Shown: positions 1 to 64,000 of the stretch, one piece after another | Position numbering within the stretch: the first letter of the stretch is position 1 | Layout of the letters: each line of letters begins with the position of its first letter | Assembly: GCA_016867715.1 (NCBI GenBank) | Contig: VGIW01000004.1 | Location: forward strand, 1-64,000 | Length of the DNA: 64,000 nt | DNA from: Candidatus Eisenbacteria bacterium | GTDB lineage: Bacteria; Orphanbacterota; Orphanbacteria; Orphanbacterales; Orphanbacteraceae | Reading direction: 5' to 3' | Made by a program: the position numbers and the translations under genes | Notes under the pieces: model-generated | The model's database searches: none | Seen by the model: only the letters and a program-made list of their open reading frames with translations | Told to the model about the DNA's origin: nothing

Positions 1-107
1 GGGACCGTAGAAGCGACGACGGGCTGCCTCTTGCTTCGGGAGTCTACTTCGTAAGAGGTGGCGTGGGAGGCCGTTACGTCAGTCATCGCATCGTACTGCT
101 CAGGTGA
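1..107 (+). CDS. C-terminal end of a secreted protein with FlgD-like sorting module (5' truncated)
   Basis: An open frame enters at the window edge and reads 34 sense codons (from base 3) to TGA at 105-107. The encoded end reads SDDGLPLASGVYFVRGG and finishes HRIVLLR. This is the last third of the C-terminal module also seen at 34558-34829 and 47893-48162 (D-N-S-G-R, SGVYFYR, T-R-K-M tail). In FCB-type bacteria such modules direct secretion or surface attachment of large extracellular proteins. No start, domain or function of the main body can be seen. The frame is too short for routine ORF calling, but the motif match is specific. Confidence is high for the module and nil for the protein's role. 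Confidence 0.8.
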   Translation, partial: DRRSDDGLPLASGVYFVRGGVGGRYVSHRIVLLR

Positions 108-556
108 CTCCCGATGTCGAAAGGCACGAATCATACTCGGTCCAACACTTATAAGGCCCCCGGGCGCAAGTGAGAAGATATCCCTGAGCCGCCGTCTTTG
201 AGAGAGGCGACGAGGATGTCCGGTCCATCTCGACGGTCTGTCTTCGCTTCGCGGAGATCGGGGACGTTCCGAACTTGCGGAACTTCACAACTAATCGTCT
301 TATGCCTGAACATAGAGGATGGAAGGCGAATTATGGAGGTCGGTTCTCGACTCTATTCCAGCGGAGCTGGATCATGAAGAGAATTGGTGGAGAAACAAGT
401 TCCGATCATTCGCAACGTCCCCAACCTTCGCAACCTTCGGAACGCCGAACCCTGCCGCACCGCCCCTGAGGCGCCCGTTCGCTGCGCGAAGCGGGCATCG
501 TGGCGTCTTGACATCAAAGCGCTATAATGCCAGACTGGCCTTCGGAGGTGATCCCG
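108..556. other. Intergenic region, no gene recognised
   Basis: This 449-nt stretch lies between the truncated sorting-domain gene and the toxin-antitoxin pair. It is less GC-rich than its neighbours and none of its frames looks coding. It holds a small hairpin (GTTCCG, six-base loop, CGGAAC around 266-283), a short direct repeat of CAACCTTCG near 421-440, and a TATAAT at 523-528 that could be the -10 of the antitoxin promoter. A TTGACA at 508-513 is only 9 nt upstream of it, too close to be its -35. Confidence 0.5.
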
Positions 557-790
557 ATGAGCGAGTCCGCCAAGCGTTCCACGGTCTATTTCGAGCCGCA
601 TCTGCATCGCGCCCTACGAGTGAAGGCGGCCCACACCCAGCGGAGTCTTTCGGACCTCGTGAACGAAGCCGTCCGCGAGGCGCTTCGAGAGGACCAGGAG
701 GATCTTGCCGCGTTCGAGGAGCGCGGCGACGAAGCGACGATTTCGTATGAGCAGTTGCTGAAAGAGCTTCGGGCTCATGGCAAGCTATAA
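557..790 (+). CDS. Ribbon-helix-helix (CopG/Arc-type) antitoxin
   Basis: A 77-residue protein. The start ATG at 557 is chosen because GGAGGTG lies at 544-550; an in-frame ATG at 527 precedes that site. Residues about 6-45 fit a ribbon-helix-helix DNA-binding fold: a strand (STVYFEPHLHRAL), then two helices ending SLSDLVNEAVREAL. The acidic C-terminal half (EDQEDLAAFEERGDE) is typical of the toxin-neutralising tail. The stop overlaps the start of the RelE-like gene by 14 nt, as in most type II modules. By family, it should bind and silence the toxin and, with it, repress its own promoter just upstream. Confident of class, not of the exact subfamily. Confidence 0.85.
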   Translation: MSESAKRSTVYFEPHLHRALRVKAAHTQRSLSDLVNEAVREALREDQEDLAAFEERGDEATISYEQLLKELRAHGKL

Positions 791-1040
791 GGTCGTCTTC
801 AAGAAGTCGGCGGCGAAGGATCTGCGGGAGGTTCCGAAGCGGGACCTGGCTCGTATTCTCCGCAACTTTCGTGGCCTGGCGGAGGACCCTCGTCCCGCGG
901 GGTGCGAGAAGCTGTCGGGACAAGAGAAGTATCGGTTTCGTCGGGGCCGATACCGCATCGTCTACGAGATCGGGGATGCGGAGCTTGTGGTCGTCGTGGT
1001 AAAGGTCGGGCACCGGAGAGACATATACCGGCGCAGCTGA
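777..1040 (+). CDS. RelE/ParE-superfamily toxin
   Basis: An 87-residue basic protein starting ATG at 777 inside the antitoxin gene. It has the layout of a RelE/ParE toxin: an N-terminal strand (YKVVFKKSAAKDL), helices with alternating K/R/E, a core ending KLSGQEKYRFRRGRYRIVYEI, and a final strand and tail (VVVVKVGHRRDIYRR). The G-R-Y-R-I-V-Y and V-G-H-R-x-x-x-Y motifs are hallmarks of RelE-like mRNA interferases that act on ribosome-bound mRNA. A ParE-like gyrase inhibitor cannot be ruled out, although the retained basic and Tyr residues favour RelE. It is translationally coupled to the antitoxin. Confidence 0.88.
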   Translation: MASYKVVFKKSAAKDLREVPKRDLARILRNFRGLAEDPRPAGCEKLSGQEKYRFRRGRYRIVYEIGDAELVVVVVKVGHRRDIYRRS

Positions 1041-1272
1041 CAGGCCGTACCCGGACTCCACCCGCTGGCGGGAAGTTCACGCGTTGGGGAGGCGGGGTTG
1101 GACTTCAGCCGAATCTCCAACCTCGCGATGCCGCTCGGGTCGCGAAAGGAGTCCGATCGTTCTCTCCCGCCGACCCCGCCCCTCGGGTGGCGCGACGTTG
1201 GGCGTGTTGCTGTGGGGGCGCGGCAGCGGAGCGGCCGCGTCGGGCGGGGCGGCCGAAAGGCAGGTGACGGCG

Positions 1273-1575
1273 ATGATGCGCATGCTCTTCGCGCTCCTCA
1301 TCGCGGCCCTTTGGATCTGTGGTTGCATCTCGGAGGATCCAGCCCCCGTGTCCGACACGGGCACGGTCGTGTTCCTCTCCATGGAGGGAGGTTTCTTCGG
1401 CATTGTGGACGATCACGGCAGGCGCTGGGATCCGTTCGGTTTGCCGGAGGAGCTTCAAGTGGACAGCCTCCGCGTGCAGTTCGAGGGGATCCCCGCCGAG
1501 AGGGCCACGTTTCACATGTGGGGCCGAGCCATCGACCTGACGTCCATCACGCGGCTCAACGGATCCCTTCCCTGA
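1273..1575 (+). CDS. Small predicted lipoprotein with a short beta-barrel-like domain
   Basis: A 100-residue protein. The start at 1273 (ATGATG) is chosen because it gives a signal peptide directly; the frame is open further upstream. Residues 1-17 form a hydrophobic leader ending ICGC, a plausible lipobox. The mature part begins with an acidic linker, then a compact domain with the pattern GTVVFLSMEGGFFGIV, DDHGRRWDP, LPEELQ and LRVQFEG. This is the layout of a small family of secreted or lipoprotein OB-like domains of unknown role. It is alone between the TA module and the phoH promoter. Function unknown. Confidence 0.65.
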   Translation: MMRMLFALLIAALWICGCISEDPAPVSDTGTVVFLSMEGGFFGIVDDHGRRWDPFGLPEELQVDSLRVQFEGIPAERATFHMWGRAIDLTSITRLNGSLP

Positions 1576-1886
1576 TCCACCTTCCTCGGGACTCCTCGCT
1601 TCGTGATGTCGATCCGGACGCTCGACCGAATCGAGGCACCCGTCGCCGGGATCCTGGCCGTCGCCGGCGTTGTCCCCGGGGATGCCGACAAGAACCCGCT
1701 CTATCTCCTTCTCAAACAAGCACTTTGGCGGCTTGGATCGCGCGGAGCCTCTCGCGCTTCTCCGGGTCGGGCCGGGTGCGGCGCGCGGTCTTCCGCCCCC
1801 GAAGCCGCTCCTTCGACGGGGGCGCGCCCGTCCGGGATCACCGCGCCGGCGGGCGACCCGATCGGCCCCGCGCCAGCGCGCCGTCG
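1576..1886. other. Intergenic region, no gene recognised
   Basis: GC-rich DNA between the small lipoprotein gene and the phoH promoter. Several open frames cross it on both strands, including one running into phoH, but none has a ribosome binding site with recognisable protein features. They look like high-GC shadow frames. A decayed gene cannot be excluded. Confidence 0.4.
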
Positions 1887-1916
1887 TTGACAGAAGCCCG
1901 TATCCTAGCGTAGATT
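1887..1916 (+). promoter_or_regulatory. Sigma-70-type promoter for the phoH operon
   Basis: TTGACA at 1887-1892, an 18-nt spacer, and TAGATT at 1911-1916. It lies 77 nt before the GTG start of phoH. The -35 is perfect and the -10 matches 4 of 6. Confidence 0.6.
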
Positions 1917-1993
1917 GGGAACGCGCTTCCGTCGCGCGTCGAGCCGTGCGATCGGCGCCGGCGGCGCGCGTCGCAAGGAGGGACCCTCTCCCC

Positions 1994-3007
1994 GTGGGAT
2001 CAGTCATCGTTCGGCGGATGCACCTCGATGAGGTGGATCCCCTTCATCTATTCGGGCCGGGCGACAGGAACCTTCGGCTCATCCAGGATTCCTATCCCTC
2101 GGTGCAGCTCGTCGCCCGCGGCGGCGACATCTATCTGGAGGGGGAGGAGCGGGACGTCCGCCGGATCGAAACGCTTCTCGCCGAGCTCGTCGCGCTCGTC
2201 AAGCAGGGGCGAGTCCTTCAGGACACCGATGTCCGCTACGCGATGAGCGTCGGGACCGAGGAGGGGAACGGCGGGCTCTCGACCCTCTACGAGCCGGGGA
2301 AGCAGTACTTCCGCCTCAAGAAGGCGGTCAAGCCGAAGACGCTCGGGCAAGAAGAGTACCTCCGCGCCCTCGAGAAGTACGACATCGTCTTCTCCATCGG
2401 GCCTGCCGGGACGGGGAAGACGTATCTCGCCGTCGCGGCGGCCGTCTCGGCGCTTCGAGCTCGCGAGAAGAACCGGATCGTCCTCGTGCGTCCGGCCGTC
2501 GAGGCGGGGGAGAACCTCGGCTTCCTACCGGGCGACTTCCAGGAAAAGGTTGATCCCTACCTCCGCCCCCTGTATGATGCCCTCCACGATCTGATGGGCG
2601 CCGAGAGGATCCAAAGGGCCTTCGACATGGGGATCCTCGAGGTGGCGCCGCTCGCGTACATGAGGGGGCGGACCCTCGCGGACGCGTTCGTCATCCTGGA
2701 CGAGGCTCAGAACACCACCATCGGGCAGATGAAGATGTTCCTCACGCGCCTCGGGACGAACTCCCGGGCGGTCATCACCGGGGACATCACCCAGGTGGAC
2801 CTCCCGGAGCCGTCTGAATCGGGTCTCATCAAGATCCAGGCGATCCTTGCGGACATTCCGGAGATCAAGTTTGTGTACCTGACCGAGCGGGACGTGGTCC
2901 GGCATCATCTGGTCCAGCGGATCATCCGAGCCTTCGACAACCATCCCGGAGGGGCGGCCTCGAAACCGCGCCCCGAACGGGACCCGGAATCGAGAAGCGA
3001 GGGCTGA
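1994..3007 (+). CDS. phoH: PhoH-family ATPase
   Basis: A 337-residue protein. The GTG at 1994 is preferred because AAGGAGGG lies at 1975-1982; the ATG at 2018 has no clear Shine-Dalgarno. The N-terminal ~110 residues are the usual KH-like PhoH lead-in (IYLEGEERDVRRIETLLAEL). The ATPase core carries Walker A GPAGTGKT at about residues 136-143 and Walker B VILDEAQN near 234-241, followed by the sensor ITGDITQVDLP. Length fits the short PhoH/YbeZ type. PhoH proteins couple to YbeY in RNA processing and ribosome maturation, and the gene order here (phoH, pgpH-like, ybeY) supports that. It is first in an operon reading to 9947. Confidence 0.95.
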   Translation: MGSVIVRRMHLDEVDPLHLFGPGDRNLRLIQDSYPSVQLVARGGDIYLEGEERDVRRIETLLAELVALVKQGRVLQDTDVRYAMSVGTEEGNGGLSTLYEPGKQYFRLKKAVKPKTLGQEEYLRALEKYDIVFSIGPAGTGKTYLAVAAAVSALRAREKNRIVLVRPAVEAGENLGFLPGDFQEKVDPYLRPLYDALHDLMGAERIQRAFDMGILEVAPLAYMRGRTLADAFVILDEAQNTTIGQMKMFLTRLGTNSRAVITGDITQVDLPEPSESGLIKIQAILADIPEIKFVYLTERDVVRHHLVQRIIRAFDNHPGGAASKPRPERDPESRSEG

Positions 3008-3010
3008 CCG

Positions 3011-5290
3011 TTGAAGATCTTTCCATTCCGATCGGCCGCCGCTCGCGCGAGAAAGGGCCCCGAGCGCCCGCCCCGTTTCGGCGCCGAAGTCCGGGAGGGA
3101 TTCCGCGCCCTCTCCTGGCGGCGTACGGGCCTCGCCGTCTGCGTCGTCTCGGCCGTCACGGCTCTCTATCTCCCGCTCGGTTCGGGCAAGTTCTTCCTCC
3201 CCGCGGAGGGGCAGATCGTCAAGGAGGACATCCTCGCGCCGTTCGAGTTTCCGGTTCTGAAAGACGAGGAAACCCTCCAGCGGGAGAAAGAGGAAGAGGC
3301 GAGAAAGGTCCATCCGGTCCTTCGCGTGAGCGACGACGCGACGCGCGGGAACGAACTGCGCATCCGGGAGCTCTTCCTTGCGGTCGAAAGGATCATCGAC
3401 TCGGAAGCCGACATCGAGGAGCAGCACCGGATGATGAGCGAGGTCGGCATCCCGCTCACGGAGTCGGCGCGCAACGTCCTCCTCGATCTCTCGAGCGAGA
3501 GCCGGGTCCGCCGGGAGACGATCGCGTTCTTCCAAGAGATTTTCGAGCGGGGAGTGTTGGCGGACAAGAAGCTCTTCTCGGACGAAGGACACGACCGGGT
3601 CACCCTCGTGCAGGAGGGAGAGGAGTACGCGCTCGGGCTCGACAACTTCCACGATCGGCGCGAGGTGAGCATCGAGGCGACCGACCGGGCGCGGGCGGCC
3701 TTCGGCGACAACCGAGCCTTGGGGAACGCGTTCTACGAAGCGGTCGTGCAGCTGGCCGCTCCGAACCTCTTCTACGACGTGCAGGAGACGGAGAAGCGGC
3801 GCGAGGAGCGGCGGGCCGGGGTTCTCGAGCACACGGACATCTATCTCGAGGGACAGAAGATCATCGGCGCGCACGAGCGCGTGACCCGGAATCACGTCAA
3901 CGTCCTCCGCTCGCTCGAAAAGAGATGGGCGGAGGAACGGTTCGAGACGAGCCCGTGGCAGAAGATCTACCCTAACCTCGGCCGCTTTCTCGCGACGCTC
4001 ACGATCCTGGTCCTGTTCACGGTCTATCTCCGGCGCCAGCGCCCGAAGATCTGCGAGAGGGACGGCTATCTCCTCCTTCTCGCCGCGATCGCGCTCATCG
4101 GGATCGGCCTCACCGCGCTCATCAGCGCCTTCGGGCTCTCGCTCTTTCTCGCGCCGGTCGTCTTCGTCGCGATGCTCGCCACGCTTCTCTTCGACGACCA
4201 CGTCGGCGCCGCCCTGACCGGCGCCTTCGTCTTCGTCGTCGCTCTGGTCGAGGGGCTTCCCCTCCCGATCCTCTTCACGCTCGGCGTGGCGGGGGCGGCG
4301 GCGGTGTACGGCGTGGCGGGGCTCCGCGAGCGCCGGCGCTTCTGGAACTCGCTCCTCTACGTCGCGGGGGCGTACATCGTCTCGATCGGCGCCGCGGACT
4401 TCCTCCATCTCTCCCCCGGAACGGACACGCTCCGAAAGATGGGCTTGGGGCTTCTCGGCTCGCTCGCGAGCGGAGGGCTCGCGATGATCTTCCTCCCCGT
4501 TTTCGAGGGGGTCTTCCGGGTCACCACGAATGTCACGCTTCTCGAGCTTTCGGATCTCAACCGACGACTCCTCAAAAGTCTCTCTCTCCTCGCGCCCGGC
4601 ACCTATCACCACTCGATCATGGCCGGCAATCTCGCAGAGTCGGCCGCGGAGAGGATCGGCGCGAACTCCCTTCTTGCGCGCGTGGGGGCGTACTATCACG
4701 ACATCGGGAAGATGACGAAGCCGGAGTACTTCGTGGAGAACCAAGCCGGAGGCGAGAACCGACACGACCGGATCTCGCCGAAGCTCTCCGCGCTCGTCCT
4801 GATCGCCCATGTGCGCGAAGGGCTCGAGATGGGGAGGAAGGAGCGTCTTCCGGGGGAGATCCTGGACGCGATCCGCGAGCATCACGGCACGACGCTCATG
4901 GCCTACTTCTACGACAAAGCGAAGCAGCTCGCCCCGGAGGCGGACATACCCGAGGAGGAGTTCCGCTATCCCGGCCCGAAGCCGAGGACCAAGGAGAGCG
5001 GGATCATCATGCTGGCGGACGTGGCCGAGGCGGCGACGCGCGCTCTCGTCGAGCCGACCCCCGGCCGCATCCGGCAGCGGATTCTCGATGTGACGAACGC
5101 GAAGTTCATGGAGGGGCAGCTCGATGACTGCGACCTCACCTTCCGCGAGCTCCGGCGGATCCAGGAGAGCTTCGTGCCGATCTTGACCAGCGCCATGCAT
5201 CCGCGCATCCGATACCCGGACGAGGTGAAGCGAGAGGAGGGCCGATCCGCGATTGGAGATCTATTCGGAAAACCTCCACGAAGGTTGTGA
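3011..5290 (+). CDS. pgpH: 7TM-HD domain phosphohydrolase, PgpH/YqfF-like
   Basis: A 759-residue membrane protein starting with TTG at 3011, three bases after the phoH stop. A membrane anchor near residues 37-55 is followed by a long extracytoplasmic helical region (7TMR-HDED type, about 60-310), then seven predicted membrane segments (about 325-510). The cytoplasmic HD domain carries Y-H-H at 532-534 and Y-Y-H-D-I-G-K starting at 561, plus the later H-H-G of REHHGTTLM. PgpH-type proteins hydrolyse c-di-AMP. That substrate is inferred from architecture and from the phoH-pgpH-ybeY order seen in Firmicutes and others. Its 3' end overlaps ybeY by 38 nt, implying translational coupling. Confidence 0.9.
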   Translation: MKIFPFRSAAARARKGPERPPRFGAEVREGFRALSWRRTGLAVCVVSAVTALYLPLGSGKFFLPAEGQIVKEDILAPFEFPVLKDEETLQREKEEEARKVHPVLRVSDDATRGNELRIRELFLAVERIIDSEADIEEQHRMMSEVGIPLTESARNVLLDLSSESRVRRETIAFFQEIFERGVLADKKLFSDEGHDRVTLVQEGEEYALGLDNFHDRREVSIEATDRARAAFGDNRALGNAFYEAVVQLAAPNLFYDVQETEKRREERRAGVLEHTDIYLEGQKIIGAHERVTRNHVNVLRSLEKRWAEERFETSPWQKIYPNLGRFLATLTILVLFTVYLRRQRPKICERDGYLLLLAAIALIGIGLTALISAFGLSLFLAPVVFVAMLATLLFDDHVGAALTGAFVFVVALVEGLPLPILFTLGVAGAAAVYGVAGLRERRRFWNSLLYVAGAYIVSIGAADFLHLSPGTDTLRKMGLGLLGSLASGGLAMIFLPVFEGVFRVTTNVTLLELSDLNRRLLKSLSLLAPGTYHHSIMAGNLAESAAERIGANSLLARVGAYYHDIGKMTKPEYFVENQAGGENRHDRISPKLSALVLIAHVREGLEMGRKERLPGEILDAIREHHGTTLMAYFYDKAKQLAPEADIPEEEFRYPGPKPRTKESGIIMLADVAEAATRALVEPTPGRIRQRILDVTNAKFMEGQLDDCDLTFRELRRIQESFVPILTSAMHPRIRYPDEVKREEGRSAIGDLFGKPPRRL

Positions 5291-5750
5291 CCTCGACACG
5301 AAGGTCTTCAGCGAATCGGCGGCCGAGATCCTCGGCTCTCTGGTCGGGTCGGAAGGCGAGGCGAGCATCGTCTTCGTGTCGGACGAGCGGATCCGCGAGC
5401 TGAACCGGACCTACCGAGGCACGGATCGCGCGACCGACGTTCTCACCTTCTCCCTGCACGGCGATTCCTTGAGCCGCGGCGTTCTCGGGGACGTGGTCAT
5501 CTCTCTCGAGACCGCGTCGAGGAGAGCGAAGCGTCGGGGAGTCCCTCTCGAGGAAGAAGTTCTCCGGCTTCTCGTCCACGGGCTTCTCCACCTCGCGGGG
5601 TACACGCACGATGGGAGAGAAGACGGGGCCCGCATGCGGAAGCTCGAGCGCGAGTTCTTGGCGGAGCACATGGACCGCATGCGCCGGCGGCGGAATGGCC
5701 GGACCGCGGGGAATCGGAAGCGAAAGGAGAGGCATGGAAAACGGGCGTGA
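5253..5750 (+). CDS. ybeY: Endoribonuclease YbeY (rRNA maturation factor)
   Basis: A 165-residue protein starting with TTG at 5253, inside the end of the HD gene. The zinc-binding active site is clear: H109, H113 and H119 in HGLLHLAGYTH, followed by D-x-x-x-D-G-A-R-M, the family's equivalent of H-x-x-x-E-A-x-x-M. Upstream, RIRELNRTYRGTDRATDVL and LGDVVIS are the conserved YbeY core. YbeY acts in 16S rRNA 3'-end maturation and 70S quality control, with PhoH as a frequent genetic partner. The basic C-terminal tail (residues ~145-165, rich in R/K) is longer than usual. It overlaps the next gene by 17 nt. Confidence 0.94.
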   Translation: MEIYSENLHEGCDLDTKVFSESAAEILGSLVGSEGEASIVFVSDERIRELNRTYRGTDRATDVLTFSLHGDSLSRGVLGDVVISLETASRRAKRRGVPLEEEVLRLLVHGLLHLAGYTHDGREDGARMRKLEREFLAEHMDRMRRRRNGRTAGNRKRKERHGKRA

Positions 5751-8610
5751 GGGGCGGGTTCGGACGGCGGTCTATCTCTGCTTTTTCCTCTCGGGGGTCG
5801 CGGGGCTCGCCTACCAGGTGATTTGGATCCGCCAGCTCTCGCTCATCTTCGGGACGACCTCGTTCGCCGTCTCGACCGTTCTCGCATCCTTCATGGGAGG
5901 CCTCGCGCTCGGGAGCTATCTCTTCGGCCGACTCGCGGATCGGCTGAGGAGCCCGCTCCGCCTTTACGCGTGGCTCGAGCTCGCGATCGGGATCTATTGT
6001 CTTCTCGTGCCGCTCCTTCTTCGCGTGGTGACGCACGTCTACGTCCTCACCGCCGGGTCCTTCGGCGGCAGCTTCTACCTGATGAGTCTCGTCCGCTTTC
6101 TTCTCTGCGCGGTCGTTCTGATCCCGCCGACGACGTTGATGGGGGCGACGCTTCCCGTTCTTTCGCGGTACGTCGTTCGGCGCATGGAACGACTCGGCGA
6201 GGGGTTCGGAGGGCTCTACGGAATCAACACGTTCGGGGCGGTCGTCGGGTGCTTCGCGACCGGCTATCTCCTGATCGGCTGGATCGGCGTGTCGGCGACC
6301 ACGAAGGTCGCCGTTGCCTTCAGTGTCGTCGTGGCCGCGATCGCGTTTCTTCTCTCGCGAAGGGATGGATCCTCGGAGCCGGTGTCTGCGGAGCCGCGGC
6401 CCGAGCCGAGGAAGGGGCGGGCGCTGTCTCTATCCCACGCGATGATACTCGCGGGGATCGGGGTATCGGGTGTTGCCTCTTTGACGTATGAAGTGGCATG
6501 GACCCGCCTCCTTTCTCTGATTCTCGGAAGCTCGGTGTACGCGTTCACCGCCATGCTCACCACCTTCCTCCTCGGGATCGCGCTCGGAAGCGTGATCGTT
6601 TCCCGTCTCGCGGATCGCCTCCGCGATCCGGTCGCCGCCTTCGTCGTCGCGCAAGCGTGCGTTGTCGTCTCGGTCTTGTCGATCACCCCGCTCTTCGATC
6701 GCCTCCCCGTTCTCTTTCTCATTCTCTTCGGGAAGATGGGTCACTCGTTCGTCACCTTCGAGATGGCCCAGTTCCTTCTCTGCGTTCTGGTGATGTTCCT
6801 GCCGACCCTCTTCATCGGGACGACCGTTCCCCTCGCCGTGAAGGCGTTCACGGTCCGTCTCGAGGAGGTCGGCCGGAGCGTCGGCACGGTCTACGCGAGC
6901 AACACGATCGGAGCGATCCTCGGGTCATTCTTCGCGGGCTTTGCGCTTCTCCCTCTTGTCGGGACCCAGAAGACGATCGCGGTCGCCTCGGGCCTCAACC
7001 TCGCCGTCGCGGTCGCGCTCTTTCTCCTCCTGCCGCGCCCGCGGAGAGCCGCACGCGCCGCGATCACGGCGATCGCCGTGCTTCTCTTCTTCGTCGCCGT
7101 CTTTCGAGGGCATGCGTGGGACCGCTACATGCTGAACTCGGGCTTCTTCGACAGCCCGCGCTACTCCCTTCATCAGGTGAGCGAGAAGGGTTTCCGCGAT
7201 TTCGTGCGCTCCTACGACATCCGCTACTACGAGGAAGAGACGTACGCGAACGTCGCGGTGAGCTACGAGTCGGAGAACCTCTTCCTGCAGATCAATGGAA
7301 GGACCGAGGCGTCGACCACATCGGACATGTCGAACCAGATTCTCGTAGCGCAGATCCCTATGCTCGTGCATCCCGATCCGCGAGAGGTCGTCGTCGTCGG
7401 TCTCGGGAGCGGGATCACGCTCGGGTCGGTGGTGACGCACCCGGTCGATCGCGCCGATTGCATCGAGATCTCGCCGGCCGTGGTGCGCGCCGCGGCGTTC
7501 TTCCGCGAGTGGCACGACGACGTCACCAAGAACCCGAAGGCGGAGATCATACTCGACGACGCCCGCAACTACCTTCTCGCCTCTCCTCGGAAGTACGACG
7601 TCATCGTTTCCGAACCGTCCAAGCCGTGGATCAGCGGCGTCTCCAACTTGTTCACGCGGGAGTTCTACGAGATCTGCCGGAAAAGGCTGAAGCCGGGCGG
7701 CATCCTCTGCCAATGGTTCCACTATTACAGCATGGACCCTGAGGATTTCCGAATCACGCTGCGGACCTTCCTCGGGGTGTTCCCCTACGCGCAGATCTGG
7801 AACGCGGACAACAACGTCTTCCTTCTCGGATCCGAGGAGCCGATCCGGATCGACGTGCAGAGAATGGAAGAGAGAATGGCGATCCGCAAGGTCGCCGCCG
7901 ACCTCGGTCGGATCGAGAAGAAGAACCCGTACGTTCTCCTCGGGAACTTTCTCTTCGGCGAGGAGGAGGCGCGCCAATACGTGGGAGAAGGACGGATCAA
8001 CACCGACGACCTCCCGGTCATCGAGTTCAGCGCCCCCCGCCACCGCGATGAATACCGGCACGAGGAGATCCTCGAGTCGATGCTGAACGCGTTCCCGCGG
8101 TACGACGCCTATCCTCTCGTCGGGCATATCGCGGAGGAGGGGAACACGATCAACTTCCGCCTCGGGAACTTCCGTTTCACGTCGCCGATTGCTTGGCAGT
8201 CCGGCGCGGCGACCATGGTTCGCACGGTGGTGCCCGGAGATCGTTTCGAGGAGGAGGAAGGGCCTTTCGTCGCGTATCGCCTCGAAGCATCGATGCTCGG
8301 CGCGAGGGGCGAGGAGCTCCGGATGGTGGCGCTCACGCGCGGGGCCTTCTCGGGCGAGAGGCTCAAGATGACGGTGGAGCGCCTGTCGCGCGGCCCGGGA
8401 ACAGTCGGCGCGGGAACGGTCGAGGGGCAGACCGCGTACTGGTCTCGGTATCGCGCGGAGCGCCCGGGCGCGGCGCTCAGTTGGTATTTCCCCCCGAACA
8501 ACCTGCAGTATCTCCTGCAGCTGGTCGGACCCGAGGAGGAGGACCCTGAACGTCTAAAGAATCTTCTTCTCGAGGGGGCTTCATGCTCCGAGTTCATCGG
8601 GTACCGGTAG
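5734..8610 (+). CDS. Membrane-fused spermidine-synthase-like methyltransferase-fold protein
   Basis: A 958-residue protein. ATG at 5734 follows AAAGGAGAGG. The N-terminal ~480 residues are a multi-pass membrane domain of two similar halves: SGVAGLAYQVIWIRQLSLIFG near residue 12 is echoed by SGVASLTYEVAWTRLLSLILG near 248, each followed by an L-G-S-x-x-x-x-R-L-A-D-R motif. The second part is a Rossmann fold like spermidine synthase: VVVVGLGSGITLGSVV near 551, acidic E-I-S, D-D-A-R-N-Y about 607, and V-S-E-P-S-K-P-W near 623. The C-terminal ~200 residues match nothing I know. Whether it makes polyamines is unproven; such fusions are widespread and poorly characterised. Its place between ybeY and the CorC-like gene is unusual. 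Confidence 0.85.
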   Translation: MENGREGRVRTAVYLCFFLSGVAGLAYQVIWIRQLSLIFGTTSFAVSTVLASFMGGLALGSYLFGRLADRLRSPLRLYAWLELAIGIYCLLVPLLLRVVTHVYVLTAGSFGGSFYLMSLVRFLLCAVVLIPPTTLMGATLPVLSRYVVRRMERLGEGFGGLYGINTFGAVVGCFATGYLLIGWIGVSATTKVAVAFSVVVAAIAFLLSRRDGSSEPVSAEPRPEPRKGRALSLSHAMILAGIGVSGVASLTYEVAWTRLLSLILGSSVYAFTAMLTTFLLGIALGSVIVSRLADRLRDPVAAFVVAQACVVVSVLSITPLFDRLPVLFLILFGKMGHSFVTFEMAQFLLCVLVMFLPTLFIGTTVPLAVKAFTVRLEEVGRSVGTVYASNTIGAILGSFFAGFALLPLVGTQKTIAVASGLNLAVAVALFLLLPRPRRAARAAITAIAVLLFFVAVFRGHAWDRYMLNSGFFDSPRYSLHQVSEKGFRDFVRSYDIRYYEEETYANVAVSYESENLFLQINGRTEASTTSDMSNQILVAQIPMLVHPDPREVVVVGLGSGITLGSVVTHPVDRADCIEISPAVVRAAAFFREWHDDVTKNPKAEIILDDARNYLLASPRKYDVIVSEPSKPWISGVSNLFTREFYEICRKRLKPGGILCQWFHYYSMDPEDFRITLRTFLGVFPYAQIWNADNNVFLLGSEEPIRIDVQRMEERMAIRKVAADLGRIEKKNPYVLLGNFLFGEEEARQYVGEGRINTDDLPVIEFSAPRHRDEYRHEEILESMLNAFPRYDAYPLVGHIAEEGNTINFRLGNFRFTSPIAWQSGAATMVRTVVPGDRFEEEEGPFVAYRLEASMLGARGEELRMVALTRGAFSGERLKMTVERLSRGPGTVGAGTVEGQTAYWSRYRAERPGAALSWYFPPNNLQYLLQLVGPEEEDPERLKNLLLEGASCSEFIGYR

Positions 8611-8633
8611 GAAGGGACACGGAGGGCTCCTGA

Positions 8634-9947
8634 ATGCTCGCTTACTGGGCCGGTCTCCTTCTCTCTTTGCTCCTCCTCGTCGGAAGCGCGCTCCTCTCTG
8701 CGGCCGAAAGCGCGTTCTTCCATCTATCCAAGCCGGCCCGCGAGCTTCTCGAGGAGAGCCGCGACCGGCGCGCGCGCGTGCTGCTCGGCCTCCTCCGCCA
8801 CCCGAGGCGCCTCACGATGGCGCTCCGGCTCACGAACGTCTTCGTGCGCGTGGCCGCCGTCTCCTGGGTCACGTTCCTCGCTCTTCGCTTTGCGGACGAT
8901 TTCGCGATTTCCCCCGCGCTCTTTCTCCTCCTTCACGTCGTTCTCCTCCTCTTGTTGATCGCGGGGCCGACCGAAGTGATCCCGCGCGCATACGGCATCT
9001 CGAACGCGAAGAACACGGCTCTTCGCGCGGCGGAACCGATGCGCGCGCTCGAGCGGATCCTGGCTCCGGGGATGGGGCTTTTCATCGGTCTTCTTCGAAG
9101 AATGGCGCGTTTCCTCCGCGTCCGGTGGACGGTTCCCTACCTCACCGCGGAAGACGTGATCGCGGTGGTCGAGGCGGGAGAGGAAGAAGGGGAGATCGAG
9201 GAAGAAGAGAAGGAGATGATCCACTCGATCCTCGAGCTCGGCGACACCGCGGTGCGTGAGGTGATGATCCCGCGCGTCGACATGGTGGCGGTGGAGAGGA
9301 AGAGCCCGATCCGCGAGGCCCTCGAGAAGATCACCGAGAAGGGGCATTCGCGCATCCCGGTGTACGAGGAGAGGATCGACCGGATCGTCGGCGTCGTCTA
9401 CGCGAAGGATCTCCTTCGTCCGTCGTTCCGGGACGCGCTCGATCTTTCCGTGGATCGCGTCATGCGCGAACCCTTCTTCGTCCCCGAGGGGAAGCGGGTC
9501 GACGATCTCCTTCGGGCGTTCCAGAAGGAGAAGGTCCATCTCGCGATCGTCGTGGACGAGTACGGGGGAACGGCGGGACTCGTCACGATGGAAGATCTTC
9601 TCGAGGAGATCGTGGGCGAGATCCAGGACGAGTACGATCGGGAGGACGATCTCTTCGAAACAGCCGGACCGGACACGGCGCTCGTGAACGCCAAGATCGA
9701 CCTTGACGACCTGAACGAGCGCTTTACAATCGGCATCCCGGCGGACCGCCACGACACGCTCGGGGGGTATCTCTACGATCTCGTGGGTCGTGTGCCCGCG
9801 GAGGGAGAGTCGTTCGAAGATCCGGTGAGCCGCCTTCTCTTCAAGGTCGAAAGGGTGGATCGGCAGCGGATCGCCCGGGTGCGGATCCGCAAGCTGGGGC
9901 TCCCTGAGGAAGGCGCCCAAGGTTCGGAGCCCAAGGGGATGTCTTAG
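8634..9947 (+). CDS. CorC/HlyC-family membrane protein (DUF21-CBS-CorC)
   Basis: A 437-residue protein; ATG at 8634 with GGAGGG seven bases upstream. Residues 1-170 form a DUF21 membrane domain of three to four helices containing the A-A-E-S-A-F-F signature. Next is an acidic linker (EEEGEIEEEEKEMI), a CBS pair (VMIPRVDMVAVER; RIVGVVYAKDLL; IVVDEYGGTAGLVTMEDLLEEIVGEI), then the small CorC_HlyC domain (residues ~345-425). Family members affect magnesium or cobalt efflux. The phoH-ybeY-corC order is conserved in many bacteria and places it in this operon, which ends at the terminator at 9984-10019. Confidence 0.92.
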   Translation: MLAYWAGLLLSLLLLVGSALLSAAESAFFHLSKPARELLEESRDRRARVLLGLLRHPRRLTMALRLTNVFVRVAAVSWVTFLALRFADDFAISPALFLLLHVVLLLLLIAGPTEVIPRAYGISNAKNTALRAAEPMRALERILAPGMGLFIGLLRRMARFLRVRWTVPYLTAEDVIAVVEAGEEEGEIEEEEKEMIHSILELGDTAVREVMIPRVDMVAVERKSPIREALEKITEKGHSRIPVYEERIDRIVGVVYAKDLLRPSFRDALDLSVDRVMREPFFVPEGKRVDDLLRAFQKEKVHLAIVVDEYGGTAGLVTMEDLLEEIVGEIQDEYDREDDLFETAGPDTALVNAKIDLDDLNERFTIGIPADRHDTLGGYLYDLVGRVPAEGESFEDPVSRLLFKVERVDRQRIARVRIRKLGLPEEGAQGSEPKGMS

Positions 9948-9983
9948 CGAGAGAACGCTCGTCGCTTTTCGGGACCGATCGGC

Positions 9984-10019
9984 GAAAGGGCCCGAGACGA
10001 ACGGGTCCTTTCCTCTTTT
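9984..10019 (+). terminator. Rho-independent terminator after the phoH-corC operon
   Basis: GAAAGGGCCCG (9984-9994), 7-nt loop, CGGGTCCTTTC (10002-10012) with one G-U pair, then CTCTTTT. It lies 36 nt after the CorC-like stop. Confidence 0.75.
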
Positions 10020-10091
10020 CGCGGAGCCCGGGGAGAGCTTCCTCCCCATCGAACGCGCGGTTCTTCGGATCGCTTTCGGAGCGGAAGACCG

Positions 10092-11444
10092 ATGGACAAT
10101 CCGCTTGCTGCGCTCGTCCAGAAGATCGAGGAGCACCTCGAAAAGGGAGATGAGGCGGCGATCCGCCGACTTCTCGCCGAGGAACATCCGGGCGACATCG
10201 CCGAGGTCCTCGGCTTCGTCGACGACGAGGAGGAGAAGTGCCGGCTCTTCCGCCTCACGGCGGAGAAGGAACGCTCCGAGATCCTTTCGCACGTCGACGA
10301 CACCACCTTGACGGTTCTCCTCGCGCGCCTCTCGGATCGGGAGATCTCCCGGGCGATCGACGAGCTTCCCACCGACGACGCGGCCGACATCGTCGGCCGT
10401 CTGCCCGAGGAGAACGCGAGCCGCGTTCTCGCCCTGCTCGAGGAAGAAGACCAGAAAAACCTCCAGAAGCTGCTCGAGTATCCCGAGGAGAGCGCCGGCG
10501 GGATCATGGAGAGCGAGTTTGTCGCCGTCCCGGAGCACGTGACCGTGGAGGAGGCGGTGGCGGCCCTTCGCGAGCGGGAAGCCGAGGTCGAGCAGGTGCA
10601 CAACGTCTACTTGGTCGACGAAGCGGAACGTCTCACCGGAATCCTTCCCCTCTGGCGCGTGGCGATCGCGATGCCGGGCACTCGTTTGGATCGCCTGGCG
10701 GAGCGGGACGTGGTCAGCGTCCCCGCCCAGATGGACCAGGAGGAGGTTGCCGCCGTCGTGATGCGCTACGACCTTCCCGAGGTTCCGGTCGTCGACGACG
10801 CGGGGCGTCTCATCGGGCGGATCACGGTGGACGACGTTCTCGATGTCGTCGAAGAGGAGGCGACCGAGGACATCTCCCTCATGGCCGGGACGGGGGACGA
10901 GGAAATCCATGAAACCTCGCCGTTTCGGATCTCAATGATTCGGCTCCCGTGGCTTCTCATCGGGCTTTGCGGAGGGATCGGGTCCGCGTTCTTGATGAGC
11001 CGCTTCGAGGGGGAGCTCCGGCGAATCCTCGCCCTCGCCTTCTTCGTTCCGGTCATCACGGCGATGGGGGGGAACGTCGGGATGCAGTGCTCCTCGATCG
11101 TCGTCCGCGCTCTCGCGCTCGGCGAGATGGAGGCGTACCGGATCGCGCGTCGCCTGGCGCGCGAGTTCTCGATCGCGATCCTGAACGGCTTCATCCTCGG
11201 CGGGATTCTCTCCCTCGTTGCGCTTCTCTGGCACGGCGCCTGGGTTCTCGGGGTCATCGTCGGGCTGGCGATGTTCGCATCGATTCTCGTCGCGGCGACG
11301 ACCGGGACCCTCTTCCCGATGATCTTTCGGCGGCTCGGGCTCGACCCGGCCCTCGCTACCGGGCCCTTCGTGACGACCTCGAACGACGTGATCAACCTGC
11401 TCATCTACTTCGTCGTCGCCGATCTTCTCATGCGGAGGTTCTGA
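10092..11444 (+). CDS. mgtE: Magnesium transporter MgtE
   Basis: A 450-residue protein with the full MgtE layout. An acidic N-terminal helical superhelix (residues ~1-130; LPTDDAADIVGRLPEE) is followed by a CBS pair (~135-260; GGIMESEFVAVPEHVTVEEAV and GRITVDDVLDVVEEEATED), a plug helix, and a five-helix membrane domain (~275-450). The pore-lining G-G-N-V-G-M-Q motif and the closing A-T-G-P-F-V-T-T-S-N-D signature are intact. It forms a homodimeric Mg2+ channel gated by cytosolic Mg2+. It is preceded by a terminator and followed, four bases later, by recO. With the CorC-like protein this gives two Mg-linked transporters side by side. Confidence 0.96.
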   Translation: MDNPLAALVQKIEEHLEKGDEAAIRRLLAEEHPGDIAEVLGFVDDEEEKCRLFRLTAEKERSEILSHVDDTTLTVLLARLSDREISRAIDELPTDDAADIVGRLPEENASRVLALLEEEDQKNLQKLLEYPEESAGGIMESEFVAVPEHVTVEEAVAALREREAEVEQVHNVYLVDEAERLTGILPLWRVAIAMPGTRLDRLAERDVVSVPAQMDQEEVAAVVMRYDLPEVPVVDDAGRLIGRITVDDVLDVVEEEATEDISLMAGTGDEEIHETSPFRISMIRLPWLLIGLCGGIGSAFLMSRFEGELRRILALAFFVPVITAMGGNVGMQCSSIVVRALALGEMEAYRIARRLAREFSIAILNGFILGGILSLVALLWHGAWVLGVIVGLAMFASILVAATTGTLFPMIFRRLGLDPALATGPFVTTSNDVINLLIYFVVADLLMRRF

Positions 11445-11448
11445 GGGG

Positions 11449-12201
11449 ATGGCGATCGAACGGGAGGAGGCGATCGTTCTCTCCCGTACGCGCTTCGGAG
11501 AGACGAGCCTCCTCGCCACGCTCTTCACCAAGAATCGGGGGCCGCTCCGCTTCGTGGTGAAAGGGGCCCGCCGGCCCCGTAGCCGCTTCGGGGGGCGTCT
11601 CGAGCCGACCAACCATATCCTGGCGGTCTACTATCGAAAAGAAGGTCGGGATCTCCACCTCCTTTCCGACGCGGACCTCCTGACGTCGTTCTCCGGTCTC
11701 CGCGGGTCCCTGTTGCGGCTCGCCTATGCGTATGCGATAATCGACGCCCTCGCCGGCTTGAAGCGCGAGGAGACCCCCGCGGAGAACCTCTTCCGTCTGG
11801 CGCTCCGAGCGCTCGCGGCGGCGGAGACCGAACCGGAGACGGCGCTCGAAGCGGCTCTCTGGAGCTTCCTCCTCGCGGCGCTCGCGGACGCCGGTTACCG
11901 GCCCGAGCTCGCTCGGTGCGTGCGGTGCGGAAGGGAGCTCGGGGGGTCGAGCGCGCGCTTCGATCCCCGCGCCGGCGGGGTCGCCTGCGCGGGGCATGGG
12001 GGGGGAGGGCTTCTTCTCTCGCCCGGAACGATCGGCATCCTCGGCGCTCTCGCGTCGGGAACCGCAAGGGAGGCTCCGCTCGCCGGGCGCGAGATCGCGG
12101 AAGGGCGAGAGGCATTCCGGCGTTTCTTCGAGGAGCACGGACTCGGACGGACGCCGTTCCGCGCGCTGGACCTGCTCGCGCCGCGCGCGCGAAAGGGATG
12201 A
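11449..12201 (+). CDS. recO: DNA repair protein RecO
   Basis: A 250-residue protein. The N-terminal OB-fold begins EREEAIVLSRTRFGETSLLATLFTK, the standard RecO opening. The middle is helical, and a zinc site lies at residues ~159-184 with C-V-R-C-G, then a second half G-G-V-A-C-A-G-H, where His replaces the usual fourth Cys. RecO anneals SSB-coated single strands and loads RecA with RecR. It is followed at once by glyQ, an arrangement seen in many phyla. Confidence 0.92.
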   Translation: MAIEREEAIVLSRTRFGETSLLATLFTKNRGPLRFVVKGARRPRSRFGGRLEPTNHILAVYYRKEGRDLHLLSDADLLTSFSGLRGSLLRLAYAYAIIDALAGLKREETPAENLFRLALRALAAAETEPETALEAALWSFLLAALADAGYRPELARCVRCGRELGGSSARFDPRAGGVACAGHGGGGLLLSPGTIGILGALASGTAREAPLAGREIAEGREAFRRFFEEHGLGRTPFRALDLLAPRARKG

Positions 12202-12204
12202 ACG

Positions 12205-13086
12205 GTGACCTTTCAAGAAATCGTGATGGCGCTCGAGCGCTTCTGGTCCGACCGCGGCTGCGTGCTCGCAACCCCTTACAACTCGGAGGTCGGAGCCGGA
12301 ACCTTCAATCCATCGACGTTTCTCCGCGTGCTCGGCCCCGAGCCGTGGAGGACCGCGTATGTCGAGTTCTCCAAGCGCCCGAAGGATGGGCGGTACGCGG
12401 AGAACCCGAACCGCGTGCAGGGTTTTCACCAGTACCAAGTCATCCTAAAACCCTCCCCTCCGAACGCGCAGGATGTGTATCTCGACTCCCTCCGCGCGAT
12501 CGGCATCGATCTCTCGCGGCACGATCTCCGCTTCGTCGAGGACGATTGGGAATCGCCGACGCTCGGCGCGTGGGGGCTCGGCTGGGAAGTGTGGCTCGAC
12601 GGGATGGAGGTGACCCAGTTCACCTACTTCCAGCAGACCGGAAGCGTGGACCTCGATCCGATCTCCGTCGAGCTGACCTACGGACTCGAGCGCCTCGCGA
12701 TGTTCATCCAGGGCGTCGATTCGATCTTCGACATCCGCTGGAGCCGCGACCTGACCTGGGGGGACGTCCTGAAGGCGTCGGAGTACGAATGGTGCCATCT
12801 GAACTACCGCGAGGCGGATGTGGAATTCCACTTCGAGCTCTTTCGCTTCTACGAAAGGGAAGCCCATCGCCTTCTGGAAAAGGGCTTGATCTTCCCCGGG
12901 TACGATTCTATCGTGAAATGTTCGCATATCTTTAATCTGCTTGAGGCGCGCGGGGCGATCAGCGTGACCGAGCGGACCGGATACATCGGGCGGATTCGGC
13001 GTCTCGCGCGCCGGGCGGCCCTCGCCTACGTCGAGAAGAGAGAGAACCTCGGGTTCCCGCTTCTCGGGAACGGAGGGGAGGCGTGA
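12205..13086 (+). CDS. glyQ: Glycyl-tRNA synthetase alpha subunit
   Basis: A 293-residue protein starting GTG at 12205, three bases after the recO stop. The sequence is near-canonical for Gly[18 protein letters not shown] at the start, then [59 protein letters not shown] and [11 protein letters not shown]. It forms the catalytic class II core of the alpha2-beta2 enzyme. The presence of glyQ and glyS rather than the single-chain GlyRS is typical of bacteria. The segment [19 protein letters not shown] is encoded by unusually AT-rich codons around 12908-12960. Its stop overlaps the glyS start by 4 nt. Confidence 0.98.
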
Positions 13087-15173
13087 AACGAGATCTTCTC
13101 ATCGAGATCGGCGCGGAGGAGATCCCGGCGTCGTACGTTCCCCCCGCGTGCGAGGCGCTCGCGGAGGCGCTCCCCGCGAGGCTTCGAGAGATGCGGCTCG
13201 CGCACGGGAGGGTCGATTCGTTCGCCACGCCCCGCCGTCTCGCTCTCCGGATCGCCGATCTCGACTCGTTGCAGCCGGACGCGGAGCGAGAGGTGACGGG
13301 ACCGCCGAAGAAGATCGCCTTCGACGCGGACGGGAAACCGACGAAGGCCGCGCTCGGCTTCGCGAAGACGCAAGGGATCCCCATCGAGGCGCTTCGGATC
13401 GCCGCGACCGAGAAGGGGGAGTATCTGGCGGCGACGGTGGTCGATCGCGGGAAGCCGGTCGCCGAGCTTCTCGGGCCTCTCGTCCGCGAGGTCGTCGCGA
13501 CTCTTCCGTTCCCAAGGACGATGCGTTGGGAGCCGAGCGGGTTTCTCTTCGCCCGGCCGATCCAGTGGATCGTTGCCCTTTTCGGGGATGAGGTGATCCC
13601 GCTCTCGATCGCAGGCGTGACGAGCGGCCGGGAGAGCCGGGGCCATCGCGTGCTCCACCCCGCGCCGGTTCCGATCGCGGAACCCCGCGCCTACGAGGAT
13701 GCCCTCCGGCGCGCGGGGGTTCTCGTCTCACCGGATGAGCGCCGGCGGGCGATCGAGAAGGAGATCGAGCGCGCGCTCGCGGGCGGAGAAGGACGTGTCC
13801 TGCGAGACGCGGAACTCCTCGAGACCGTGAACTACCTCGTGGAGTATCCGCGGGCGCTTCTCGGGCGGTTCGATCCGCGGATGCTCCGCCTGCCGAACCA
13901 AGTCGTGGTGACCGCGATGCGCGCGCACCAGCGCTATTTTGCCGTTGTCGATGAATCCGGCGGGCTCCTCCCCTTCTTCGTCGCGATCGCGAACGGGATC
14001 GCGGAGAACGAAGGTGGGATCCGAGCGGGGATGGAGCGCGTGCTGGCGGCGCGCCTCGCCGACGCGGAGTTCTACTGGAATGAAGACCGCGCCGTGCCGC
14101 TCGAGGAACGCGTGGACGGCCTCCGGCGGATGGTCTGGCAAGAGGGGATGGGCTCGCTCCTCGAGAAGACCGAACGGATCGAGAAGATCGCCGCGGCGCT
14201 CGCTGCGGAATCGGCGCCGGATGCGCGCGGAGCGGCGGCGCGTGCGGCGCGCCTCTCCAAGGCGGACCTCACGACCGAGATGATTCGGGACGGGAAGGAG
14301 TTCACGGCGCTGCAGGGGTACATGGGGATGGAGTACGCGCGTTCGGCGGGAGAGCCGGACGAGGTCGCGCGCGCGATCTTCGAGCAATACCTCCCGCGCT
14401 TCTCCGGCGACGCGCTCCCCGAGACGATCCCCGGCGCTCTCCTCTCGCTCGCCGACCGCGTCGACACGCTTCTCGGATGTCTCGGTGCGGGTCTCGTTCC
14501 GACCGGCTCGCAGGATCCGTATGGACTCCGGCGGCACGCGCTCGCGATTCTTCGCATCCTCGCCGAGAAGAAGGTGAGCGTGCCGCTCGGCCGTCTTCTC
14601 GCGATCGGCGCCGAAGCGTACGGCGAGCGTCTTCCCGAACCGGAGAAGACGATCGGGGAAGCGCTCCGCTTCTTCCGCGGCCGGCTCCGCAATCTCCTCG
14701 TGGAGAAGGGGCTTCCCTACGACATCGTCGAGGCGGTTCTCGACGTCGGTCTGGACGATCCCGCGGATCTCGAACGGCGCGCCCTCGCGATCCGCGACTT
14801 TCGCGAGCGGGAGTCCTTCGAGCGTCTCGTTGTCGGCTTCAAGAGAGTGGTGAACATCCTCAAGGGATCCGATTCCGCGGGCGCGGTCGATCCCTCGCTC
14901 CTCGGGGAGCCTGAGGAGAAGGAGTTGCACCGCGCGGCCGAGGAAGCGGCGGGCCGGCTGGAGCGCGCGCTCGTCTCCGCCGACTACCGGGCCGCGATGG
15001 AGCACCTGCTCGCGCTCCGTGATCCGATCGACCGCTTTTTCGACAAGGTGCTCGTCATGGACAAGGAGGAGCGGATCCGGGAGAACCGGCTCGCTCTCCT
15101 CGCCGAGATCGCTCGAGCGTTTCGCCGCCTGGCCGATCTTTCGAAGGTGGTGCTCGAAGGGGAAAGAGAGTAG
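13083..15173 (+). CDS. glyS: Glycyl-tRNA synthetase beta subunit
   Basis: A 696-residue protein starting GTG at 13083 within the end of glyQ. The N-terminus [18 protein letters not shown] and the motifs [50 protein letters not shown] and [22 protein letters not shown] are diagnostic of GlyS. Anticodon binding lies in the C-terminal half ([16 protein letters not shown]). It binds tRNA-Gly and completes the heterotetramer. The 19-nt gap to the next gene has no terminator, so the glycan genes downstream may be read through from here. Confidence 0.98.
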
Positions 15174-15192
15174 TCTCGCCGCCGAGGGATCC

Positions 15193-15918
15193 ATGGTCGA
15201 GGAGATCAGCATCGTCTTTCCCGCCTACAACGAGGTCGAGAACGTCGAAGAGGCGGCCCGCCGCGCGCGCGAGGCGATCGCCCTCGCGCGGATTCCGTCC
15301 TCGGAGATCATCTTCGTTGACGACGGGAGCACGGACGGCACCGCGGAGAAGGTCGAGGCGCTCGCCGCCGAGGACCCGAGCATCCGTCTGGTGCGCCATC
15401 CTCGGAATCGGGGCTACGCAGAGGCCCTGAAGAGCGGGTTCGCCGCCGCGCGCATGAGGTACATCTTCTACTCCGACTCGGACAATCAGTTCGACCTCAA
15501 GGAGCTCAAGAACCTCCTTCCCGCCATTGAGGATTACGACATCGTCTGCGGGTTCCGCATCTATCGGTTCGACCCGCTCACCCGCCTCTTCCTCGCGTGG
15601 GGGTACAACCTGGTCGCGCGCTCTCTCTTCCGGATCCGCGTGCGGGATATCGATTGCGCCTTCAAGCTTTTCAGGCGCGAGGTGTTCGATCTCATCACGA
15701 TCGAATCGAAGAAGTTCTTCGTCGACACGGAGATCCTCGCCAAGGCGGCGAAGCATCGTCTGCGCGTCACGGAGATCGGCGTGCGCCACTACCCGCGTCC
15801 CGCCGGACGCTCCACGGTTCGGCCGAGCCACGTGATCTCGACCCTTCGCGAGCTCGCAAAGATGTGGATCCGGATCAACTTCGGGCCGCGGGCGGGCGGG
15901 AGACGCGCGGGCCGATGA
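15193..15918 (+). CDS. Family 2 glycosyltransferase (dolichyl/polyprenyl-phosphate sugar synthase-like)
   Basis: A 241-residue protein; the ATG at 15193 begins the GT-A fold directly (ISIVFPAYNEVENVEEAARR), although the frame is open upstream. Nucleotide-sugar binding is marked by IIFVDDGSTDGT, and the metal site by Y-S-D-S-D-N-Q-F-D. Lineage features such as CAFKLFRREVFD are those of DPM/undecaprenyl-phosphate sugar synthases. There is no C-terminal membrane domain. It would charge a polyprenyl phosphate with a sugar for the GT39-like enzymes downstream; that link is inferred from the operon. Its stop overlaps the next start by 4 nt. Confidence 0.88.
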   Translation: MVEEISIVFPAYNEVENVEEAARRAREAIALARIPSSEIIFVDDGSTDGTAEKVEALAAEDPSIRLVRHPRNRGYAEALKSGFAAARMRYIFYSDSDNQFDLKELKNLLPAIEDYDIVCGFRIYRFDPLTRLFLAWGYNLVARSLFRIRVRDIDCAFKLFRREVFDLITIESKKFFVDTEILAKAAKHRLRVTEIGVRHYPRPAGRSTVRPSHVISTLRELAKMWIRINFGPRAGGRRAGR

Positions 15919-18269
15919 GGCCGGGCGGGCGCGACCTTCTTCTTCTCCTCGCGGTCCCTCTCGTCCTTCTCGTGCTCTTCCCGATGGATCTCGCTCCGGG
16001 CCGCTATCTCGTCACGTTCCCCGCGGATCGGTTCGAGCCGTGGGGACCGCCCCGCGAGGGACCCGCATACAACTCCGATTGTCTCCGGTCGTACTTTCCG
16101 CGCCGCGCTGGGACCGTCGACGCGCTCCGTGCGGGGAGGATCCCCCTCTGGGACCCCTCCCCCTTCTGCGGCCAGCCGTTCCTCGCGAACTACCAGTCCG
16201 GCGTCTTCTATCCGCCGAACCTTCTTCTCCTTCCGTTCTCCGCGGAGCGATCGCTCGGAATCCTCGCGTGGATCCATCTCGTGATCGCCGGGTGGGGGGG
16301 GCTCCTTCTCTTCCGCGGCATCGGTCTTTCTCAGGGGACCGCTCTCATCGGAGGTCTTCTCTTCGCGACGAACGGCGCGCTCGCCGTTCGCGCGGGTCAG
16401 ATCACCATGCTCGCGACCGCCGCATGGATCCCTCTCGTTCTCTTCCTCTCGCGCCGCACGGTGCGCGGCGGGAGCATCGCTCCTCTCGCGCTCGCCTACG
16501 CGTGCATGACGCTCGCCGGCTTTCCGCCGATCCTCCTCTGGGGAACGCTCCTCGCGTTCTTCTGGACGCTTCACGAGCATCGCGGGCTCGGTCGGACGGA
16601 GGGGATGCGGCCGCTCCTCCGCGCCGCCGGAGGGTTTCTCCTCGGCGGCGCGCTCGCCGCCGCGCAGCTCCTCCCGACCGCGGAGTTCCTCCTCTCCTCG
16701 GACCGCATTCGCTTTGGGTATGAAGAGCTTGTCTCCTCTTCGTGGCATCCGGCGGCGCTCATCCGCTTTCTCGTCCCCGGATGGTTTGGATCGCCGATCG
16801 ACGGCGACTCGTGGATCGAGCTTCTCCGAAGGGGGAACGGCCACTACTACCAGTCGTTTCTCTCCACCGCCGGGTACGTCGGGATCGCGAGCCTCCTCTT
16901 CGCGCTCCTCGGGGGGGCGGCGGCGTGGCGGAACCGTTCCGCGCGCTTTCTTCTTCTCGCGGGCGCCGCGGCGCTCGTCGTTCTTCTCGGAAGCCCTCTT
17001 CTCCGCGTCGTCTCCCTTCTCCCCGGGCTTGCCGGATCGCGCGTCGACCGGATCGTGCATCTCGTGACGCTTCCGCTCGCGCTCCTCTCCGCGTTCGGGA
17101 TCGAGAGAGCGAGGCGGGAAGCGTTTCCGCGCCGAGCGGCAGGGGCCGCCGCGCTCGTTCTCGGGCTTCTCCTCCTCGGCCTCTGGGCGGGGAGGGAGAG
17201 GATCGCGGAGCGCTTGATCCCTCAAGGGACTCGATTTCTCCCGAGCGCGGAGGCGTCCGCGGGACGCCACGCGCGCGCGGCCCTCTTTCTTGCGGGCGGA
17301 ACGCTTCTCGTCCTTCTGCCGATCTGCGCGCGGCGGGCCCGGTTCTTTCTTCCCGCGGCGGGCCTCCTTCTCGCGGCGGACAGCGGGTTCGAGGCGCGCC
17401 GCTGCCACGTGACCGTGGGGCGGGAGGGACTCCCGGCCGAAACGGCCGAGACCCGCTTTCTCCGCGGCGCGGCGGGAGAGGGGCGCGTCGTCCGCTTCCG
17501 GGACCTCGTCTTCCCGCCGGGCCTCCCCGGTCTCTTCGGCGTCCCCGACGTCGAAGGCTATAATGCTTTGACATTCAAAGATTATCGTGCGTACTACCGG
17601 GCGCTCGCCCCCGAATCGGTCAAGGAGCGCCGGATCAACCCGCTCGTCGACCCGAGCGATCTCTCCTCTCCGCTCCTCTCCGCCCTCGGCGCGCGGTGGA
17701 TCCTGACCCGGAGCCCGCTCCGAGCCGGCGACTTTCCCCTGCGCCACGAGGGGCGCTTTCTCGTCTACGAAAACCCGAGGGCCCTCCCCCGGGCATACCT
17801 CGCCGAGAAGATCCTCTTCGCGCCGAACGATCCGGAGCGTGCGATCGCCCTTCTCGAGGCGGCCCCGGCGGGGAGCCGGATCGCGGTGTTGGAGGAGAGC
17901 GTCCCGGGTTGGCCGCCGGGCGAGCCGGATCTCCCCGCCGGCGGAACGGTGCGGATCGCCTCGAGCGAGCCGGAGCGGGTCGTGATCGAATGCACGGCCG
18001 ATCGGCCGGGTCTTCTCGTGCTCGCCGACTCGTACGACCGCGGTTGGAGAGCGACGGTCGACGGACTTCCCGCGAGGGTGCACCGCGTGAACCGAATCTT
18101 CCGCGGCGTCGCGGTCGGGGCGGGAGAACATCGGGTCGAGTTTCGATACGAACCGCTCTCGTTCACCATCGGGGCTTGGGTGTCGCTTCTCGCCCTCGCC
18201 GCCCTCCTCGTCCTTCCGATTCGGCGCCGGCGCGCAAAGCGCTTGCGCGCACCTGGCGAAAGCCGATAG
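15915..18269 (+). CDS. YfhO-like polytopic membrane protein, copy 1
   Basis: A 784-residue protein. ATG at 15915 overlaps the GT2 stop. It has about 12-13 predicted membrane helices between residues 5 and 540, then a soluble region and a closing helix (~750-772). The signature early loop PLWDPSPFCGQPFLANYQSGVFYPPNLL is the YfhO family hallmark. The C-terminal domain (~690-750) has the beta-rich pattern L-V-L-A-D-S-Y-D-R-G-W-R-A-T-V-D-G. YfhO proteins are GT-C-like and linked to glycosylation of lipoteichoic acid or other surface glycans; the donor and acceptor here are unknown. About 12 codons around 17558-17592 are AT-rich compared with the rest. Confidence 0.82.
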   Translation: MRPGGRDLLLLLAVPLVLLVLFPMDLAPGRYLVTFPADRFEPWGPPREGPAYNSDCLRSYFPRRAGTVDALRAGRIPLWDPSPFCGQPFLANYQSGVFYPPNLLLLPFSAERSLGILAWIHLVIAGWGGLLLFRGIGLSQGTALIGGLLFATNGALAVRAGQITMLATAAWIPLVLFLSRRTVRGGSIAPLALAYACMTLAGFPPILLWGTLLAFFWTLHEHRGLGRTEGMRPLLRAAGGFLLGGALAAAQLLPTAEFLLSSDRIRFGYEELVSSSWHPAALIRFLVPGWFGSPIDGDSWIELLRRGNGHYYQSFLSTAGYVGIASLLFALLGGAAAWRNRSARFLLLAGAAALVVLLGSPLLRVVSLLPGLAGSRVDRIVHLVTLPLALLSAFGIERARREAFPRRAAGAAALVLGLLLLGLWAGRERIAERLIPQGTRFLPSAEASAGRHARAALFLAGGTLLVLLPICARRARFFLPAAGLLLAADSGFEARRCHVTVGREGLPAETAETRFLRGAAGEGRVVRFRDLVFPPGLPGLFGVPDVEGYNALTFKDYRAYYRALAPESVKERRINPLVDPSDLSSPLLSALGARWILTRSPLRAGDFPLRHEGRFLVYENPRALPRAYLAEKILFAPNDPERAIALLEAAPAGSRIAVLEESVPGWPPGEPDLPAGGTVRIASSEPERVVIECTADRPGLLVLADSYDRGWRATVDGLPARVHRVNRIFRGVAVGAGEHRVEFRYEPLSFTIGAWVSLLALAALLVLPIRRRRAKRLRAPGESR

Positions 18270-18281
18270 CCTGCGAGGGTC

Positions 18282-20627
18282 ATGCGTCCCGAACGGCTCC
18301 TTCCGCTTCTCTTCGTCGGCGTCGCGCTCGTCGTCTTTCGCGGATCCGTCTTCGAGGGGCGGGCCGAGATCCCCTGCAACCCCAACCGGTGGCTTCCCTG
18401 GCGGCTTCACGCCTCCGCGGAGGAGATCGCCCCGCCGGCGGTGAACTCGGACACGCCTCTCGCGTACTTCCCGCGGCGCGTTTTCGCGACCGAGAGGATG
18501 CGCGCGGGAGACCTCCCCCTCTGGGATCCCTTCACGTTCACCGGCCAGCCGTTCCTCGCGAACTACCAGTCGGCCCTCTTCTATCCGATCAACCTGCTCC
18601 TCTACGCGGTCGAGCCGATGCGCGCGACCGGTTGGCACCTCTTGATCCACTTCGTCCTGGCGGGGTTCTTCTTCTATCGGTGCGCGCGCTCCTTCGGGCT
18701 CGCGCCCGGACCTTCGGCGGCGGGGGCGCTTCTCTTCGAGCTGAACCCGTTCTTTCTCACGCGCATCGGACATCCGACCTTCGTGGCGACGGCGGCTTGG
18801 CTCCCGCTCGCGATTCTCGCCGCCAGAAGGCTCGCGCGCGCCCCCACCGCCGGGAACGCCGCGTTTCTTGCGGGATCGCTCGCCCTGGCGGCATTCGCCG
18901 GGTTTCCGCAGACGCTCGTCCACATCGCCTACGCGGTCGGTTTCTGCATGCTCCTCGCTCTCGCGATGGATCCGGAGGTTCGGAAAACGCGGGCGGCGTT
19001 CGTCTTCGCGGGAAGCGCGCTTCTCGCCGCGGGGATCGCGGCCGTCCAGATCCTCCCGACGGCGGAGCTGCTCCGCCTTTCGACCCGGGACGCCCTCGAT
19101 CTCCCGACGTTCCTCTCGGGCACCCATCATCCGGCGATGCTCGTCAAGACGGTCGTCCCGGACTTCTTCGGAAACCCGATGCGGGAGAACCTCTGGTCGA
19201 CCCTCTTCCAATCGGGGAACGGGCTCTTCCGGCAGAACTATGTTTCAACATTAAATTATTTCGGCGTGCTCCCCCTCGCGATCGGGCTCTACGGGCTCGC
19301 CGCGGGGCGGAGCCGCCTCTTTCTTCTCGGGCTCTTCCTCTTTCCCCTTCTCGTTCTTTGGGGGACGCCGTTCGCCGAGGCCGCCTTTCATCTTCCCGGG
19401 TTCCGCTTCTCCCGGCCCGACCGTTTGATTCTTCTTCCTCTCTTCGCGAACGCCCTCGCGTTCGCGTTCGGGCTCGAACGATTGAACCGGCGGCCGCGAG
19501 CGGTTTCCAGCGGGGTGTGCGCGGTGCTCGGGCTCTTTCTTCTCCTCGGAGGGGCGGCGGCTCTCTTCCGCGATCCGCTCGTCCGCTTCTTCCTCGATGG
19601 GCGCGCGCTCGTCGCCGGCGGCATCGCGGAGCTCCCCGCGGGGCCGGTTTCTCTCGACTCGCTCGCGGGGACGGTTCTCGTTTCCGCGCTCACCACCGTC
19701 CTTCTCGCGGCTGTCTCTCTTGTCCTTCTCTTCGCGCGGCCGAGGGTCGGGGCGAGGGGCTTCCTCGCGGGTGTTCTCCTCCTCGCGGGCGGCGATCTTC
19801 TTCTCTTCCACTCGCGCTTTCACCTCGACCTCCCGCCCGAGATCCTCTTTCGCGAGACGCCGGAGATCGCGCGGATCCGGGAGGAGCTTGGAGCGCACGG
19901 GCGGATCGCGCGCTTCGGTCCCGGGGCGACCGATCTTCTGCCGCCGGCCACCGCCTCTCTCTACGGAATCCACGATGTCGGCGGGATCAACGCGATCAAC
20001 CTGGAAAGATACCGGCGCTTCCTCGAGCTGATCGAGCCGGGACTCTACGGGTACCGGCGCTACCGCCCGTTCCATCGCCCCGAGAGCCTCTCCTCTCCCT
20101 TGCTCCGGCTCTTGGGCGCCCGTGTCTACGGGGTCGACACGGAGGGGAGGGTTCTGCCGATGACGGTCGGGGAACCTCTCCCGCGCGCGTCGCTCCACCA
20201 CACATGGGAGACGCTCCCCGAGAAGAAGATTCTCGAACGCCTCCGCTCTCCCTCGTTCGATCCGGCGGGAACGGTTTACCTCGAGGAGCCGGCGCCGACT
20301 CCGCCCGGCGTTTCCGGAGGCGGCTCCGCCTCGATCGAGCTCTACGAGCCGGATCGAGTGGTCGTTCGCACCGAATCGGGCGCCGACTCGTTCCTTCTCC
20401 TCGCGGACGCGTGGTTCCCCGGATGGACCGCCTCGGTGGACGGCGCGCCGGCGAAGATCTACCGCGCCGACTACGCCTTCCGGGGCGTCCACCTGCCGGC
20501 CGGCGGGCATGTGGTAGACTTCCGCTATCGACCGGCGTCCTTCAGGGTCGGAGGAATCGTCTCCCTCCTCTCGCTCGGGGCCGCGGTTATTTTGCTTATC
20601 AAGGATCGAAGAAGGAGGGGGGGATGA
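18282..20627 (+). CDS. YfhO-like polytopic membrane protein, copy 2
   Basis: A 781-residue paralogue of the preceding gene, 12 nt downstream. It has the same plan: a loop with PLWDPFTFTGQPFLANYQSALFYPINLLLY near residue 80, about 12-13 membrane helices, a soluble stretch, then a beta domain with LLLADAWFPGWTASVDGAP and a final helix. The two copies are clearly related but far diverged, so duplication is old. Tandem YfhO genes suggest two steps on related acceptors. An AT-rich codon run lies around 19239-19263. Stop overlaps the next ATG by 4 nt. Confidence 0.82.
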   Translation: MRPERLLPLLFVGVALVVFRGSVFEGRAEIPCNPNRWLPWRLHASAEEIAPPAVNSDTPLAYFPRRVFATERMRAGDLPLWDPFTFTGQPFLANYQSALFYPINLLLYAVEPMRATGWHLLIHFVLAGFFFYRCARSFGLAPGPSAAGALLFELNPFFLTRIGHPTFVATAAWLPLAILAARRLARAPTAGNAAFLAGSLALAAFAGFPQTLVHIAYAVGFCMLLALAMDPEVRKTRAAFVFAGSALLAAGIAAVQILPTAELLRLSTRDALDLPTFLSGTHHPAMLVKTVVPDFFGNPMRENLWSTLFQSGNGLFRQNYVSTLNYFGVLPLAIGLYGLAAGRSRLFLLGLFLFPLLVLWGTPFAEAAFHLPGFRFSRPDRLILLPLFANALAFAFGLERLNRRPRAVSSGVCAVLGLFLLLGGAAALFRDPLVRFFLDGRALVAGGIAELPAGPVSLDSLAGTVLVSALTTVLLAAVSLVLLFARPRVGARGFLAGVLLLAGGDLLLFHSRFHLDLPPEILFRETPEIARIREELGAHGRIARFGPGATDLLPPATASLYGIHDVGGINAINLERYRRFLELIEPGLYGYRRYRPFHRPESLSSPLLRLLGARVYGVDTEGRVLPMTVGEPLPRASLHHTWETLPEKKILERLRSPSFDPAGTVYLEEPAPTPPGVSGGGSASIELYEPDRVVVRTESGADSFLLLADAWFPGWTASVDGAPAKIYRADYAFRGVHLPAGGHVVDFRYRPASFRVGGIVSLLSLGAAVILLIKDRRRRGG

Positions 20628-22291
20628 GCCGAGTTCTCGTCATCGGGATCGACGGCGTCACGTTCGACACGCTCGATCCGTGGATGGACGAGGGGATACT
20701 CCCCTACCTCGCGTCGCTCCGCGAGGAGGGGGTTCACGCGCCCCTCCGGTCGGTCTTCCCGCCGATCACCGCTCCCGCGTGGGCCTCGTTCCAGACCGGC
20801 ATGAACCCGGGAAAGACCGGGATCTTCGAGTTCCTCTATTCGAAGGGAGGGCTTGACGATCCGGTCCCGGTGAACGCGACGTTTCGGGACGGAGTTCCGG
20901 TCTGGGAGATCCTCTCACGGAACGGGAAGAAGGTGATCGCTCTCGGGGTTCCGCTCACCTACCCGCCCGACCCGGTCGACGGCTGCATCGTCGGCGACTT
21001 CCTCATGCCGCGCGGCGTCCGCGATTTCACTCACCCGCCCGAGCTTCTCGATGAGATCGAAGCCGCGCTCGGACCCTATCCCGTTTATCACAAAGAGGTC
21101 TATCAGAAGGGGAAGGTCGGGCGCCTGATCGACGAGGCGTTCGAGATCCTCCGCTACCGGCGCGCGCTCGCCCTTCGCCTTCTCCGCGAGAAGGAGTGGG
21201 ACTTCGCGATCGCCTACTTCGAGGGGACGGACCGCATCCAGCACGAGGTGTGGCACATCTTCGACGAGACGCACCCGCGCTCGAATCGGAAAGAAACCGC
21301 TCTCTATCGAACCCGGGTCCTCGACTTCTATCGGGAGGTCGACGATACGGCGCGAATGCTCGCGGAGATCGGGCGCGAGCGTGGAGCGGTCGAGTTCGTC
21401 CTTTCGGACCACGGCTTCGGGCCGATCCACTATTATTTGAACTTCAACGTTTGGCTGCTCGAGAAGGGATTCCTCGCGCTGAAGCGGGACGCCCTCACGC
21501 GCGCGAAGACGCTTCTCTTCCGCGCGGGAATCACGCCGGCGTTCGGCTACCGCGCGGCGATGCGTCTCGGTCTGGCCGGGCTCCGCCTCTCGCGCGGGGT
21601 CGGGGGGCGCTCCGGCCTCTTCCGGCTCATCAACCGCCTCTTTCTCTCCCTCGACAACATCGATTGGGAACGAACGCGCGCCTACTCGAAGGGAAACTAC
21701 GGGCAGATCTACGTCAACCTGAAGGGGAGGGAGCCGCACGGGTCGGTGGAGCCGGAGGCGTACGAGGGGACGGTGCGGGAGCTGATCGAGGAGCTTCGCC
21801 GGATCGAGAGCCCCGAGGGGGGCCCTCTTCTCTCCGACGTGTTCCGCAGGGAGGAACGCTTCACAGGGCCGCACGTGGTTCGGATGCCGGACGTGCTCTT
21901 CATTCCTCGAGATATGAAGTACAAAGCGCTCGGGATCGTCGATTTCACGACCAGGAGCTTCATCGAGCCGACGTTCGGGAACTCGGGAGACCACCGAATG
22001 AACGGGATCTTCCTCGCTCGGGGCGGGCCGATCCGCGCGCGGCGGGAGCGGCTTCCCGAGATCTCGATCTGCGACGTCGCCCCCACGATTCTTCACCTGT
22101 TCGGCGAGGCGATCCCCAACGACATGGACGGCCGCGCGATCGAGGAGGCGTTCGGGGAGGAATGGAGAAGGGCGCACCCGGTTCGCTTCCGGGAGCCGTA
22201 CGAGGCGCGCCCGAAGGGGGAGAGGGCGCTCACCGAGGAGGAGCGGCGCGAGATCGTCGAGCGCCTGAAGGGAATGGGGTATGTGGGATAG
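20624..22291 (+). CDS. Alkaline phosphatase-superfamily phosphodiesterase/nucleotide pyrophosphatase
   Basis: A 555-residue protein starting at ATG 20624 with AAGGAGG just upstream (a long unrelated open frame extends before it). The AP-superfamily fold is clear: first metal ligand in VIGIDGVTFDTLDPW, catalytic-site region P-P-I-T-A-P-A-W-A-S-F-x-T-G-M-N-P-G-K-T-G-I-F, E-G-T-D-R-I-Q-H, then S-D-H-G-F-G-P and a final G-D-H-R-M-N-G-I-F. There is no signal peptide or membrane anchor, so it should act in the cytoplasm. Relatives hydrolyse or transfer phosphodiesters; members in glycan operons are poorly defined. Its place between membrane glycosyl genes suggests handling of a phospho-sugar or phospholipid-linked substrate. 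Confidence 0.85.
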   Translation: MSRVLVIGIDGVTFDTLDPWMDEGILPYLASLREEGVHAPLRSVFPPITAPAWASFQTGMNPGKTGIFEFLYSKGGLDDPVPVNATFRDGVPVWEILSRNGKKVIALGVPLTYPPDPVDGCIVGDFLMPRGVRDFTHPPELLDEIEAALGPYPVYHKEVYQKGKVGRLIDEAFEILRYRRALALRLLREKEWDFAIAYFEGTDRIQHEVWHIFDETHPRSNRKETALYRTRVLDFYREVDDTARMLAEIGRERGAVEFVLSDHGFGPIHYYLNFNVWLLEKGFLALKRDALTRAKTLLFRAGITPAFGYRAAMRLGLAGLRLSRGVGGRSGLFRLINRLFLSLDNIDWERTRAYSKGNYGQIYVNLKGREPHGSVEPEAYEGTVRELIEELRRIESPEGGPLLSDVFRREERFTGPHVVRMPDVLFIPRDMKYKALGIVDFTTRSFIEPTFGNSGDHRMNGIFLARGGPIRARRERLPEISICDVAPTILHLFGEAIPNDMDGRAIEEAFGEEWRRAHPVRFREPYEARPKGERALTEEERREIVERLKGMGYVG

Positions 22292-23858
22292 ACGCGATCT
22301 CCTCGTCGCGTTTCTTCTCGGCCTCCTCTCACTCCTCCTCTTCCTTCAGTACCTGGACTACGGCATCAACGACGACGAGGGCTACCTCCTCGGCGGCGTT
22401 ACCCGGATCCTCGAGGGGGAGGTCCCGTACAGGGATTTTCACCACACGTACGCCCCGGGTCGCTTCTACCTCGTCGCTCTTCTCTTCCGGGTTTTCGGCG
22501 AGGACCTCTTCGTGGTGCGCGGCCTGTGGGTGGCGCTCCGCGTCGTGATCGTCTGCCTCGCCTACCTCGCGGGGCGGCGGGTCCTCTCCCGTTCGGGCGC
22601 GGTCGCCGCGAGTCTCTTCTTCATCGCCGCTCCAGGGCCGTGGCACAAGAGCTTCTTTCATCTGTTTCTTCTGGCGAACCTTCTCGCGCTGATGGGGCTT
22701 CCCGGGCCAAGGGCGCGCGGCGCCGCGGCGGCCGGTCTTCTCGCGGGAGCGACGTTCCTCTTTCGGCAGGATCTCGGGGTTTTCGTCTTTCTCGTGTACG
22801 GGCTTCTTCTTCTTCTCGGCCGCCGGACCGGCGAGAACGCGGCGCGCGGAGCGGCGTTCTTTCTAAGCGCGGCGGCGGCGATCCTCCCCTTCGTTCTCTA
22901 TTTCGCGGCCGAGGGGGCGCTTCCCGCGGCCGCGTCGAAGGTCCTTCTCGCGGGGATGCGGGATAACCGGACGAACGCGCTCCCCTTCCCGAGCCTTTTC
23001 CATCCGATTTCCGGGGGCGTCTCCGGCCTCGCGTTCTTTCTTCTTCGTCTCCTTTATTATGTGCCGGTTCCGCTCGCGCTCCTCGCCGGGGCGAGTGGAG
23101 TGAGGGGACTCCTCCGCGGGCGTCCGGACGGGAGACCCCTCTTGGTCCTCTCGCTTCTTGGCCTTCTTTCCTTCAACCAAGCGCTCTGGCGGAGCGACCT
23201 CGCGCATCTCTTTCAGGCGGTCGGCGCGGCGTATCTTCTTCTCCCTTGGGCGCTCGAACGGATCGCCCTGCGATCGGCTCCGGCGCGTGCGGCGCTCCTC
23301 TCTGCGCCTCCCGTCCTTCTTCTTCTCGCGATCTTCATCTACGCGGACGCGTACCGATCGCCCCTCAAACGGCCCTGGATCGCCGCCGAGGGGCTTCAGC
23401 CGATCCCTCCCTACTACACCGGCTCGATCGCGCAGGTAGGCGGCCGCGTCGAGCGCCTCACGCTTCGGAAGGCGAGGGTGCGCGTTCCGCCCGAGGAGGC
23501 GAGGTCTCTCGAAGCGATCGGCAAGGTCCTCGACCGCTACAGTTCTCCGGGCGATTATGTCCTCACGGTCCCGGGATTCCAGATGATCTACTTTCTCTTC
23601 GACCGCGCGAACCCGACCTCGTTCATTCACCTGCGAAGGGGATTCGACGCGCCCGCCGAGGAGGAGGCGTATATTCGGGATCTACTGAACCGCCCGACGA
23701 AGCTCGTTCTCCTCAGGGACATTCCGCTCGACGGACGAGAGGAACGCCGCTTCCGGAACTACGCGCCGCGCGTCTTCGATGCGATCGAGCGCGCCTTCGA
23801 GCCGGTCGAAAGGTTGGGCGACCTGATCGTGTACCGGCGCGCGGAGGGGGAGCGGTGA
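22281..23858 (+). CDS. GT39/ArnT-like membrane glycosyltransferase
   Basis: A 525-residue protein; ATG at 22281 overlaps the preceding gene by 11 nt. It opens with a membrane helix followed by a periplasmic loop with acidic residues (Y-G-I-N-D-D-E-G-Y), the layout of the catalytic loop in GT-C enzymes that use polyprenyl-phosphate sugars. About 10 further helices follow to residue ~375, then a C-terminal soluble domain (~380-525). The protein belongs to the PMT/ArnT-like superfamily by topology; acceptor unknown. The upstream GT2 would make its donor. Confidence 0.78.
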   Translation: MWDRRDLLVAFLLGLLSLLLFLQYLDYGINDDEGYLLGGVTRILEGEVPYRDFHHTYAPGRFYLVALLFRVFGEDLFVVRGLWVALRVVIVCLAYLAGRRVLSRSGAVAASLFFIAAPGPWHKSFFHLFLLANLLALMGLPGPRARGAAAAGLLAGATFLFRQDLGVFVFLVYGLLLLLGRRTGENAARGAAFFLSAAAAILPFVLYFAAEGALPAAASKVLLAGMRDNRTNALPFPSLFHPISGGVSGLAFFLLRLLYYVPVPLALLAGASGVRGLLRGRPDGRPLLVLSLLGLLSFNQALWRSDLAHLFQAVGAAYLLLPWALERIALRSAPARAALLSAPPVLLLLAIFIYADAYRSPLKRPWIAAEGLQPIPPYYTGSIAQVGGRVERLTLRKARVRVPPEEARSLEAIGKVLDRYSSPGDYVLTVPGFQMIYFLFDRANPTSFIHLRRGFDAPAEEEAYIRDLLNRPTKLVLLRDIPLDGREERRFRNYAPRVFDAIERAFEPVERLGDLIVYRRAEGER

Positions 23859-24829
23859 GAGGGAACCTCCTCCGGCTCGCCGTCACGATCGCGCTCCTCG
23901 CGCTCGTCCTCTCCCGCGTCGACCGGGAGGAGCTCAGCCTCGCCGGTTCCGAGGTGAGGGTTCTCCTTCTTCTCGCCGGATATGGGCTCAACCTCGTCAT
24001 GGTCTTCTTGAACACCTACCGGTGGCAGATCCTCGTGAGGCCTCTCGGGGCGAGCGTGGGTCTTTTCCGGCTCACCTCGTATTACTTCGTGTGCATGTTC
24101 TTCAACAACTTCATGCCGACCTCGATCGGCGGAGACGTGGTCCGCGTGCTCGACCTCGCCCGCGACACGGGAGAGCGCTCCTCGGCGATGGCTTCGGTTC
24201 TCGTCGAGCGCCTTCTCGGTCTCTATGTGCTTCTGCCGATCTCGATCGCGGCGTTTCTCCATCTCTATCCCACTCTTCCCGAGCGAGGCTCCTTCCTCGC
24301 CGCGGAGGCGGCGATGGCGGTTCTCTTCCTCGCCGGCACCGTCGCGATCCGGCGGAGCACGCTCCGCCGCGCGGAACCGCTTCTCAAACCATTCGCGCCC
24401 CTTCTCCATCGGATGGACGCGCGCCGGAGAGCGGGGAGGCTCTACGATTTTCTGGACGCATACAAGAAGCACCTCGGCGCCGTCCTCGCGGCGTTTCTTC
24501 TCTCGCTCCTCTCCCGATCGGTGTGGGTGTTCAGCTGCTGGGTTCTCGCGGAGTCGCTCGGCATCCGTCTTTCGGTCGCCCACTTCTTTCTCCTCATGCC
24601 GCTGGTGGAGATCGGGAGGATGCTTCCTCTCTCGCTCGCCGGGATCGGGATCCGCGAGGGCGTGATGCTCCTTCTGCTCCGTCTGTTCGGCGTGAGCGAC
24701 ACGCGGGCCGTGCTTCTCGCCTTCCTGATCTATGGGATCTTCGTGGTGAACGGGCTTTTCGGAGGGATCGTGTACGGACTCCGCGGCTTCGTCGAGAGCC
24801 GAAAGAGGCGCCGCGATGCCGCCGCGTAG
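23855..24829 (+). CDS. UPF0104/AglD-type membrane protein (LPG synthase transmembrane region)
   Basis: A 324-residue membrane protein starting GTG at 23855, overlapping the previous stop by 4 nt. About eight helices carry the family motifs: NTYRWQILVRPLG, then Y-F-V-C-M-F-F-N-N-F-M-P-T-S-I-G-G-D-V-V-R, S-V-L-V-E-R-L-L-G-L, and G-I-R-E-G-V near residue 269. Such proteins (MprF flippase-domain fold, AglD) are proposed lipid flippases or partners of polyprenyl-sugar enzymes. In this operon it may move a lipid-linked sugar across the membrane. It overlaps the next gene by 14 nt. Confidence 0.85.
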   Translation: MRGNLLRLAVTIALLALVLSRVDREELSLAGSEVRVLLLLAGYGLNLVMVFLNTYRWQILVRPLGASVGLFRLTSYYFVCMFFNNFMPTSIGGDVVRVLDLARDTGERSSAMASVLVERLLGLYVLLPISIAAFLHLYPTLPERGSFLAAEAAMAVLFLAGTVAIRRSTLRRAEPLLKPFAPLLHRMDARRRAGRLYDFLDAYKKHLGAVLAAFLLSLLSRSVWVFSCWVLAESLGIRLSVAHFFLLMPLVEIGRMLPLSLAGIGIREGVMLLLLRLFGVSDTRAVLLAFLIYGIFVVNGLFGGIVYGLRGFVESRKRRRDAAA

Positions 24830-27116
24830 AAGGGTGCGGCGGCGGACCGTCCTCCTCGGGCTCTATGTCTTCGCGCTGATCCTCCGACTCGCCTATCTTT
24901 GGGACGCGAGAGACAATCCCTTCCCCGACGCTCTCGGGCTCGACGCACGCTACTACGATCTCCGCGCCGAGGAGATCCTCCGCGAGGGGCTCATCGGCGA
25001 CGACGCCTACTTCATGGGACCCCTCTATCCGCATCTTCTCGCGGCCGTCTACGGTCTCGCGGGGAGGAACCTTCTTCTCGTCCGCATCCTTCAGGCGTTC
25101 GCCGGCGCGGCCGTTCCGGTGCTCCTCTATCGGATCGGCTCGCGCTTCATGAGCCCCACGGTCGCACTCGTCGCGGCCGCGGCGGCCGCGCTCCACGCCC
25201 CGTTCATCTTCTATACCTCCTCGATCCTGGACACGGCCCTCTCGGTGGTCCTTCTTCTTTGGATCCTGGACCGGCTCAGCGTATCGGCCGCGCGCGCCTC
25301 GTTTCGGCACCCGCTTCTCACCGGCGTTCTCTTCGGCCTCGCCGCGGCAGGGAGGGGGAACGTGCTTCTCTTCCTCCCCTTCGCCCTCTTCGCGCTCGCC
25401 CGCGCCGAGCCGGGGAAGAGACGGGAATTCCGCGCGCCGTTCGCTCTTCTTCTCGGGGTTCTCGTCGTGATCGGGGCGACGACCGCGAGGAACTACGCGG
25501 CGAGCGGGGATTTCGTCCCGCTCACCTCGAACGGCGGGCTCAACTTCTACATCGGAAACGGGCCGGAATCCTCCGGGGCCTACGAGAAGCCGAAGGGCCT
25601 CGACGTGGACGAGGACCCGTCGGGGCGCCGTCTTCTCGAGAGACAGCTCGGCCGCCCGCTCTCCCCATCCGAGGTCTCCGCCGAGTGGTTCTCCCGCGCG
25701 ACCGCGTGGATCCGCGAGAACCCCGGCGCGGAGCTCCGCCTTCTTCTCAAGAAGACGATTCTTTTCTTCTCGACATTTGAAATTCCGCAGATCGAAACGT
25801 ATCGGTTTCAGATGCGCTACAGCCCGATCATCCGGGTTCTCCATGCCCCGTTCGGCGTGTTCGCTCCCCTGGCGCTCGCCGGACTCTTCCTCGCCCGCGG
25901 GCGAAACCTCTTCCTCCCCGTGTCCTTCGTCTTCTCGTACGCGGCGTCGATCGTTCTCTTCTTCGTTCTCACGCGGTATCGCCTGCCGGTCGTCCCGATG
26001 CTGCTCCTCTTCGCCGCTGCGACCTTAGTCGCCTTCGTCGAGGAGGCCGCGAAAGGATGCCGGGGCGCTCTCCTCCGCCGCTTCCTGTGGATCGTTCCGT
26101 TCTTCGCTCTCTGCAACGTCAACTTCTACCGTCTCTCCGCGTCGATTGGCGAGGCGCAGTCGTACTATCGTCTCGGCATCATCCATCAGAGCCGCGGCGA
26201 AGCCGAGCAGGCGGTTCTCGCCTACCGCCGTTCGATCGAGCTCGATCCGGATTATGAGCGCTCGCGGCTCAACCTCGGCGAGCTTCTCGCGGTCACCGAC
26301 CGGAAGGAGGAAGCGGAGGCTCTCTTCCGCGAGGCGATGCGGATCGAGCCCGAGTACCCGAAGGCATCTCTCAATCTGGGCACCCTCCTCTACCGCTCGG
26401 GGCGGACGGAGGAAGGGAAGGCGTTCCTCGAGGAGGCGCTTCGTCTCGATCCGGGCTACGGAAAGGCATGGCTTCATCTCTCCGCGCTCGCGCTTCTCGA
26501 GGGGGATCCCGACGGTGCCGAGAAGGCGTTCGCCGCGCTCGCCTCGCTCGCGCCGGACGATCCGATCCGCGGGCTCGCCGAGGAGTTCCTCACGCGGATC
26601 GAGGAGTTCGATCGAATCGCCGTGTGGCGCGAGGCGAACAGTCTCCCGCGCGCTCTTCCTCCGGCCACGCGCGAGGCGGCCACGGCGGAGCTCTTTCGCG
26701 ATCGTGCCGACTGCCTCGCGCTCTACCGCGCGGGCGCGGCCGGAGGGGACCCCTCGGCGCTCTACGCTCTCGGCGCGGCCCTCTATCGGGAGGAGGATTG
26801 GGCGGGCGCGTCCGCGGCGTTCGAACAAGCTGCGCGGAGCGCGGAAGGCCATCCCTTTCTCGGCTTCGCGCGCGGGCTCGTCCGCTTCCGCGAAGGCCGC
26901 CCGGAGGAGGCGCTTCCACTTTTCGTCGAGGAGACGGAGGCGAATCCGGATTTTCTTCCCGCGTGGAGGAACGCAGCGATCCTCGCTTCCCGGCTCGGGC
27001 TGCACGGCGAGGCGCGGCGTCTCGCGGGCGAGTACGCCGCGAGAGCCGAGGAGGAGGACGAGGCGATCCGCTCGATCCTCTCCGCGTCCCCGCCCTCCGC
27101 TCAGGGAACCCGGTAG
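24816..27116 (+). CDS. GT39-like membrane glycosyltransferase fused to TPR domain, copy 1
   Basis: A 766-residue protein starting ATG 24816. Residues 1-440 are a GT-C membrane domain: a basic N-terminus, a first helix, an acidic loop with LGLDARYYDLRAEEIL, about ten helices, and a periplasmic motif NFYIGNGPESSGAY. Residues ~445-600 form TPR repeats (YYRLGIIHQSRGEAEQAVLAYR, LDPDYERSRLNLGELL, AYPKASLNLGTLLYRSGR type), followed by a second TPR-like run (~620-745). The same architecture recurs at 58035. It is last in the coupled operon; its 3' end overlaps the convergent gene at 27101 by 16 bp. Confidence 0.82.
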   Translation: MPPRRRVRRRTVLLGLYVFALILRLAYLWDARDNPFPDALGLDARYYDLRAEEILREGLIGDDAYFMGPLYPHLLAAVYGLAGRNLLLVRILQAFAGAAVPVLLYRIGSRFMSPTVALVAAAAAALHAPFIFYTSSILDTALSVVLLLWILDRLSVSAARASFRHPLLTGVLFGLAAAGRGNVLLFLPFALFALARAEPGKRREFRAPFALLLGVLVVIGATTARNYAASGDFVPLTSNGGLNFYIGNGPESSGAYEKPKGLDVDEDPSGRRLLERQLGRPLSPSEVSAEWFSRATAWIRENPGAELRLLLKKTILFFSTFEIPQIETYRFQMRYSPIIRVLHAPFGVFAPLALAGLFLARGRNLFLPVSFVFSYAASIVLFFVLTRYRLPVVPMLLLFAAATLVAFVEEAAKGCRGALLRRFLWIVPFFALCNVNFYRLSASIGEAQSYYRLGIIHQSRGEAEQAVLAYRRSIELDPDYERSRLNLGELLAVTDRKEEAEALFREAMRIEPEYPKASLNLGTLLYRSGRTEEGKAFLEEALRLDPGYGKAWLHLSALALLEGDPDGAEKAFAALASLAPDDPIRGLAEEFLTRIEEFDRIAVWREANSLPRALPPATREAATAELFRDRADCLALYRAGAAGGDPSALYALGAALYREEDWAGASAAFEQAARSAEGHPFLGFARGLVRFREGRPEEALPLFVEETEANPDFLPAWRNAAILASRLGLHGEARRLAGEYAARAEEEDEAIRSILSASPPSAQGTR

Positions 27117-29056
27117 AGCTCGAGCCCTCCCCATTCTCCGCGCGGCTCGCAGGCCTTCCACGCTCGGTCGAGGATCGCGAGCGCGCGCGCCGGCGCGTAT
27201 CGCGAAAACACACGCTCGAGCGAGCGGTTCACGAGAACCCACCGAATCTCTTCTTGTCTCAAGTGATTAAGAAAGGCCTCGTTCGAACCGGATCGTTCGG
27301 CCAGACGGACGATGCGGGAGGCCTCGAAGAAGCTGTCCGCCGCGTAGGGGCGGTGGAGATAGTACCCGCGGTTCTCCCAGACGAGAAGGATCCGCTCTCC
27401 GGCGGGGACGGTCCGCTCGGCGGCACGGAAGGCGGCGTACGACTGGATCTTTCGCCGGAGATAGGAGTCCTCGCTCTCCCGTCCGGAAACGACCGGGAGC
27501 GCGTCGCGGCGGGTCTCCGCGAGCGCGGGCGCGAGAAGCCCCGCCGCGATCGCGAGGAAGAGACCTCCCTGAAACACGCCGAAGGCTCCGCGCTCGGTTC
27601 TCCAGAACCCTCCCGCGGCGGCGGCGAGAAGAAGAACGACCGGAAGCAAGAACCGAAGCTGCTGCGACCCGAGGCCCCACAGATAGATGCCCGCGAGGGA
27701 GAGGAGAAGAACCCCCCGCGTCTCCCGTCCTCCGCGGACCCACGCCCAGAACGCCCAGAGGAGAAGGGCGGGGGAGAGGACCCCGTCGAAAAAGGCGTAG
27801 CGCGGCTCCCCGCGAAGAACCGCGTTCCACGGGAGGATTAGGAATCGAAGCGGATCCCTCCCCATGCCGATCGATCGCTGCCAGGCGAGAAGCCTCTCGT
27901 CGAGAACTGTGTCCCAGCCGTGTCCGCCGAGGATGGAGGGGAAGAGCGGAAAGAGGGGATTTCCGGTCTCCGCCCATGCCTTGAGGAGCCAAGGGGCGAG
28001 AGGAAGATGGGAGAGAAGAAGGAACGCGATCACGCTCCCCGCGGACACCGGGCGCGCGCGCTTCCCGAGCACGGGGAGAAGAAGAAGCGCGAAGAGGAGT
28101 GGATAGGCGGCGTAGGCGCTGTACTTCGTCGCGAGCATCCCTCCCGCGAGGAGGGAACCGGCCGCGAGATCCGCGCGGCCGGCTGCTCGCGCATGCCGCG
28201 CGAGAAGTAGAAACGAAGCCCCGAAAAAGATGGCCGCCGCAAGATCCACGTTCCCGATCGTGCGGGGGTCAAGAACCAGAGGGAGCGTGAGGAAGAGAGC
28301 GGCGGCGGCGAGACCGGACGGCGCGCGGAAAACCTCCCGCGCGAGACGCGCCGCGAGCGTCGCTGCGGCGAGGGCGAGAAGAAGATGGAACGCGCGCGCG
28401 GCCGTCGCGCCGCCGATGAGAGCGGCTCCCGCGAAGAGGAGATCCGATCCGTGCGGCATGCGCGCGTAGACGAGGTCCGGCGCTCCTTCGAACCGGCCGT
28501 TCTCCGCGTAGGCACGGGCGATCGGCATGTGGTACACGATCGGGTCGTTCGCGGTGAGCGGGGCGAGCGTTCGGACAAGAAGGAGGGCCGCGGCGAGCAC
28601 GGCGAGCAACCCGAGCGCGAGGGGGAAGAACGTCCGGCGGAGAGACGGCGCGCGGACGGAGATCTTCCGCGGCAGGCCTGCGGCGAAGAACGGGACGAGA
28701 AGACCGGCGCCGAGAGCGGCCGGGCGGAAGAGGCCCGCCGCGAGGAGCGCGAAGGAAAGAAGAGAGGAGAGAAGGCCGCCGAGCGCGAAGCAGAGAACCG
28801 CGGGTCGGTCCCCGAGCCGGAGAAGCCGCGCGAGCCCGCTCCCTCCCGCGAGGAGCAACCCTCCGTAGAGAAGGGCGCCGGCGATTCCTTTCGCCTGGCC
28901 GCCGGCGTCCCATCCGGTACCGTCCGAAGCAGCCGGGAGGCCGAGATCGAGACGCGGCGGGTGCGTGAGGAAGAAGAACGCGGAGAGGAAGAGCGCGGCT
29001 CCCGCCCAGAACAGAAGGGCGACCCACCGGACTTGCTGATGTCCTGCATCCGACAC
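27101..29056 (-). CDS. GT39-like membrane glycosyltransferase (DUF-type, polytopic)
   Basis: A 651-residue protein read on the minus strand, GTG start at 29056 with GGGGAGG upstream. About 13-14 predicted membrane helices; the first periplasmic loop has the acidic GT-C element (T-A-N-D-P-I-V-Y-H-M-P-I-A-R-A-Y-A-E-N-G), a pattern common in uncharacterised GT39-like proteins. The C-terminal ~130 residues are soluble (RILLVWENRGYYLHRPY, WVLVNRS). It converges on the operon above with a 16-bp overlap of 3' ends, so the two transcripts are antisense there. No link to a specific glycan. Confidence 0.75.
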   Translation of the reverse strand: MSDAGHQQVRWVALLFWAGAALFLSAFFFLTHPPRLDLGLPAASDGTGWDAGGQAKGIAGALLYGGLLLAGGSGLARLLRLGDRPAVLCFALGGLLSSLLSFALLAAGLFRPAALGAGLLVPFFAAGLPRKISVRAPSLRRTFFPLALGLLAVLAAALLLVRTLAPLTANDPIVYHMPIARAYAENGRFEGAPDLVYARMPHGSDLLFAGAALIGGATAARAFHLLLALAAATLAARLAREVFRAPSGLAAAALFLTLPLVLDPRTIGNVDLAAAIFFGASFLLLARHARAAGRADLAAGSLLAGGMLATKYSAYAAYPLLFALLLLPVLGKRARPVSAGSVIAFLLLSHLPLAPWLLKAWAETGNPLFPLFPSILGGHGWDTVLDERLLAWQRSIGMGRDPLRFLILPWNAVLRGEPRYAFFDGVLSPALLLWAFWAWVRGGRETRGVLLLSLAGIYLWGLGSQQLRFLLPVVLLLAAAAGGFWRTERGAFGVFQGGLFLAIAAGLLAPALAETRRDALPVVSGRESEDSYLRRKIQSYAAFRAAERTVPAGERILLVWENRGYYLHRPYAADSFFEASRIVRLAERSGSNEAFLNHLRQEEIRWVLVNRSLERVFSRYAPARALAILDRAWKACEPRGEWGGLELYRVP

Positions 29057-29158
29057 GAAGGCGGCAACCTCCCCGCGAGAGAACCTCCCCTTCGAACGTG
29101 AAGCAACGTATCACGGAAGGGCGCTTCCCACAACGCCGCGGGCCCTTCGTTCCGGCTC

Positions 29159-29187
29159 TTGACACGCCCACGGCCATTCAGTATAGT
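29159..29187 (+). promoter_or_regulatory. Sigma-70-type promoter for the PD40 lipoprotein gene
   Basis: Perfect TTGACA at 29159-29164, 17-nt spacer, TATAGT at 29182-29187. The gene starts 84 nt further on. It opens the cluster of exported proteins. Confidence 0.75.
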
Positions 29188-29271
29188 GAACGCGCTTGAT
29201 TTCCATAGGGTTAGAAACACGCGGCCCTGAGGCCCGCTCGAGGCTGCGGCGAGCGGAAGGAGGAAGGTAAG

Positions 29272-30921
29272 GTGTCGGGTACGATGAGACGGACTGGGTG
29301 GGTCCGCGCGGGGTTGTCGGTGCTCCTTCTCTCGATCCTCGCCTGCGGAGACGACGACTCCGGCCAGTCGATCTTCGACTGCCCGAATTGCGAGCACTGG
29401 ACTCGGGTCTTCGAGGGGAACGTCAACTTCCCGGCCTACATGCCCGGCACGACCGACATCATCGCCTTCAGCTCGGACCGCGGGAACAGCAGGAACACCG
29501 AGAACATCTGGGTTGTCGACCTAGACGGCCCGGGCGGAGAGCCTGTCTTCTACCAGATCACCAATTCTCCCGACGACGAGTTCGACCCTTCCTGGTCGCC
29601 GGACGGAACGCGCTTGGCCTACACGGCGGTCCTCCGCGACGAGATGAACAGGCCCGGTTACGAGATCTTCATGATCCGCGTGGATGACTTCTCCAACCCC
29701 GGCGACGAGGTGCGCCTCACGAACACCGACTTCTCCGACGAGGTGGTCGTTTCGAAACCCGCCTCGTCGACTTGGCTGGACAACCAAACGATCCTCTATT
29801 CTGATGGGCAAGACGTGTTCACGATCGAGCTCGAAGGAAACGAACCGGGCGCGCGAACGAAGATGATCAACGATCCTTCGGATTTCATCTTTTCGGGAAC
29901 GAACGACTTTGTGGAGAACCAGGCGGCCGCGGTGCGCCTGGGCGGCCGCGACCTCGTCTATTTCGTGTCGGACAGCCGCGTTCCCTTTGGATCGATCCAC
30001 GTGGAAGCGAAGGACATCGGAGGAGATACCGTCTACGCGGAGATCTTCCTCGAGGGGGTCCCCACCGGCGTGCGGACGCCGAACATCGTCGGCGGGCGTC
30101 CGCTCGGGAACTACGTCGTCGGGGCTTCGGTGACCGACCCGCTCGCATCGGAGGACTACTGCGACACACTTCTTTCCGCGCCGTTCGCCGTCTTCGAAAA
30201 CGACACGACAAACGTAAGCTTCACCTTTGACAACCCGCGCGGAACGATCGTCCTCATCGCGGGTCCGTGGGGCTCGAACTTCTACTACGACAACAAGTAT
30301 CAGGGCGTGATCCGGCGGGACACCACGAACATCGAGTGCGTGTATCCCGGCCTTCACGAGCTGAAGCTCGTGTCGATCGAGGCGCGAGATACTCTCGGCG
30401 TTCTACTCCGCGACTCGATCTGGGTCGCCGTCGGAGAGAACGAGGTCAAGACCTGCACGCTCGACGTGAGCGGGAGGACGGGGAAGGCGAGAGGCACGGG
30501 CGGAGCCACCTCGATTCGCCCGTTGAGAGCCGTTCGCAAGGGCGCTGAGGTTGCCCAGCACGACCTCCCGGTTCTCTGGAGGTACGACTCGGAAGACGGC
30601 TCTTACGTTCCGATCTCCGAGCCGGGCGAGTACCCCTCCCACCCGGCCGTCGATCCGACGGGGGAATATGTTGCCTATATAGTTGATTTCCGAAGACTTA
30701 AAGTTGTCTCTGCCGTGACCGGCCTCACCCGGTGGGTTCCCCTCCCCGGAGCCACCGGCATCAACATCTGCTTCCGCGAGGCGATGCATCCTTGCTGGTC
30801 CTCGGACGGAGGGCGGCTTCTCCTCTCGCTTTCGCCCTGCATCGACCAGCCATCTTCGGACGGCAGCGCGACCGAGTTTGACGGGTGGGAGGTCGAGATC
30901 GGGCCTTTTCTCCCCCGGTAG
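29272..30921 (+). CDS. Lipoprotein with WD40-like PD40 (TolB-type) repeats
   Basis: A 549-residue protein. GTG at 29272 is preferred to ATG at 29284, because AAGGAGG (29257-29263) sits 8 nt before the GTG. Lipobox LSILAC closes the signal sequence at about residue 25. Residues ~45-260 hold PD40 blades (IIAFSSDRG, FDPSWSPDGTRLAYTAV), and a second set lies near 460-540 (HPAVDPTGEYVAYIV, HPCWSSDGGRLLLSL). Between them (~320-400) is a beta domain resembling PEGA-type surface modules (GTIVLIAGPWG, YPGLHELKLVS). Probable surface-exposed or periplasmic beta-propeller; ligand unknown. Codons around 30665-30710 are AT-rich. Confidence 0.75.
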   Translation: MSGTMRRTGWVRAGLSVLLLSILACGDDDSGQSIFDCPNCEHWTRVFEGNVNFPAYMPGTTDIIAFSSDRGNSRNTENIWVVDLDGPGGEPVFYQITNSPDDEFDPSWSPDGTRLAYTAVLRDEMNRPGYEIFMIRVDDFSNPGDEVRLTNTDFSDEVVVSKPASSTWLDNQTILYSDGQDVFTIELEGNEPGARTKMINDPSDFIFSGTNDFVENQAAAVRLGGRDLVYFVSDSRVPFGSIHVEAKDIGGDTVYAEIFLEGVPTGVRTPNIVGGRPLGNYVVGASVTDPLASEDYCDTLLSAPFAVFENDTTNVSFTFDNPRGTIVLIAGPWGSNFYYDNKYQGVIRRDTTNIECVYPGLHELKLVSIEARDTLGVLLRDSIWVAVGENEVKTCTLDVSGRTGKARGTGGATSIRPLRAVRKGAEVAQHDLPVLWRYDSEDGSYVPISEPGEYPSHPAVDPTGEYVAYIVDFRRLKVVSAVTGLTRWVPLPGATGINICFREAMHPCWSSDGGRLLLSLSPCIDQPSSDGSATEFDGWEVEIGPFLPR

Positions 30922-30959
30922 GGGGGCGGGCTAACCGGTTCCCCTTTCATCGGTAAGAG

Positions 30960-30989
30960 TTGACACTCGCGAGAACGGTTTGGTATAAT
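30960..30989 (+). promoter_or_regulatory. Sigma-70-type extended -10 promoter for the large secreted protein
   Basis: TTGACA at 30960-30965, 18-nt spacer, TATAAT at 30984-30989 preceded by TGG (extended -10). The spacer end and discriminator (TTTGGTATAATCGCG) recur at the promoter at 34969. Confidence 0.8.
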
Positions 30990-31328
30990 CGCGGGCGATG
31001 CGGCGGATTTCATCCAAATGGCCCAGGGCATCCCGCAGCGCGAAGCGTCGCCGTAACTCGCTGTTCTAGAATGGGATATGCAAGAAGGCTGCGGAAGATA
31101 CGGACTTTCCAACAAGGAGGTGGTCAGAGGAAGAAACGGGTTCAACAAGCTTCCGAGGAATTCCGCAACGTCCGGCGGGGGCCGAATCCGTCGCTGGCCG
31201 CCGGTGGGGCGCTGCGGATGTGGGGTCTCTAGTTTCCGCTCCGAAGCCGACTTCCGAGCACGGGAGACGGGGTGGGAGCATCGACCCACGGTTGTTCTCT
31301 GTTCCTTGTGCGATGGAGGGCAGACGGT
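30990..31328 (+). other. Long untranslated leader, no gene recognised
   Basis: About 330 nt separate the strong promoter at 30960-30989 from the ATG at 31329. A basic frame from ATG 31071 to a stop at 31230-31232 has no ribosome binding site and no recognisable features. GGAGGG at 31315-31320 serves the large gene. The leader is long for this gene-dense window and could hold a regulatory RNA structure, but no known riboswitch is recognisable. Confidence 0.4.
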
Positions 31329-34300
31329 ATGAGGAACACCAAGCTCATGACCTTGGCTGCGCTGGTCGTGGGGCTCTCTCTCGTGGCGGCCGTTTCGGCG
31401 ATGGCCGCGATCGAGAAGACCCCGCGTTCCCCCGAAGCCTTGCGACACCCGAGCGGCGAGATCTTCTCGGCGAACGGGGACGTAATCTACACGAAAGAGG
31501 GCGCGCGGTCGGACACCACGTGGATCACAGCCCACGACGACACCCGGTGTGACGACAACCTGGGCACCCCGGCTGACGGCGGCCAGGGGAACAGTGCCCC
31601 CGGCTATGCCACGTGGTGCTGGGAACGCGGCTACCTGGGCGGCGGCCTGTACGACTCGTGCGCGTCGACGACCTTGATGCCGAATCCCGGGTGCTTCACC
31701 CACTACGACGTCTACACGCTTCTCGTGAACCAGTGGCACCTCGACACGCTGGACCGATACAACCCGGCGGTCGAGGAATCCACCCCCTGGTGCGGCGAGT
31801 GGGGCGACACGCTCGTCTGGGAGAACCCGTACGGATACGGCCCGCAGTACAACTACAGCATGATCCTGAACCTCGGCCGCCCGGGGACGACCGGCTTCAA
31901 CTCCGGAACCGGCTTCACGATCGGCGGCATCCACATGTACGACGTGGAGATCGCGTACGACTACTGCTACCTGGAATACGCGGTCAGCAACAACGAGACC
32001 TTGGCGACCTGGTTCGAGCTGGACCGCTACAACGGGACGTCGAACCCGGAGCCGCCGATTCAGTGCCCGGGGACCGGTCTCGGCCGGTACGGATGCGCGC
32101 AGTACGAGAGCTTCCAGGTGATCGGTCCGAGCGTGAACAACACGTCGACCAACCTGCTCGTTCGTTGGCGCTTCGCCTCGGACAGCGCGTGGGACGATGA
32201 GGACGCGAACGGCGGCGTCTGGACGGACGGCGCGTGGCGCATCGACCACATCTACGCGGGCGGCAAGTCGGGCGGCCATTACCCGAACGGCGGCGGGGTG
32301 GAGACGTTCGAGGCCGGATTCGGCCCCGAGTGGTCCACGCCGAGCCTTCCGCAGGCGCAGCTTGGCGGCTTCTGGAGCGGCGGCAAGTGGGTCAACGGGA
32401 CCCCGGTCGTCTGCGACTGGTGGCATCTCGAGCTGAACCCGGACTACTCGAACTTCGGCAACACCTGCGAGTACACGAACACCTGGATGTGGGTAGCGGA
32501 CGACCAGGCCTTCACCCAGAACCAGGAAGACGGCTACCACTACCGGCTCGTCACGCCCGTGTTCGAGAGCGGTCCGAACAACCCGTTCTACGATCCGGAT
32601 CCTCCGGGACCGGGGTCCGAGAACCGGTGGACCGGCGTCGTGGTCGAGTTTGACGAGTACCTTTGCATCAAGGACATCGTCGGCGACGTGACCGACACGC
32701 AGTGCCGGGTCTACAACTCGAGCATCAACCGCTGGAGCCAGTGGGAGGGCGACAACTACGTGATCGTCGGCGGTTGCCAGTTCTGGAACATCAACACGTT
32801 CGACGAGTGGACCCAGTACCTCGGCCCGGATATCGACTCGGTCCAGTTCTCCTGGGAGTTCCTGGATCGGTGCGATTACAACGCCTCGTCCGAGCTTCCC
32901 TGCATGGGGCAGCACCGGAAGGCGACCTACCTCATCGACAACGTGAGCATCGGCGTGTTCGAGCAGCGCGGGACGCAGTGGGCGCAGGGGCAGACCGAGC
33001 GCTTCGCCGACACGTTCGCGCGCGACGTCGCGATGCACCCGATGTTCAAGGAGAACTGGGAGCTCTTCCCGACCGACGTCTGGGAGCAGGAAGACTCGAT
33101 GACCATCCAGGTCCGCGACATCGACGGGGTCATGGGCGGTCCTCCGCCCCAGAACTCCGGCGTGCGGATTCACTGGCGGATCTCGACGACCTGCGGGACG
33201 ACCTGGGACAAGGAGCCCGGCCGTCCGCAGGGCGCGACCTACTTCCCGGCGGCCAACTGGAACTCGAAGGTGATGAACTTCTCGGTTCCGGACGACGAAG
33301 ACGCGCAGGGGACCAAGGCCGAGTTCAACGGCGTGTACTCCACGATCATCACGATCGCGGACAACGCGACGTACCTCGGCGCCGGGGCGACCCTGTGGCC
33401 CGAAGGGACGATGATCGAGTACTACTTCACGGCGCTGGACAGCTTGGGCACCCGGGATACGGTTCCGAACCGGAACGCGATTCGCCGGAACGATCTCCGG
33501 CTCGTCGAGACGACCGTGGGCAAGCAGCACGATCGCCGGCTCCCGTGGCCGTTCGACGTGAGGGTGCTACCGTGCCCGACCTCGAAAGACCCGCTCCCCT
33601 CGGGCCAGAACCATCCGGTTCTCCTGGTCGACGGGTACGGCCGGACCGCGTACGACATCTCGACCGACCCGAACTTCTCGCAGTCCGGAGTCACCTCGTT
33701 CCCGTTAGTGCATCAGATCTTCGAGGAGTCGCTGAAGCGCCTCGGCGTTCAGTACGACTTCTACCGCCAGGGCTACGGCGTCAGCCGGGGGAACGCCCCG
33801 ATCTACTCGCAGCCCTTCCACAAGGACAGCTACGGCGGCGTGATCAACCACATCGGCGCGATGGCGCGGCGCTACAAGACTGTGATCTGGTTCTTCGGCA
33901 CGTTCAGCAACGAGAGAACGGTCGTGGACTCGTCGCAGCTCGAGATCGCCACGTACCTCGACATCGCAGGCGTGAACTTCCCCGACTCGGCCAACATCTG
34001 GGTACTCGGGGAAAACCTCTGCGAGGATAACGAGCTGACCGACCCGGCTTGGACGAGAAGCGGCAACCAGACGACCAACGGCGCCTTCTTCTGGAAGACG
34101 CTTTGCGGTCTGACGGAGAAGGCCGGAGGCTGCACGGACCAGGCGGGTCACGGCGGCCCCGGAGAGGCGTACCGCTACTACCTCGTGGGCCAGGCGGGCA
34201 CCTGCCTCGCGGGAATCACAAAGGCTCAAGGGTATTGGGACTGCCCGATCCGTGGGCACCCCGACGATGAGGCCACCACCGCAGCCGCGACCGCGCTCAT

Positions 34301-34829
34301 CAAGTACCATGATGATCTCGGCGCGGGCAAGTTCGCCGCGTCGTTCAGGCGTCATGCGAACGGAAGCAAGGCGATCCTGTCGTTCGTCTCCCTCGAGCAC
34401 TTCACGAGCGCGCAAGAACGCGACTGCGTGGTGCAGGCCGTTCTCGGACGCGCCGGAGACGGCATTGGCGACAACCTGCAGTTCAACACCGGCATCCCGA
34501 CGCCGCGCGCGAACTGCACGATCAACGTCGACGTGCCGGACGGTGTTCCGTCGATCTTCGCCCTCAGGCAGAACGTTCCGAACCCGTTCAACCCGATCAC
34601 GACGATCTACTTCGATCTGCCGAAGCAGACGAAGACGACGCTTCGGGTGTACGACATCGCGGGCCGCGAGGTCCGCACGCTCGTGGACGGCGTTCTGAAC
34701 GAAGGGCCGCACGAGGCGACATGGAACGGGAAGGACAACTCCGGACGCGACGCGGCGAGCGGCGTGTACTTCTACCGCCTCGACGCGGAGAAGGACACGG
34801 CCACGCGGAAGATGGTGCTGCTCCGGTAA
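31329..34829 (+). CDS. Large secreted protein with FlgD-like C-terminal sorting module
   Basis: A 1166-residue protein; ATG 31329 with GGAGGG 8 nt upstream. Signal peptide residues 1-27 (LVVGLSLVAAVSAMAA). The mature chain is rich in Trp, Gly, Asn and paired Cys and looks like extracellular beta-domains (DYCYLEYAVSNNETLATWF). Residues ~760-1050 resemble a Rossmann or class-I amidotransferase-like module (PVLLVDGYGRTAYD; KTVIWFFGTFSNERTV; ANIWVLGENLC). The last ~90 residues are the sorting module: F-A-L-R-Q-N-V-P-N-P-F-N-P, then W-N-G-K-D-N-S-G-R, SGVYFYRLDAE and T-R-K-M-V-L-L-R. Catalytic residues cannot be assigned. It is the first gene after its own promoter and ends at a strong terminator. 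Confidence 0.75.
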   Translation: MRNTKLMTLAALVVGLSLVAAVSAMAAIEKTPRSPEALRHPSGEIFSANGDVIYTKEGARSDTTWITAHDDTRCDDNLGTPADGGQGNSAPGYATWCWERGYLGGGLYDSCASTTLMPNPGCFTHYDVYTLLVNQWHLDTLDRYNPAVEESTPWCGEWGDTLVWENPYGYGPQYNYSMILNLGRPGTTGFNSGTGFTIGGIHMYDVEIAYDYCYLEYAVSNNETLATWFELDRYNGTSNPEPPIQCPGTGLGRYGCAQYESFQVIGPSVNNTSTNLLVRWRFASDSAWDDEDANGGVWTDGAWRIDHIYAGGKSGGHYPNGGGVETFEAGFGPEWSTPSLPQAQLGGFWSGGKWVNGTPVVCDWWHLELNPDYSNFGNTCEYTNTWMWVADDQAFTQNQEDGYHYRLVTPVFESGPNNPFYDPDPPGPGSENRWTGVVVEFDEYLCIKDIVGDVTDTQCRVYNSSINRWSQWEGDNYVIVGGCQFWNINTFDEWTQYLGPDIDSVQFSWEFLDRCDYNASSELPCMGQHRKATYLIDNVSIGVFEQRGTQWAQGQTERFADTFARDVAMHPMFKENWELFPTDVWEQEDSMTIQVRDIDGVMGGPPPQNSGVRIHWRISTTCGTTWDKEPGRPQGATYFPAANWNSKVMNFSVPDDEDAQGTKAEFNGVYSTIITIADNATYLGAGATLWPEGTMIEYYFTALDSLGTRDTVPNRNAIRRNDLRLVETTVGKQHDRRLPWPFDVRVLPCPTSKDPLPSGQNHPVLLVDGYGRTAYDISTDPNFSQSGVTSFPLVHQIFEESLKRLGVQYDFYRQGYGVSRGNAPIYSQPFHKDSYGGVINHIGAMARRYKTVIWFFGTFSNERTVVDSSQLEIATYLDIAGVNFPDSANIWVLGENLCEDNELTDPAWTRSGNQTTNGAFFWKTLCGLTEKAGGCTDQAGHGGPGEAYRYYLVGQAGTCLAGITKAQGYWDCPIRGHPDDEATTAAATALIKYHDDLGAGKFAASFRRHANGSKAILSFVSLEHFTSAQERDCVVQAVLGRAGDGIGDNLQFNTGIPTPRANCTINVDVPDGVPSIFALRQNVPNPFNPITTIYFDLPKQTKTTLRVYDIAGREVRTLVDGVLNEGPHEATWNGKDNSGRDAASGVYFYRLDAEKDTATRKMVLLR

Positions 34830-34858
34830 TCTAGCCGGGCGGTTACCGCTTCGAACCG

Positions 34859-34892
34859 GATCGCCGGGGCTTCGGCCCCGGCGATCTTGTTT
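34859..34892 (+). terminator. Rho-independent terminator after the large secreted-protein gene
   Basis: Perfect 12-bp stem (34859-34870 with 34875-34886) closed by a TTCG tetraloop, followed by TTGTTT. One of the clearest terminators in the window. Confidence 0.9.
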
Positions 34893-34968
34893 GTGCGCGC
34901 GAGTCGCCGGCTCACGCCATCGCCTCTCCTCGCGCAGGTTCAAAGCGCCTAGGAACACGGCATTTGGG

Positions 34969-34998
34969 TTGACACCCGAGGAAGCCGTTTGGTATAGT
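34969..34998 (+). promoter_or_regulatory. Sigma-70-type extended -10 promoter for the LVIVD lipoprotein gene
   Basis: TTGACA at 34969-34974, 18-nt spacer, TATAGT at 34993-34998 preceded by TGG. From CGTTTGGTATA to TCGCG it is nearly identical to the promoter at 30960. Confidence 0.8.
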
Positions 34999-35074
34999 CG
35001 CGTGGCGACGCTGAGGAGGCGAATGCGACTTAACCCCGGACTCTGTAAGAACTTACATGATCGGAGTGCTCCGC

Positions 35075-37399
35075 ATGATCCAGAGGCGAGTTTTCAAAGG
35101 GACGGTTCTTCTTCTTCTTGCCGCGACCGCATATCTTCTCCATGCCGGCTGCGAGGGGATCGAGATCCCGGAGCCCGACAAGAACAAAGAGCCGGAGACC
35201 GAGATCACACGATCCCCCGTGGATAGCAGCGGAGCCTTCTACCGAGTGCACCTCTTCTGGAAGGGCTTCGACTCGGACGGGGTGATCCAAGGTTTCGAGT
35301 ACGCCGTGGGAGACACGTTGCGCCTCGAATCGTGGGTCTTCACCAATCGCACCGATTCCCTCTTCGTGTTCAACACCGCCACCGAGCAATCCCAGGTTCA
35401 GCGCCGCTATCACCGTTTCTTCGTCCGCGCGGTCGACAACGAGGGGAAGGAAGACCCGAGTCCGGCGACGGTCGATTTCTTCGCGGAGACGCAAGCGCAG
35501 CCGCGCTCCATCCTGACCGCTGAGACGGTCAACCGCGTCGCCGTCAAGAACTCGGTCGCCTTCGTGGCCGCGGGCGCGAACGGCCTCGACGTGTTCGCGA
35601 TCGGCGATCCGGGCAACATCCGCCGGATCGGGCGGGCGTTCACCGGAGGAAGCGCGACCGATTGCGTGCTCGACGGCGACTACGTCTATCTCGCAGACGG
35701 CCCAGCGGGCGTGACGATCCTCGATGTTTCCGATCCTTCCTCGCCCCGGATCGCCGCGCGATACCCGACGCTCGGGCGCGCCGCTCGCGCCTTGGCGTTC
35801 CGGGACCCGTACCTCTTCATCGCGGACGGAACGAACGGCATCCTGGTCCTCGACATGAGCGTTCCGGAGGATCCGGTTCTCTTCGCGCGCTACCGCCCGC
35901 GCCCGAGCCCCGTGTTCTCCGGCGTGGCGCTCCACGACGACCTCGTCTTCTGCGTGGCGGGAATGCAAGGTCTCTCCGTTCTCCGCTTCCGTCCCCATGA
36001 GGAGAGCCTCATCTTGCTCCCGCTCCCCGAAGCGGATCCCGGCGCATTCCGTACCTTCGATCCGTTCAACGCGGTGTTCCCGGAAGAAGGGCGCGCGTAC
36101 ATCGGCGAGGGGGGAGCCGGGGTTCTCCTTCTTCAAGTGAACGCCGACGGATCGGTCTCCGAGAGGAAGCGCGTGACGCTCCGGGGCGGGAACGCCGGGC
36201 ACATGCTGAAGAAGGACGGGCGTCTGTATGTCTCCAACGGGTTCAACGGGGTCTGTGTGCTCGACGTGACGAACCCGGATGACCCGGTCCTCGTGAACCA
36301 CGTCGGGTATTCCGGGAACGTGACAGGGATCGCTTTCGCGGGGGACGACACGCTGGTCGTTTGCAACGGCGACCGGGGGATCGCGCTCCTCGACGTTTCC
36401 GATCCGAGCGCGCTCGACCGGATCCCGACCGCGTCCGTCGTTCTCTGTCCGCAAAGCCCGGCCGAGGGGGAGACGCTGCTCGCATACTCCTCCGCGAAGT
36501 TCTGCTGGAGCGGCGTTTCGCCGGGCGGGCAGGTCGTGGCGTATCGCTATCAGCTTCAAGGGATCAACAGCCGGCCGGTCCTCGTTCCGCCCGAATCGAC
36601 CACGGTCTTCTATCAGGACCTTCCGCCGGAGGCGCTGTACGTCTTCTCCGTCGAGACGAAGGACGAGACCGGGCTTTGGAGCGCGAGCGGGGGGACGGCG
36701 GAACGCCGCTTCACGGTCAACTTCGACCCCGAAACGACCCTGGACAGCATCTGGGTGACCGGCCCGTTCACGGACGCGGGCCCGATCCCTCTGACCGCAG
36801 TCGACACCTTGCTTCCCGATTCGACATATGTTCACTTCACCTGGAGCCACACAGACAGGGACACGGTTCGGGGCGACCGGGTCGTCGGCTCCTGGTGGAG
36901 CGTCAGCGGCGTGCAGGTGTCGGCCGAGAGCCTCGAGGGGGTGCTCCTTCTTCGCGACGTGGCGGGCCCCCTGATCTCCTCCGTGAGCAGCTACGTTCTC
37001 GAGGTCGGGGGGATCGATTCGTACGACCGGCGCGAGAGCCGCGGGGCGAAGTTCCCCTTCCAAATCAACTATCCGCCGGATGTCCGGTTCCTCTACCCGG
37101 AGGTGAACCAGACAGTGATTACTCGGGACAGCGTGACGGTCCGTTTCCAGGGAATCGACCGCGACGGCCCGCCGCACCAGATGATCTACGAGTACAAGTT
37201 CCGGACGGCCGACAACGAGTTCCTCGCCGACGATCGCAATCTCTCCGGTCTCTACGGAACCGACGAGGGGGTCATGCAGATCCGGCTGCCGACCTTCGGC
37301 AAGAGAGGGCGAGTCGTTCTCGATGTTCTGCCGGTCGATCGCGCCGGAAGGGGAAAGACCGGACCACAGAGGACGCTGCAGTTCTTCGTGAACTACTAG
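35075..37399 (+). CDS. Lipoprotein with FN3-like domain and LVIVD beta-propeller
   Basis: A 774-residue protein. ATG 35075 is preferred to 35057 because GGAG lies 8 nt before it. Lipobox L-L-H-A-G-C. After an acidic/Lys linker, residues ~35-145 form a beta-sandwich with FYRVHLFWKGFDSDGVIQGFEYA and RYHRFFVRAVDNEGKEDPSPA, closely matched in the next gene. Residues ~150-440 are LVIVD repeats (YVYLADGPAGVTILDVSDPSSPRI and similar), which build a propeller. The C-terminal part holds further FN3-like beta-domains. There is no sorting module, so it should be lipid-anchored. Ligand unknown; the repeated D-S-D-G motif hints at calcium. Confidence 0.75.
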   Translation: MIQRRVFKGTVLLLLAATAYLLHAGCEGIEIPEPDKNKEPETEITRSPVDSSGAFYRVHLFWKGFDSDGVIQGFEYAVGDTLRLESWVFTNRTDSLFVFNTATEQSQVQRRYHRFFVRAVDNEGKEDPSPATVDFFAETQAQPRSILTAETVNRVAVKNSVAFVAAGANGLDVFAIGDPGNIRRIGRAFTGGSATDCVLDGDYVYLADGPAGVTILDVSDPSSPRIAARYPTLGRAARALAFRDPYLFIADGTNGILVLDMSVPEDPVLFARYRPRPSPVFSGVALHDDLVFCVAGMQGLSVLRFRPHEESLILLPLPEADPGAFRTFDPFNAVFPEEGRAYIGEGGAGVLLLQVNADGSVSERKRVTLRGGNAGHMLKKDGRLYVSNGFNGVCVLDVTNPDDPVLVNHVGYSGNVTGIAFAGDDTLVVCNGDRGIALLDVSDPSALDRIPTASVVLCPQSPAEGETLLAYSSAKFCWSGVSPGGQVVAYRYQLQGINSRPVLVPPESTTVFYQDLPPEALYVFSVETKDETGLWSASGGTAERRFTVNFDPETTLDSIWVTGPFTDAGPIPLTAVDTLLPDSTYVHFTWSHTDRDTVRGDRVVGSWWSVSGVQVSAESLEGVLLLRDVAGPLISSVSSYVLEVGGIDSYDRRESRGAKFPFQINYPPDVRFLYPEVNQTVITRDSVTVRFQGIDRDGPPHQMIYEYKFRTADNEFLADDRNLSGLYGTDEGVMQIRLPTFGKRGRVVLDVLPVDRAGRGKTGPQRTLQFFVNY

Positions 37400-37422
37400 C
37401 CCAGAGAACGGGGGTTCTTCCC

Positions 37423-39471
37423 ATGCAAGCGGTTCGCATCACGATGCAAACGATCGTGCTTTTCGCGTTGCTCCTCGTGGGAAGCGCGTGCGACGAGGTT
37501 TCAACGGCGCCGGACACGAATGTTCCTCCGACCACCAGGATCTCCGGGGGACCGGAACCCTTCAGCCAATCGGTCTATCTCGTGAAGCTGAATTGGTATG
37601 GCGAGGACGTGGACGGCTGGGTCGATTCCTTCGAGTACGCGTGGAACGACACGGCCGAGTGGTTCTCCACGATTCTCAAAGATTCGACGTTTGTCGTGGC
37701 GAGCGATACGTGCTGCATCTTCGACACGCTTCTCACAGCGTTGGGGCAAGATTCGATCGTCGAACGGTTCTTCCGCTACCATACGTTCTTCGTCCGGGCG
37801 GTGGACAACCGAGGAGCGAGGGACCCGAGCCCGGCGTATCTGACGTTCAACTCCACCACGGTCGCTCCGGTCAGCCGCATCACTCGAGGCCCCCAGATGA
37901 ACGCGACAAGCGGGCGCGCGGTCGGCATCCATTGGGAGGGCGCCGACCCGGACGCTCCGAACAACGCCGTCGCCGCCTATGAGTACTTCCACGTGACCAA
38001 GGGGGTTCTCCGAGAGAGATACGGATACGTGGACGCCGTCGGGATGACGCGGAGGATCTGGAATCAGCTCGGGTGGATTCGCGTCGGAGCCGACACGACG
38101 AGCGTCGTTCTCCGAAACCTGCAGACCGGCTTCGGCCCGGGTGGGGCGAACCGCCACTTCTTCTTCGTTCGTTCGATCGACGAGGCCGGAGCAGTCGAAC
38201 AGATCCCGGTTCGCGGGATAAACTACAGGGAGTGGGGCGCGGCCGACTCCACGACCGGCCTCGTGCTCATTCGATCGAACGTGATGGGAGCGGCCAGCAC
38301 GGGGAGCCGCCACGTCGGCCAGATCTTCGAGGGGACGCGCGTCTTCTTCTCCTGGAGGGCCAACCTCGGGAGCTACGACGGGGTGCCGACCGGCTACAGT
38401 CACGCGTACGACCAGCCGCTCTGGACGCCGTGGGACCTCTCGGACACGCGTTTCCCGCGCGAGGGGAGCTTCATCCCCCTCCGCGGTCCCCATACGTTCT
38501 TCGCGAGGGTGCGCGATGAGGCCGGAGAGATCGTGTCCGCCGCCTTCCCCTTCGAGGTGTTCGCCGGCCCGAGGAATCTGGACACCACATCGGTCCTCTT
38601 GCTCAGCAACTTCCACATCGAGAGCGCCAACGGGGATTTCTACCCGCAACCGGAGAAATACGAGCGTTTCTGGAGCGACTCGCTCCTCGCCAACTTCAAC
38701 CACGACTTCTACGACGCCCGAACGTTGCGGATCAACGAGCCGCCGATTCGTCTGATGAGCCGCTCGACGACGATCATCGTCCCGACGGACGACTGGGAGG
38801 GGGGAGCCGGCCAGACCCCGATCGTGGCGTTGTGGCACGATCAGCGCACCAACCCGCTCTGGTCCTACGTGGACGCCGGAGGAAACCTCCTCATCTGCGG
38901 GTTCAATCCGGACTGGAACTTCCTCCCGGACAACGACTATCTCGACACCGGGTTCGTGCCCCAGCCCGACCCGTGCTTCTGGGTTTCGAGCCCGAAGAGC
39001 TGCGGACCGCTCATTTGGTATCATCCGTTGCTCGCGGATTCGCTCCCTCATCCCATGTACGAGTATTGCGCGGTCGAGACCACGTGGCTCGACGAGACGG
39101 CGGACTTCTTGTGGGGAGCGAAAGCGTTGGTCAGCGGGCTCCCCGACCTCCAAGTGGACAGCTTGCGCTCGAAGAACTTCACGAACAACCTCTCCCCGGG
39201 AATCAAGAGAGGGCTCTGGAACTGCCAGCGGATCACCTACCGGAAGGACATGGGCGTGATCCCGCTCTATGGGTATAGCAGGACTGCGCGCCCGCTGTCG
39301 TTGGAGCCGACATCGAACAAGCAGGCGGTGGCGATTTACGTCCCGTCGGACGGGGTCCGAGGCGACGTCGTCTACATGGGAATGTCGGAGTATTTCTTTA
39401 AGCCTGCACAAACCAGGGAGATGATCGAGACCCTGTTGACGACGTATCTGAAGGAGACGATGCGGGACTAG
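37423..39471 (+). CDS. Lipoprotein with FN3-like domain and Rossmann-like C-terminal region
   Basis: A 682-residue protein; ATG 37423, 24 nt after the previous stop, so probably the same transcript. Lipobox V-G-S-A-C near residue 24. Residues ~45-150 repeat the FN3-like module of the upstream gene (VYLVKLNWYGEDVDGWVDSFEYA; RYHTFFVRAVDNRGARDPSPA). A second beta-domain follows. Residues ~380-680 look like a Rossmann or GATase1-like fold (TTSVLLLSNFHIESANGDFY; STTIIVPTDDWEG; WSYVDAGGNLLICGFN), similar in style to the 31329 protein. No nucleophile can be assigned with confidence. Function unknown. Confidence 0.72.
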   Translation: MQAVRITMQTIVLFALLLVGSACDEVSTAPDTNVPPTTRISGGPEPFSQSVYLVKLNWYGEDVDGWVDSFEYAWNDTAEWFSTILKDSTFVVASDTCCIFDTLLTALGQDSIVERFFRYHTFFVRAVDNRGARDPSPAYLTFNSTTVAPVSRITRGPQMNATSGRAVGIHWEGADPDAPNNAVAAYEYFHVTKGVLRERYGYVDAVGMTRRIWNQLGWIRVGADTTSVVLRNLQTGFGPGGANRHFFFVRSIDEAGAVEQIPVRGINYREWGAADSTTGLVLIRSNVMGAASTGSRHVGQIFEGTRVFFSWRANLGSYDGVPTGYSHAYDQPLWTPWDLSDTRFPREGSFIPLRGPHTFFARVRDEAGEIVSAAFPFEVFAGPRNLDTTSVLLLSNFHIESANGDFYPQPEKYERFWSDSLLANFNHDFYDARTLRINEPPIRLMSRSTTIIVPTDDWEGGAGQTPIVALWHDQRTNPLWSYVDAGGNLLICGFNPDWNFLPDNDYLDTGFVPQPDPCFWVSSPKSCGPLIWYHPLLADSLPHPMYEYCAVETTWLDETADFLWGAKALVSGLPDLQVDSLRSKNFTNNLSPGIKRGLWNCQRITYRKDMGVIPLYGYSRTARPLSLEPTSNKQAVAIYVPSDGVRGDVVYMGMSEYFFKPAQTREMIETLLTTYLKETMRD

Positions 39472-39584
39472 CTCGAGCGATCGGCTGGCGCCCGCTCTTC
39501 GTCCACGGATTCTCACAGCGTGTTCCCGGCTCGGCCGTCCGGCCGCGGTCCGCGCGGAGGAAGCGGGCGCGTATCACGGCCTTG

Positions 39585-39593
39585 TGCTAGAAT
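39585..39593 (+). promoter_or_regulatory. Extended -10 element upstream of the 39685 gene
   Basis: TGCTAGAAT: an extended -10 with no good -35 at 17-18 nt spacing. AGGAGG follows at 39611-39616. Confidence 0.4.
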
Positions 39594-39684
39594 ACCCTGG
39601 ATCTGTTCGCAGGAGGGGCTGGAAGGCTATGTGTCTACGCGGATTCCTATTGCTTGGCGAAAGGCGCGGAAGGCGGGCGCCTCG

Positions 39685-41115
39685 ATGAGCGGCGGCCGGT
39701 CCTCTTCGCGTCTCTTGCTTCCGATCGTGGCTCTCGTCCTGCTCGCGGGGAGAAGCGATTCCTCGGAGCCGGTGGTGCGAACTCCTCCGATCCGTTTCAC
39801 CGCTCATCCGAGCGATCGCCAGGTGGTTCTGGAGTGGAACCATCCGGCCGATTCCGTGATCACGAACCTCGTGGTCGTCGACACGAGCTGGGGAGGAACC
39901 GCCGTCTTTAAGATCCTCGGCGATTTCCTCGGCGAATGCGACATGGACATCCGTTTCCGAACGACCAATTCCGCGGATCCGTTCACCGACCCTCTCGTGG
40001 ACACGGTCTTCTTTCAGAACGTGAACCCGATGCGGCCCAACTACTGGACCGGAACGGCGGCTCCCTACGCCGGCGGCAAACCCGAGATCTGCGAGGACCA
40101 CAACATCCAGCTGATCGCTCTGGCCGGCGATCTCCTCACCGAAAACGGAAACGGGTCGGGCGCGCCTCTCGCCTTCGAGTGGCGCGACATCCCCGATGTC
40201 GACACGCTGTTGGTTCCCGCAGGTTTCCGGGCGGGCGTCGATTCGATCCCGGTCACGAAGGGAGTCTGGGTCGGCTTTCAGCCGGGCTCGGTGAACCAGG
40301 GGGATATCTGCGCCGTGGCGGCAAGGTCTCGGGACATCCAGCTCGCCTGGGATTATGCCCTAACCGGTGAGGCGGAAGCCCGGCGCGTCTCCTCCTCGGA
40401 TCCTGGAGAAAAGGAGCTCACGATCTGCCGCCCCGGCCATGTGGTGCCTTTCCGGTTCGGGCTGTCGGTCACGATCGCGGCGGACACGGCCGAGAGCGGG
40501 GAAATCCTGGCGAACGTCCCCTCGGGGGGCGACACCCTCGGGTTGATTTCCGCGCTCTGGAGGAAGGTTGACGGATATAGGATCTATCGGAGCGAAATCA
40601 CGAACCCGATGCGGTTCGTGCAGCTTCGCGAGCTCAAGTTCTGCGATCCGCGCGATGCCGACGTTCTTTCCTCGGATCCCGTCCGCTACACGGACCGCGA
40701 GGGAGTCCACAACGGCTTCCCGTACGTCTACTACGTGACGGCCTTCGACACGCTGACGCACCAGGAGAGCACCGACTCGCTCCGAAGCGCGCGGGTCTTC
40801 CCGCAAACGGCCGCGACCGAGGATCTCTCGAAGATCTCGGTCGTCCCCAACCCGTACAAGCGGAACGCCGCGTGGGAAGAAGGGTCGGAGCGGATCCAAT
40901 TCACCAACCTACCCGAGAGGGCCACGTTGAAGGTGTTCACCGTCGGCGGGGATCTCGTGCGCGAATGGCGACATGAGGATCTCGAGGGAGGGGGCAACTC
41001 CGACTGGGACATGCGAAACGCGGACGGCGATCTCGTCGTGAGCGGCGTGTATGTGTACCACGTGAAGTCGGCCGGTGGGGGGGAGAAGGTCGGCAAGTTC
41101 ATTATCGTTCGTTAG
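39685..41115 (+). CDS. Exported protein with type-B-like C-terminal sorting module
   Basis: A 476-residue protein from ATG 39685 (GGAAGG 11 nt upstream). A GTG at 39631 would add 18 residues and is also possible, as AGGAGG lies at 39611. Signal sequence LLLPIVALVLLAG. The body is beta-rich (residues ~45-380), including FN3-like stretches (VVLEWNHPADSVITNL; VDGYRIYRSEI). The last ~90 residues form a variant sorting module: V-V-P-N-P-Y-K, then F-T-N-L-P-E-R-A-T-L-K-V-F-T-V-G-G, S-G-V-Y-V-Y-H-V-K and G-K-F-I-I-V-R, i.e. the FlgD-like fold with PNPY instead of PNPFNP. Ligand unknown. Confidence 0.72.
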   Translation: MSGGRSSSRLLLPIVALVLLAGRSDSSEPVVRTPPIRFTAHPSDRQVVLEWNHPADSVITNLVVVDTSWGGTAVFKILGDFLGECDMDIRFRTTNSADPFTDPLVDTVFFQNVNPMRPNYWTGTAAPYAGGKPEICEDHNIQLIALAGDLLTENGNGSGAPLAFEWRDIPDVDTLLVPAGFRAGVDSIPVTKGVWVGFQPGSVNQGDICAVAARSRDIQLAWDYALTGEAEARRVSSSDPGEKELTICRPGHVVPFRFGLSVTIAADTAESGEILANVPSGGDTLGLISALWRKVDGYRIYRSEITNPMRFVQLRELKFCDPRDADVLSSDPVRYTDREGVHNGFPYVYYVTAFDTLTHQESTDSLRSARVFPQTAATEDLSKISVVPNPYKRNAAWEEGSERIQFTNLPERATLKVFTVGGDLVREWRHEDLEGGGNSDWDMRNADGDLVVSGVYVYHVKSAGGGEKVGKFIIVR

Positions 41116-41383
41116 CGGGAGAAGCGATGCCTTTCGGTCTCGCGGTCCGCGATCCCGGGAGCGGCGGCCGCCGCAACGCATCGTGGGCGGCGCTTTCGGG
41201 AACGGATCTCTTCCCCGCCCGGCGAGACGGGCCCCGCGCCGTTCCGACGCTCCTCGGCGAAGCGGCTCCGGTCGATCCCCTTCCGCGACGCCGGCGACCA
41301 CGACATCTTCGGGCGCGAGGACCGTCCTACCGACGATGCGAGTGCTGAGGGGCCGCGGGTATCTTCGGCCGAGCGAGGCCCGA
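41116..41383. other. Intergenic region, no gene recognised
   Basis: GC-rich spacer between two exported-protein genes. An open frame from ATG 41127 (73 codons) has GGAGAAG upstream but Arg/Pro-rich composition with no recognisable features; other frames on both strands are equally open. Treated as non-coding. Confidence 0.4.
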
Positions 41384-41412
41384 TTGACGATGAGGCCGGT
41401 GCTCGGTAGAGT
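41384..41412 (+). promoter_or_regulatory. Sigma-70-type promoter for the giant beta-helix gene
   Basis: TTGACG at 41384-41389, 17-nt spacer, TAGAGT at 41407-41412. The ATG at 41512 is about 100 nt downstream. Confidence 0.6.
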
Positions 41413-41511
41413 TGCGGCGAAGATGACTCGATGGTTTCAGGAGTCTCCTCCGCCGCCGTCTTTCGCGGGGGAGATCCCGCCTTTGGATGGGAGAAAGGAG
41501 CTTTCTTTCCG

Positions 41512-44500
41512 ATGAACGGCCGAAACGTCTTCGGTTCACTCCTGGCGTGCTTTCTGCTGCTCGTTCCCCTCTCCTCCGAGGGCGCTGTCCGGTACGCGGC
41601 TCTCTCGTCGCAGTTCGGCACGACTCCCGCCCCGCCCTACACGAACCTTCTGACGCCCGCGGACCGAATTCAAGACGCCCTCTCTTCGTCGGCGCCCGGC
41701 GACACCGTTCTCGTCGCCGGAATCCCGGTGGAGGACGCTCTCGAGTTCGGTTGGGCGTATGTCGAGAGGATTCGGATTCCCCGAGGCGTCGTTCTTCTCG
41801 GCGGGTGGGACTATCGGGCGGCGGTCGCGGGGAGGCCCTCGACGAACCAGAGGCTCTTCGACGTCGACAGCCTTTGGACGACGATCGGTCCTCTCGAGGC
41901 GGGAATCGCCGTTTCCTTCGTCGTCGACTCGGTGAAGGTCTACGACACGACCGAGGTCGGCGGCAGCCCCGTCATCGACAGCTCTTGGGTCTTTCTCGGT
42001 CCGGACTCGAACACGGTCTTCTCGGGCTTCGTCATTCGCGGGTCGAACAACACCGTCGGGGAAGGGAGCGCGATCCACATCCGGAGCGGCTCCCCGACCA
42101 TCCGCCGCAATGTCCTGGTCGACAGCCGCTCGACGGGACGGGGAGGCGCGATCTTCCTCGCCGCCGGCTCTCCCCTCATCGAGCACAACACGATCGCTCT
42201 CACGCTATCCGCCCCGTGGGGCGGTTCGATTCAGATCGCGGGCGGTAGCCCGATCATCCGCGACAACATCCTCTACTCGACTGCCGTGGGCTCCGGAATC
42301 TCGTGCAGCGACAGCGCGGGAACGCCGGTCATTTCCTACAACCTGTTCTTCGAGAACGCGGCGGGCGACCTGAGCGGCTGCGCCGCGGACACGTCGAACC
42401 TGTTCGGAATGAATCCCGTCTTCTGCGGCATCCTGGACGGGGACTACCGGATCTATCAAGAGAGCCGCATCCAAGGCCTCGCGTCGGACGGGACCATTCC
42501 GGGCGCGTGGGGGATCGGCTGCCGCGCGGGGACGAAGTACGTTTCGGCGGGCGGCAACGAGGTGTACCCCTACGACACGCCGGCCCGCGCGTCCCGTTCG
42601 CTCGACTCGGTCTTCGCGATCGCCAACCCGAAAGACACGATCCGCGTGGCGGTAGGAACGTATCGCGAGAACCTCGAGATGATTCCTGGGATCGTTCTCG
42701 AGGGGGGGTGGGACACCTTCTTCTCGAGCTCCCCGTGGACGAAAGCTGCCGAGGTCGCTCACGGCACCGTGATCCTCCCGGACGACCCCGAGAAGCCGGC
42801 CCTTCGCTTCTCGTCGGGAGCTTCCGACACGACTCGTCTCTCGTTCCTGGTGATGTCCGGAGCGATCGGCGGGAACGGCGCGCTCCTCGATGTGGATTCC
42901 GGACGCGTCGAGATCGTTCATCTCTCGATTCTCGCGAACGTCACGCCCGAGGTCTTCGGATCTCTCGTGCGTGCGGGCGACGCCGCAGAGGTGACCGTTC
43001 GGTACGGCATGTTCGCCCACAACGAAGGGCTTCCGATCTTCGATTGCGAAGGAAACGCGTTCCTTTCGATCAACAGCTGCAACTTCTACGCGAACGATCT
43101 CGATTTCGCCGCCGACTGCGCGGCGGTCGTGAACGACACCACGCACAGGTACCCGTACTTCTGCGATCCCGAGAACAGCGATTTTCGCGTGTATCAGGAG
43201 GGGGGATTCGGAGAAGCCGTTCCCGGTCTCCGTCCGATCGGAGCGCTGTCGGTCGGTTGCTCCTATCTGGTTCACTACATCCGCCCCGGCTCCGAGCCCG
43301 GCGTCTTCCCTTACGAGACCCCCGAGCGTGCCTCGTCCGACGTACAGACGGTTCTCGCTCTCGCCGAACGCGGCGACACGGTCCGGTTCGCCGAGGGCGT
43401 CTACGAGACCAATCTGGTCCTGACCGGGGGCGAGTACCTCGAAGGAGGCTTTGAAAGCGGAACGTTCGCGGGCCGAGATCCCTTCCGCCGTCCGAGCGTG
43501 CTCTCTGGAATCGCTCCCGGGGCACCCACGGTCCGCTTCGCGGGACGCTACGCTCAGTTCGCGACCTCGGGGGGCATGAACGGCTTCGTGCTCACGCACA
43601 ACGAAGGCGTCGACGGTCCCGGCCTGGTGATCGGCGAGGGATCGCGCCCCATCGTGCGGAACTGCGTGATCCGCGACAACCGGGTCGATTTCGCTGTGAA
43701 TCCCGAGCATCCCGCTGCGGGCATCGTGATGAAGGGATCGAGCGCGGAGATCCAAGCGGTGGGGACGGTCATCAACAACTCGATCGTGAACAACACGATC
43801 AACGGGGCGACGACCTCGTCCCTCGCGGCCTCCGGCGTGTACATTCAGGATGCCGGGTACAGCGTGGACGATCCCCTGCGTTTCCGAAAGAACCTCGTGG
43901 CGCACAACACGGGCGCCCGGGCGGGGCTCGTGGTGAATGAGGACCGGCGCGACCTGGACACGAACTACGTCTACGCGAACCTGACCGCAGACGGCGTTTC
44001 CGGGAACATCGAGAACCTGACCTCCGTTCCGATCGCTCCGAGGAACCTTCAGGTCGATCCGGCCTTCTGCGATCCGGACGAGGGGGATTGGGCGCTCTCC
44101 TCGTGCACGCCCGCCGTCATCGGCGCGACGGGAGATACGGTCCTCGGTGCCCTCCCGATCTCGGAGGAGTGCGTCTGTCCGAACGAGGTCTTTCTCGTGA
44201 ACCCCCAGGCGCCGACCCCCGGCTATCCGTTCCGAGCGCGGAGGAACGCGTCCCGGACGATCTCCGCCCTCGCTCCCTACCTGTCCAGGGGGGACACGGT
44301 GAAGGTGTCGCTCGGCACGGTGAGCGATCGCTTCGAGCTCGTCGGGGGGGTCGTCTACAAGGGCGGATATAGTGTAAACAGCTACACCGAAGCGGGAAGG
44401 GGCGCGGGCGTTTCCCGCGTCTCGGCCGGCTCCAACTCCCGGCTGATCTACGGCGGTCCCGGCGTCGACAGCACGACCCTGATCGACGGTTTCACCCTCG

Positions 44501-47500
44501 CCGCGGGGCTTGCGGATTCCGGAGCCGCCATCCTCCTGCGAGGCGACGCGTCGCCGGTCTTCTCGAACAACCTCTTCCGCGAGAGCCGGGCGAACAAGAC
44601 GGGAGGTGTCCTCCTCGCGCTGGACGATTCGCGGCCCTCCCTTCTCGGCAACGAGATCTTCTTGAACTCGGTGGACACACGCGGGGGGATCATCCACCTC
44701 GCGGGAGCGGGGGGCTTGATCGCCGGGAACACGATCTCCGATAACCGCGGCGGCGGGTGGGCGATCATCATCGACGACTGCGCGCCGGTCGTCTACAACA
44801 ACTCGATCACGTACAACGACAACGGAATCCAAGCGGCCGGGAGCCCCGCCCTGATCTCCGGAACGGTCTTCGACCACAACAACGTCTTCCGGCACGACCA
44901 GGACTACTCCGAGAGCTTCCTCCAGTCGGTCGACACGACGGGCCTCGGAAATATCTCGGTTAACCCGCTCTACTGCGATCGCCAGCGGCGCTTGTACACG
45001 CTCTTCGATCACTCTTCTCTCGCTGCGTCCGGGCGCGGCGGGGGGAGGATCGGAGCCCGCAGGGTGGGATGCAGCACGCCGATTCACTACGTGAGCGCGG
45101 AGGGATCGAACTCGTATCCGTACGCGACGGCCGCGACGGCGGCCCATCGGATCCAGGACGCGCTCGATGTGGCGGGCCTCGCAGGGTTCTCCAACCCGGC
45201 CGACTCGATCGACGAAGTGCGCGTGGCCGGAGGCTCGTACGACGAGACGATCCAGCTTCCGACGAACGTCCGTCTCCTCGGTGGGTACAATCCCGCGGAC
45301 TTCAACATTCGAGACGCGGACCGATACGCCACCGAGATCCGCGCCGGAGGCCGAGGAACCGTGGTCGCGATCGACTCGGGCGCGGTCGGCGCGGGGAGGG
45401 TGCAGACGACTCTCGAGGGCTTCGTTCTCTCGGGGGGGCAGGGAGAGAAGGGGGGCGGCATCCGCGTCGGCAAGGACGGAAGACCTACGATCCGGGACAA
45501 CGTGGTGCGGGATTCCCGGGCCGCGCTCGGCGGCGGGATCTTCATCGACGAGGGCGCGCGTCCCATCGTCGAGAGGAATCTGGTTCTCCGTGACACGGCC
45601 GAGGCGGGCGCGGGCGTCTACGTCAACGGCCGCGCGGGGTTCAGCTCGAGCGCGATGGCGCTGCGAATGAACACGTTCGTGTTCAATCACACGCTGGCCG
45701 ATACGGCGGGCGCCATTCATCTTCAGGACGCCAACCCGAGCTTCCAGACGAGCATTGTCGCCTACTCGACGGGGGGAGAAGCCCTCATCCACGACGGGAC
45801 GCTTGTTCCGAACGTTCGGAACAACCTCTTCTACGGAAACGAAAAAGGCGACAGTATCCCGTGGCTCTCTCCGGGCGCGCTGCACGTCGTTGCTCCTCCC
45901 GCCTTCTGTGATACGGCGTCCGACGTCTACGGGGTCTTGTTCGACCGCGACTCGATTGCCGCCGGCCGGAGCGCGGTTCGAGATACGTGCGCGGTGACCG
46001 TCTGGGGCTCGGAGGGCGTGGGGTGCACGCGGCCCGGCCATCGCTTCCTCGTCTTCGAGGATCCGCAACGGAACCGGAACCCGGTATATCCCTACGTGTG
46101 CGCGCCGAACTCGGCGAGAAGGCTCTCCGACGTCCTCGGCCGCGTGAACCCGGGCGACAAGGTGGACGTGGCGGGGAGCGCGCTCCCGACCGGCGCGCGC
46201 TACACGGGGAACTACGAGGTGACCAAGCCGATCGTTCTTCGCGGCAGCTTCGATCCGGGCTTCACGCGGGCCGAGCCGAATCCCGATTCGGTCGATCTTC
46301 TGACCATTCTCCTGCCGGCGTCCGAGGGGCCGATCCTGACGATCCGCCAGGATTCGGCCGCCGCTTCGGATCCCTCTCTCGTCATCGACTCGACCGCGGA
46401 GATCTCGGGGTTCACGTTCACGGGCGGGAACGCGGTGCTCGTGAACGGCGGCGCGATCCGCAGCGTGAACGGCGCGGCCCCGACGATCAAGAAGAACGTG
46501 TTCGAGAGCAATATGTCCAAGAACTGGGGCGGAGCGATCGCGATGGAGAACGCGGTCTCGCCCCGGATCTACGACAACTACTTCTACCGGAACTCGGCCG
46601 GAATCGGCGGGGGCGTCTATCTGACCGGCGCGTCCGATCCCGTGATTCGGCGCAACATCTTCTCCGCGAACACGGCGAAGCTGTACGGCGGGCTTCGAAT
46701 GGAAGGCACCACGGACGGCGGCTCGGTGGACAACAACGTCTTTTTCCGGAACGCGGCGGGGGCCATTTCGGTCTCGGAGTCCGCGGGAGACCTGGTTCTC
46801 CGCAACAACGCCGTCGCCTCGAACGGCGGGCACGGGATCACGCTCGCGCCCTTCTTCGACGGGATTCGGACGCCGACTCTCTCCCACAACAACGTGTGGG
46901 CGAACTCGTCCGGGAACTACCTCAACCTCGGCGCCGGGGAAGGGGATATCCACGAGAACCCGTCCTTCTGCAACACCGAGATTCGAACCGACGTGACGAC
47001 GGCCAAGAAGACAAGGCGGGACTTCTTCCGCTACCAACGTTGCTCGCCGCTTCTCTACGCGGGAAGCGATCCTCTCTCCGACTTGAACGCGCACATCGGC
47101 GTCGCGTCTCTCGCGGATCCCACGTGCCCGGACACGGTGAGCCCGGTCCTCAACATCGGGTTCGTCATGCATTCGACGATCCCCGGCGCGGCGAATCTCT
47201 ATGTGGTTCCGAGCGAGGCGATCGCCCGGGACTCGGTTCTCGTCCGGCTCATGTACGCCGACGCGAAGATCGAGTCGATCGTGGTCGGCGACAACATCAT
47301 CGTGGTGACCGTCTATCGGTTCGACTCGACCGAAGTCGACCTCGGGCTCGGCGATCCGGGGCTTTCCATCTACCGGAGCGGGAACATCGAGCTCAGGACC
47401 GCCGACACGTTGATCGTCGAGGCGCGCGCGGTCGATCGGTGCGGGCAAGTGGGCACGGCCCGGCGGCACTTCTCATCGAGTCTCTTCGTGCGGGGAACGC

Positions 47501-48162
47501 CCGGGAAGATGTGGACCGTCGATCGCCGGCTCCGGCTCGACGTCCCCTCGGACGCGTTCTCCGCAAGCGGGGCGGTGATCACCGAAGCGCTGACCGCGGG
47601 GCCTTTCACGGACGGAGCCCCGCCTCTCGCGGGACCTTACGGTCTGCACGTTTCGCAGATCCGGCCGATCGCCCCGCTCACCGTCTCTGTGAGGCTCGAA
47701 GGTTTGGGCGTGAACGAAGAGACGCGATCCGGGGTCGCCCTGTACCGCTGGGAACGGGAGGGGTGGACGCACATCGAGTCGCGGATCGACCCGGATCGGA
47801 ACGAGGTGATCGCAGGCATTCAGGAGAGCGGAACGTACGCCGTCTTCCACTCGGTGAGCGTGAAGAGCGGAGAAGTGCCGCCGAGGGAGTTCGCGCTTCA
47901 CGCGAACAAGCCGAACCCGTTCAACCCGGCCACGCGGATCGCTTTCGATCTCCCATCGCGCGAAACGGCAAGCCTGCGGGTCTTCGACGTGCGAGGGCGC
48001 GAGGTGCGAACGCTCGTGCGCGAGACGTTGCCGCAAGGCCGTTACGAGTACATCTGGGACGGGACCGACAACTCCGGTCGGCCGGTCGCTTCGGGAGTGT
48101 ACTTCTATCGCGTCGTGGCCGGCGATCAATCGGCCACCCGCAAGATGACGCTGGTCCGCTAG
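41512..48162 (+). CDS. Giant secreted beta-helix protein: six tandem modules plus FlgD-like sorting module
   Basis: A 2216-residue protein; ATG 41512 with AAAGGAG 11 nt upstream. Signal peptide residues 1-24. Six modules of about 250-360 residues start near 25, 342, 587, 894, 1191 and 1510. Each has a pectate-lyase-type lead (YVSAGGNEVYPYDTPARA, then A-x-x-G-D-T-V-x-V-A-x-G-T-Y, then L-x-G-G-W/Y), a right-handed beta-helix run of parallel-helix repeats (FVIRGSNNTVGEGSAIHI; PIIRDN type), and a linker with a Cys pair (FCD ... GC). A beta-domain (~1875-2110) precedes the sorting module (N-K-P-N-P-F-N-P; D-G-T-D-N-S-G-R; SGVYFYRVV). Relatives bind or cleave polysaccharides; no active site is evident. 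Confidence 0.85.
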   Translation: MNGRNVFGSLLACFLLLVPLSSEGAVRYAALSSQFGTTPAPPYTNLLTPADRIQDALSSSAPGDTVLVAGIPVEDALEFGWAYVERIRIPRGVVLLGGWDYRAAVAGRPSTNQRLFDVDSLWTTIGPLEAGIAVSFVVDSVKVYDTTEVGGSPVIDSSWVFLGPDSNTVFSGFVIRGSNNTVGEGSAIHIRSGSPTIRRNVLVDSRSTGRGGAIFLAAGSPLIEHNTIALTLSAPWGGSIQIAGGSPIIRDNILYSTAVGSGISCSDSAGTPVISYNLFFENAAGDLSGCAADTSNLFGMNPVFCGILDGDYRIYQESRIQGLASDGTIPGAWGIGCRAGTKYVSAGGNEVYPYDTPARASRSLDSVFAIANPKDTIRVAVGTYRENLEMIPGIVLEGGWDTFFSSSPWTKAAEVAHGTVILPDDPEKPALRFSSGASDTTRLSFLVMSGAIGGNGALLDVDSGRVEIVHLSILANVTPEVFGSLVRAGDAAEVTVRYGMFAHNEGLPIFDCEGNAFLSINSCNFYANDLDFAADCAAVVNDTTHRYPYFCDPENSDFRVYQEGGFGEAVPGLRPIGALSVGCSYLVHYIRPGSEPGVFPYETPERASSDVQTVLALAERGDTVRFAEGVYETNLVLTGGEYLEGGFESGTFAGRDPFRRPSVLSGIAPGAPTVRFAGRYAQFATSGGMNGFVLTHNEGVDGPGLVIGEGSRPIVRNCVIRDNRVDFAVNPEHPAAGIVMKGSSAEIQAVGTVINNSIVNNTINGATTSSLAASGVYIQDAGYSVDDPLRFRKNLVAHNTGARAGLVVNEDRRDLDTNYVYANLTADGVSGNIENLTSVPIAPRNLQVDPAFCDPDEGDWALSSCTPAVIGATGDTVLGALPISEECVCPNEVFLVNPQAPTPGYPFRARRNASRTISALAPYLSRGDTVKVSLGTVSDRFELVGGVVYKGGYSVNSYTEAGRGAGVSRVSAGSNSRLIYGGPGVDSTTLIDGFTLAAGLADSGAAILLRGDASPVFSNNLFRESRANKTGGVLLALDDSRPSLLGNEIFLNSVDTRGGIIHLAGAGGLIAGNTISDNRGGGWAIIIDDCAPVVYNNSITYNDNGIQAAGSPALISGTVFDHNNVFRHDQDYSESFLQSVDTTGLGNISVNPLYCDRQRRLYTLFDHSSLAASGRGGGRIGARRVGCSTPIHYVSAEGSNSYPYATAATAAHRIQDALDVAGLAGFSNPADSIDEVRVAGGSYDETIQLPTNVRLLGGYNPADFNIRDADRYATEIRAGGRGTVVAIDSGAVGAGRVQTTLEGFVLSGGQGEKGGGIRVGKDGRPTIRDNVVRDSRAALGGGIFIDEGARPIVERNLVLRDTAEAGAGVYVNGRAGFSSSAMALRMNTFVFNHTLADTAGAIHLQDANPSFQTSIVAYSTGGEALIHDGTLVPNVRNNLFYGNEKGDSIPWLSPGALHVVAPPAFCDTASDVYGVLFDRDSIAAGRSAVRDTCAVTVWGSEGVGCTRPGHRFLVFEDPQRNRNPVYPYVCAPNSARRLSDVLGRVNPGDKVDVAGSALPTGARYTGNYEVTKPIVLRGSFDPGFTRAEPNPDSVDLLTILLPASEGPILTIRQDSAAASDPSLVIDSTAEISGFTFTGGNAVLVNGGAIRSVNGAAPTIKKNVFESNMSKNWGGAIAMENAVSPRIYDNYFYRNSAGIGGGVYLTGASDPVIRRNIFSANTAKLYGGLRMEGTTDGGSVDNNVFFRNAAGAISVSESAGDLVLRNNAVASNGGHGITLAPFFDGIRTPTLSHNNVWANSSGNYLNLGAGEGDIHENPSFCNTEIRTDVTTAKKTRRDFFRYQRCSPLLYAGSDPLSDLNAHIGVASLADPTCPDTVSPVLNIGFVMHSTIPGAANLYVVPSEAIARDSVLVRLMYADAKIESIVVGDNIIVVTVYRFDSTEVDLGLGDPGLSIYRSGNIELRTADTLIVEARAVDRCGQVGTARRHFSSSLFVRGTPGKMWTVDRRLRLDVPSDAFSASGAVITEALTAGPFTDGAPPLAGPYGLHVSQIRPIAPLTVSVRLEGLGVNEETRSGVALYRWEREGWTHIESRIDPDRNEVIAGIQESGTYAVFHSVSVKSGEVPPREFALHANKPNPFNPATRIAFDLPSRETASLRVFDVRGREVRTLVRETLPQGRYEYIWDGTDNSGRPVASGVYFYRVVAGDQSATRKMTLVR

Positions 48163-48182
48163 AGGCTACAGGAAGGGAAACC

Positions 48183-48803
48183 ATGTCGCCACGAATGTTC
48201 TTGAGGAGGAGGGGCCCGCTGGCGGGGATCGCCCTCGTTCTTCTCGTTCTTTCCGGTTGCGGAGACGACGAGGGGGTGACCGAGCCTCCGGTCGTTTCGC
48301 TTCTGGCTTCCGGATGGCAACGGTTCGCGGCAGCCGATTACGCGGGAGCGATCGAGAAGTTCGAGGATGCGGTTGAGAGCGACCGGGGTCTCGGGGAAGG
48401 CCACAACGGGATCGGTTGGTGCTATTTCCGGCTCGATTCCCTCGATCTCGCCCTCGCGGAGTTCCAGACATCGATCGCGAAGGGGCTTGTCGGGGCCGAC
48501 GCGCAGGCCGGACGCTGTCTCATCCTGAACCGGATGGACGAGTATCGGCAGGCGATTTTCGCCGGGGAAGCGGTTCTTGCGATCGATCCGCTCTTCAAGC
48601 TCGCCGCCGACCCGACCGTCGATGTGCGCGACGTCCGGCTCGCGATGGCTCAATCACACCTCGCGCTCGGGGAATACGCGGAGACGCTCGATCAGCTGAC
48701 GAACATCGATTCCGCGATCCAGATCAATCCGAACTCGGCGACCTTCGTCTCCGAGCTGATCGCGGCGATCGAACACCTGACGGCGTTCTTGTCGGTCTAT
48801 TGA
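48183..48803 (+). CDS. TPR-repeat lipoprotein
   Basis: A 206-residue protein, 20 nt after the giant gene, ATG 48183 with AGGAAGG upstream. The signal sequence ends in L-S-G-C, a good lipobox. Residues ~45-160 carry TPR-like helices (GWQRFAAADYAGAIEKFEDAV; GIGWCYFRLDSLDLALAEFQ). TPR lipoproteins scaffold outer-membrane or periplasmic assemblies; this one probably shares a transcript with the giant protein and may assist its export or display. That role is inferred from position only. Confidence 0.78.
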   Translation: MSPRMFLRRRGPLAGIALVLLVLSGCGDDEGVTEPPVVSLLASGWQRFAAADYAGAIEKFEDAVESDRGLGEGHNGIGWCYFRLDSLDLALAEFQTSIAKGLVGADAQAGRCLILNRMDEYRQAIFAGEAVLAIDPLFKLAADPTVDVRDVRLAMAQSHLALGEYAETLDQLTNIDSAIQINPNSATFVSELIAAIEHLTAFLSVY

Positions 48804-48913
48804 GCCCCGACTGGGGCATGCTTCCTGCAGTGCCCCGGGGATCACGGACTTCATCTTCTCGCGGGGCGGGTCTCTTCCGCACAGAGAATGAGGTACGAAG
48901 CGCGCGGAACCCG

Positions 48914-48922
48914 TGCTAGACT
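48914..48922 (+). promoter_or_regulatory. Extended -10 element upstream of ppdK
   Basis: TGCTAGACT, like the element at 39585; no clear -35. Start of ppdK lies 138 nt further on. Weak evidence. Confidence 0.3.
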
Positions 48923-49059
48923 GCGAGTGCCGCTTCGCGCGGCTTTTCCGCGCAGGAATCGATGCTGAGCGATGGATTCCGATCTTCTTCCGGGTGAATC
49001 GGAGGGATCTTCGATCGCCCGGCGAACGAGAGACGTTTGCGAGAAGGAGCGACGCGTTC

Positions 49060-51891
49060 ATGAGCACCGAGAAGAGCAAGAGAAAGAAGAGAATCTACTT
49101 CTTCGGCGCCGGCCAAGCGGAAGGTCACGCGAAGATGCGCGATCTTCTGGGCGGAAAGGGGGCCGACCTCGCCGAGTTGAACCGGATCGGGATTCGAGTC
49201 CCCGCCGGGTTCACCATCACCACCGAGGTGTGCACGGAGTACCAGAAGGTCGGCAAGAAGCTTCCTCCCGGGCTGAAGGAAGAAGCGAAGAACCACTTGA
49301 AGCGCGTCGAGAAGCTGATGGGCGCCCGCTTCGGCGATCCGGAGAACCCTCTCCTTCTCTCGGTTCGCTCGGGGGCGCGGGTCTCGATGCCGGGGATGAT
49401 GGATACGGTCCTGAACATCGGCCTCAACGATCGGACGATCGTCGGCCTCGTCGGCAAGATGGGCGATGCGCGGGCCGCGTACGACTGTTACCGCCGTTTC
49501 GTGCAGATGTACGGGGACGTCGTTCTTTCGGTGGACGGCGAGGAGCTTGAGGAGCTGCTCGAGAGGAAGAAGAAGAGACGCCGCGTCCGTCTGGACAAGG
49601 ACCTTCCCGCCGACGCGCTGAAGGAGCTCGTCGCCGAGTTCAAGAACGTCGTGCGCGAGACGACCGGCAGACCGTTCCCGGAGGACCCGCACGAACAACT
49701 CTGGGGTGCCGTGGGGGCCGTGTTCGACTCGTGGGACGGCAAGCGCGCGGTGGAGTATCGCCGCCTTCACAGGATCCCGAACGATTGGGGGACCGCCACC
49801 AACGTACAGGCGATGGTGTTCGGGAATCTCGGCGAGACGAGCGCGACCGGCGTCGCTTTCACGCGCGACCCGGCGACGGGCGAGAAGCGGTTCTATGGCG
49901 AGTACCTCACCAACGCGCAGGGCGAGGACGTGGTCGCCGGCATCCGCACCCCCCATCCGATCAACATCGCGGGGCAGGGGGAGAGCGGGCTTGTCTCGCT
50001 CGAGGAGGAGATGCCGGAGGTTTACGCCGAACTCGTCGACAACTATAAGAAAATCGAGAAGCACTACCGCGAGATGGCGGACATCGAGTTCACGGTGCAG
50101 CGGGGGAAACTCTGGATGCTGCAGACGCGCTCCGGGAAACGGACGTCCGTCGCCGCGATCAAGATCGCGGTGGACATGGTCGCCGAGGGCCTCATCAGCA
50201 AGGAAGAGGCGGTCAAACGGGTTGATCCGGATCAGCTCGACCAGCTCCTCCACCCGATGTTCGACCCGAAGGCCGAGCGGAAGGTCGTCGCGAAGGGCTT
50301 GAACGCGTCGCCGGGGGCGGCGACGGGCCGGGTCGTCTTCTCGGCCGACGAGGCGGTCGCGGAGACGAAGAAGGATCCGAAGGCGAAGGTGATCCTCGTG
50401 AGGACCGAGACGTCTCCCGAGGACATCCACGGGATGGCGGTCGCGCAGGGGATCCTGACCTCGCGCGGAGGCATGACCTCCCACGCGGCGGTCGTGGCGC
50501 GCGGGATCGGCAAGTGCTGCGTCGCGGGGTGCGGAGACATTCACGTCGACCGGAAGAAAGGGCTCTTCCACGCCAAGGGGGCCACGGTTCGCCGAGGCGA
50601 GTGGATTTCCCTCGACGGTTCGACGGGAGAGGTGATGCTCGGCCAGGTTCCGGTCGTCGACTCCGAGGTGAATCAGGTTCTCCTCGGCCGGAAGAAGCGC
50701 GAAGAATCTTCCCTTTACATGTTCTTCGAGAAGCTGATGTCGTGGGCGGACGGCATCCGCCGGCTCGGCGTTCGCACGAACGCGGAGACGCCGCTCGACT
50801 CGTTCCGCGCCGTCCGGTTCGGCGCGGAAGGGATCGGTCTCGCCCGCACCGAGCACATGTTCTTCGAGGGGGATCGGATCGACGCGGTGCGCGAGATGAT
50901 TCTCTCGCGCGACCGCGACGGCCGGAGAAAGGCGCTCGCGAAGCTCCTCCCGCTCCAGCGGCAAGACTTCGTCGAGATCTTCCGCGTCATGGAAGGGAAG
51001 CCGGTGACGGTCCGCACGCTGGACCCGCCGCTTCACGAGTTCCTTCCGGCGACGCCGAATGAGATCCGCGACCTCGCGGCGAAGATGGGCGTGAAGCCGA
51101 AGAAGCTTCAACAGATCGTCGACTCGCTGCACGAGCTGAACCCGATGCTCGGGCATCGAGGCTGCCGTCTCGGAATCGTCTTCGAGGAGATCACGGAGGT
51201 GCAGGCCCGAGCTATCATGGAAGCGGCGTGCATCGTGAAGAAGGAAGGGCGCAAGGTCCTTCCTGAGGTGATGATCCCGCTCGTGGCGACGAAGAAGGAG
51301 CTCGAGCTGCAGCGGGAGATCGTCGAGCGGGTCGCGCGAGAGGTGATGGAGGAGCAGGGAGTGAAGTTCCCGTACCTCGTCGGCACGATGATCGAGCTTC
51401 CTCGGGCGGCCCTGACTGCGGACGAGATCGCCGAGGCGGCCGACTTCTTCTCGTTCGGGACGAACGATCTCACGCAGACGGCGTTCGGTCTCTCCCGCGA
51501 CGACGCGGGCCGCTTCCTTCCCTACTACGTCGAGCACGGGATCCTTCCCGCGGATCCCTTCGCGATGATCGATCAGGCGGGAGTCGGCATCCTCATGAGA
51601 ATCGGAGTGGAGAAGGGGCGCTCGACAAAACCTGATCTCAAGGTTGGGATCTGCGGCGAGCACGGCGGGGAGCCCTCCTCGGTCCGCTTCTGCCATCGGG
51701 TGGGTCTCGACTACGTGAGCTGCTCTCCGTTCCGAGTACCGATCGCACGGCTCGCCGCCGCGCACGCCGTCCTCGAAGAGAAGGGGGGACCGACGCCCCC
51801 GGCGCGGGTGCGCGGGGGGAAGAGGGCCGCGGGGAAAGCCGCGATGAAGACCCCGAAGAAGAAAGCCGCGAAGAAGAGCGCGCGCCGATAA
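49060..51891 (+). CDS. ppdK: Pyruvate, phosphate dikinase with basic C-terminal tail
   Basis: A 943-residue protein; ATG 49060 with GAAGGAG 10 nt upstream. The ATP-grasp domain begins LLGGKGADLAELNRIGIRVPAGF; SVRSGARVSMPGMMDTVLN follows. The swivelling domain holds the catalytic His475 in GGMTSHAAVVARGIG. The PEP/pyruvate TIM barrel has FGTNDLTQTAFGLSRDDAG and the final G-E-H-G-G-E-P-S-S-V. It interconverts PEP, ATP and Pi with pyruvate, AMP and PPi. Usual length is about 870-880; here an N-terminal basic segment and a Lys/Ala/Arg tail (residues ~910-943; AAGKAAMKTPKKKAAKKSARR) make the difference. It is closed by a terminator. Confidence 0.97.
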   Translation: MSTEKSKRKKRIYFFGAGQAEGHAKMRDLLGGKGADLAELNRIGIRVPAGFTITTEVCTEYQKVGKKLPPGLKEEAKNHLKRVEKLMGARFGDPENPLLLSVRSGARVSMPGMMDTVLNIGLNDRTIVGLVGKMGDARAAYDCYRRFVQMYGDVVLSVDGEELEELLERKKKRRRVRLDKDLPADALKELVAEFKNVVRETTGRPFPEDPHEQLWGAVGAVFDSWDGKRAVEYRRLHRIPNDWGTATNVQAMVFGNLGETSATGVAFTRDPATGEKRFYGEYLTNAQGEDVVAGIRTPHPINIAGQGESGLVSLEEEMPEVYAELVDNYKKIEKHYREMADIEFTVQRGKLWMLQTRSGKRTSVAAIKIAVDMVAEGLISKEEAVKRVDPDQLDQLLHPMFDPKAERKVVAKGLNASPGAATGRVVFSADEAVAETKKDPKAKVILVRTETSPEDIHGMAVAQGILTSRGGMTSHAAVVARGIGKCCVAGCGDIHVDRKKGLFHAKGATVRRGEWISLDGSTGEVMLGQVPVVDSEVNQVLLGRKKREESSLYMFFEKLMSWADGIRRLGVRTNAETPLDSFRAVRFGAEGIGLARTEHMFFEGDRIDAVREMILSRDRDGRRKALAKLLPLQRQDFVEIFRVMEGKPVTVRTLDPPLHEFLPATPNEIRDLAAKMGVKPKKLQQIVDSLHELNPMLGHRGCRLGIVFEEITEVQARAIMEAACIVKKEGRKVLPEVMIPLVATKKELELQREIVERVAREVMEEQGVKFPYLVGTMIELPRAALTADEIAEAADFFSFGTNDLTQTAFGLSRDDAGRFLPYYVEHGILPADPFAMIDQAGVGILMRIGVEKGRSTKPDLKVGICGEHGGEPSSVRFCHRVGLDYVSCSPFRVPIARLAAAHAVLEEKGGPTPPARVRGGKRAAGKAAMKTPKKKAAKKSARR

Positions 51892-51914
51892 CGCAAGGTC
51901 GGTCTGTCCGAGCG

Positions 51915-51944
51915 AACGGGGGAGGCGATTCTCCCCCGTTTCAT
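51915..51944. terminator. Terminator between ppdK and the sigma-54 activator (bidirectional)
   Basis: AACGGGGGAG (51915-51924) pairs perfectly with CTCCCCCGTT (51931-51940) over a 6-nt loop, then TCAT. The A/T ends allow it to serve both converging genes. Confidence 0.75.
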
Positions 51945-52016
51945 TAGGACATCAACCATCGAATCCAAAACGGACAAGGGGGCCGAGACGGGCCGTTCGG
52001 GTCCCGCCGCCCGGCC

Positions 52017-53516
52017 TCAGCCGAGCCCGTACTTCTTGATCTTCCGATAGAGGGTTCGCTCCCCGATCTCGAGGATCTCCGCGGCTCGCCGGCGGTTCCC
52101 TCCCGACTCGGCGAGCGCTTTCCGGATCGCCTCCTTCTCGTGGTCGGCCGCCGTCCGAGTCGCGCGCGGCTCGGCCGTCTCCTCGAGTTCGACCACTTCC
52201 GTTTCCGGTCCGAACGGGCCCTCGCGCGAGGGGCGGTACGAGGCGGAAGGAACGCGTCCGCCGCAGGCGCGGACCAGCATCTCGCGAAGCTCCGCGAGCT
52301 CCCGGCGGAGAGCGACGAGGTTCTGCAGGATCAGCTCCCGCTCCGTTCGCGTCGCGGCGTCGGGGAGGGGAACCGGAAGGTGGCGCGAGCGCGAGAAACG
52401 CTCCCCAAGGAAGCGCGCCGCCTCGTCCGCGTCGATCGTCTCCCCGTGCTCGAGGATGGTGAGCTTCTCGACCAGATTCTTGAGCTGTCGGATGTTCCCA
52501 GGCCAATGATATTCGGCGAGCGCCTGAAGGGCGTCCCGCGTAAAACGGACCGGTTCGATCCCGTGGTCGGCGCCCGCTTCCGCGGCGAAGGTTTGCACGA
52601 GGTCGGGAATGTCCTCGCGCCGCTCGCGGAGGGGCGGGAGGTGGAGCTGAATCACGTTGAGGCGGTAGAAGAGATCCTCGCGAAACCGGCCGGCCTGGAC
52701 CGCCGCCTCGAGGTCGGCGTTCGTCGCCGCGAGGAGGCGCACGTCCACGACCACGTCCCGCACGCCGCCGACCCGGAGAAAGCGCTTCTCCTCGAGAACG
52801 CGGAGGAGCTTGGCCTGCGTTTGGATCGGCATGTCGGCGATCTCGTCGAGGAAGAGCGTTCCCTTGTGGGCGAGCTCAAAGCGTCCCTCGCGCCGCGAGG
52901 TCGCCCCGGTGAAGGCGCCCTTCTCATGCCCGAACAGCTCGCTCTCGAGAACCCCCTCGGGGAGCGCTGCGCAGTTCACCGCGACGAACGGGTTCTCCCG
53001 GCGCCGGCTCTTCTCGTGAACGAGGCGCGCGGCGACATCTTTCCCCGTCCCGCTCTCGCCGGTGATGAGGATCGTCATCGAGGTGGGGGCCACCTGATCG
53101 ATCGTCCGGCGGATCCGCTCCATCTCGCGGCCCCGGCCGATGAGGCGAAGCTCCGGCTCCGGCGGTCTCTTCTCCGCGAGAAGACCGCGGACCGCGTCGA
53201 TCACCTCGCCGGTCGAGCGGCCGGAGAGGTTCAGGAACTCGTCGCCGACGAGCGAGGTGCGATCGGGCTCAGGAAGAAGGAGAGCCGCCCGAATCCCGGG
53301 GAAACGCCGGGCGAGACCGCGGAGAAGGACGCGCGGCGCGATCTCCTCCGGCATCCCCACGACGACGAGCGCACAGTTCCGGTCCGCTTTCAGGGCGCGG
53401 AGGGTCTCCTCGCCGCTCGCCAACTCGGCGACCTCGAAGCCGGCCTTCCGAAAGGCGGCCGGAAGATCCCGGTTTCTCTCCGGAATCCGTCCCGCGACAA
53501 ACACGGTGCTCGCCAT
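52017..53516 (-). CDS. Sigma-54-dependent transcriptional activator with degenerate receiver domain
   Basis: A 499-residue NtrC-family protein on the minus strand, ATG at 53516. Residues ~4-115 have a CheY-like outline ([14 protein letters not shown]) but the phospho-acceptor strand reads [10 protein letters not shown], with no Asp, and the acidic pair and the Lys of the K-P motif are also absent. The AAA+ domain is intact: Walker [22 protein letters not shown] for sigma-54 contact, Walker [13 protein letters not shown], arginine finger region in F-R-E-D-L-F-Y-R. The C-terminal Fis-type helix-turn-helix is [20 protein letters not shown]. It probably responds to something other than phosphorylation. 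Targets unknown. Confidence 0.92.
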
Positions 53517-53531
53517 CGAACCCCCGAACTG

Positions 53532-53560
53532 TTTCTACCACGCGGGGTTCAGGCGGTCAA
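53532..53560 (-). promoter_or_regulatory. Sigma-70-type promoter for the sigma-54 activator
   Basis: On the minus strand: TTGACC (53560-53555), 17-nt spacer, TAGAAA (53537-53532). The start codon is 15 nt beyond the -10, so the leader is about 8-9 nt and just contains a GGGGG. Confidence 0.6.
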
Positions 53561-53565
53561 GAAGG

Positions 53566-53598
53566 GGGCGGTGCGGACGGGGGACCGCCGCACCGCCC
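53566..53598 (-). terminator. Outward-facing terminator-like hairpin at the left end of the repeat array
   Basis: An 11-bp perfect stem (53566-53576 with 53588-53598), followed on the minus strand by CCTTCTT. Its loop and flanks are an inverted, roughly 80% similar copy of the terminator at 54151-54191. The T-run is short. Confidence 0.45.
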
Positions 53599-53677
53599 TC
53601 CCGCGGATGGAGCCGCCCGGGATCGGGATGTTCGGGGGCTGCCGCGGTTCTCTTCCGGCCGGCTCATCCGCGGGGGG

Positions 53678-54165
53678 AGTGGTCGATGAGCGCGAGGCTG
53701 AGCATGCGTCCGCGGGTGAGCCGCCGGGCGGGGACGAGGGTGGTCGGGTCTTAGGCGTTTGTCCCGGACGGCTCCACCCGCGGAGCGGGGGCGGGGGGGA
53801 GTGGTCGATGAGCGCGAGGCTGAGCGCGCGTCCGCGGGTGAGCCGCCGGGCGGGGACGAGGGTGGTCGGGTCTTAGGCGTTTGTCCCGGACGGCTCCACC
53901 CGCGGAGCGGGGGCGGGGGGGAGTGGTCGATGAGCGCGAGGCTGAGCATGCGTCCGCGGGTGAGCCGCCGGGCGGGGACGAGGGTGGTCGGGTCTTAGGC
54001 GTTTGTCCCGGTCGGCTCCACCCGCGGAGCGGGGGCGGGGGGGAGTGGTCGATGAGCGCGAGGCTGAGCATGCGTCCGCGGGTGAGCCGCCGGGCGGGGA
54101 CGAGGGTGGTCGGGTCTTAGGCGTTTGTCCCGGACGGCTCCACCCGCGGAGCGGGGGCGCGGCGG
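53678..54165 (+). repeat. Four tandem copies of a 122-bp unit with hairpin and micro-ORF
   Basis: Copies begin at 53678, 53800, 53922 and 54044, with exact 122-nt spacing; copy 1 is preceded by a partial unit from about 53646. Between copies I see only an AT-to-GC change in copy 2 and an A-to-T change in copy 3, until copy 4 diverges at its end into a terminator. Within each unit, CCGCGGGTGAGCCG (bases 33-46) pairs with CGGCTCCACCCGCGG (92-106), a stem interrupted by one bulge. Each also has GGGGAG six bases before an ATG opening a 22-codon arginine-rich frame that ends in TAG (53686-53754, 53808-53876, 53930-53998, 54052-54120). The period is not a multiple of three, so no single protein spans the array in one repeating frame. 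Confidence 0.9.
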
Positions 54166-54191
54166 TCCTCCGTCCGCGCCCCCGCCTTTTT
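54151..54191 (+). terminator. Strong rho-independent terminator at the right end of the repeat array
   Basis: GCGGGGGCGCGG (54151-54162) pairs perfectly with CCGCGCCCCCGC (54174-54185) over an 11-nt loop, followed by CTTTTT. It stops rightward transcription from the array immediately before the rpsU promoter. Confidence 0.85.
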
Positions 54192-54193
54192 GC

Positions 54194-54221
54194 TTGACAG
54201 ACCGGAAGTCCATGATACCCT
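54194..54221 (+). promoter_or_regulatory. Probable rpsU promoter
   Basis: TTGACA at 54194-54199; the best -10 at 16-nt spacing is TACCCT (54216-54221), matching 3 of 6. It lies directly after the terminator T-run. Confidence 0.45.
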
Positions 54222-54328
54222 TGCCGATAACCTCGGGTTGTGCGTGGCCTTCGAGCCGCAGTTGCCTCCCCTTGGTCTGTTTCCGGCAGCCGGTCTGCCG
54301 ATCAACGACGAAAGGTTGTGATGCCAGA

Positions 54329-54526
54329 ATGTCTCGGGTGAAGGTCAAGGACGGCGAGCCGATCGACAAGGCGATCCGGCGTTTCAAGAAGAAATGCGAG
54401 AAGGATGGGATCGTCCAGGACATGCGAAAGAAGGCTCGCTTTCTGAAACCAAGCGAACGGCGGCGCAAGAAGGCGCTCAAGGCGGAGAAGAGGCGCCGCA
54501 CGGAGGCCCTGAAGACGGGCCGTTAG
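54329..54526 (+). CDS. rpsU: Ribosomal protein bS21
   Basis: A 65-residue basic protein from ATG 54329 with AAAGG upstream (a longer frame into the repeats has no merit). It has the bS21 pattern: V-K-V-K-D-G-E-P-I-D-K-A-I-R-R-F-K-K, then R-K-K-A-R-F-L-K-P-S-E-R-R-R-K-K and a Lys/Arg tail. It sits on the 30S platform next to the anti-Shine-Dalgarno. A leader of about 100 nt contains GGCAG-CCGGT-CTGCC near 54287-54301, a small hairpin close to the start that could allow feedback control. Confidence 0.95.
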   Translation: MSRVKVKDGEPIDKAIRRFKKKCEKDGIVQDMRKKARFLKPSERRRKKALKAEKRRRTEALKTGR

Positions 54527-54620
54527 AGCGAGAGGAGGACGCGGAGGCCGCAAGACCCAAGCGCACGGTTCGATCAAACAAGCTGGCAAGACCGCTCTTG
54601 ACGACGAGGAGGAACTTGCG

Positions 54621-54818
54621 GTGCGAAGGAATCGCGAGAGTTCGTCTGTTCTCATCAAAGCGAGCCCCAACAGCACGTTTGACATCCTGCTTCAGAAGGC
54701 TCAGAAGGAAGGGCGCATCGGTGGAACACACCGTTGCGCGGTTTGCGGCATGACGCATCAGACGGAAGGCGAGGCGTTCACGTGTTGCGCGAAGCTTCGC
54801 GAGAGACCCCACAGATAG
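54621..54818 (+). CDS. Small zinc-ribbon-like protein between rpsU and rpmI
   Basis: A 65-residue protein starting GTG at 54621; GAGGAGG (54606-54612) at 8-nt spacing strongly supports the start. The N-terminal half is SVLIKASPNSTFDILLQKAQ; the C-terminal half has C-A-V-C-G, a His, then E-A-F-T-C-C-A-K, giving four Cys for a metal site. It lies between two ribosomal protein genes, 10 nt before rpmI, so a ribosome-associated role is plausible. I do not recognise the family. Confidence 0.7.
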   Translation: MRRNRESSSVLIKASPNSTFDILLQKAQKEGRIGGTHRCAVCGMTHQTEGEAFTCCAKLRERPHR

Positions 54819-54828
54819 GAAGACGAAC

Positions 54829-55026
54829 ATGCCGAAGATGAAGACCAATCGGAGCGCCGCCAAGCGCTTCCGCAAGACCGCGACCGGCAAGCTGCGCCGC
54901 AGCCGCGCGTACGCCCGGCATCTTCTCTCGGGAAAGCCCCCGAAGAGGAAGCGCCGCCTGCGCAAGTCCGCCCTTCTCGCCATCGGAGACGAGAAGAAGA
55001 TGAAGCGGCTGATGCCGCACGGCTAG
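54829..55026 (+). CDS. rpmI: Ribosomal protein bL35
   Basis: A 65-residue protein, M-P-K-M-K-T-N-R-S-A-A-K-R-F at the start and R-L-R-K-S-A-L-L-A-I-G-D near residue 43: standard bL35. Start ATG 54829, preceded by AGGAAGA. In most bacteria rpmI lies between infC and rplT; here neither is adjacent, and the gene runs straight into a palindromic element whose terminal repeat overlaps the stop codon (55024-55026). Confidence 0.97.
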   Translation: MPKMKTNRSAAKRFRKTATGKLRRSRAYARHLLSGKPPKRKRRLRKSALLAIGDEKKMKRLMPHG

Positions 55027-55237
55027 TGCCGCTCCAACTGTCTTTGGCAAACGGTTCGGGAGCGGCACTTCGCGGGGAAGGCCCCGCCGCTTGCTGAGGG
55101 CCCTTCGGGCCGCAAGCGCCTGGCCCTCCCCGCGGGCCCTACCGGGAGGGGAAGAGCGCTTCCCCTCCCGGACCCTCCCGCGCGTGCCGGCCCGGGCGTG
55201 CGAGGACCTAGGAAGATCAAGGTGGGCCGGCACTAGC
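55022..55237. repeat. Palindromic element with terminal inverted repeats and nested hairpins
   Basis: The ends match as inverted repeats: GCTAGTGCCG at 55022-55031 and CGGCACTAGC at 55228-55237, extending to 12 of 14 bases. Inside are several stems: 55026-55035 with 55059-55068; 55071-55083 with 55122-55134 (one mismatch) enclosing two further stems; 55142-55154 with 55159-55171, a perfect 13-bp stem over a 4-nt loop; and 55184-55193 with 55224-55233. None has a T-run. No coding frame is convincing. It resembles a MITE/REP-type element or a structured RNA. Confidence 0.7.
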
Positions 55238-55240
55238 AGG

Positions 55241-55277
55241 GGGCGCGGTTTCCCAAGGGAAGCCTCTTCCCGCGCCC
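55241..55277 (+). promoter_or_regulatory. Hairpin in the leader of the HEAT-repeat gene
   Basis: GGGCGCGG (55241-55248) pairs with CCGCGCCC (55270-55277); an inner TTCCC-AA-GGGAA stem lies within. It ends 15 nt before the start codon and may influence translation. No promoter is obvious. Confidence 0.4.
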
Positions 55278-55292
55278 GGGAGTCGAGGTGCC

Positions 55293-55859
55293 ATGAGACG
55301 TCTCGTGTTCGTTCTTCTTGCTCTTCTTCTCGCGGCGCCGGCGTTCGCCGAGACGCCGGAGGAGGAAGCGACCCACTATCTGCAAACGATGGTCGCTTCG
55401 GTCCGCGAGAAGAACGACCCGATGCGCAACCGGATGTTCATCAAGCTCCGTGTGCTCGGCGAGGCGTCCGTCGATCCTCTTCTCGCCGGGCTGGCCGACG
55501 AGACGCCGGATGTGCGGCGCTATCTCGCGTTCACCCTCGGCTTCTTCGATGTTCCCCGCGTGACGGATCCGCTTCTCGCGCTCTTCCGGTCCGATCGCGA
55601 GGTCTCCGTTCGAACCGCGGCTGCGGAGGCGCTCGGCCGCCTGCAGCGCCCGGAGGCGGTGGATCCGCTCGTCGCCGCCCTCGCAGACGCGAACGCATCG
55701 ATCCGCCAGTCCGCCGCCTACTCGCTCGGCCTCATCGGGGATCCGCGGGCGCGGCCTGCGCTCGAACGCGCGAAGAGCGACACGGACGAGCTGGTCCGCT
55801 TCTTCGCGGAGGAGGCTCTTGTCGAGATCGAACGGGAGGAGGCGAGGAAGAAGCGCTAG
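55293..55859 (+). CDS. Exported HEAT-repeat protein
   Basis: A 188-residue protein with a cleavable signal peptide (R-R-L-V-F-V-L-L-A-L-L-L-A-A-P-A-F-A). The mature part is a run of HEAT/PBS-lyase-type repeats: DPLLAGLADETPDVRRYLAF, DPLLALFRSDREVSVRTAAAEALGRL and DPLVAALADANASIRQSAAYSLGLIGDP. Such repeats bind other proteins and have no catalytic site. It heads a set of envelope genes (LolA-like, folC, glycosyltransferase) and probably acts in the periplasm. Confidence 0.82.
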   Translation: MRRLVFVLLALLLAAPAFAETPEEEATHYLQTMVASVREKNDPMRNRMFIKLRVLGEASVDPLLAGLADETPDVRRYLAFTLGFFDVPRVTDPLLALFRSDREVSVRTAAAEALGRLQRPEAVDPLVAALADANASIRQSAAYSLGLIGDPRARPALERAKSDTDELVRFFAEEALVEIEREEARKKR

Positions 55860-55923
55860 CCTCGCGCGCTCCATCGATCGTCATCCCCTTCCGCCGAGGA
55901 TTCCGAATCCGGGAGGTCTCTTC

Positions 55924-56616
55924 GTGTCGATTCGAAGAAGCGCGGCCGCGCGCTCGATCCTCGCAGCAGGTCTTCTCATTCTCTCGCATGCTCCCGCCTT
56001 CGGCGCCGCGGAGGAGATTCTCGCCCGTCTTCGGGAGACGAACGCGAACCTCGCCGACCTTCGAGCCTCATTCGTCCACGGAAGGGAGGTCCCTCTCTTC
56101 GACGAGCGGATTCTCTCTTCCGGCGAGCTGTTCTATCTCGCGCCCGACCGGCTGCTTCTCCAGTACGCGGATCCGGACTCGAATCGAGTCGTGATCGGGG
56201 AGGGCCATGTCTGGCTTTACTACCCCTCGCTGAGGCAGGCGCACCGCTACGACATCGATCCGGAATCCACACTCCCCGGGCTCTTTCTCGCGATTCGAGG
56301 GACTCTCGCCGGTCTCGATCGGAACTTCGTCGTGACCGGGACCGCAGGCGCGGACTCGTCGGGGGCGCCGACCGATGTTCTCGTGCTCCGGCCGAAGGAA
56401 GGAACCGCGCTCGCCGACGAGATTCGGGAGATCCGCGTGGCCGTTCGACGCGAGGACGCGCTTCCCGTGCGCACCGACTTCTTCGAGGTCTCCGGCGATC
56501 ACTCGTGGTTCACCTTCTCCCGGCACGTGCGCAACCCGCGCATCGAACCGACGGTCTTCCACTTCGAGCCGCCGGAGGGCACCGAGGTTTTCGAGGTGGA
56601 AGGGAAGACCTGGTGA
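55924..56616 (+). CDS. LolA-like outer-membrane lipoprotein carrier
   Basis: A 230-residue protein. GTG 55924 is chosen for GGGAGG 7 nt upstream; it gives a signal peptide ending A-F-G-A-A. The fold pattern is LolA: I-L-A-R-L-R-E-T-N-A-N-L-A-D-L-R-A-S-F near residue 35, S-S-G-E-L-F-Y-L-A-P-D-R-L-L-L-Q-Y, and D-G-x-x-x-W-x-Y-x-P replaced by G-E-G-H-V-W-L-Y-Y-P. LolA carries lipoproteins from the inner to the outer membrane; the many lipoproteins in this window would be clients. The partner LolCDE is not seen here. Overlaps folC by 4 nt. Confidence 0.8.
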   Translation: MSIRRSAAARSILAAGLLILSHAPAFGAAEEILARLRETNANLADLRASFVHGREVPLFDERILSSGELFYLAPDRLLLQYADPDSNRVVIGEGHVWLYYPSLRQAHRYDIDPESTLPGLFLAIRGTLAGLDRNFVVTGTAGADSSGAPTDVLVLRPKEGTALADEIREIRVAVRREDALPVRTDFFEVSGDHSWFTFSRHVRNPRIEPTVFHFEPPEGTEVFEVEGKTW

Positions 56617-57971
56617 GCCCCGCTGGGACCCGTTACCGCCGGGCGCTCGATTTCCTCGACCGCCTGGCGAATTGGGAGAGGGAGGCGGGACTTTCCTTTA
56701 CGTCCGAATCGATCCGTCTCGATCTCTTTCGGGAGTGCCTCTCCGGTCTCGGCGATCCCCAGCTTCGCTTTCGCACGATCCTCGTCGCCGGGACGAAGGG
56801 GAAGGGCTCCACCTCGTATCTTCTCGCACGTCTTCTCCGCGCCCACGGGCTCAAGGTCGGGCTCTATGTCTCGCCGCACCTCTCCGATGTCCGCGAGCGG
56901 ATCCGCCTAAACGAGGTCCCGATCCCGAGAATCGCCTTCGCCGAGCGGATCGAGAGGCTGCGGGAGACGCTCCCCTTCTTTCAAGAGGTCGGTCGGTCGC
57001 GGACCTATTTCGAGACCATCACCGCCGCCGCCTTCTTGTACTTCGCCGAGGAGAAGGTCGACTGCGCCGTGCTCGAGGTCGGGTTGGGGGGGCGCCTCGA
57101 CGCGACGAACGTCGCGGAGCCGGAAGTGTCGATCGTCACGCCGATCAGCCGGGACCACATGCGCGCCCTCGGACGGAACGTCCTCGCCATCGCCGGGGAG
57201 AAGGCGGGGATCCTGCGCGCGAACGGCGCCGCCGTGATCGGGAGGCAACCGCCGCGCGTCGCGCGTCTCCTCGCCGAGAGAGCGCGAGCGATCGGCTCGC
57301 GCGTCCGGCTTTATGGTGTCGATTTCCGCTCGCGGAACGCCTCGGTCGGCGAGGGAGGAACCTGTTTCGATTACGCGGCGGGAAGCGATGTCTGGCGCGC
57401 CGTCCGCCTCGGTCTTCTCGGCCGGCACCAGGCGGTCAACGCGGCGGCCGCGATCCATGCGCTCTCGCTCGTCCTCCCCATCGTGGACGAAGGAACGGTC
57501 CGCCGGGCGCTCGCAGGCGCCCGCTGGGCGGGACGGGGTGAGCTCCTTCGCGCGGAGGATCCGCCGGTCCTTCTCGACGGCGCGCACAACGGGCACTCCG
57601 CCGAGGTGCTCGCGCGCCTTGTCCGCGACCTCTTCCCCGGGCGCCGCTGTCTGCTTCTCTTCGGCTCCTCCAAGGGGAAAGAGCACGCGATCATGTTCCG
57701 CCGCCTTCTTCCGACGGTCTCGGAGGTGATCCTCACCGAGTCCGCGCACCCGAGACACCGCCCCGCCGCCGAGCTCCTCGCGATTCTTCGAAGAGAGAAC
57801 GAGACGCTCCCTTGTCTCGTCGTTCCGCGCGCCGAGGAGGCGCTTCGGATCGCGCTTGCCCGGCAAGAGGGCCGTCCGCTTCTCATCGCCGGTTCCCTCT
57901 ATCTCGCGGGCGAGATGCGGGTGCTCTTCCGAAGGCTCCTTGCCGAGCGGCGGATCGCCGTGATAGCCTGA
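56613..57971 (+). CDS. folC: Folylpolyglutamate/dihydrofolate synthase
   Basis: A 452-residue protein starting GTG at 56613 within the LolA-like stop. Mur-ligase family: P-loop ILVAGTKGKGSTS near residue 50, Y-V-S-P-H-L-S-D-V-R-E-R-I (folate site), E-V-G-L-G-G-R-L-D-A-T-N, I-A-G-E-K-A-G-I-L-R, and L-D-G-A-H-N-G-H-S-A near 320. It adds glutamate to folates and probably dihydropteroate too. Confident of family; whether bifunctional is not visible. Confidence 0.95.
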   Translation: MSPAGTRYRRALDFLDRLANWEREAGLSFTSESIRLDLFRECLSGLGDPQLRFRTILVAGTKGKGSTSYLLARLLRAHGLKVGLYVSPHLSDVRERIRLNEVPIPRIAFAERIERLRETLPFFQEVGRSRTYFETITAAAFLYFAEEKVDCAVLEVGLGGRLDATNVAEPEVSIVTPISRDHMRALGRNVLAIAGEKAGILRANGAAVIGRQPPRVARLLAERARAIGSRVRLYGVDFRSRNASVGEGGTCFDYAAGSDVWRAVRLGLLGRHQAVNAAAAIHALSLVLPIVDEGTVRRALAGARWAGRGELLRAEDPPVLLDGAHNGHSAEVLARLVRDLFPGRRCLLLFGSSKGKEHAIMFRRLLPTVSEVILTESAHPRHRPAAELLAILRRENETLPCLVVPRAEEALRIALARQEGRPLLIAGSLYLAGEMRVLFRRLLAERRIAVIA

Positions 57972-58034
57972 CCGCGCGAAGAACCGATCACGCCGGAAGA
58001 GCGAGAGCCCCTGGAAGGACGAACCGGTCCCGCC

Positions 58035-59795
58035 GTGCGGTACACTCACCAACGTTCCCTGCTTGCCGCCCTCTTCCTCTTCGCGGTCGTGCTCCGCCTC
58101 TTCTATCTTTTCGACCTCAAGGATGATGCGCTCGCCGATCGATTGCTCCTCGATCCGGGAGCCTACGATCGAAAAGCCGCCGCGATTCTCGAGGGAAAGA
58201 GCCCCGATCCCGGCCGGGCTTTCTATCAGGCGCCTCTCTACGCCTATTATCTCGCGGGCGTGTACGCGGTCGCCGGGCGCGATCTGGACGCGGTGCGGGT
58301 CGTTCAGGTCCTTCTCGGCGGCGCGTCCGTCGTGCTCATCGCCCGGATCGGGTTCGTGTTCTTCGGTCTCCCCACCGGATGGCTCGCCGGAGCGGCGGCC
58401 GCGCTCTACGCCCCCTTCCCGTTCTTCGAGGCGCAAATCATGAAGACCAGCCTCGGCGTCTTTCTCCTCCTCGCCGGGTTCCTCATGCTTGCAGCGGGGA
58501 AGAACTGGAGAGGAGCCCTCGCGGGGGGCTTCCTCGTCGGCCTCGCAGCGCTCGCACAGGAGAACGCGCTCCTCCTTCTTTTCGCGGCGGCGCTCGGGGC
58601 GGCATGGGGGACGAGGCCGCGAGGCGGCAGTCTCCGCAGGGCTCTTCTCGTTCTCGCGGGGGGATCGTGCGCTCTCGCCCCGGTCGCGATCCGGAACCGC
58701 GCGGTCTCCGGGGAATGGGTTCTCATCACGTCGCAGGGAGGTCAAAACTTTTATATCGGAAACAACGAGCGGGCCGAGGGGACCTACACGAGCCTCCCCT
58801 TCGTTCGTCCGGACCCGCGCCACGAGGAGGAGGACTTTCGAATCGAGGCGGAACGCCGCCTCGGGAGAGCGGCCGCTCCATCCGAAGTCTCCCGCTTCTG
58901 GTACGAGGAGGGGTTGCGATGGATGCGCGCGCACCCAGGGGACGCCGCCGCGCTCGTCGTAAGAAAGGCCTTGCTCTTCTGGAACGCGCTCGAGCTTCCC
59001 GACAACGAGAACTTCTACTACATGCGCGACCGCCACCTCGCCCTCCGTCTCTTCCCGCTCACCTTCGGCGCGGCGGCGGTCTTCGCGCTCGCCGGGATGG
59101 TCGTCTCGCTCCGGCGTTTTCGTGAGCTCTTTCTTCTCTACGCCGGGGTCGGGGCGCCCTTCGCCGCGCTCGTCGTCTTCTATGTGTTCTCCCGCTATCG
59201 TCTGCCCGTAGTTCCGTTTCTTCTCCTCTTCGCCGCCGAGGGGGTCCGCGTCTCCGCGGAGGCCGTGCGCGGGCGCCGATGGGGCCGCGCGGCCGCGCTC
59301 GCGGGGGTTCTCGCCGCGGCGATCCTTCTCGTCCACGCCGCCCGGCCGATCGACTTCGATCCGAGGCGGGAGGGGTTTCTTCCTCTACATGTGAATCGTG
59401 CGATGCTCTTCGCGGAGGAAGGCGATGCGGCCCTGGCGATCGAGGAATACCGGGAAGCGCTACGCATCGCTCCGGACCGCCCGGCGATCCGGAAACGGCT
59501 GGCGTATCTTCTTCTGGAGGAAGGGAGAAGAGAGGAGGCGCTCCGCGAGATGGAGAGCGCGCGCGCCGGGCTTCCGCACGACGCGGCGATCCGGAACGAC
59601 CTGGCACTTCTCCTTCTCGAGGAAGGAAAGGCGGACGATGCTCTTCTTCTTCTTCGGGAGGCGGTGCGGCTCGACCCGAACCTGGAGAGCGCCCGCCGCA
59701 ATCTCGACCGCCTTCTCCGCGAGAGGGGAGAGGATGCGGTGGGGGTTCGCGTTCTCGAGTCGGCGGACGGCCTGAGAGCCGGGGAGGCGCGATGA
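58035..59795 (+). CDS. GT39-like membrane glycosyltransferase fused to TPR domain, copy 2
   Basis: A 586-residue protein starting GTG 58035. It has the same plan as the 24816 gene: a first membrane helix, an acidic loop (R-L-L-L-D-P-G-A-Y-D-R-K-A), about ten helices, the shared periplasmic motif N-F-Y-I-G-N-N and V-F-S-R-Y-R-L-P-V-V-P. TPR repeats cover residues ~450-560 (MLFAEEGDAALAIEEYREAL; LALLLLEEGKADDALLLLRE). It is shorter than copy 1 by the second TPR run. Substrate unknown. It overlaps the next start by 4 nt. Confidence 0.82.
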   Translation: MRYTHQRSLLAALFLFAVVLRLFYLFDLKDDALADRLLLDPGAYDRKAAAILEGKSPDPGRAFYQAPLYAYYLAGVYAVAGRDLDAVRVVQVLLGGASVVLIARIGFVFFGLPTGWLAGAAAALYAPFPFFEAQIMKTSLGVFLLLAGFLMLAAGKNWRGALAGGFLVGLAALAQENALLLLFAAALGAAWGTRPRGGSLRRALLVLAGGSCALAPVAIRNRAVSGEWVLITSQGGQNFYIGNNERAEGTYTSLPFVRPDPRHEEEDFRIEAERRLGRAAAPSEVSRFWYEEGLRWMRAHPGDAAALVVRKALLFWNALELPDNENFYYMRDRHLALRLFPLTFGAAAVFALAGMVVSLRRFRELFLLYAGVGAPFAALVVFYVFSRYRLPVVPFLLLFAAEGVRVSAEAVRGRRWGRAAALAGVLAAAILLVHAARPIDFDPRREGFLPLHVNRAMLFAEEGDAALAIEEYREALRIAPDRPAIRKRLAYLLLEEGRREEALREMESARAGLPHDAAIRNDLALLLLEEGKADDALLLLREAVRLDPNLESARRNLDRLLRERGEDAVGVRVLESADGLRAGEAR

Positions 59796-60571
59796 TCGCG
59801 GCGCTCATCCTCTTGCTCCCCCTCGCGTGGGTCGGGGAGTTCCCGCCGCTCCACCGAGCCGAGCGGTCGGAGGTCGACCGGCTTCTTCGCGATGAACGGT
59901 GGGCCGCGCTCGACCATGAGGAGAAGCTCCTCGCGCTCGCGCGGCTTCGGGTCGGGACCCCTTACGCGCTCGGGTGCTTGGGCGAGGAGGCGGAGCCGGA
60001 CCGGGACCCGCTCTTCCGTCTCGATCGAGCGGACTGCACGGTTCTCGTCGTAACGAACGCGGCGCTCCTTCGCGCGCGATCCCTCGACGACGCGCGCGCC
60101 CGGATCCGGAGCGTTCACTACCGGGACGAAATCCCGTCGTACGCCTCGCGCTTCCACTTCACGGCGGACCGCATCGTTTCTTCGCCTTTCTTCGCCGACA
60201 TCACCCGAGACGCCGCGCCCGATTCGCTCCTTCGCCTGGTCCGCGTGCTCCTCAATCGGAAGGCTTCGGGAGAGGCTCTTCTTCCGATCCCCTGGGAGCG
60301 CGAGATGGAGATGCGCTACCTTCCCACGGCGCGAGTGACCGAGGAGGTCCTCGACCGGCTTCCGCGCGCCTGCGGGGTGGCCTTCCTCGCGGAGAAGAAC
60401 ATCCCGAACGGGTTCCTCGTTTCCCACGAGGGGATCGTTCTCGGGCGGCGCGTTCTGCATCACGCGTCCTCCGAGGCGGGCGAGGTCGTCGAGGTCCCTC
60501 TTCTTTCGTACCTCAAGCGTCCGAGCGGCGCCGACCGGTTCGATGGGGTTCTCTTCTACGCGTTTCGGTGA
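59792..60571 (+). CDS. DUF1460 family N-acetylmuramoyl-L-alanine amidase-like protein
   Basis: A 259-residue protein; ATG 59792 overlaps the preceding stop. A short hydrophobic N-terminus suggests export. The DUF1460 core is present: R-V-G-T-P-Y-A-L-G-C-L-G-E, then D-R-D-P-L-F-R-L-D-R-A-D-C-T-V-L-V (Cys nucleophile region), Y-R-D-E-I-P-S-Y-A-S-R-F-H-F-T, and a later S-H-E-G and H-H-A-S. The fold is NlpC/P60-like with Cys-His catalysis. It may trim peptidoglycan stem peptides; the exact bond is uncertain. Confidence 0.82.
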   Translation: MIAALILLLPLAWVGEFPPLHRAERSEVDRLLRDERWAALDHEEKLLALARLRVGTPYALGCLGEEAEPDRDPLFRLDRADCTVLVVTNAALLRARSLDDARARIRSVHYRDEIPSYASRFHFTADRIVSSPFFADITRDAAPDSLLRLVRVLLNRKASGEALLPIPWEREMEMRYLPTARVTEEVLDRLPRACGVAFLAEKNIPNGFLVSHEGIVLGRRVLHHASSEAGEVVEVPLLSYLKRPSGADRFDGVLFYAFR

Positions 60572-60968
60572 GGCCGATCCGAACCCGTGCTCGAGTGTAC
60601 GCGCACGCCGAACGGGAGGCCGTTCCCATGCGAATTCGTAACCCCCCGAACCGATTTCCATAAGGAAAATGAATTTGCCAAACGCCTTTCAGGGGATAAG
60701 CTTAGGGAAGAAACGAAGGCGCTTCGGGAAGCACTGCGGATCCGACCTCCCCCGGTGGGACAGCTCCGGAGGCGGGCCGGGCGGCGGGTTCCCGAAGATG
60801 GGCCGGGACCATGTTTCGCCTAGGCAAGCGACAAACGGGGGGATTTGCGGGCGAGGCACCCGGTTCATCTTTGGGGACCCGCCGTTTCGTCTTCTCGTCC
60901 GGCGGGCGGGCGCGTGTCCCGGAGGAAGCGCCCCGTCAGGCGCGCCGATCGAAGCTCCTCCCGAAGGA
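60572..60968. other. Intergenic region, nothing identified
   Basis: 397 nt between the DUF1460 gene and the convergent small gene. It contains an AT-richer pocket around 60640-60730 with a small hairpin (TTTCC-ATAA-GGAAA, 60656-60669). I looked for tmRNA, SRP RNA and RNase P RNA because smpB is near; none of their conserved segments is recognisable. Open frames crossing it run into the tRNA and are spurious. Confidence 0.4.
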
Positions 60969-61196
60969 TCAGGCCTTCGGGTCTTCTTCCGTCTCCTCGA
61001 AATCGCAGGGAGCCGCCTCGGATGCCTCGTCCGGCGCGACCTCATCTTTCCTGTGGTGCTCGCACGCGCGGTGCTCGCCCGGGGTCTTCTTCTTCTTCTC
61101 CCGAGGGCAATAGGCGACCGGGTCCTCCTCGCCGTCCGGGAAGCCGTCCGGATGCGGTGCGCCGTACGGGCGTCGTCGGATCTTCTCCTCGCTCAT
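60969..61196 (-). CDS. Small Cys/His-rich acidic protein
   Basis: A 75-residue protein on the minus strand. ATG at 61196 is supported by GAGGAGG about 5 nt upstream; the frame is open further but has no start signal. It contains Y-C-P-R-E-K-K-K-K-T-P-G-E-H-R-A-C-E-H-H-R-K (residues 33-54), with two Cys and three His that could bind zinc, and an acidic tail (EVAPDEASEAAP, FEETEEDP). It follows tRNA-Leu by about 117 nt and may share its transcript. A CCCGAAGG/CCTTCGGG hairpin overlaps its stop. Family unknown. Confidence 0.6.
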   Translation of the reverse strand: MSEEKIRRRPYGAPHPDGFPDGEEDPVAYCPREKKKKTPGEHRACEHHRKDEVAPDEASEAAPCDFEETEEDPKA

Positions 61197-61312
61197 GCTG
61201 CCTCCTCGCTGAAACGGCCGGACATGCCTGGCGGCGCCGTCCGGTTCGCCTTCTTTCTTGAATCTAGCACAACGGAGGATCGGAGGCTTCTCCGGGGAGC
61301 GGAGGGAGAACG

Positions 61313-61399
61313 TGGTGCCGAAGGGGGGATTCGAACCCCCACAGGCGTTCGCCCACATGACCCTGAATCATGCGCGTCTACCAGTTCCGCCACTTCGGC
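61313..61399 (-). tRNA. tRNA-Leu(CAG)
   Basis: On the minus strand the acceptor GCCGAAG (61399-61393) pairs with CTTCGGC, then A and an encoded CCA (61316-61313). The anticodon stem is CATGA/TCATG with loop TTCAGGG, giving CAG. The long variable arm (TGGGCGAACGCCT) and the T-loop GTTCGAATCC are standard for tRNA-Leu. Length is 87 nt with CCA. Confidence 0.95.
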
Positions 61400-61410
61400 T
61401 CTTCCTTTGA

Positions 61411-61440
61411 AGTCTAGGCGCTCCCGCGGCGGCGAGGCAA
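61411..61440 (-). promoter_or_regulatory. Sigma-70-type promoter for tRNA-Leu
   Basis: Minus strand: TTGCCT (61440-61435), 18-nt spacer, TAGACT (61416-61411), which ends 11 nt before the mature tRNA. Confidence 0.6.
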
Positions 61441-61464
61441 GCGAAAACCCGGCCGCCTTTTCCC

Positions 61465-61494
61465 TTGTCATGCCCGCGCGGCGACGCGTACCAT
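61465..61494 (+). promoter_or_regulatory. Possible smpB promoter
   Basis: TTGTCA (61465-61470), 18-nt spacer, TACCAT (61489-61494). It is divergent from the tRNA-Leu promoter and lies 111 nt before the smpB start. Confidence 0.4.
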
Positions 61495-61605
61495 TGCAAG
61501 GCGCGGCCCGGCCTGGACGGCGCATGTATCTTCGTCGCCCGGGCGAGACGGCCGCGCGTTCACCCCGAGCGGGCACCGGGCCTCCCTTTTCTTCGGGCGA
61601 ACCTC

Positions 61606-62064
61606 ATGGAAATCCGCACAATCTGCACCAACCGGAAGGCGCGTCACGAGTACCGGATTCTCGAAACCATCGAGGCCGGGCTCGTGCTCACCGGTTCCGA
61701 GGTGAAGTCCCTGCGCGCGGGGCACGCGAGCCTGCAGGAGAGCTACGCCCGGATCGAGAACGGAGAGATCTTTCTCGTCGGCGCGAACATTCGGACTTAC
61801 GAGCAGGCCGGACGCTTCAACCATGAACCGACGCGCAGGCGGAAGCTGCTGCTCTCGGAGTCGGAGATCCGGAAGCTGACGAGGAGCGTCGAGGCGAAGG
61901 GGGCCACGCTCGTTCCCCTTCGCATCTACTTCCGCGGGAGCTGGGCGAAGGTGGAGATCGCCGTCGCCGTGGGGAAGAGAGCGTACGACAAACGGGCCGC
62001 GATCGCCGAGCGGGACGCGGCCCGCGAGATGGACCGGGCGAGGAAGGAGGCCCGCCATCGTTAG
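61606..62064 (+). CDS. smpB: SsrA-binding protein SmpB
   Basis: A 152-residue protein; the ATG at 61606 matches the usual SmpB start (M-E-I-R-T-I-C-T-N-R-K-A-R-H-E-Y). Core motifs: E-A-G-L-V-L-T-G-S-E-V-K-S-L-R-A-G, F-N-H-E-P-T-R-R-R-K-L-L-L, and the C-terminal Y-D-K-R-A-A-I-A-E-R-D helix that occupies the decoding centre. It delivers tmRNA to stalled ribosomes. The tmRNA gene is not seen in this window. Confidence 0.97.
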   Translation: MEIRTICTNRKARHEYRILETIEAGLVLTGSEVKSLRAGHASLQESYARIENGEIFLVGANIRTYEQAGRFNHEPTRRRKLLLSESEIRKLTRSVEAKGATLVPLRIYFRGSWAKVEIAVAVGKRAYDKRAAIAERDAAREMDRARKEARHR

Positions 62065-62080
62065 CCGGGCGATCTTCCTC

Positions 62081-63538
62081 ATGATCCTGCTCTTCGCATC
62101 CGCCGCGGCCGCGGAGAATCTCGTCGTGCGGCACGCGGACGGAAGGACGAGCGATCTGGTTCTCGAGACGCGAGAGGAGGGAAGCTATCTCCGCGCCTCC
62201 GACGTCTCCCTCCTTCTCGGCGCGTCCCTCGACCGGAGGACGGATCTCCTCAAGATGACGATCCGCCTCGGGGATCATCGCGTGAAGGTCACGGCGGAGA
62301 ACCCGAACATCGTCGTGGACGGCGCGGTTGTCCGCCTGCTCTCGCCGGTACTCTTTCGCGACGGAGATTTCCTTCTCCCCCTCGAGCTCGTCGGGGATCT
62401 CCTCGCCGGGCTCGCTCCGTTCCCTGCCCGATGGGAAAGCGCGAGCGGCGTTCTCCACATCGGGTCGGTCGGAAGGCGGATTCTCGGCGTGCGTCTCGAG
62501 GAGCACCCGGGGCGTGCCGATGCGACGATCCTGACCGCAGGAAGGCCGGACTTCGAGGAGGAGAGGGGGGGGATTGGGACGATCGTGATCCGTTTCCCTT
62601 CTCTCGAGATCGCGGACGACTCGCTCCCGCCGCCGGGGGATGAGAGCCTGATCGCCGGATGGGTGTGGGAGGTGCGCGCCGATTCGGTCTTTCTTCGCGT
62701 GCTACCGGGAGCCGCGTGCCTCGAGCATCGCGTCGAGCGGCGGGTGCGGCCGGAAGGGGTCCGAATCCGCCTCTCCGCCGCCCCGATCGGGGATTTGGGA
62801 GACGCGGTCTCCGCGGCGGTCGAGGTCCTCACGCGGCCGAAGGGGGAGAGAACGAGCGGAGAGAGCGTGGTCGTCGTCGATCCGGGCCACGGAGGATCGG
62901 ACGCGGGCGGCCTGCTTCCGGGCGGTCTTCCCGAGAAGACCCTCGCGCTCGACCTCGCTCTTCGCCTTCGCCGGGCGCTCGAGGGGATCGGCGGGATGCG
63001 CGTCGTGCTCACGCGCGAGGAGGACATCGACCTCAGCATTCGATCGCGCGCGGAGTCGGCGAACCGCGCGCGCGGGGATCTCTTCGTCAGCCTTCACGTG
63101 AACGGTTCCCTCGCGGAGCGGCGGTCGGGTCCCGAAACGTACGTGCACGCGCTCGCGCGAAGCGGCGAGGAGAGGATCCGAAAGGCGATCGCCGAGGCCG
63201 CCTCTCTCTACGGCGAGACGCCTCTCGGGGGGGCGCTCACGGAGGAGATTCGCCTCGTTCCGTGGGAGGCGGTTCAGCAGCTTCACGGGGCGCGGAGCCG
63301 TGAGGCCGCGCGCGGGATCGAGGAGGAGCTGCGCGGCGCGGGCGGAATCGATTCGGCGCGCGCGCGCGAGGCGCCGGTCGCGGTCCTGGTCGGGGTCGAC
63401 ATGCCGGCGGTGTTGGTCGAGGTCGGGTTCGCCACGCATCTCGAGGAAGGAGCCCTTCTCGCGAGCGACGAGGAGAGGGCCCGCCTGGCGGCGTCGCTCG
63501 CGCGAGCGATCGCGCGCTTCTTGCGGGGAGAATCATGA
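62081..63538 (+). CDS. N-acetylmuramoyl-L-alanine amidase (Amidase_3) with AMIN-like N-terminus
   Basis: A 485-residue protein from ATG 62081. Residues 1-12 are hydrophobic with no basic residue, and no ribosome binding site precedes the ATG; an ATC at 62057 with GGAGG 6 nt upstream would add V-S-R-A-I-F-L and give a better signal peptide. Residues ~15-120 resemble a copper-amine-oxidase-like N-terminal domain, ~125-255 an AMIN-type beta domain. The zinc amidase is at ~265-485: V-V-V-D-P-G-H-G-G-S-D, E-K-T-L-A-L-D, S-L-H-V-N, V-L-V-E-V-G-F. It cleaves the amide between MurNAc and the stem peptide. Overlaps the next gene by 4 nt. Confidence 0.9.
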   Translation: MILLFASAAAAENLVVRHADGRTSDLVLETREEGSYLRASDVSLLLGASLDRRTDLLKMTIRLGDHRVKVTAENPNIVVDGAVVRLLSPVLFRDGDFLLPLELVGDLLAGLAPFPARWESASGVLHIGSVGRRILGVRLEEHPGRADATILTAGRPDFEEERGGIGTIVIRFPSLEIADDSLPPPGDESLIAGWVWEVRADSVFLRVLPGAACLEHRVERRVRPEGVRIRLSAAPIGDLGDAVSAAVEVLTRPKGERTSGESVVVVDPGHGGSDAGGLLPGGLPEKTLALDLALRLRRALEGIGGMRVVLTREEDIDLSIRSRAESANRARGDLFVSLHVNGSLAERRSGPETYVHALARSGEERIRKAIAEAASLYGETPLGGALTEEIRLVPWEAVQQLHGARSREAARGIEEELRGAGGIDSARAREAPVAVLVGVDMPAVLVEVGFATHLEEGALLASDEERARLAASLARAIARFLRGES

Positions 63539-64000
63539 GCGGGAAATCGGAATCCGCGGTGAGGGGCGGAAAGGGAAGGAGGAACGCTCTCCTGCTGTTC
63601 CTCTCGATCCTTCTCGTCGCTCTCGTCGTCGTCTTCTGGGCGAAGGGGAGGGGAGACGGACGCCGGGAAACGGGCGAGAGCCGCGCGCCCGACGAGCCTG
63701 CGAGCGTCTCGAGGTCGGCCGTTCTCTACTATGCCGGGGCCGACGGGGAGACCCTCGTCCCCGTGCGGCGCGCGATCTTTCTTCAGGGACACGGGCGGGA
63801 GGAGTTCGCGGTTCGCCTCGTGCTGGAGCTCGCCAGGTCCCCCGAGACCGAGGGGACCTTCGCGACCCTTCCGGCGGGAACCCGCGTTCGAGGCGTCTTC
63901 TTCGACGATCTCGGGGATCTCTACGTCGACTTCGACGGGGCGAGCCTCGCGGAGGGATCGTGGGGGACCTCGAGCGAAATCCTTGCGATACGAAGCATCG
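63535..64000 (+). CDS. GerMN-domain protein (3' truncated by window end)
   Basis: ATG 63535 overlaps the amidase stop; 155 codons are visible and the frame is open at the window end. A basic N-terminus, one membrane helix (residues ~17-35, LLLFLSILLVALVVVFW) and a linker lead to a GerMN domain: Y-Y-A-G-A-D-G-E-T-L-V-P-V-R-R, then L-P-A-G-T-R-V-R-G-V-F-F-D-D and L-Y-V-D-F. GerMN proteins bind peptidoglycan or partner with amidases, which fits the neighbour. Not evidence of sporulation by itself. Confidence 0.85.
   Translation, partial: MSGKSESAVRGGKGRRNALLLFLSILLVALVVVFWAKGRGDGRRETGESRAPDEPASVSRSAVLYYAGADGETLVPVRRAIFLQGHGREEFAVRLVLELARSPETEGTFATLPAGTRVRGVFFDDLGDLYVDFDGASLAEGSWGTSSEILAIRSI

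Follow-up and report, generated by a model that had tools for sequence, protein, structure and literature searches.

A tandem hairpin array between rpsU and a sigma-54 activator gene as probable part of a genus-restricted palindromic element

The 122-bp repeats that lie between rpsU and the divergent gene of a sigma-54 activator are best explained, with a probability of about 0.7, as part of a low-copy palindromic element that is dispersed within one genus and has been expanded in tandem at this locus. When complete, this B-A element measures 120–165 nt. Judged from its sequence and distribution it is genus-restricted, REP/REPIN- or MITE-like and probably mobile. Since its copies are scattered and often placed against promoters, it comes closer to the known bacterial palindromic repeats than to a new RNA machine, and it would add a poorly known deep-subsurface lineage to those with palindromic interspersed repeats.

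The array and its parent module

Within the window, the 64,000-nt stretch of DNA that was analysed, the array (53672–54159, plus strand) is by far the best-scoring tandem repeat detected by TRF, with a period of 122, 98% matches, a score of 955 and 4.0 copies, a count that rests on a draft assembly of 172 contigs. The first-pass annotation of this DNA had described four copies at 122-nt spacing that differ at few bases. A comparison of the units bears this out, the only variable positions being 33, 34 and 97 of the unit, and recent expansion or homogenisation, as proposed at the time, is supported. The long stem that it had recognized in each unit is found in all of them (CCGCGGGTGAGCCG / CGGCTC-C-ACCCGCGG, with a 1-nt bulge on the 3′ arm), and so is an inner extension of the stem, GGGGAC/GTCCC. 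Correct as well was the placement in an 812-nt gap, which separates the start of the activator gene at 53516 from that of rpsU at 54329. The activator gene (52017–53516, minus strand) encodes a sigma-54-interaction-domain (AAA+/Fis-HTH) regulator (Pfam PF00158, 8e-72; PF02954), and the divergent rpsU (54329–54526, plus strand) encodes ribosomal protein bS21 (PF01165, 8e-20). Two further readings were discarded, as they had been before: a CRISPR array, as the 122-bp copies follow each other head to tail without unique spacers (TRF), and a protein repeat, as 122 bp is no whole number of codons and the ORFs of the array are the usual long frames of GC-rich DNA.

A point missed by the first-pass annotation is that the array lies between inverted copies of a single module. 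A repeat search detects an inverted repeat of 65 nt (82%) with its arms at both ends of the 812-nt gap, and the natural unit turns out to be a 124-nt module in which hairpin B (14 bp with a 1-nt bulge) is directly followed by hairpin A (14 bp with a bulged T). Two modules are present in inverted orientation, at 53553–53676 on the minus strand and at 54073–54196 on the plus strand, each facing outward to a promoter, and the pair occupies the interval from the −35 box of the activator gene to that of rpsU, the two promoters being divergent. In the left module (117 bits with CM R1) hairpin B extends from about 53674 to 53600 and hairpin A from about 53598 to 53566, the A end being 5 nt away from the activator −35. 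The right module (CM R1, 95.8 bits) is composed of the fourth copy of hairpin B′ (54075–54150) and of A′ (54151–54185), which carries a terminator-like T5 tail. The latter had been called a perfect terminator, but its stem contains the bulged T and a scan for bulge-free terminators does not report it.

The array itself consists of four repeats of the right module's B′ hairpin together with the adjoining spacer. The first three B′ copies lie on the plus strand at 53709–53784 (CM R1 positions 3–78), 53831–53906 and 53953–54028 and score 46, 46 and 44 bits with CM R1. Each unit consists of the spacer, hairpin B′ and a truncated first arm of A′; this first arm is kept at each unit junction (AGCGGGGGCG) while a complete A′ is present in the last unit only. 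The junctions fall in G-runs (GCGGGGGGAG / GCGGGGGCG).

Complete modules fold beyond shuffled sequences, with z = −5.2 (left) and −4.2 (right) as RNA and −6.3 for both as DNA. The fold energy of one array unit is ordinary for its composition and lies within chance (z = −0.11 as RNA, −1.23 as DNA). For the earlier proposal that the array acts as RNA we found no positive evidence, with neither an Rfam match nor a promoter inside the array detected. Hairpin A, about 32 nt long with a 14-bp stem, forms together with hairpin B intergenic doublets of 120–165 nt. Among six copies of the module 5 of the 28 pairs have changed on both sides, a value reached in 1 of 500 shuffles, and among 12 copies of hairpin A this applies to 7 of the 14 pairs (21 cells) and to none of 500 shuffles. 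Slid controls score far below these counts, which are possibly overstated because the few related copies share ancestry. The bulged T of hairpin A is present in all 12 copies; in hairpin B the bulge stays in place while its base may be C, T or G. From the covariation, we infer that the hairpin structure is under constraint.

Both promoters that the modules face have counterparts in other genomes of the family. The activator promoter (53532–53560, minus strand) consists of a −35 box TTGACC (53560–53555), a 17-nt spacer and a −10 box TAGAAA (53537–53532); G001, G002, G004 and G005 all retain TTGACC and have a −10-like box in the corresponding position. The rpsU promoter (54194–54221, plus strand) has the −35 box TTGACA (54194–54199), a 16-nt spacer and the extended −10 TGATACCCT, a pattern shared with G001, G002 and G005 and found less exactly in G003.

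Relatives of the element and signs of mobility

The first-pass annotation had named the search for a homologous unit in the same genome as a check. Homologues exist at about seven other loci of the genome under study, G000 (C27, C14, C10, C16, C26, C73 and C5), so that its proposal came through this part of its own refutation test. The covariance model, whose E-values come from a short calibration, counts about a dozen copies for G000 and 7–9 for its sister species DeMMO4_6 (G001), these two species representing the genus. Locus C27, also situated between divergent genes, carries two tandem modules that are 98% alike, with a unit of 169 nt, whereas its orthologue in the sister species has a single module. 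Tandem growth of hairpins is thus seen at two separate loci in one genome. The copies at C14, C10, C16, C26, C73 and C5 have diverged in sequence. In G001 the element is found at the orthologous rpsU/activator locus, at the C27 orthologue, at C311 and at C162; at the first of these the assembly breaks and the locus is split over two contigs, each of which stops within the repeats.

The searches gave no convincing copy in genera g2, g3 and g4 of the family, and there is one good match outside the genus, at G005:C24. Here (L195:3055–3140) two adjacent bulged hairpins, one of them matching hairpin A (E 7e-7), sit between small same-strand genes and look like a cassette-array or attC-like relic. 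A scan of about 85,000 species genomes with the B-hairpin pattern matched DeMMO4_6 and one member of the Planctomycetota only, and the latter match was judged to be due to chance because it comes without the module. The motif CCGCGGRTGRAGCCG, with two mismatches allowed, was set aside as it occurs at chance level (235 matches vs 225 in the control) except for two strong loci. The shorter pattern GCGGCG-N-CGTCCGC is enriched in both species of the genus, with 59 matches vs 12 for the reversed pattern in G000 and 42 vs 9 in G001, and shows no enrichment in five other genomes of the family. Most single matches of this pattern are not extended hairpins, and the copy number was therefore taken from the covariance model.

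Several observations point to insertion and copy-number change. Three other genera have this gene pair too, with −35 boxes 115, 78 and 106 nt apart, whereas the distance is 633 nt here; the hairpins and the array are therefore a lineage-specific filling of what is otherwise a short gap between promoters. The activator leader of the sister species carries an extra copy of part of the element, a clean 64-nt insertion comprising A and the end of B, between the −10 box and the start codon (L015:152–218, G001:C180), and the window contains the uninterrupted sequence, i.e. the empty site of this insertion. No target duplication is visible at the 64-nt insertion. The full C311 element of G001 is absent from the orthologous locus of G000, with a junction that is not clean on one side. 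By the 64-nt insertion and C311, the element shows the presence/absence differences between relatives that characterize MITEs. This pattern of insertion and copy-number change agrees better with a mobile palindromic repeat of DNA than with a gene for an RNA.

Such an element might have spread by single-strand or hairpin-recognising transposition, using an IS200/IS605-RAYT-like or another trans-acting transposase, and it would prefer or tolerate AT-rich promoter edges. At the rpsU locus, hairpin B′ and the spacer could later have been multiplied to four by slippage or unequal recombination between the G-runs of the present junctions. With hairpin A beside each −35, transcription leaving the array would be halted; A′ with its T5 tail could terminate toward rpsU and the left A, less efficiently, toward the activator gene. 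In addition, the 633-nt insert would keep apart two promoters that lie close together in relatives. An effect of the hairpins or the array on the host need not be adaptive.

Promoter proximity and alternative explanations

Judged by eye, hairpin A has its outer end close to a promoter box, at a distance of about 8 nt or less, in seven cases. Hairpin A lies upstream of the −35 box at the activator, rpsU, C27 and C311 promoters (3–8 nt), and downstream of the −10 box at C26/C162, at the activator insertion of G001 and at C73:2846. Conservation across genera supports the promoters of rpsU and the activator gene; for those at C27, C311 and C26 the support comes from two species, and for that at C73:2846 from a single sequence. 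At the copies of C14, C10, C16, C5 and C39 inspection by eye revealed no clear promoter. Published REPs are mostly located between unidirectional and convergent genes (PMC3733652), and a case in which repeats crowd divergent promoters is unusual in comparison. It is conceivable, but doubtful, that we are dealing with a new kind of bulged-hairpin mobile element which inserts with A foremost and in fixed orientation at promoter edges, upstream of −35 or downstream of −10. It would perhaps capture melted promoter DNA and often leave truncated copies with a constant A end. A preference for AT-rich targets in a genome of 70% GC would equally give promoter adjacency. If the promoter preference holds, the target choice of such elements would be open to simple comparative genomics.

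Identical hairpins that are repeated, covary and, in the complete modules, fold strongly, with the terminator-like A′ and its T5 tail at the right end, might also suggest a regulatory RNA, i.e. an array that is transcribed rightward into a multi-hairpin RNA ended by A′, immediately ahead of the rpsU promoter, and serves as a protein-binding sponge or sRNA array. We consider this unlikely. Rfam yields no family above its gathering score, the matches being at chance level and outside the array, and none at the related loci; the single unit, as mentioned, does not fold beyond chance, and the A copies at C311, C10 and C26 have no T run. Moreover, copies are located on both sides of promoters and their presence differs between the sister species. 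The array also has no promoter-like site at the scan threshold, a weak test as the same scan misses the rpsU promoter. Slightly harder to sustain is an insulator selected at divergent promoters, in which A against the −35 box would prevent both read-through and interference of the promoters, and the spacing or the supercoiling between the two genes would be adjusted by the array. The abutment of A at the −35 boxes of the activator, rpsU, C27 and C311 promoters would agree with it, as would the module ends at rpsU and the activator gene, which keep their position in G000 and G001. In genus g3 (L159, G003; L158, G006) another large GC-rich hairpin, apparently unrelated, is found upstream of the rpsU promoter, which could be read in the same sense. 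However, three copies lie downstream of a −10 box, the G000 orthologue of C311 has the same promoter without the element, and other genera make do with 78–115 nt and no such hairpin.

An altogether different origin of the four-copy number, namely that it was made or altered by the short-read assembler, is very improbable. The assembly is indeed a draft of 172 contigs and that of the sister species breaks at the same place, but individual units have variants of their own at positions 33/34 and 97, the copies of the second tandem locus, C27, differ by 2%, and two species support the modules that are not repeated. Least probable of all are integron attC-type recombination sites or their remnants, folded as single strands with extrahelical bases. 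They were considered because of the match at G005:C24, the only good copy outside the genus, which adjoins another bulged hairpin between small same-strand genes, and we take the bulged stem of hairpin A to be similar to attC-like stems. A hairpin with extrahelical bases is common to both. The copies read by eye have no RYYYAAC...GTTRRRY boxes (the R/L core boxes) at the stem base, on which ground this origin was rejected, and there are no cassettes between the array units.

Comparison with known palindromic repeats and the search for a transposase

A mobile palindromic repeat, which we favour, has its closest parallels in the REPINs of Pseudomonas fluorescens SBW25, short intergenic palindromes in hairpin doublets for which mobility is likewise inferred. 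REPINs form tandem clusters of near-identical units including their flanks, the largest with four REPINs and more than 700 bp (PMC3116915), much as the units are clustered here. Hairpin A has the properties expected of a REP, an extragenic palindrome of 20–40 nt that often occurs in doublets. In contrast to REP/REPIN sequences, no GTAG tag was seen, there are about a dozen copies instead of hundreds, and two different hairpins follow each other head to tail where REPINs have one REP as an inverted pair, the present locus being the exception. The element is also often found beside promoters and has no adjacent RAYT. The aligned copies show no unpaired GTAG or CGTC end tag and no GTAG at the hairpin bases. 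CGTC-tagged REPs (PMC3733652) resemble the element as palindromes without a dedicated transposase, and hairpin A does contain CGTC; however, it is situated inside the 3′ arm of A, with the T bulged, and is not an unpaired end tag, and the stem of A has 14 bp vs 8–9. REP families of 20–100 units or fewer exist (PMC3733652). In E. coli, bulges are important to the transposase that recognizes the REPs (PMC8266576), so that an element of this type could well display an invariant bulge.

With the E. coli BIMEs the element shares a mosaic of two hairpin types, alternating orientation and local amplification, but it is not sited after genes and its sequence is unrelated. Like MITEs (Correia/NEMIS, ERIC, RUP) of 70–300 nt, it is non-autonomous, intergenic, strongly folded and found beside genes; unlike them, it has revealed neither terminal inverted repeats matching an IS nor a target-site duplication. 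No clear terminal inverted repeats are apparent at the element ends, which differ from each other, with B at one end and A at the other. Since the end tag, the RAYT linkage, the terminal inverted repeats and the target-site duplication all failed to appear, we have not filed the element in any named REP family.

Genes for RAYT-like Y1_Tnp proteins are present in G000 (at C2, C54 and C24) and G001, the two species of the genus, and absent from G002, G003 and G006. This correlation is suggestive but weak because G004 also has one Y1 gene. No copies of the element occur near the Y1_Tnp genes of G000 and G001 in the surrounding loci, up to about 3 kb. One of these genes in G000 (L148:1083–2110, C54) encodes a RAYT-like Y1 transposase and has an inverted repeat of its own, GGTACCTGATACC, on its flanks; it is of the TIR-flanked rather than the REP-flanked type. 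A second one (L150:1507–2349, G000:C24) has the Y1 transposase domain followed by a weak match to a DnaA C-terminal-like HTH (PF08299, below the curated cut-off).

The genome contains other repeats of a comparable kind. A different tandem hairpin repeat with 117-nt spacing (GGGTGGCGGCGGCAGGCGTCCGC...) is located at G000:C1:55548–55682 (L070, L071) and has likely relatives at C7:45829 and C44:12333, which suggests further palindromic repeat families in G000. Beside the element copy of C14 (L065:3800–3990), the sequence CTAGCCTGGACTATGCACGCGTTT is found twice, in opposite orientations and some 140 nt apart, and is perhaps another small element.
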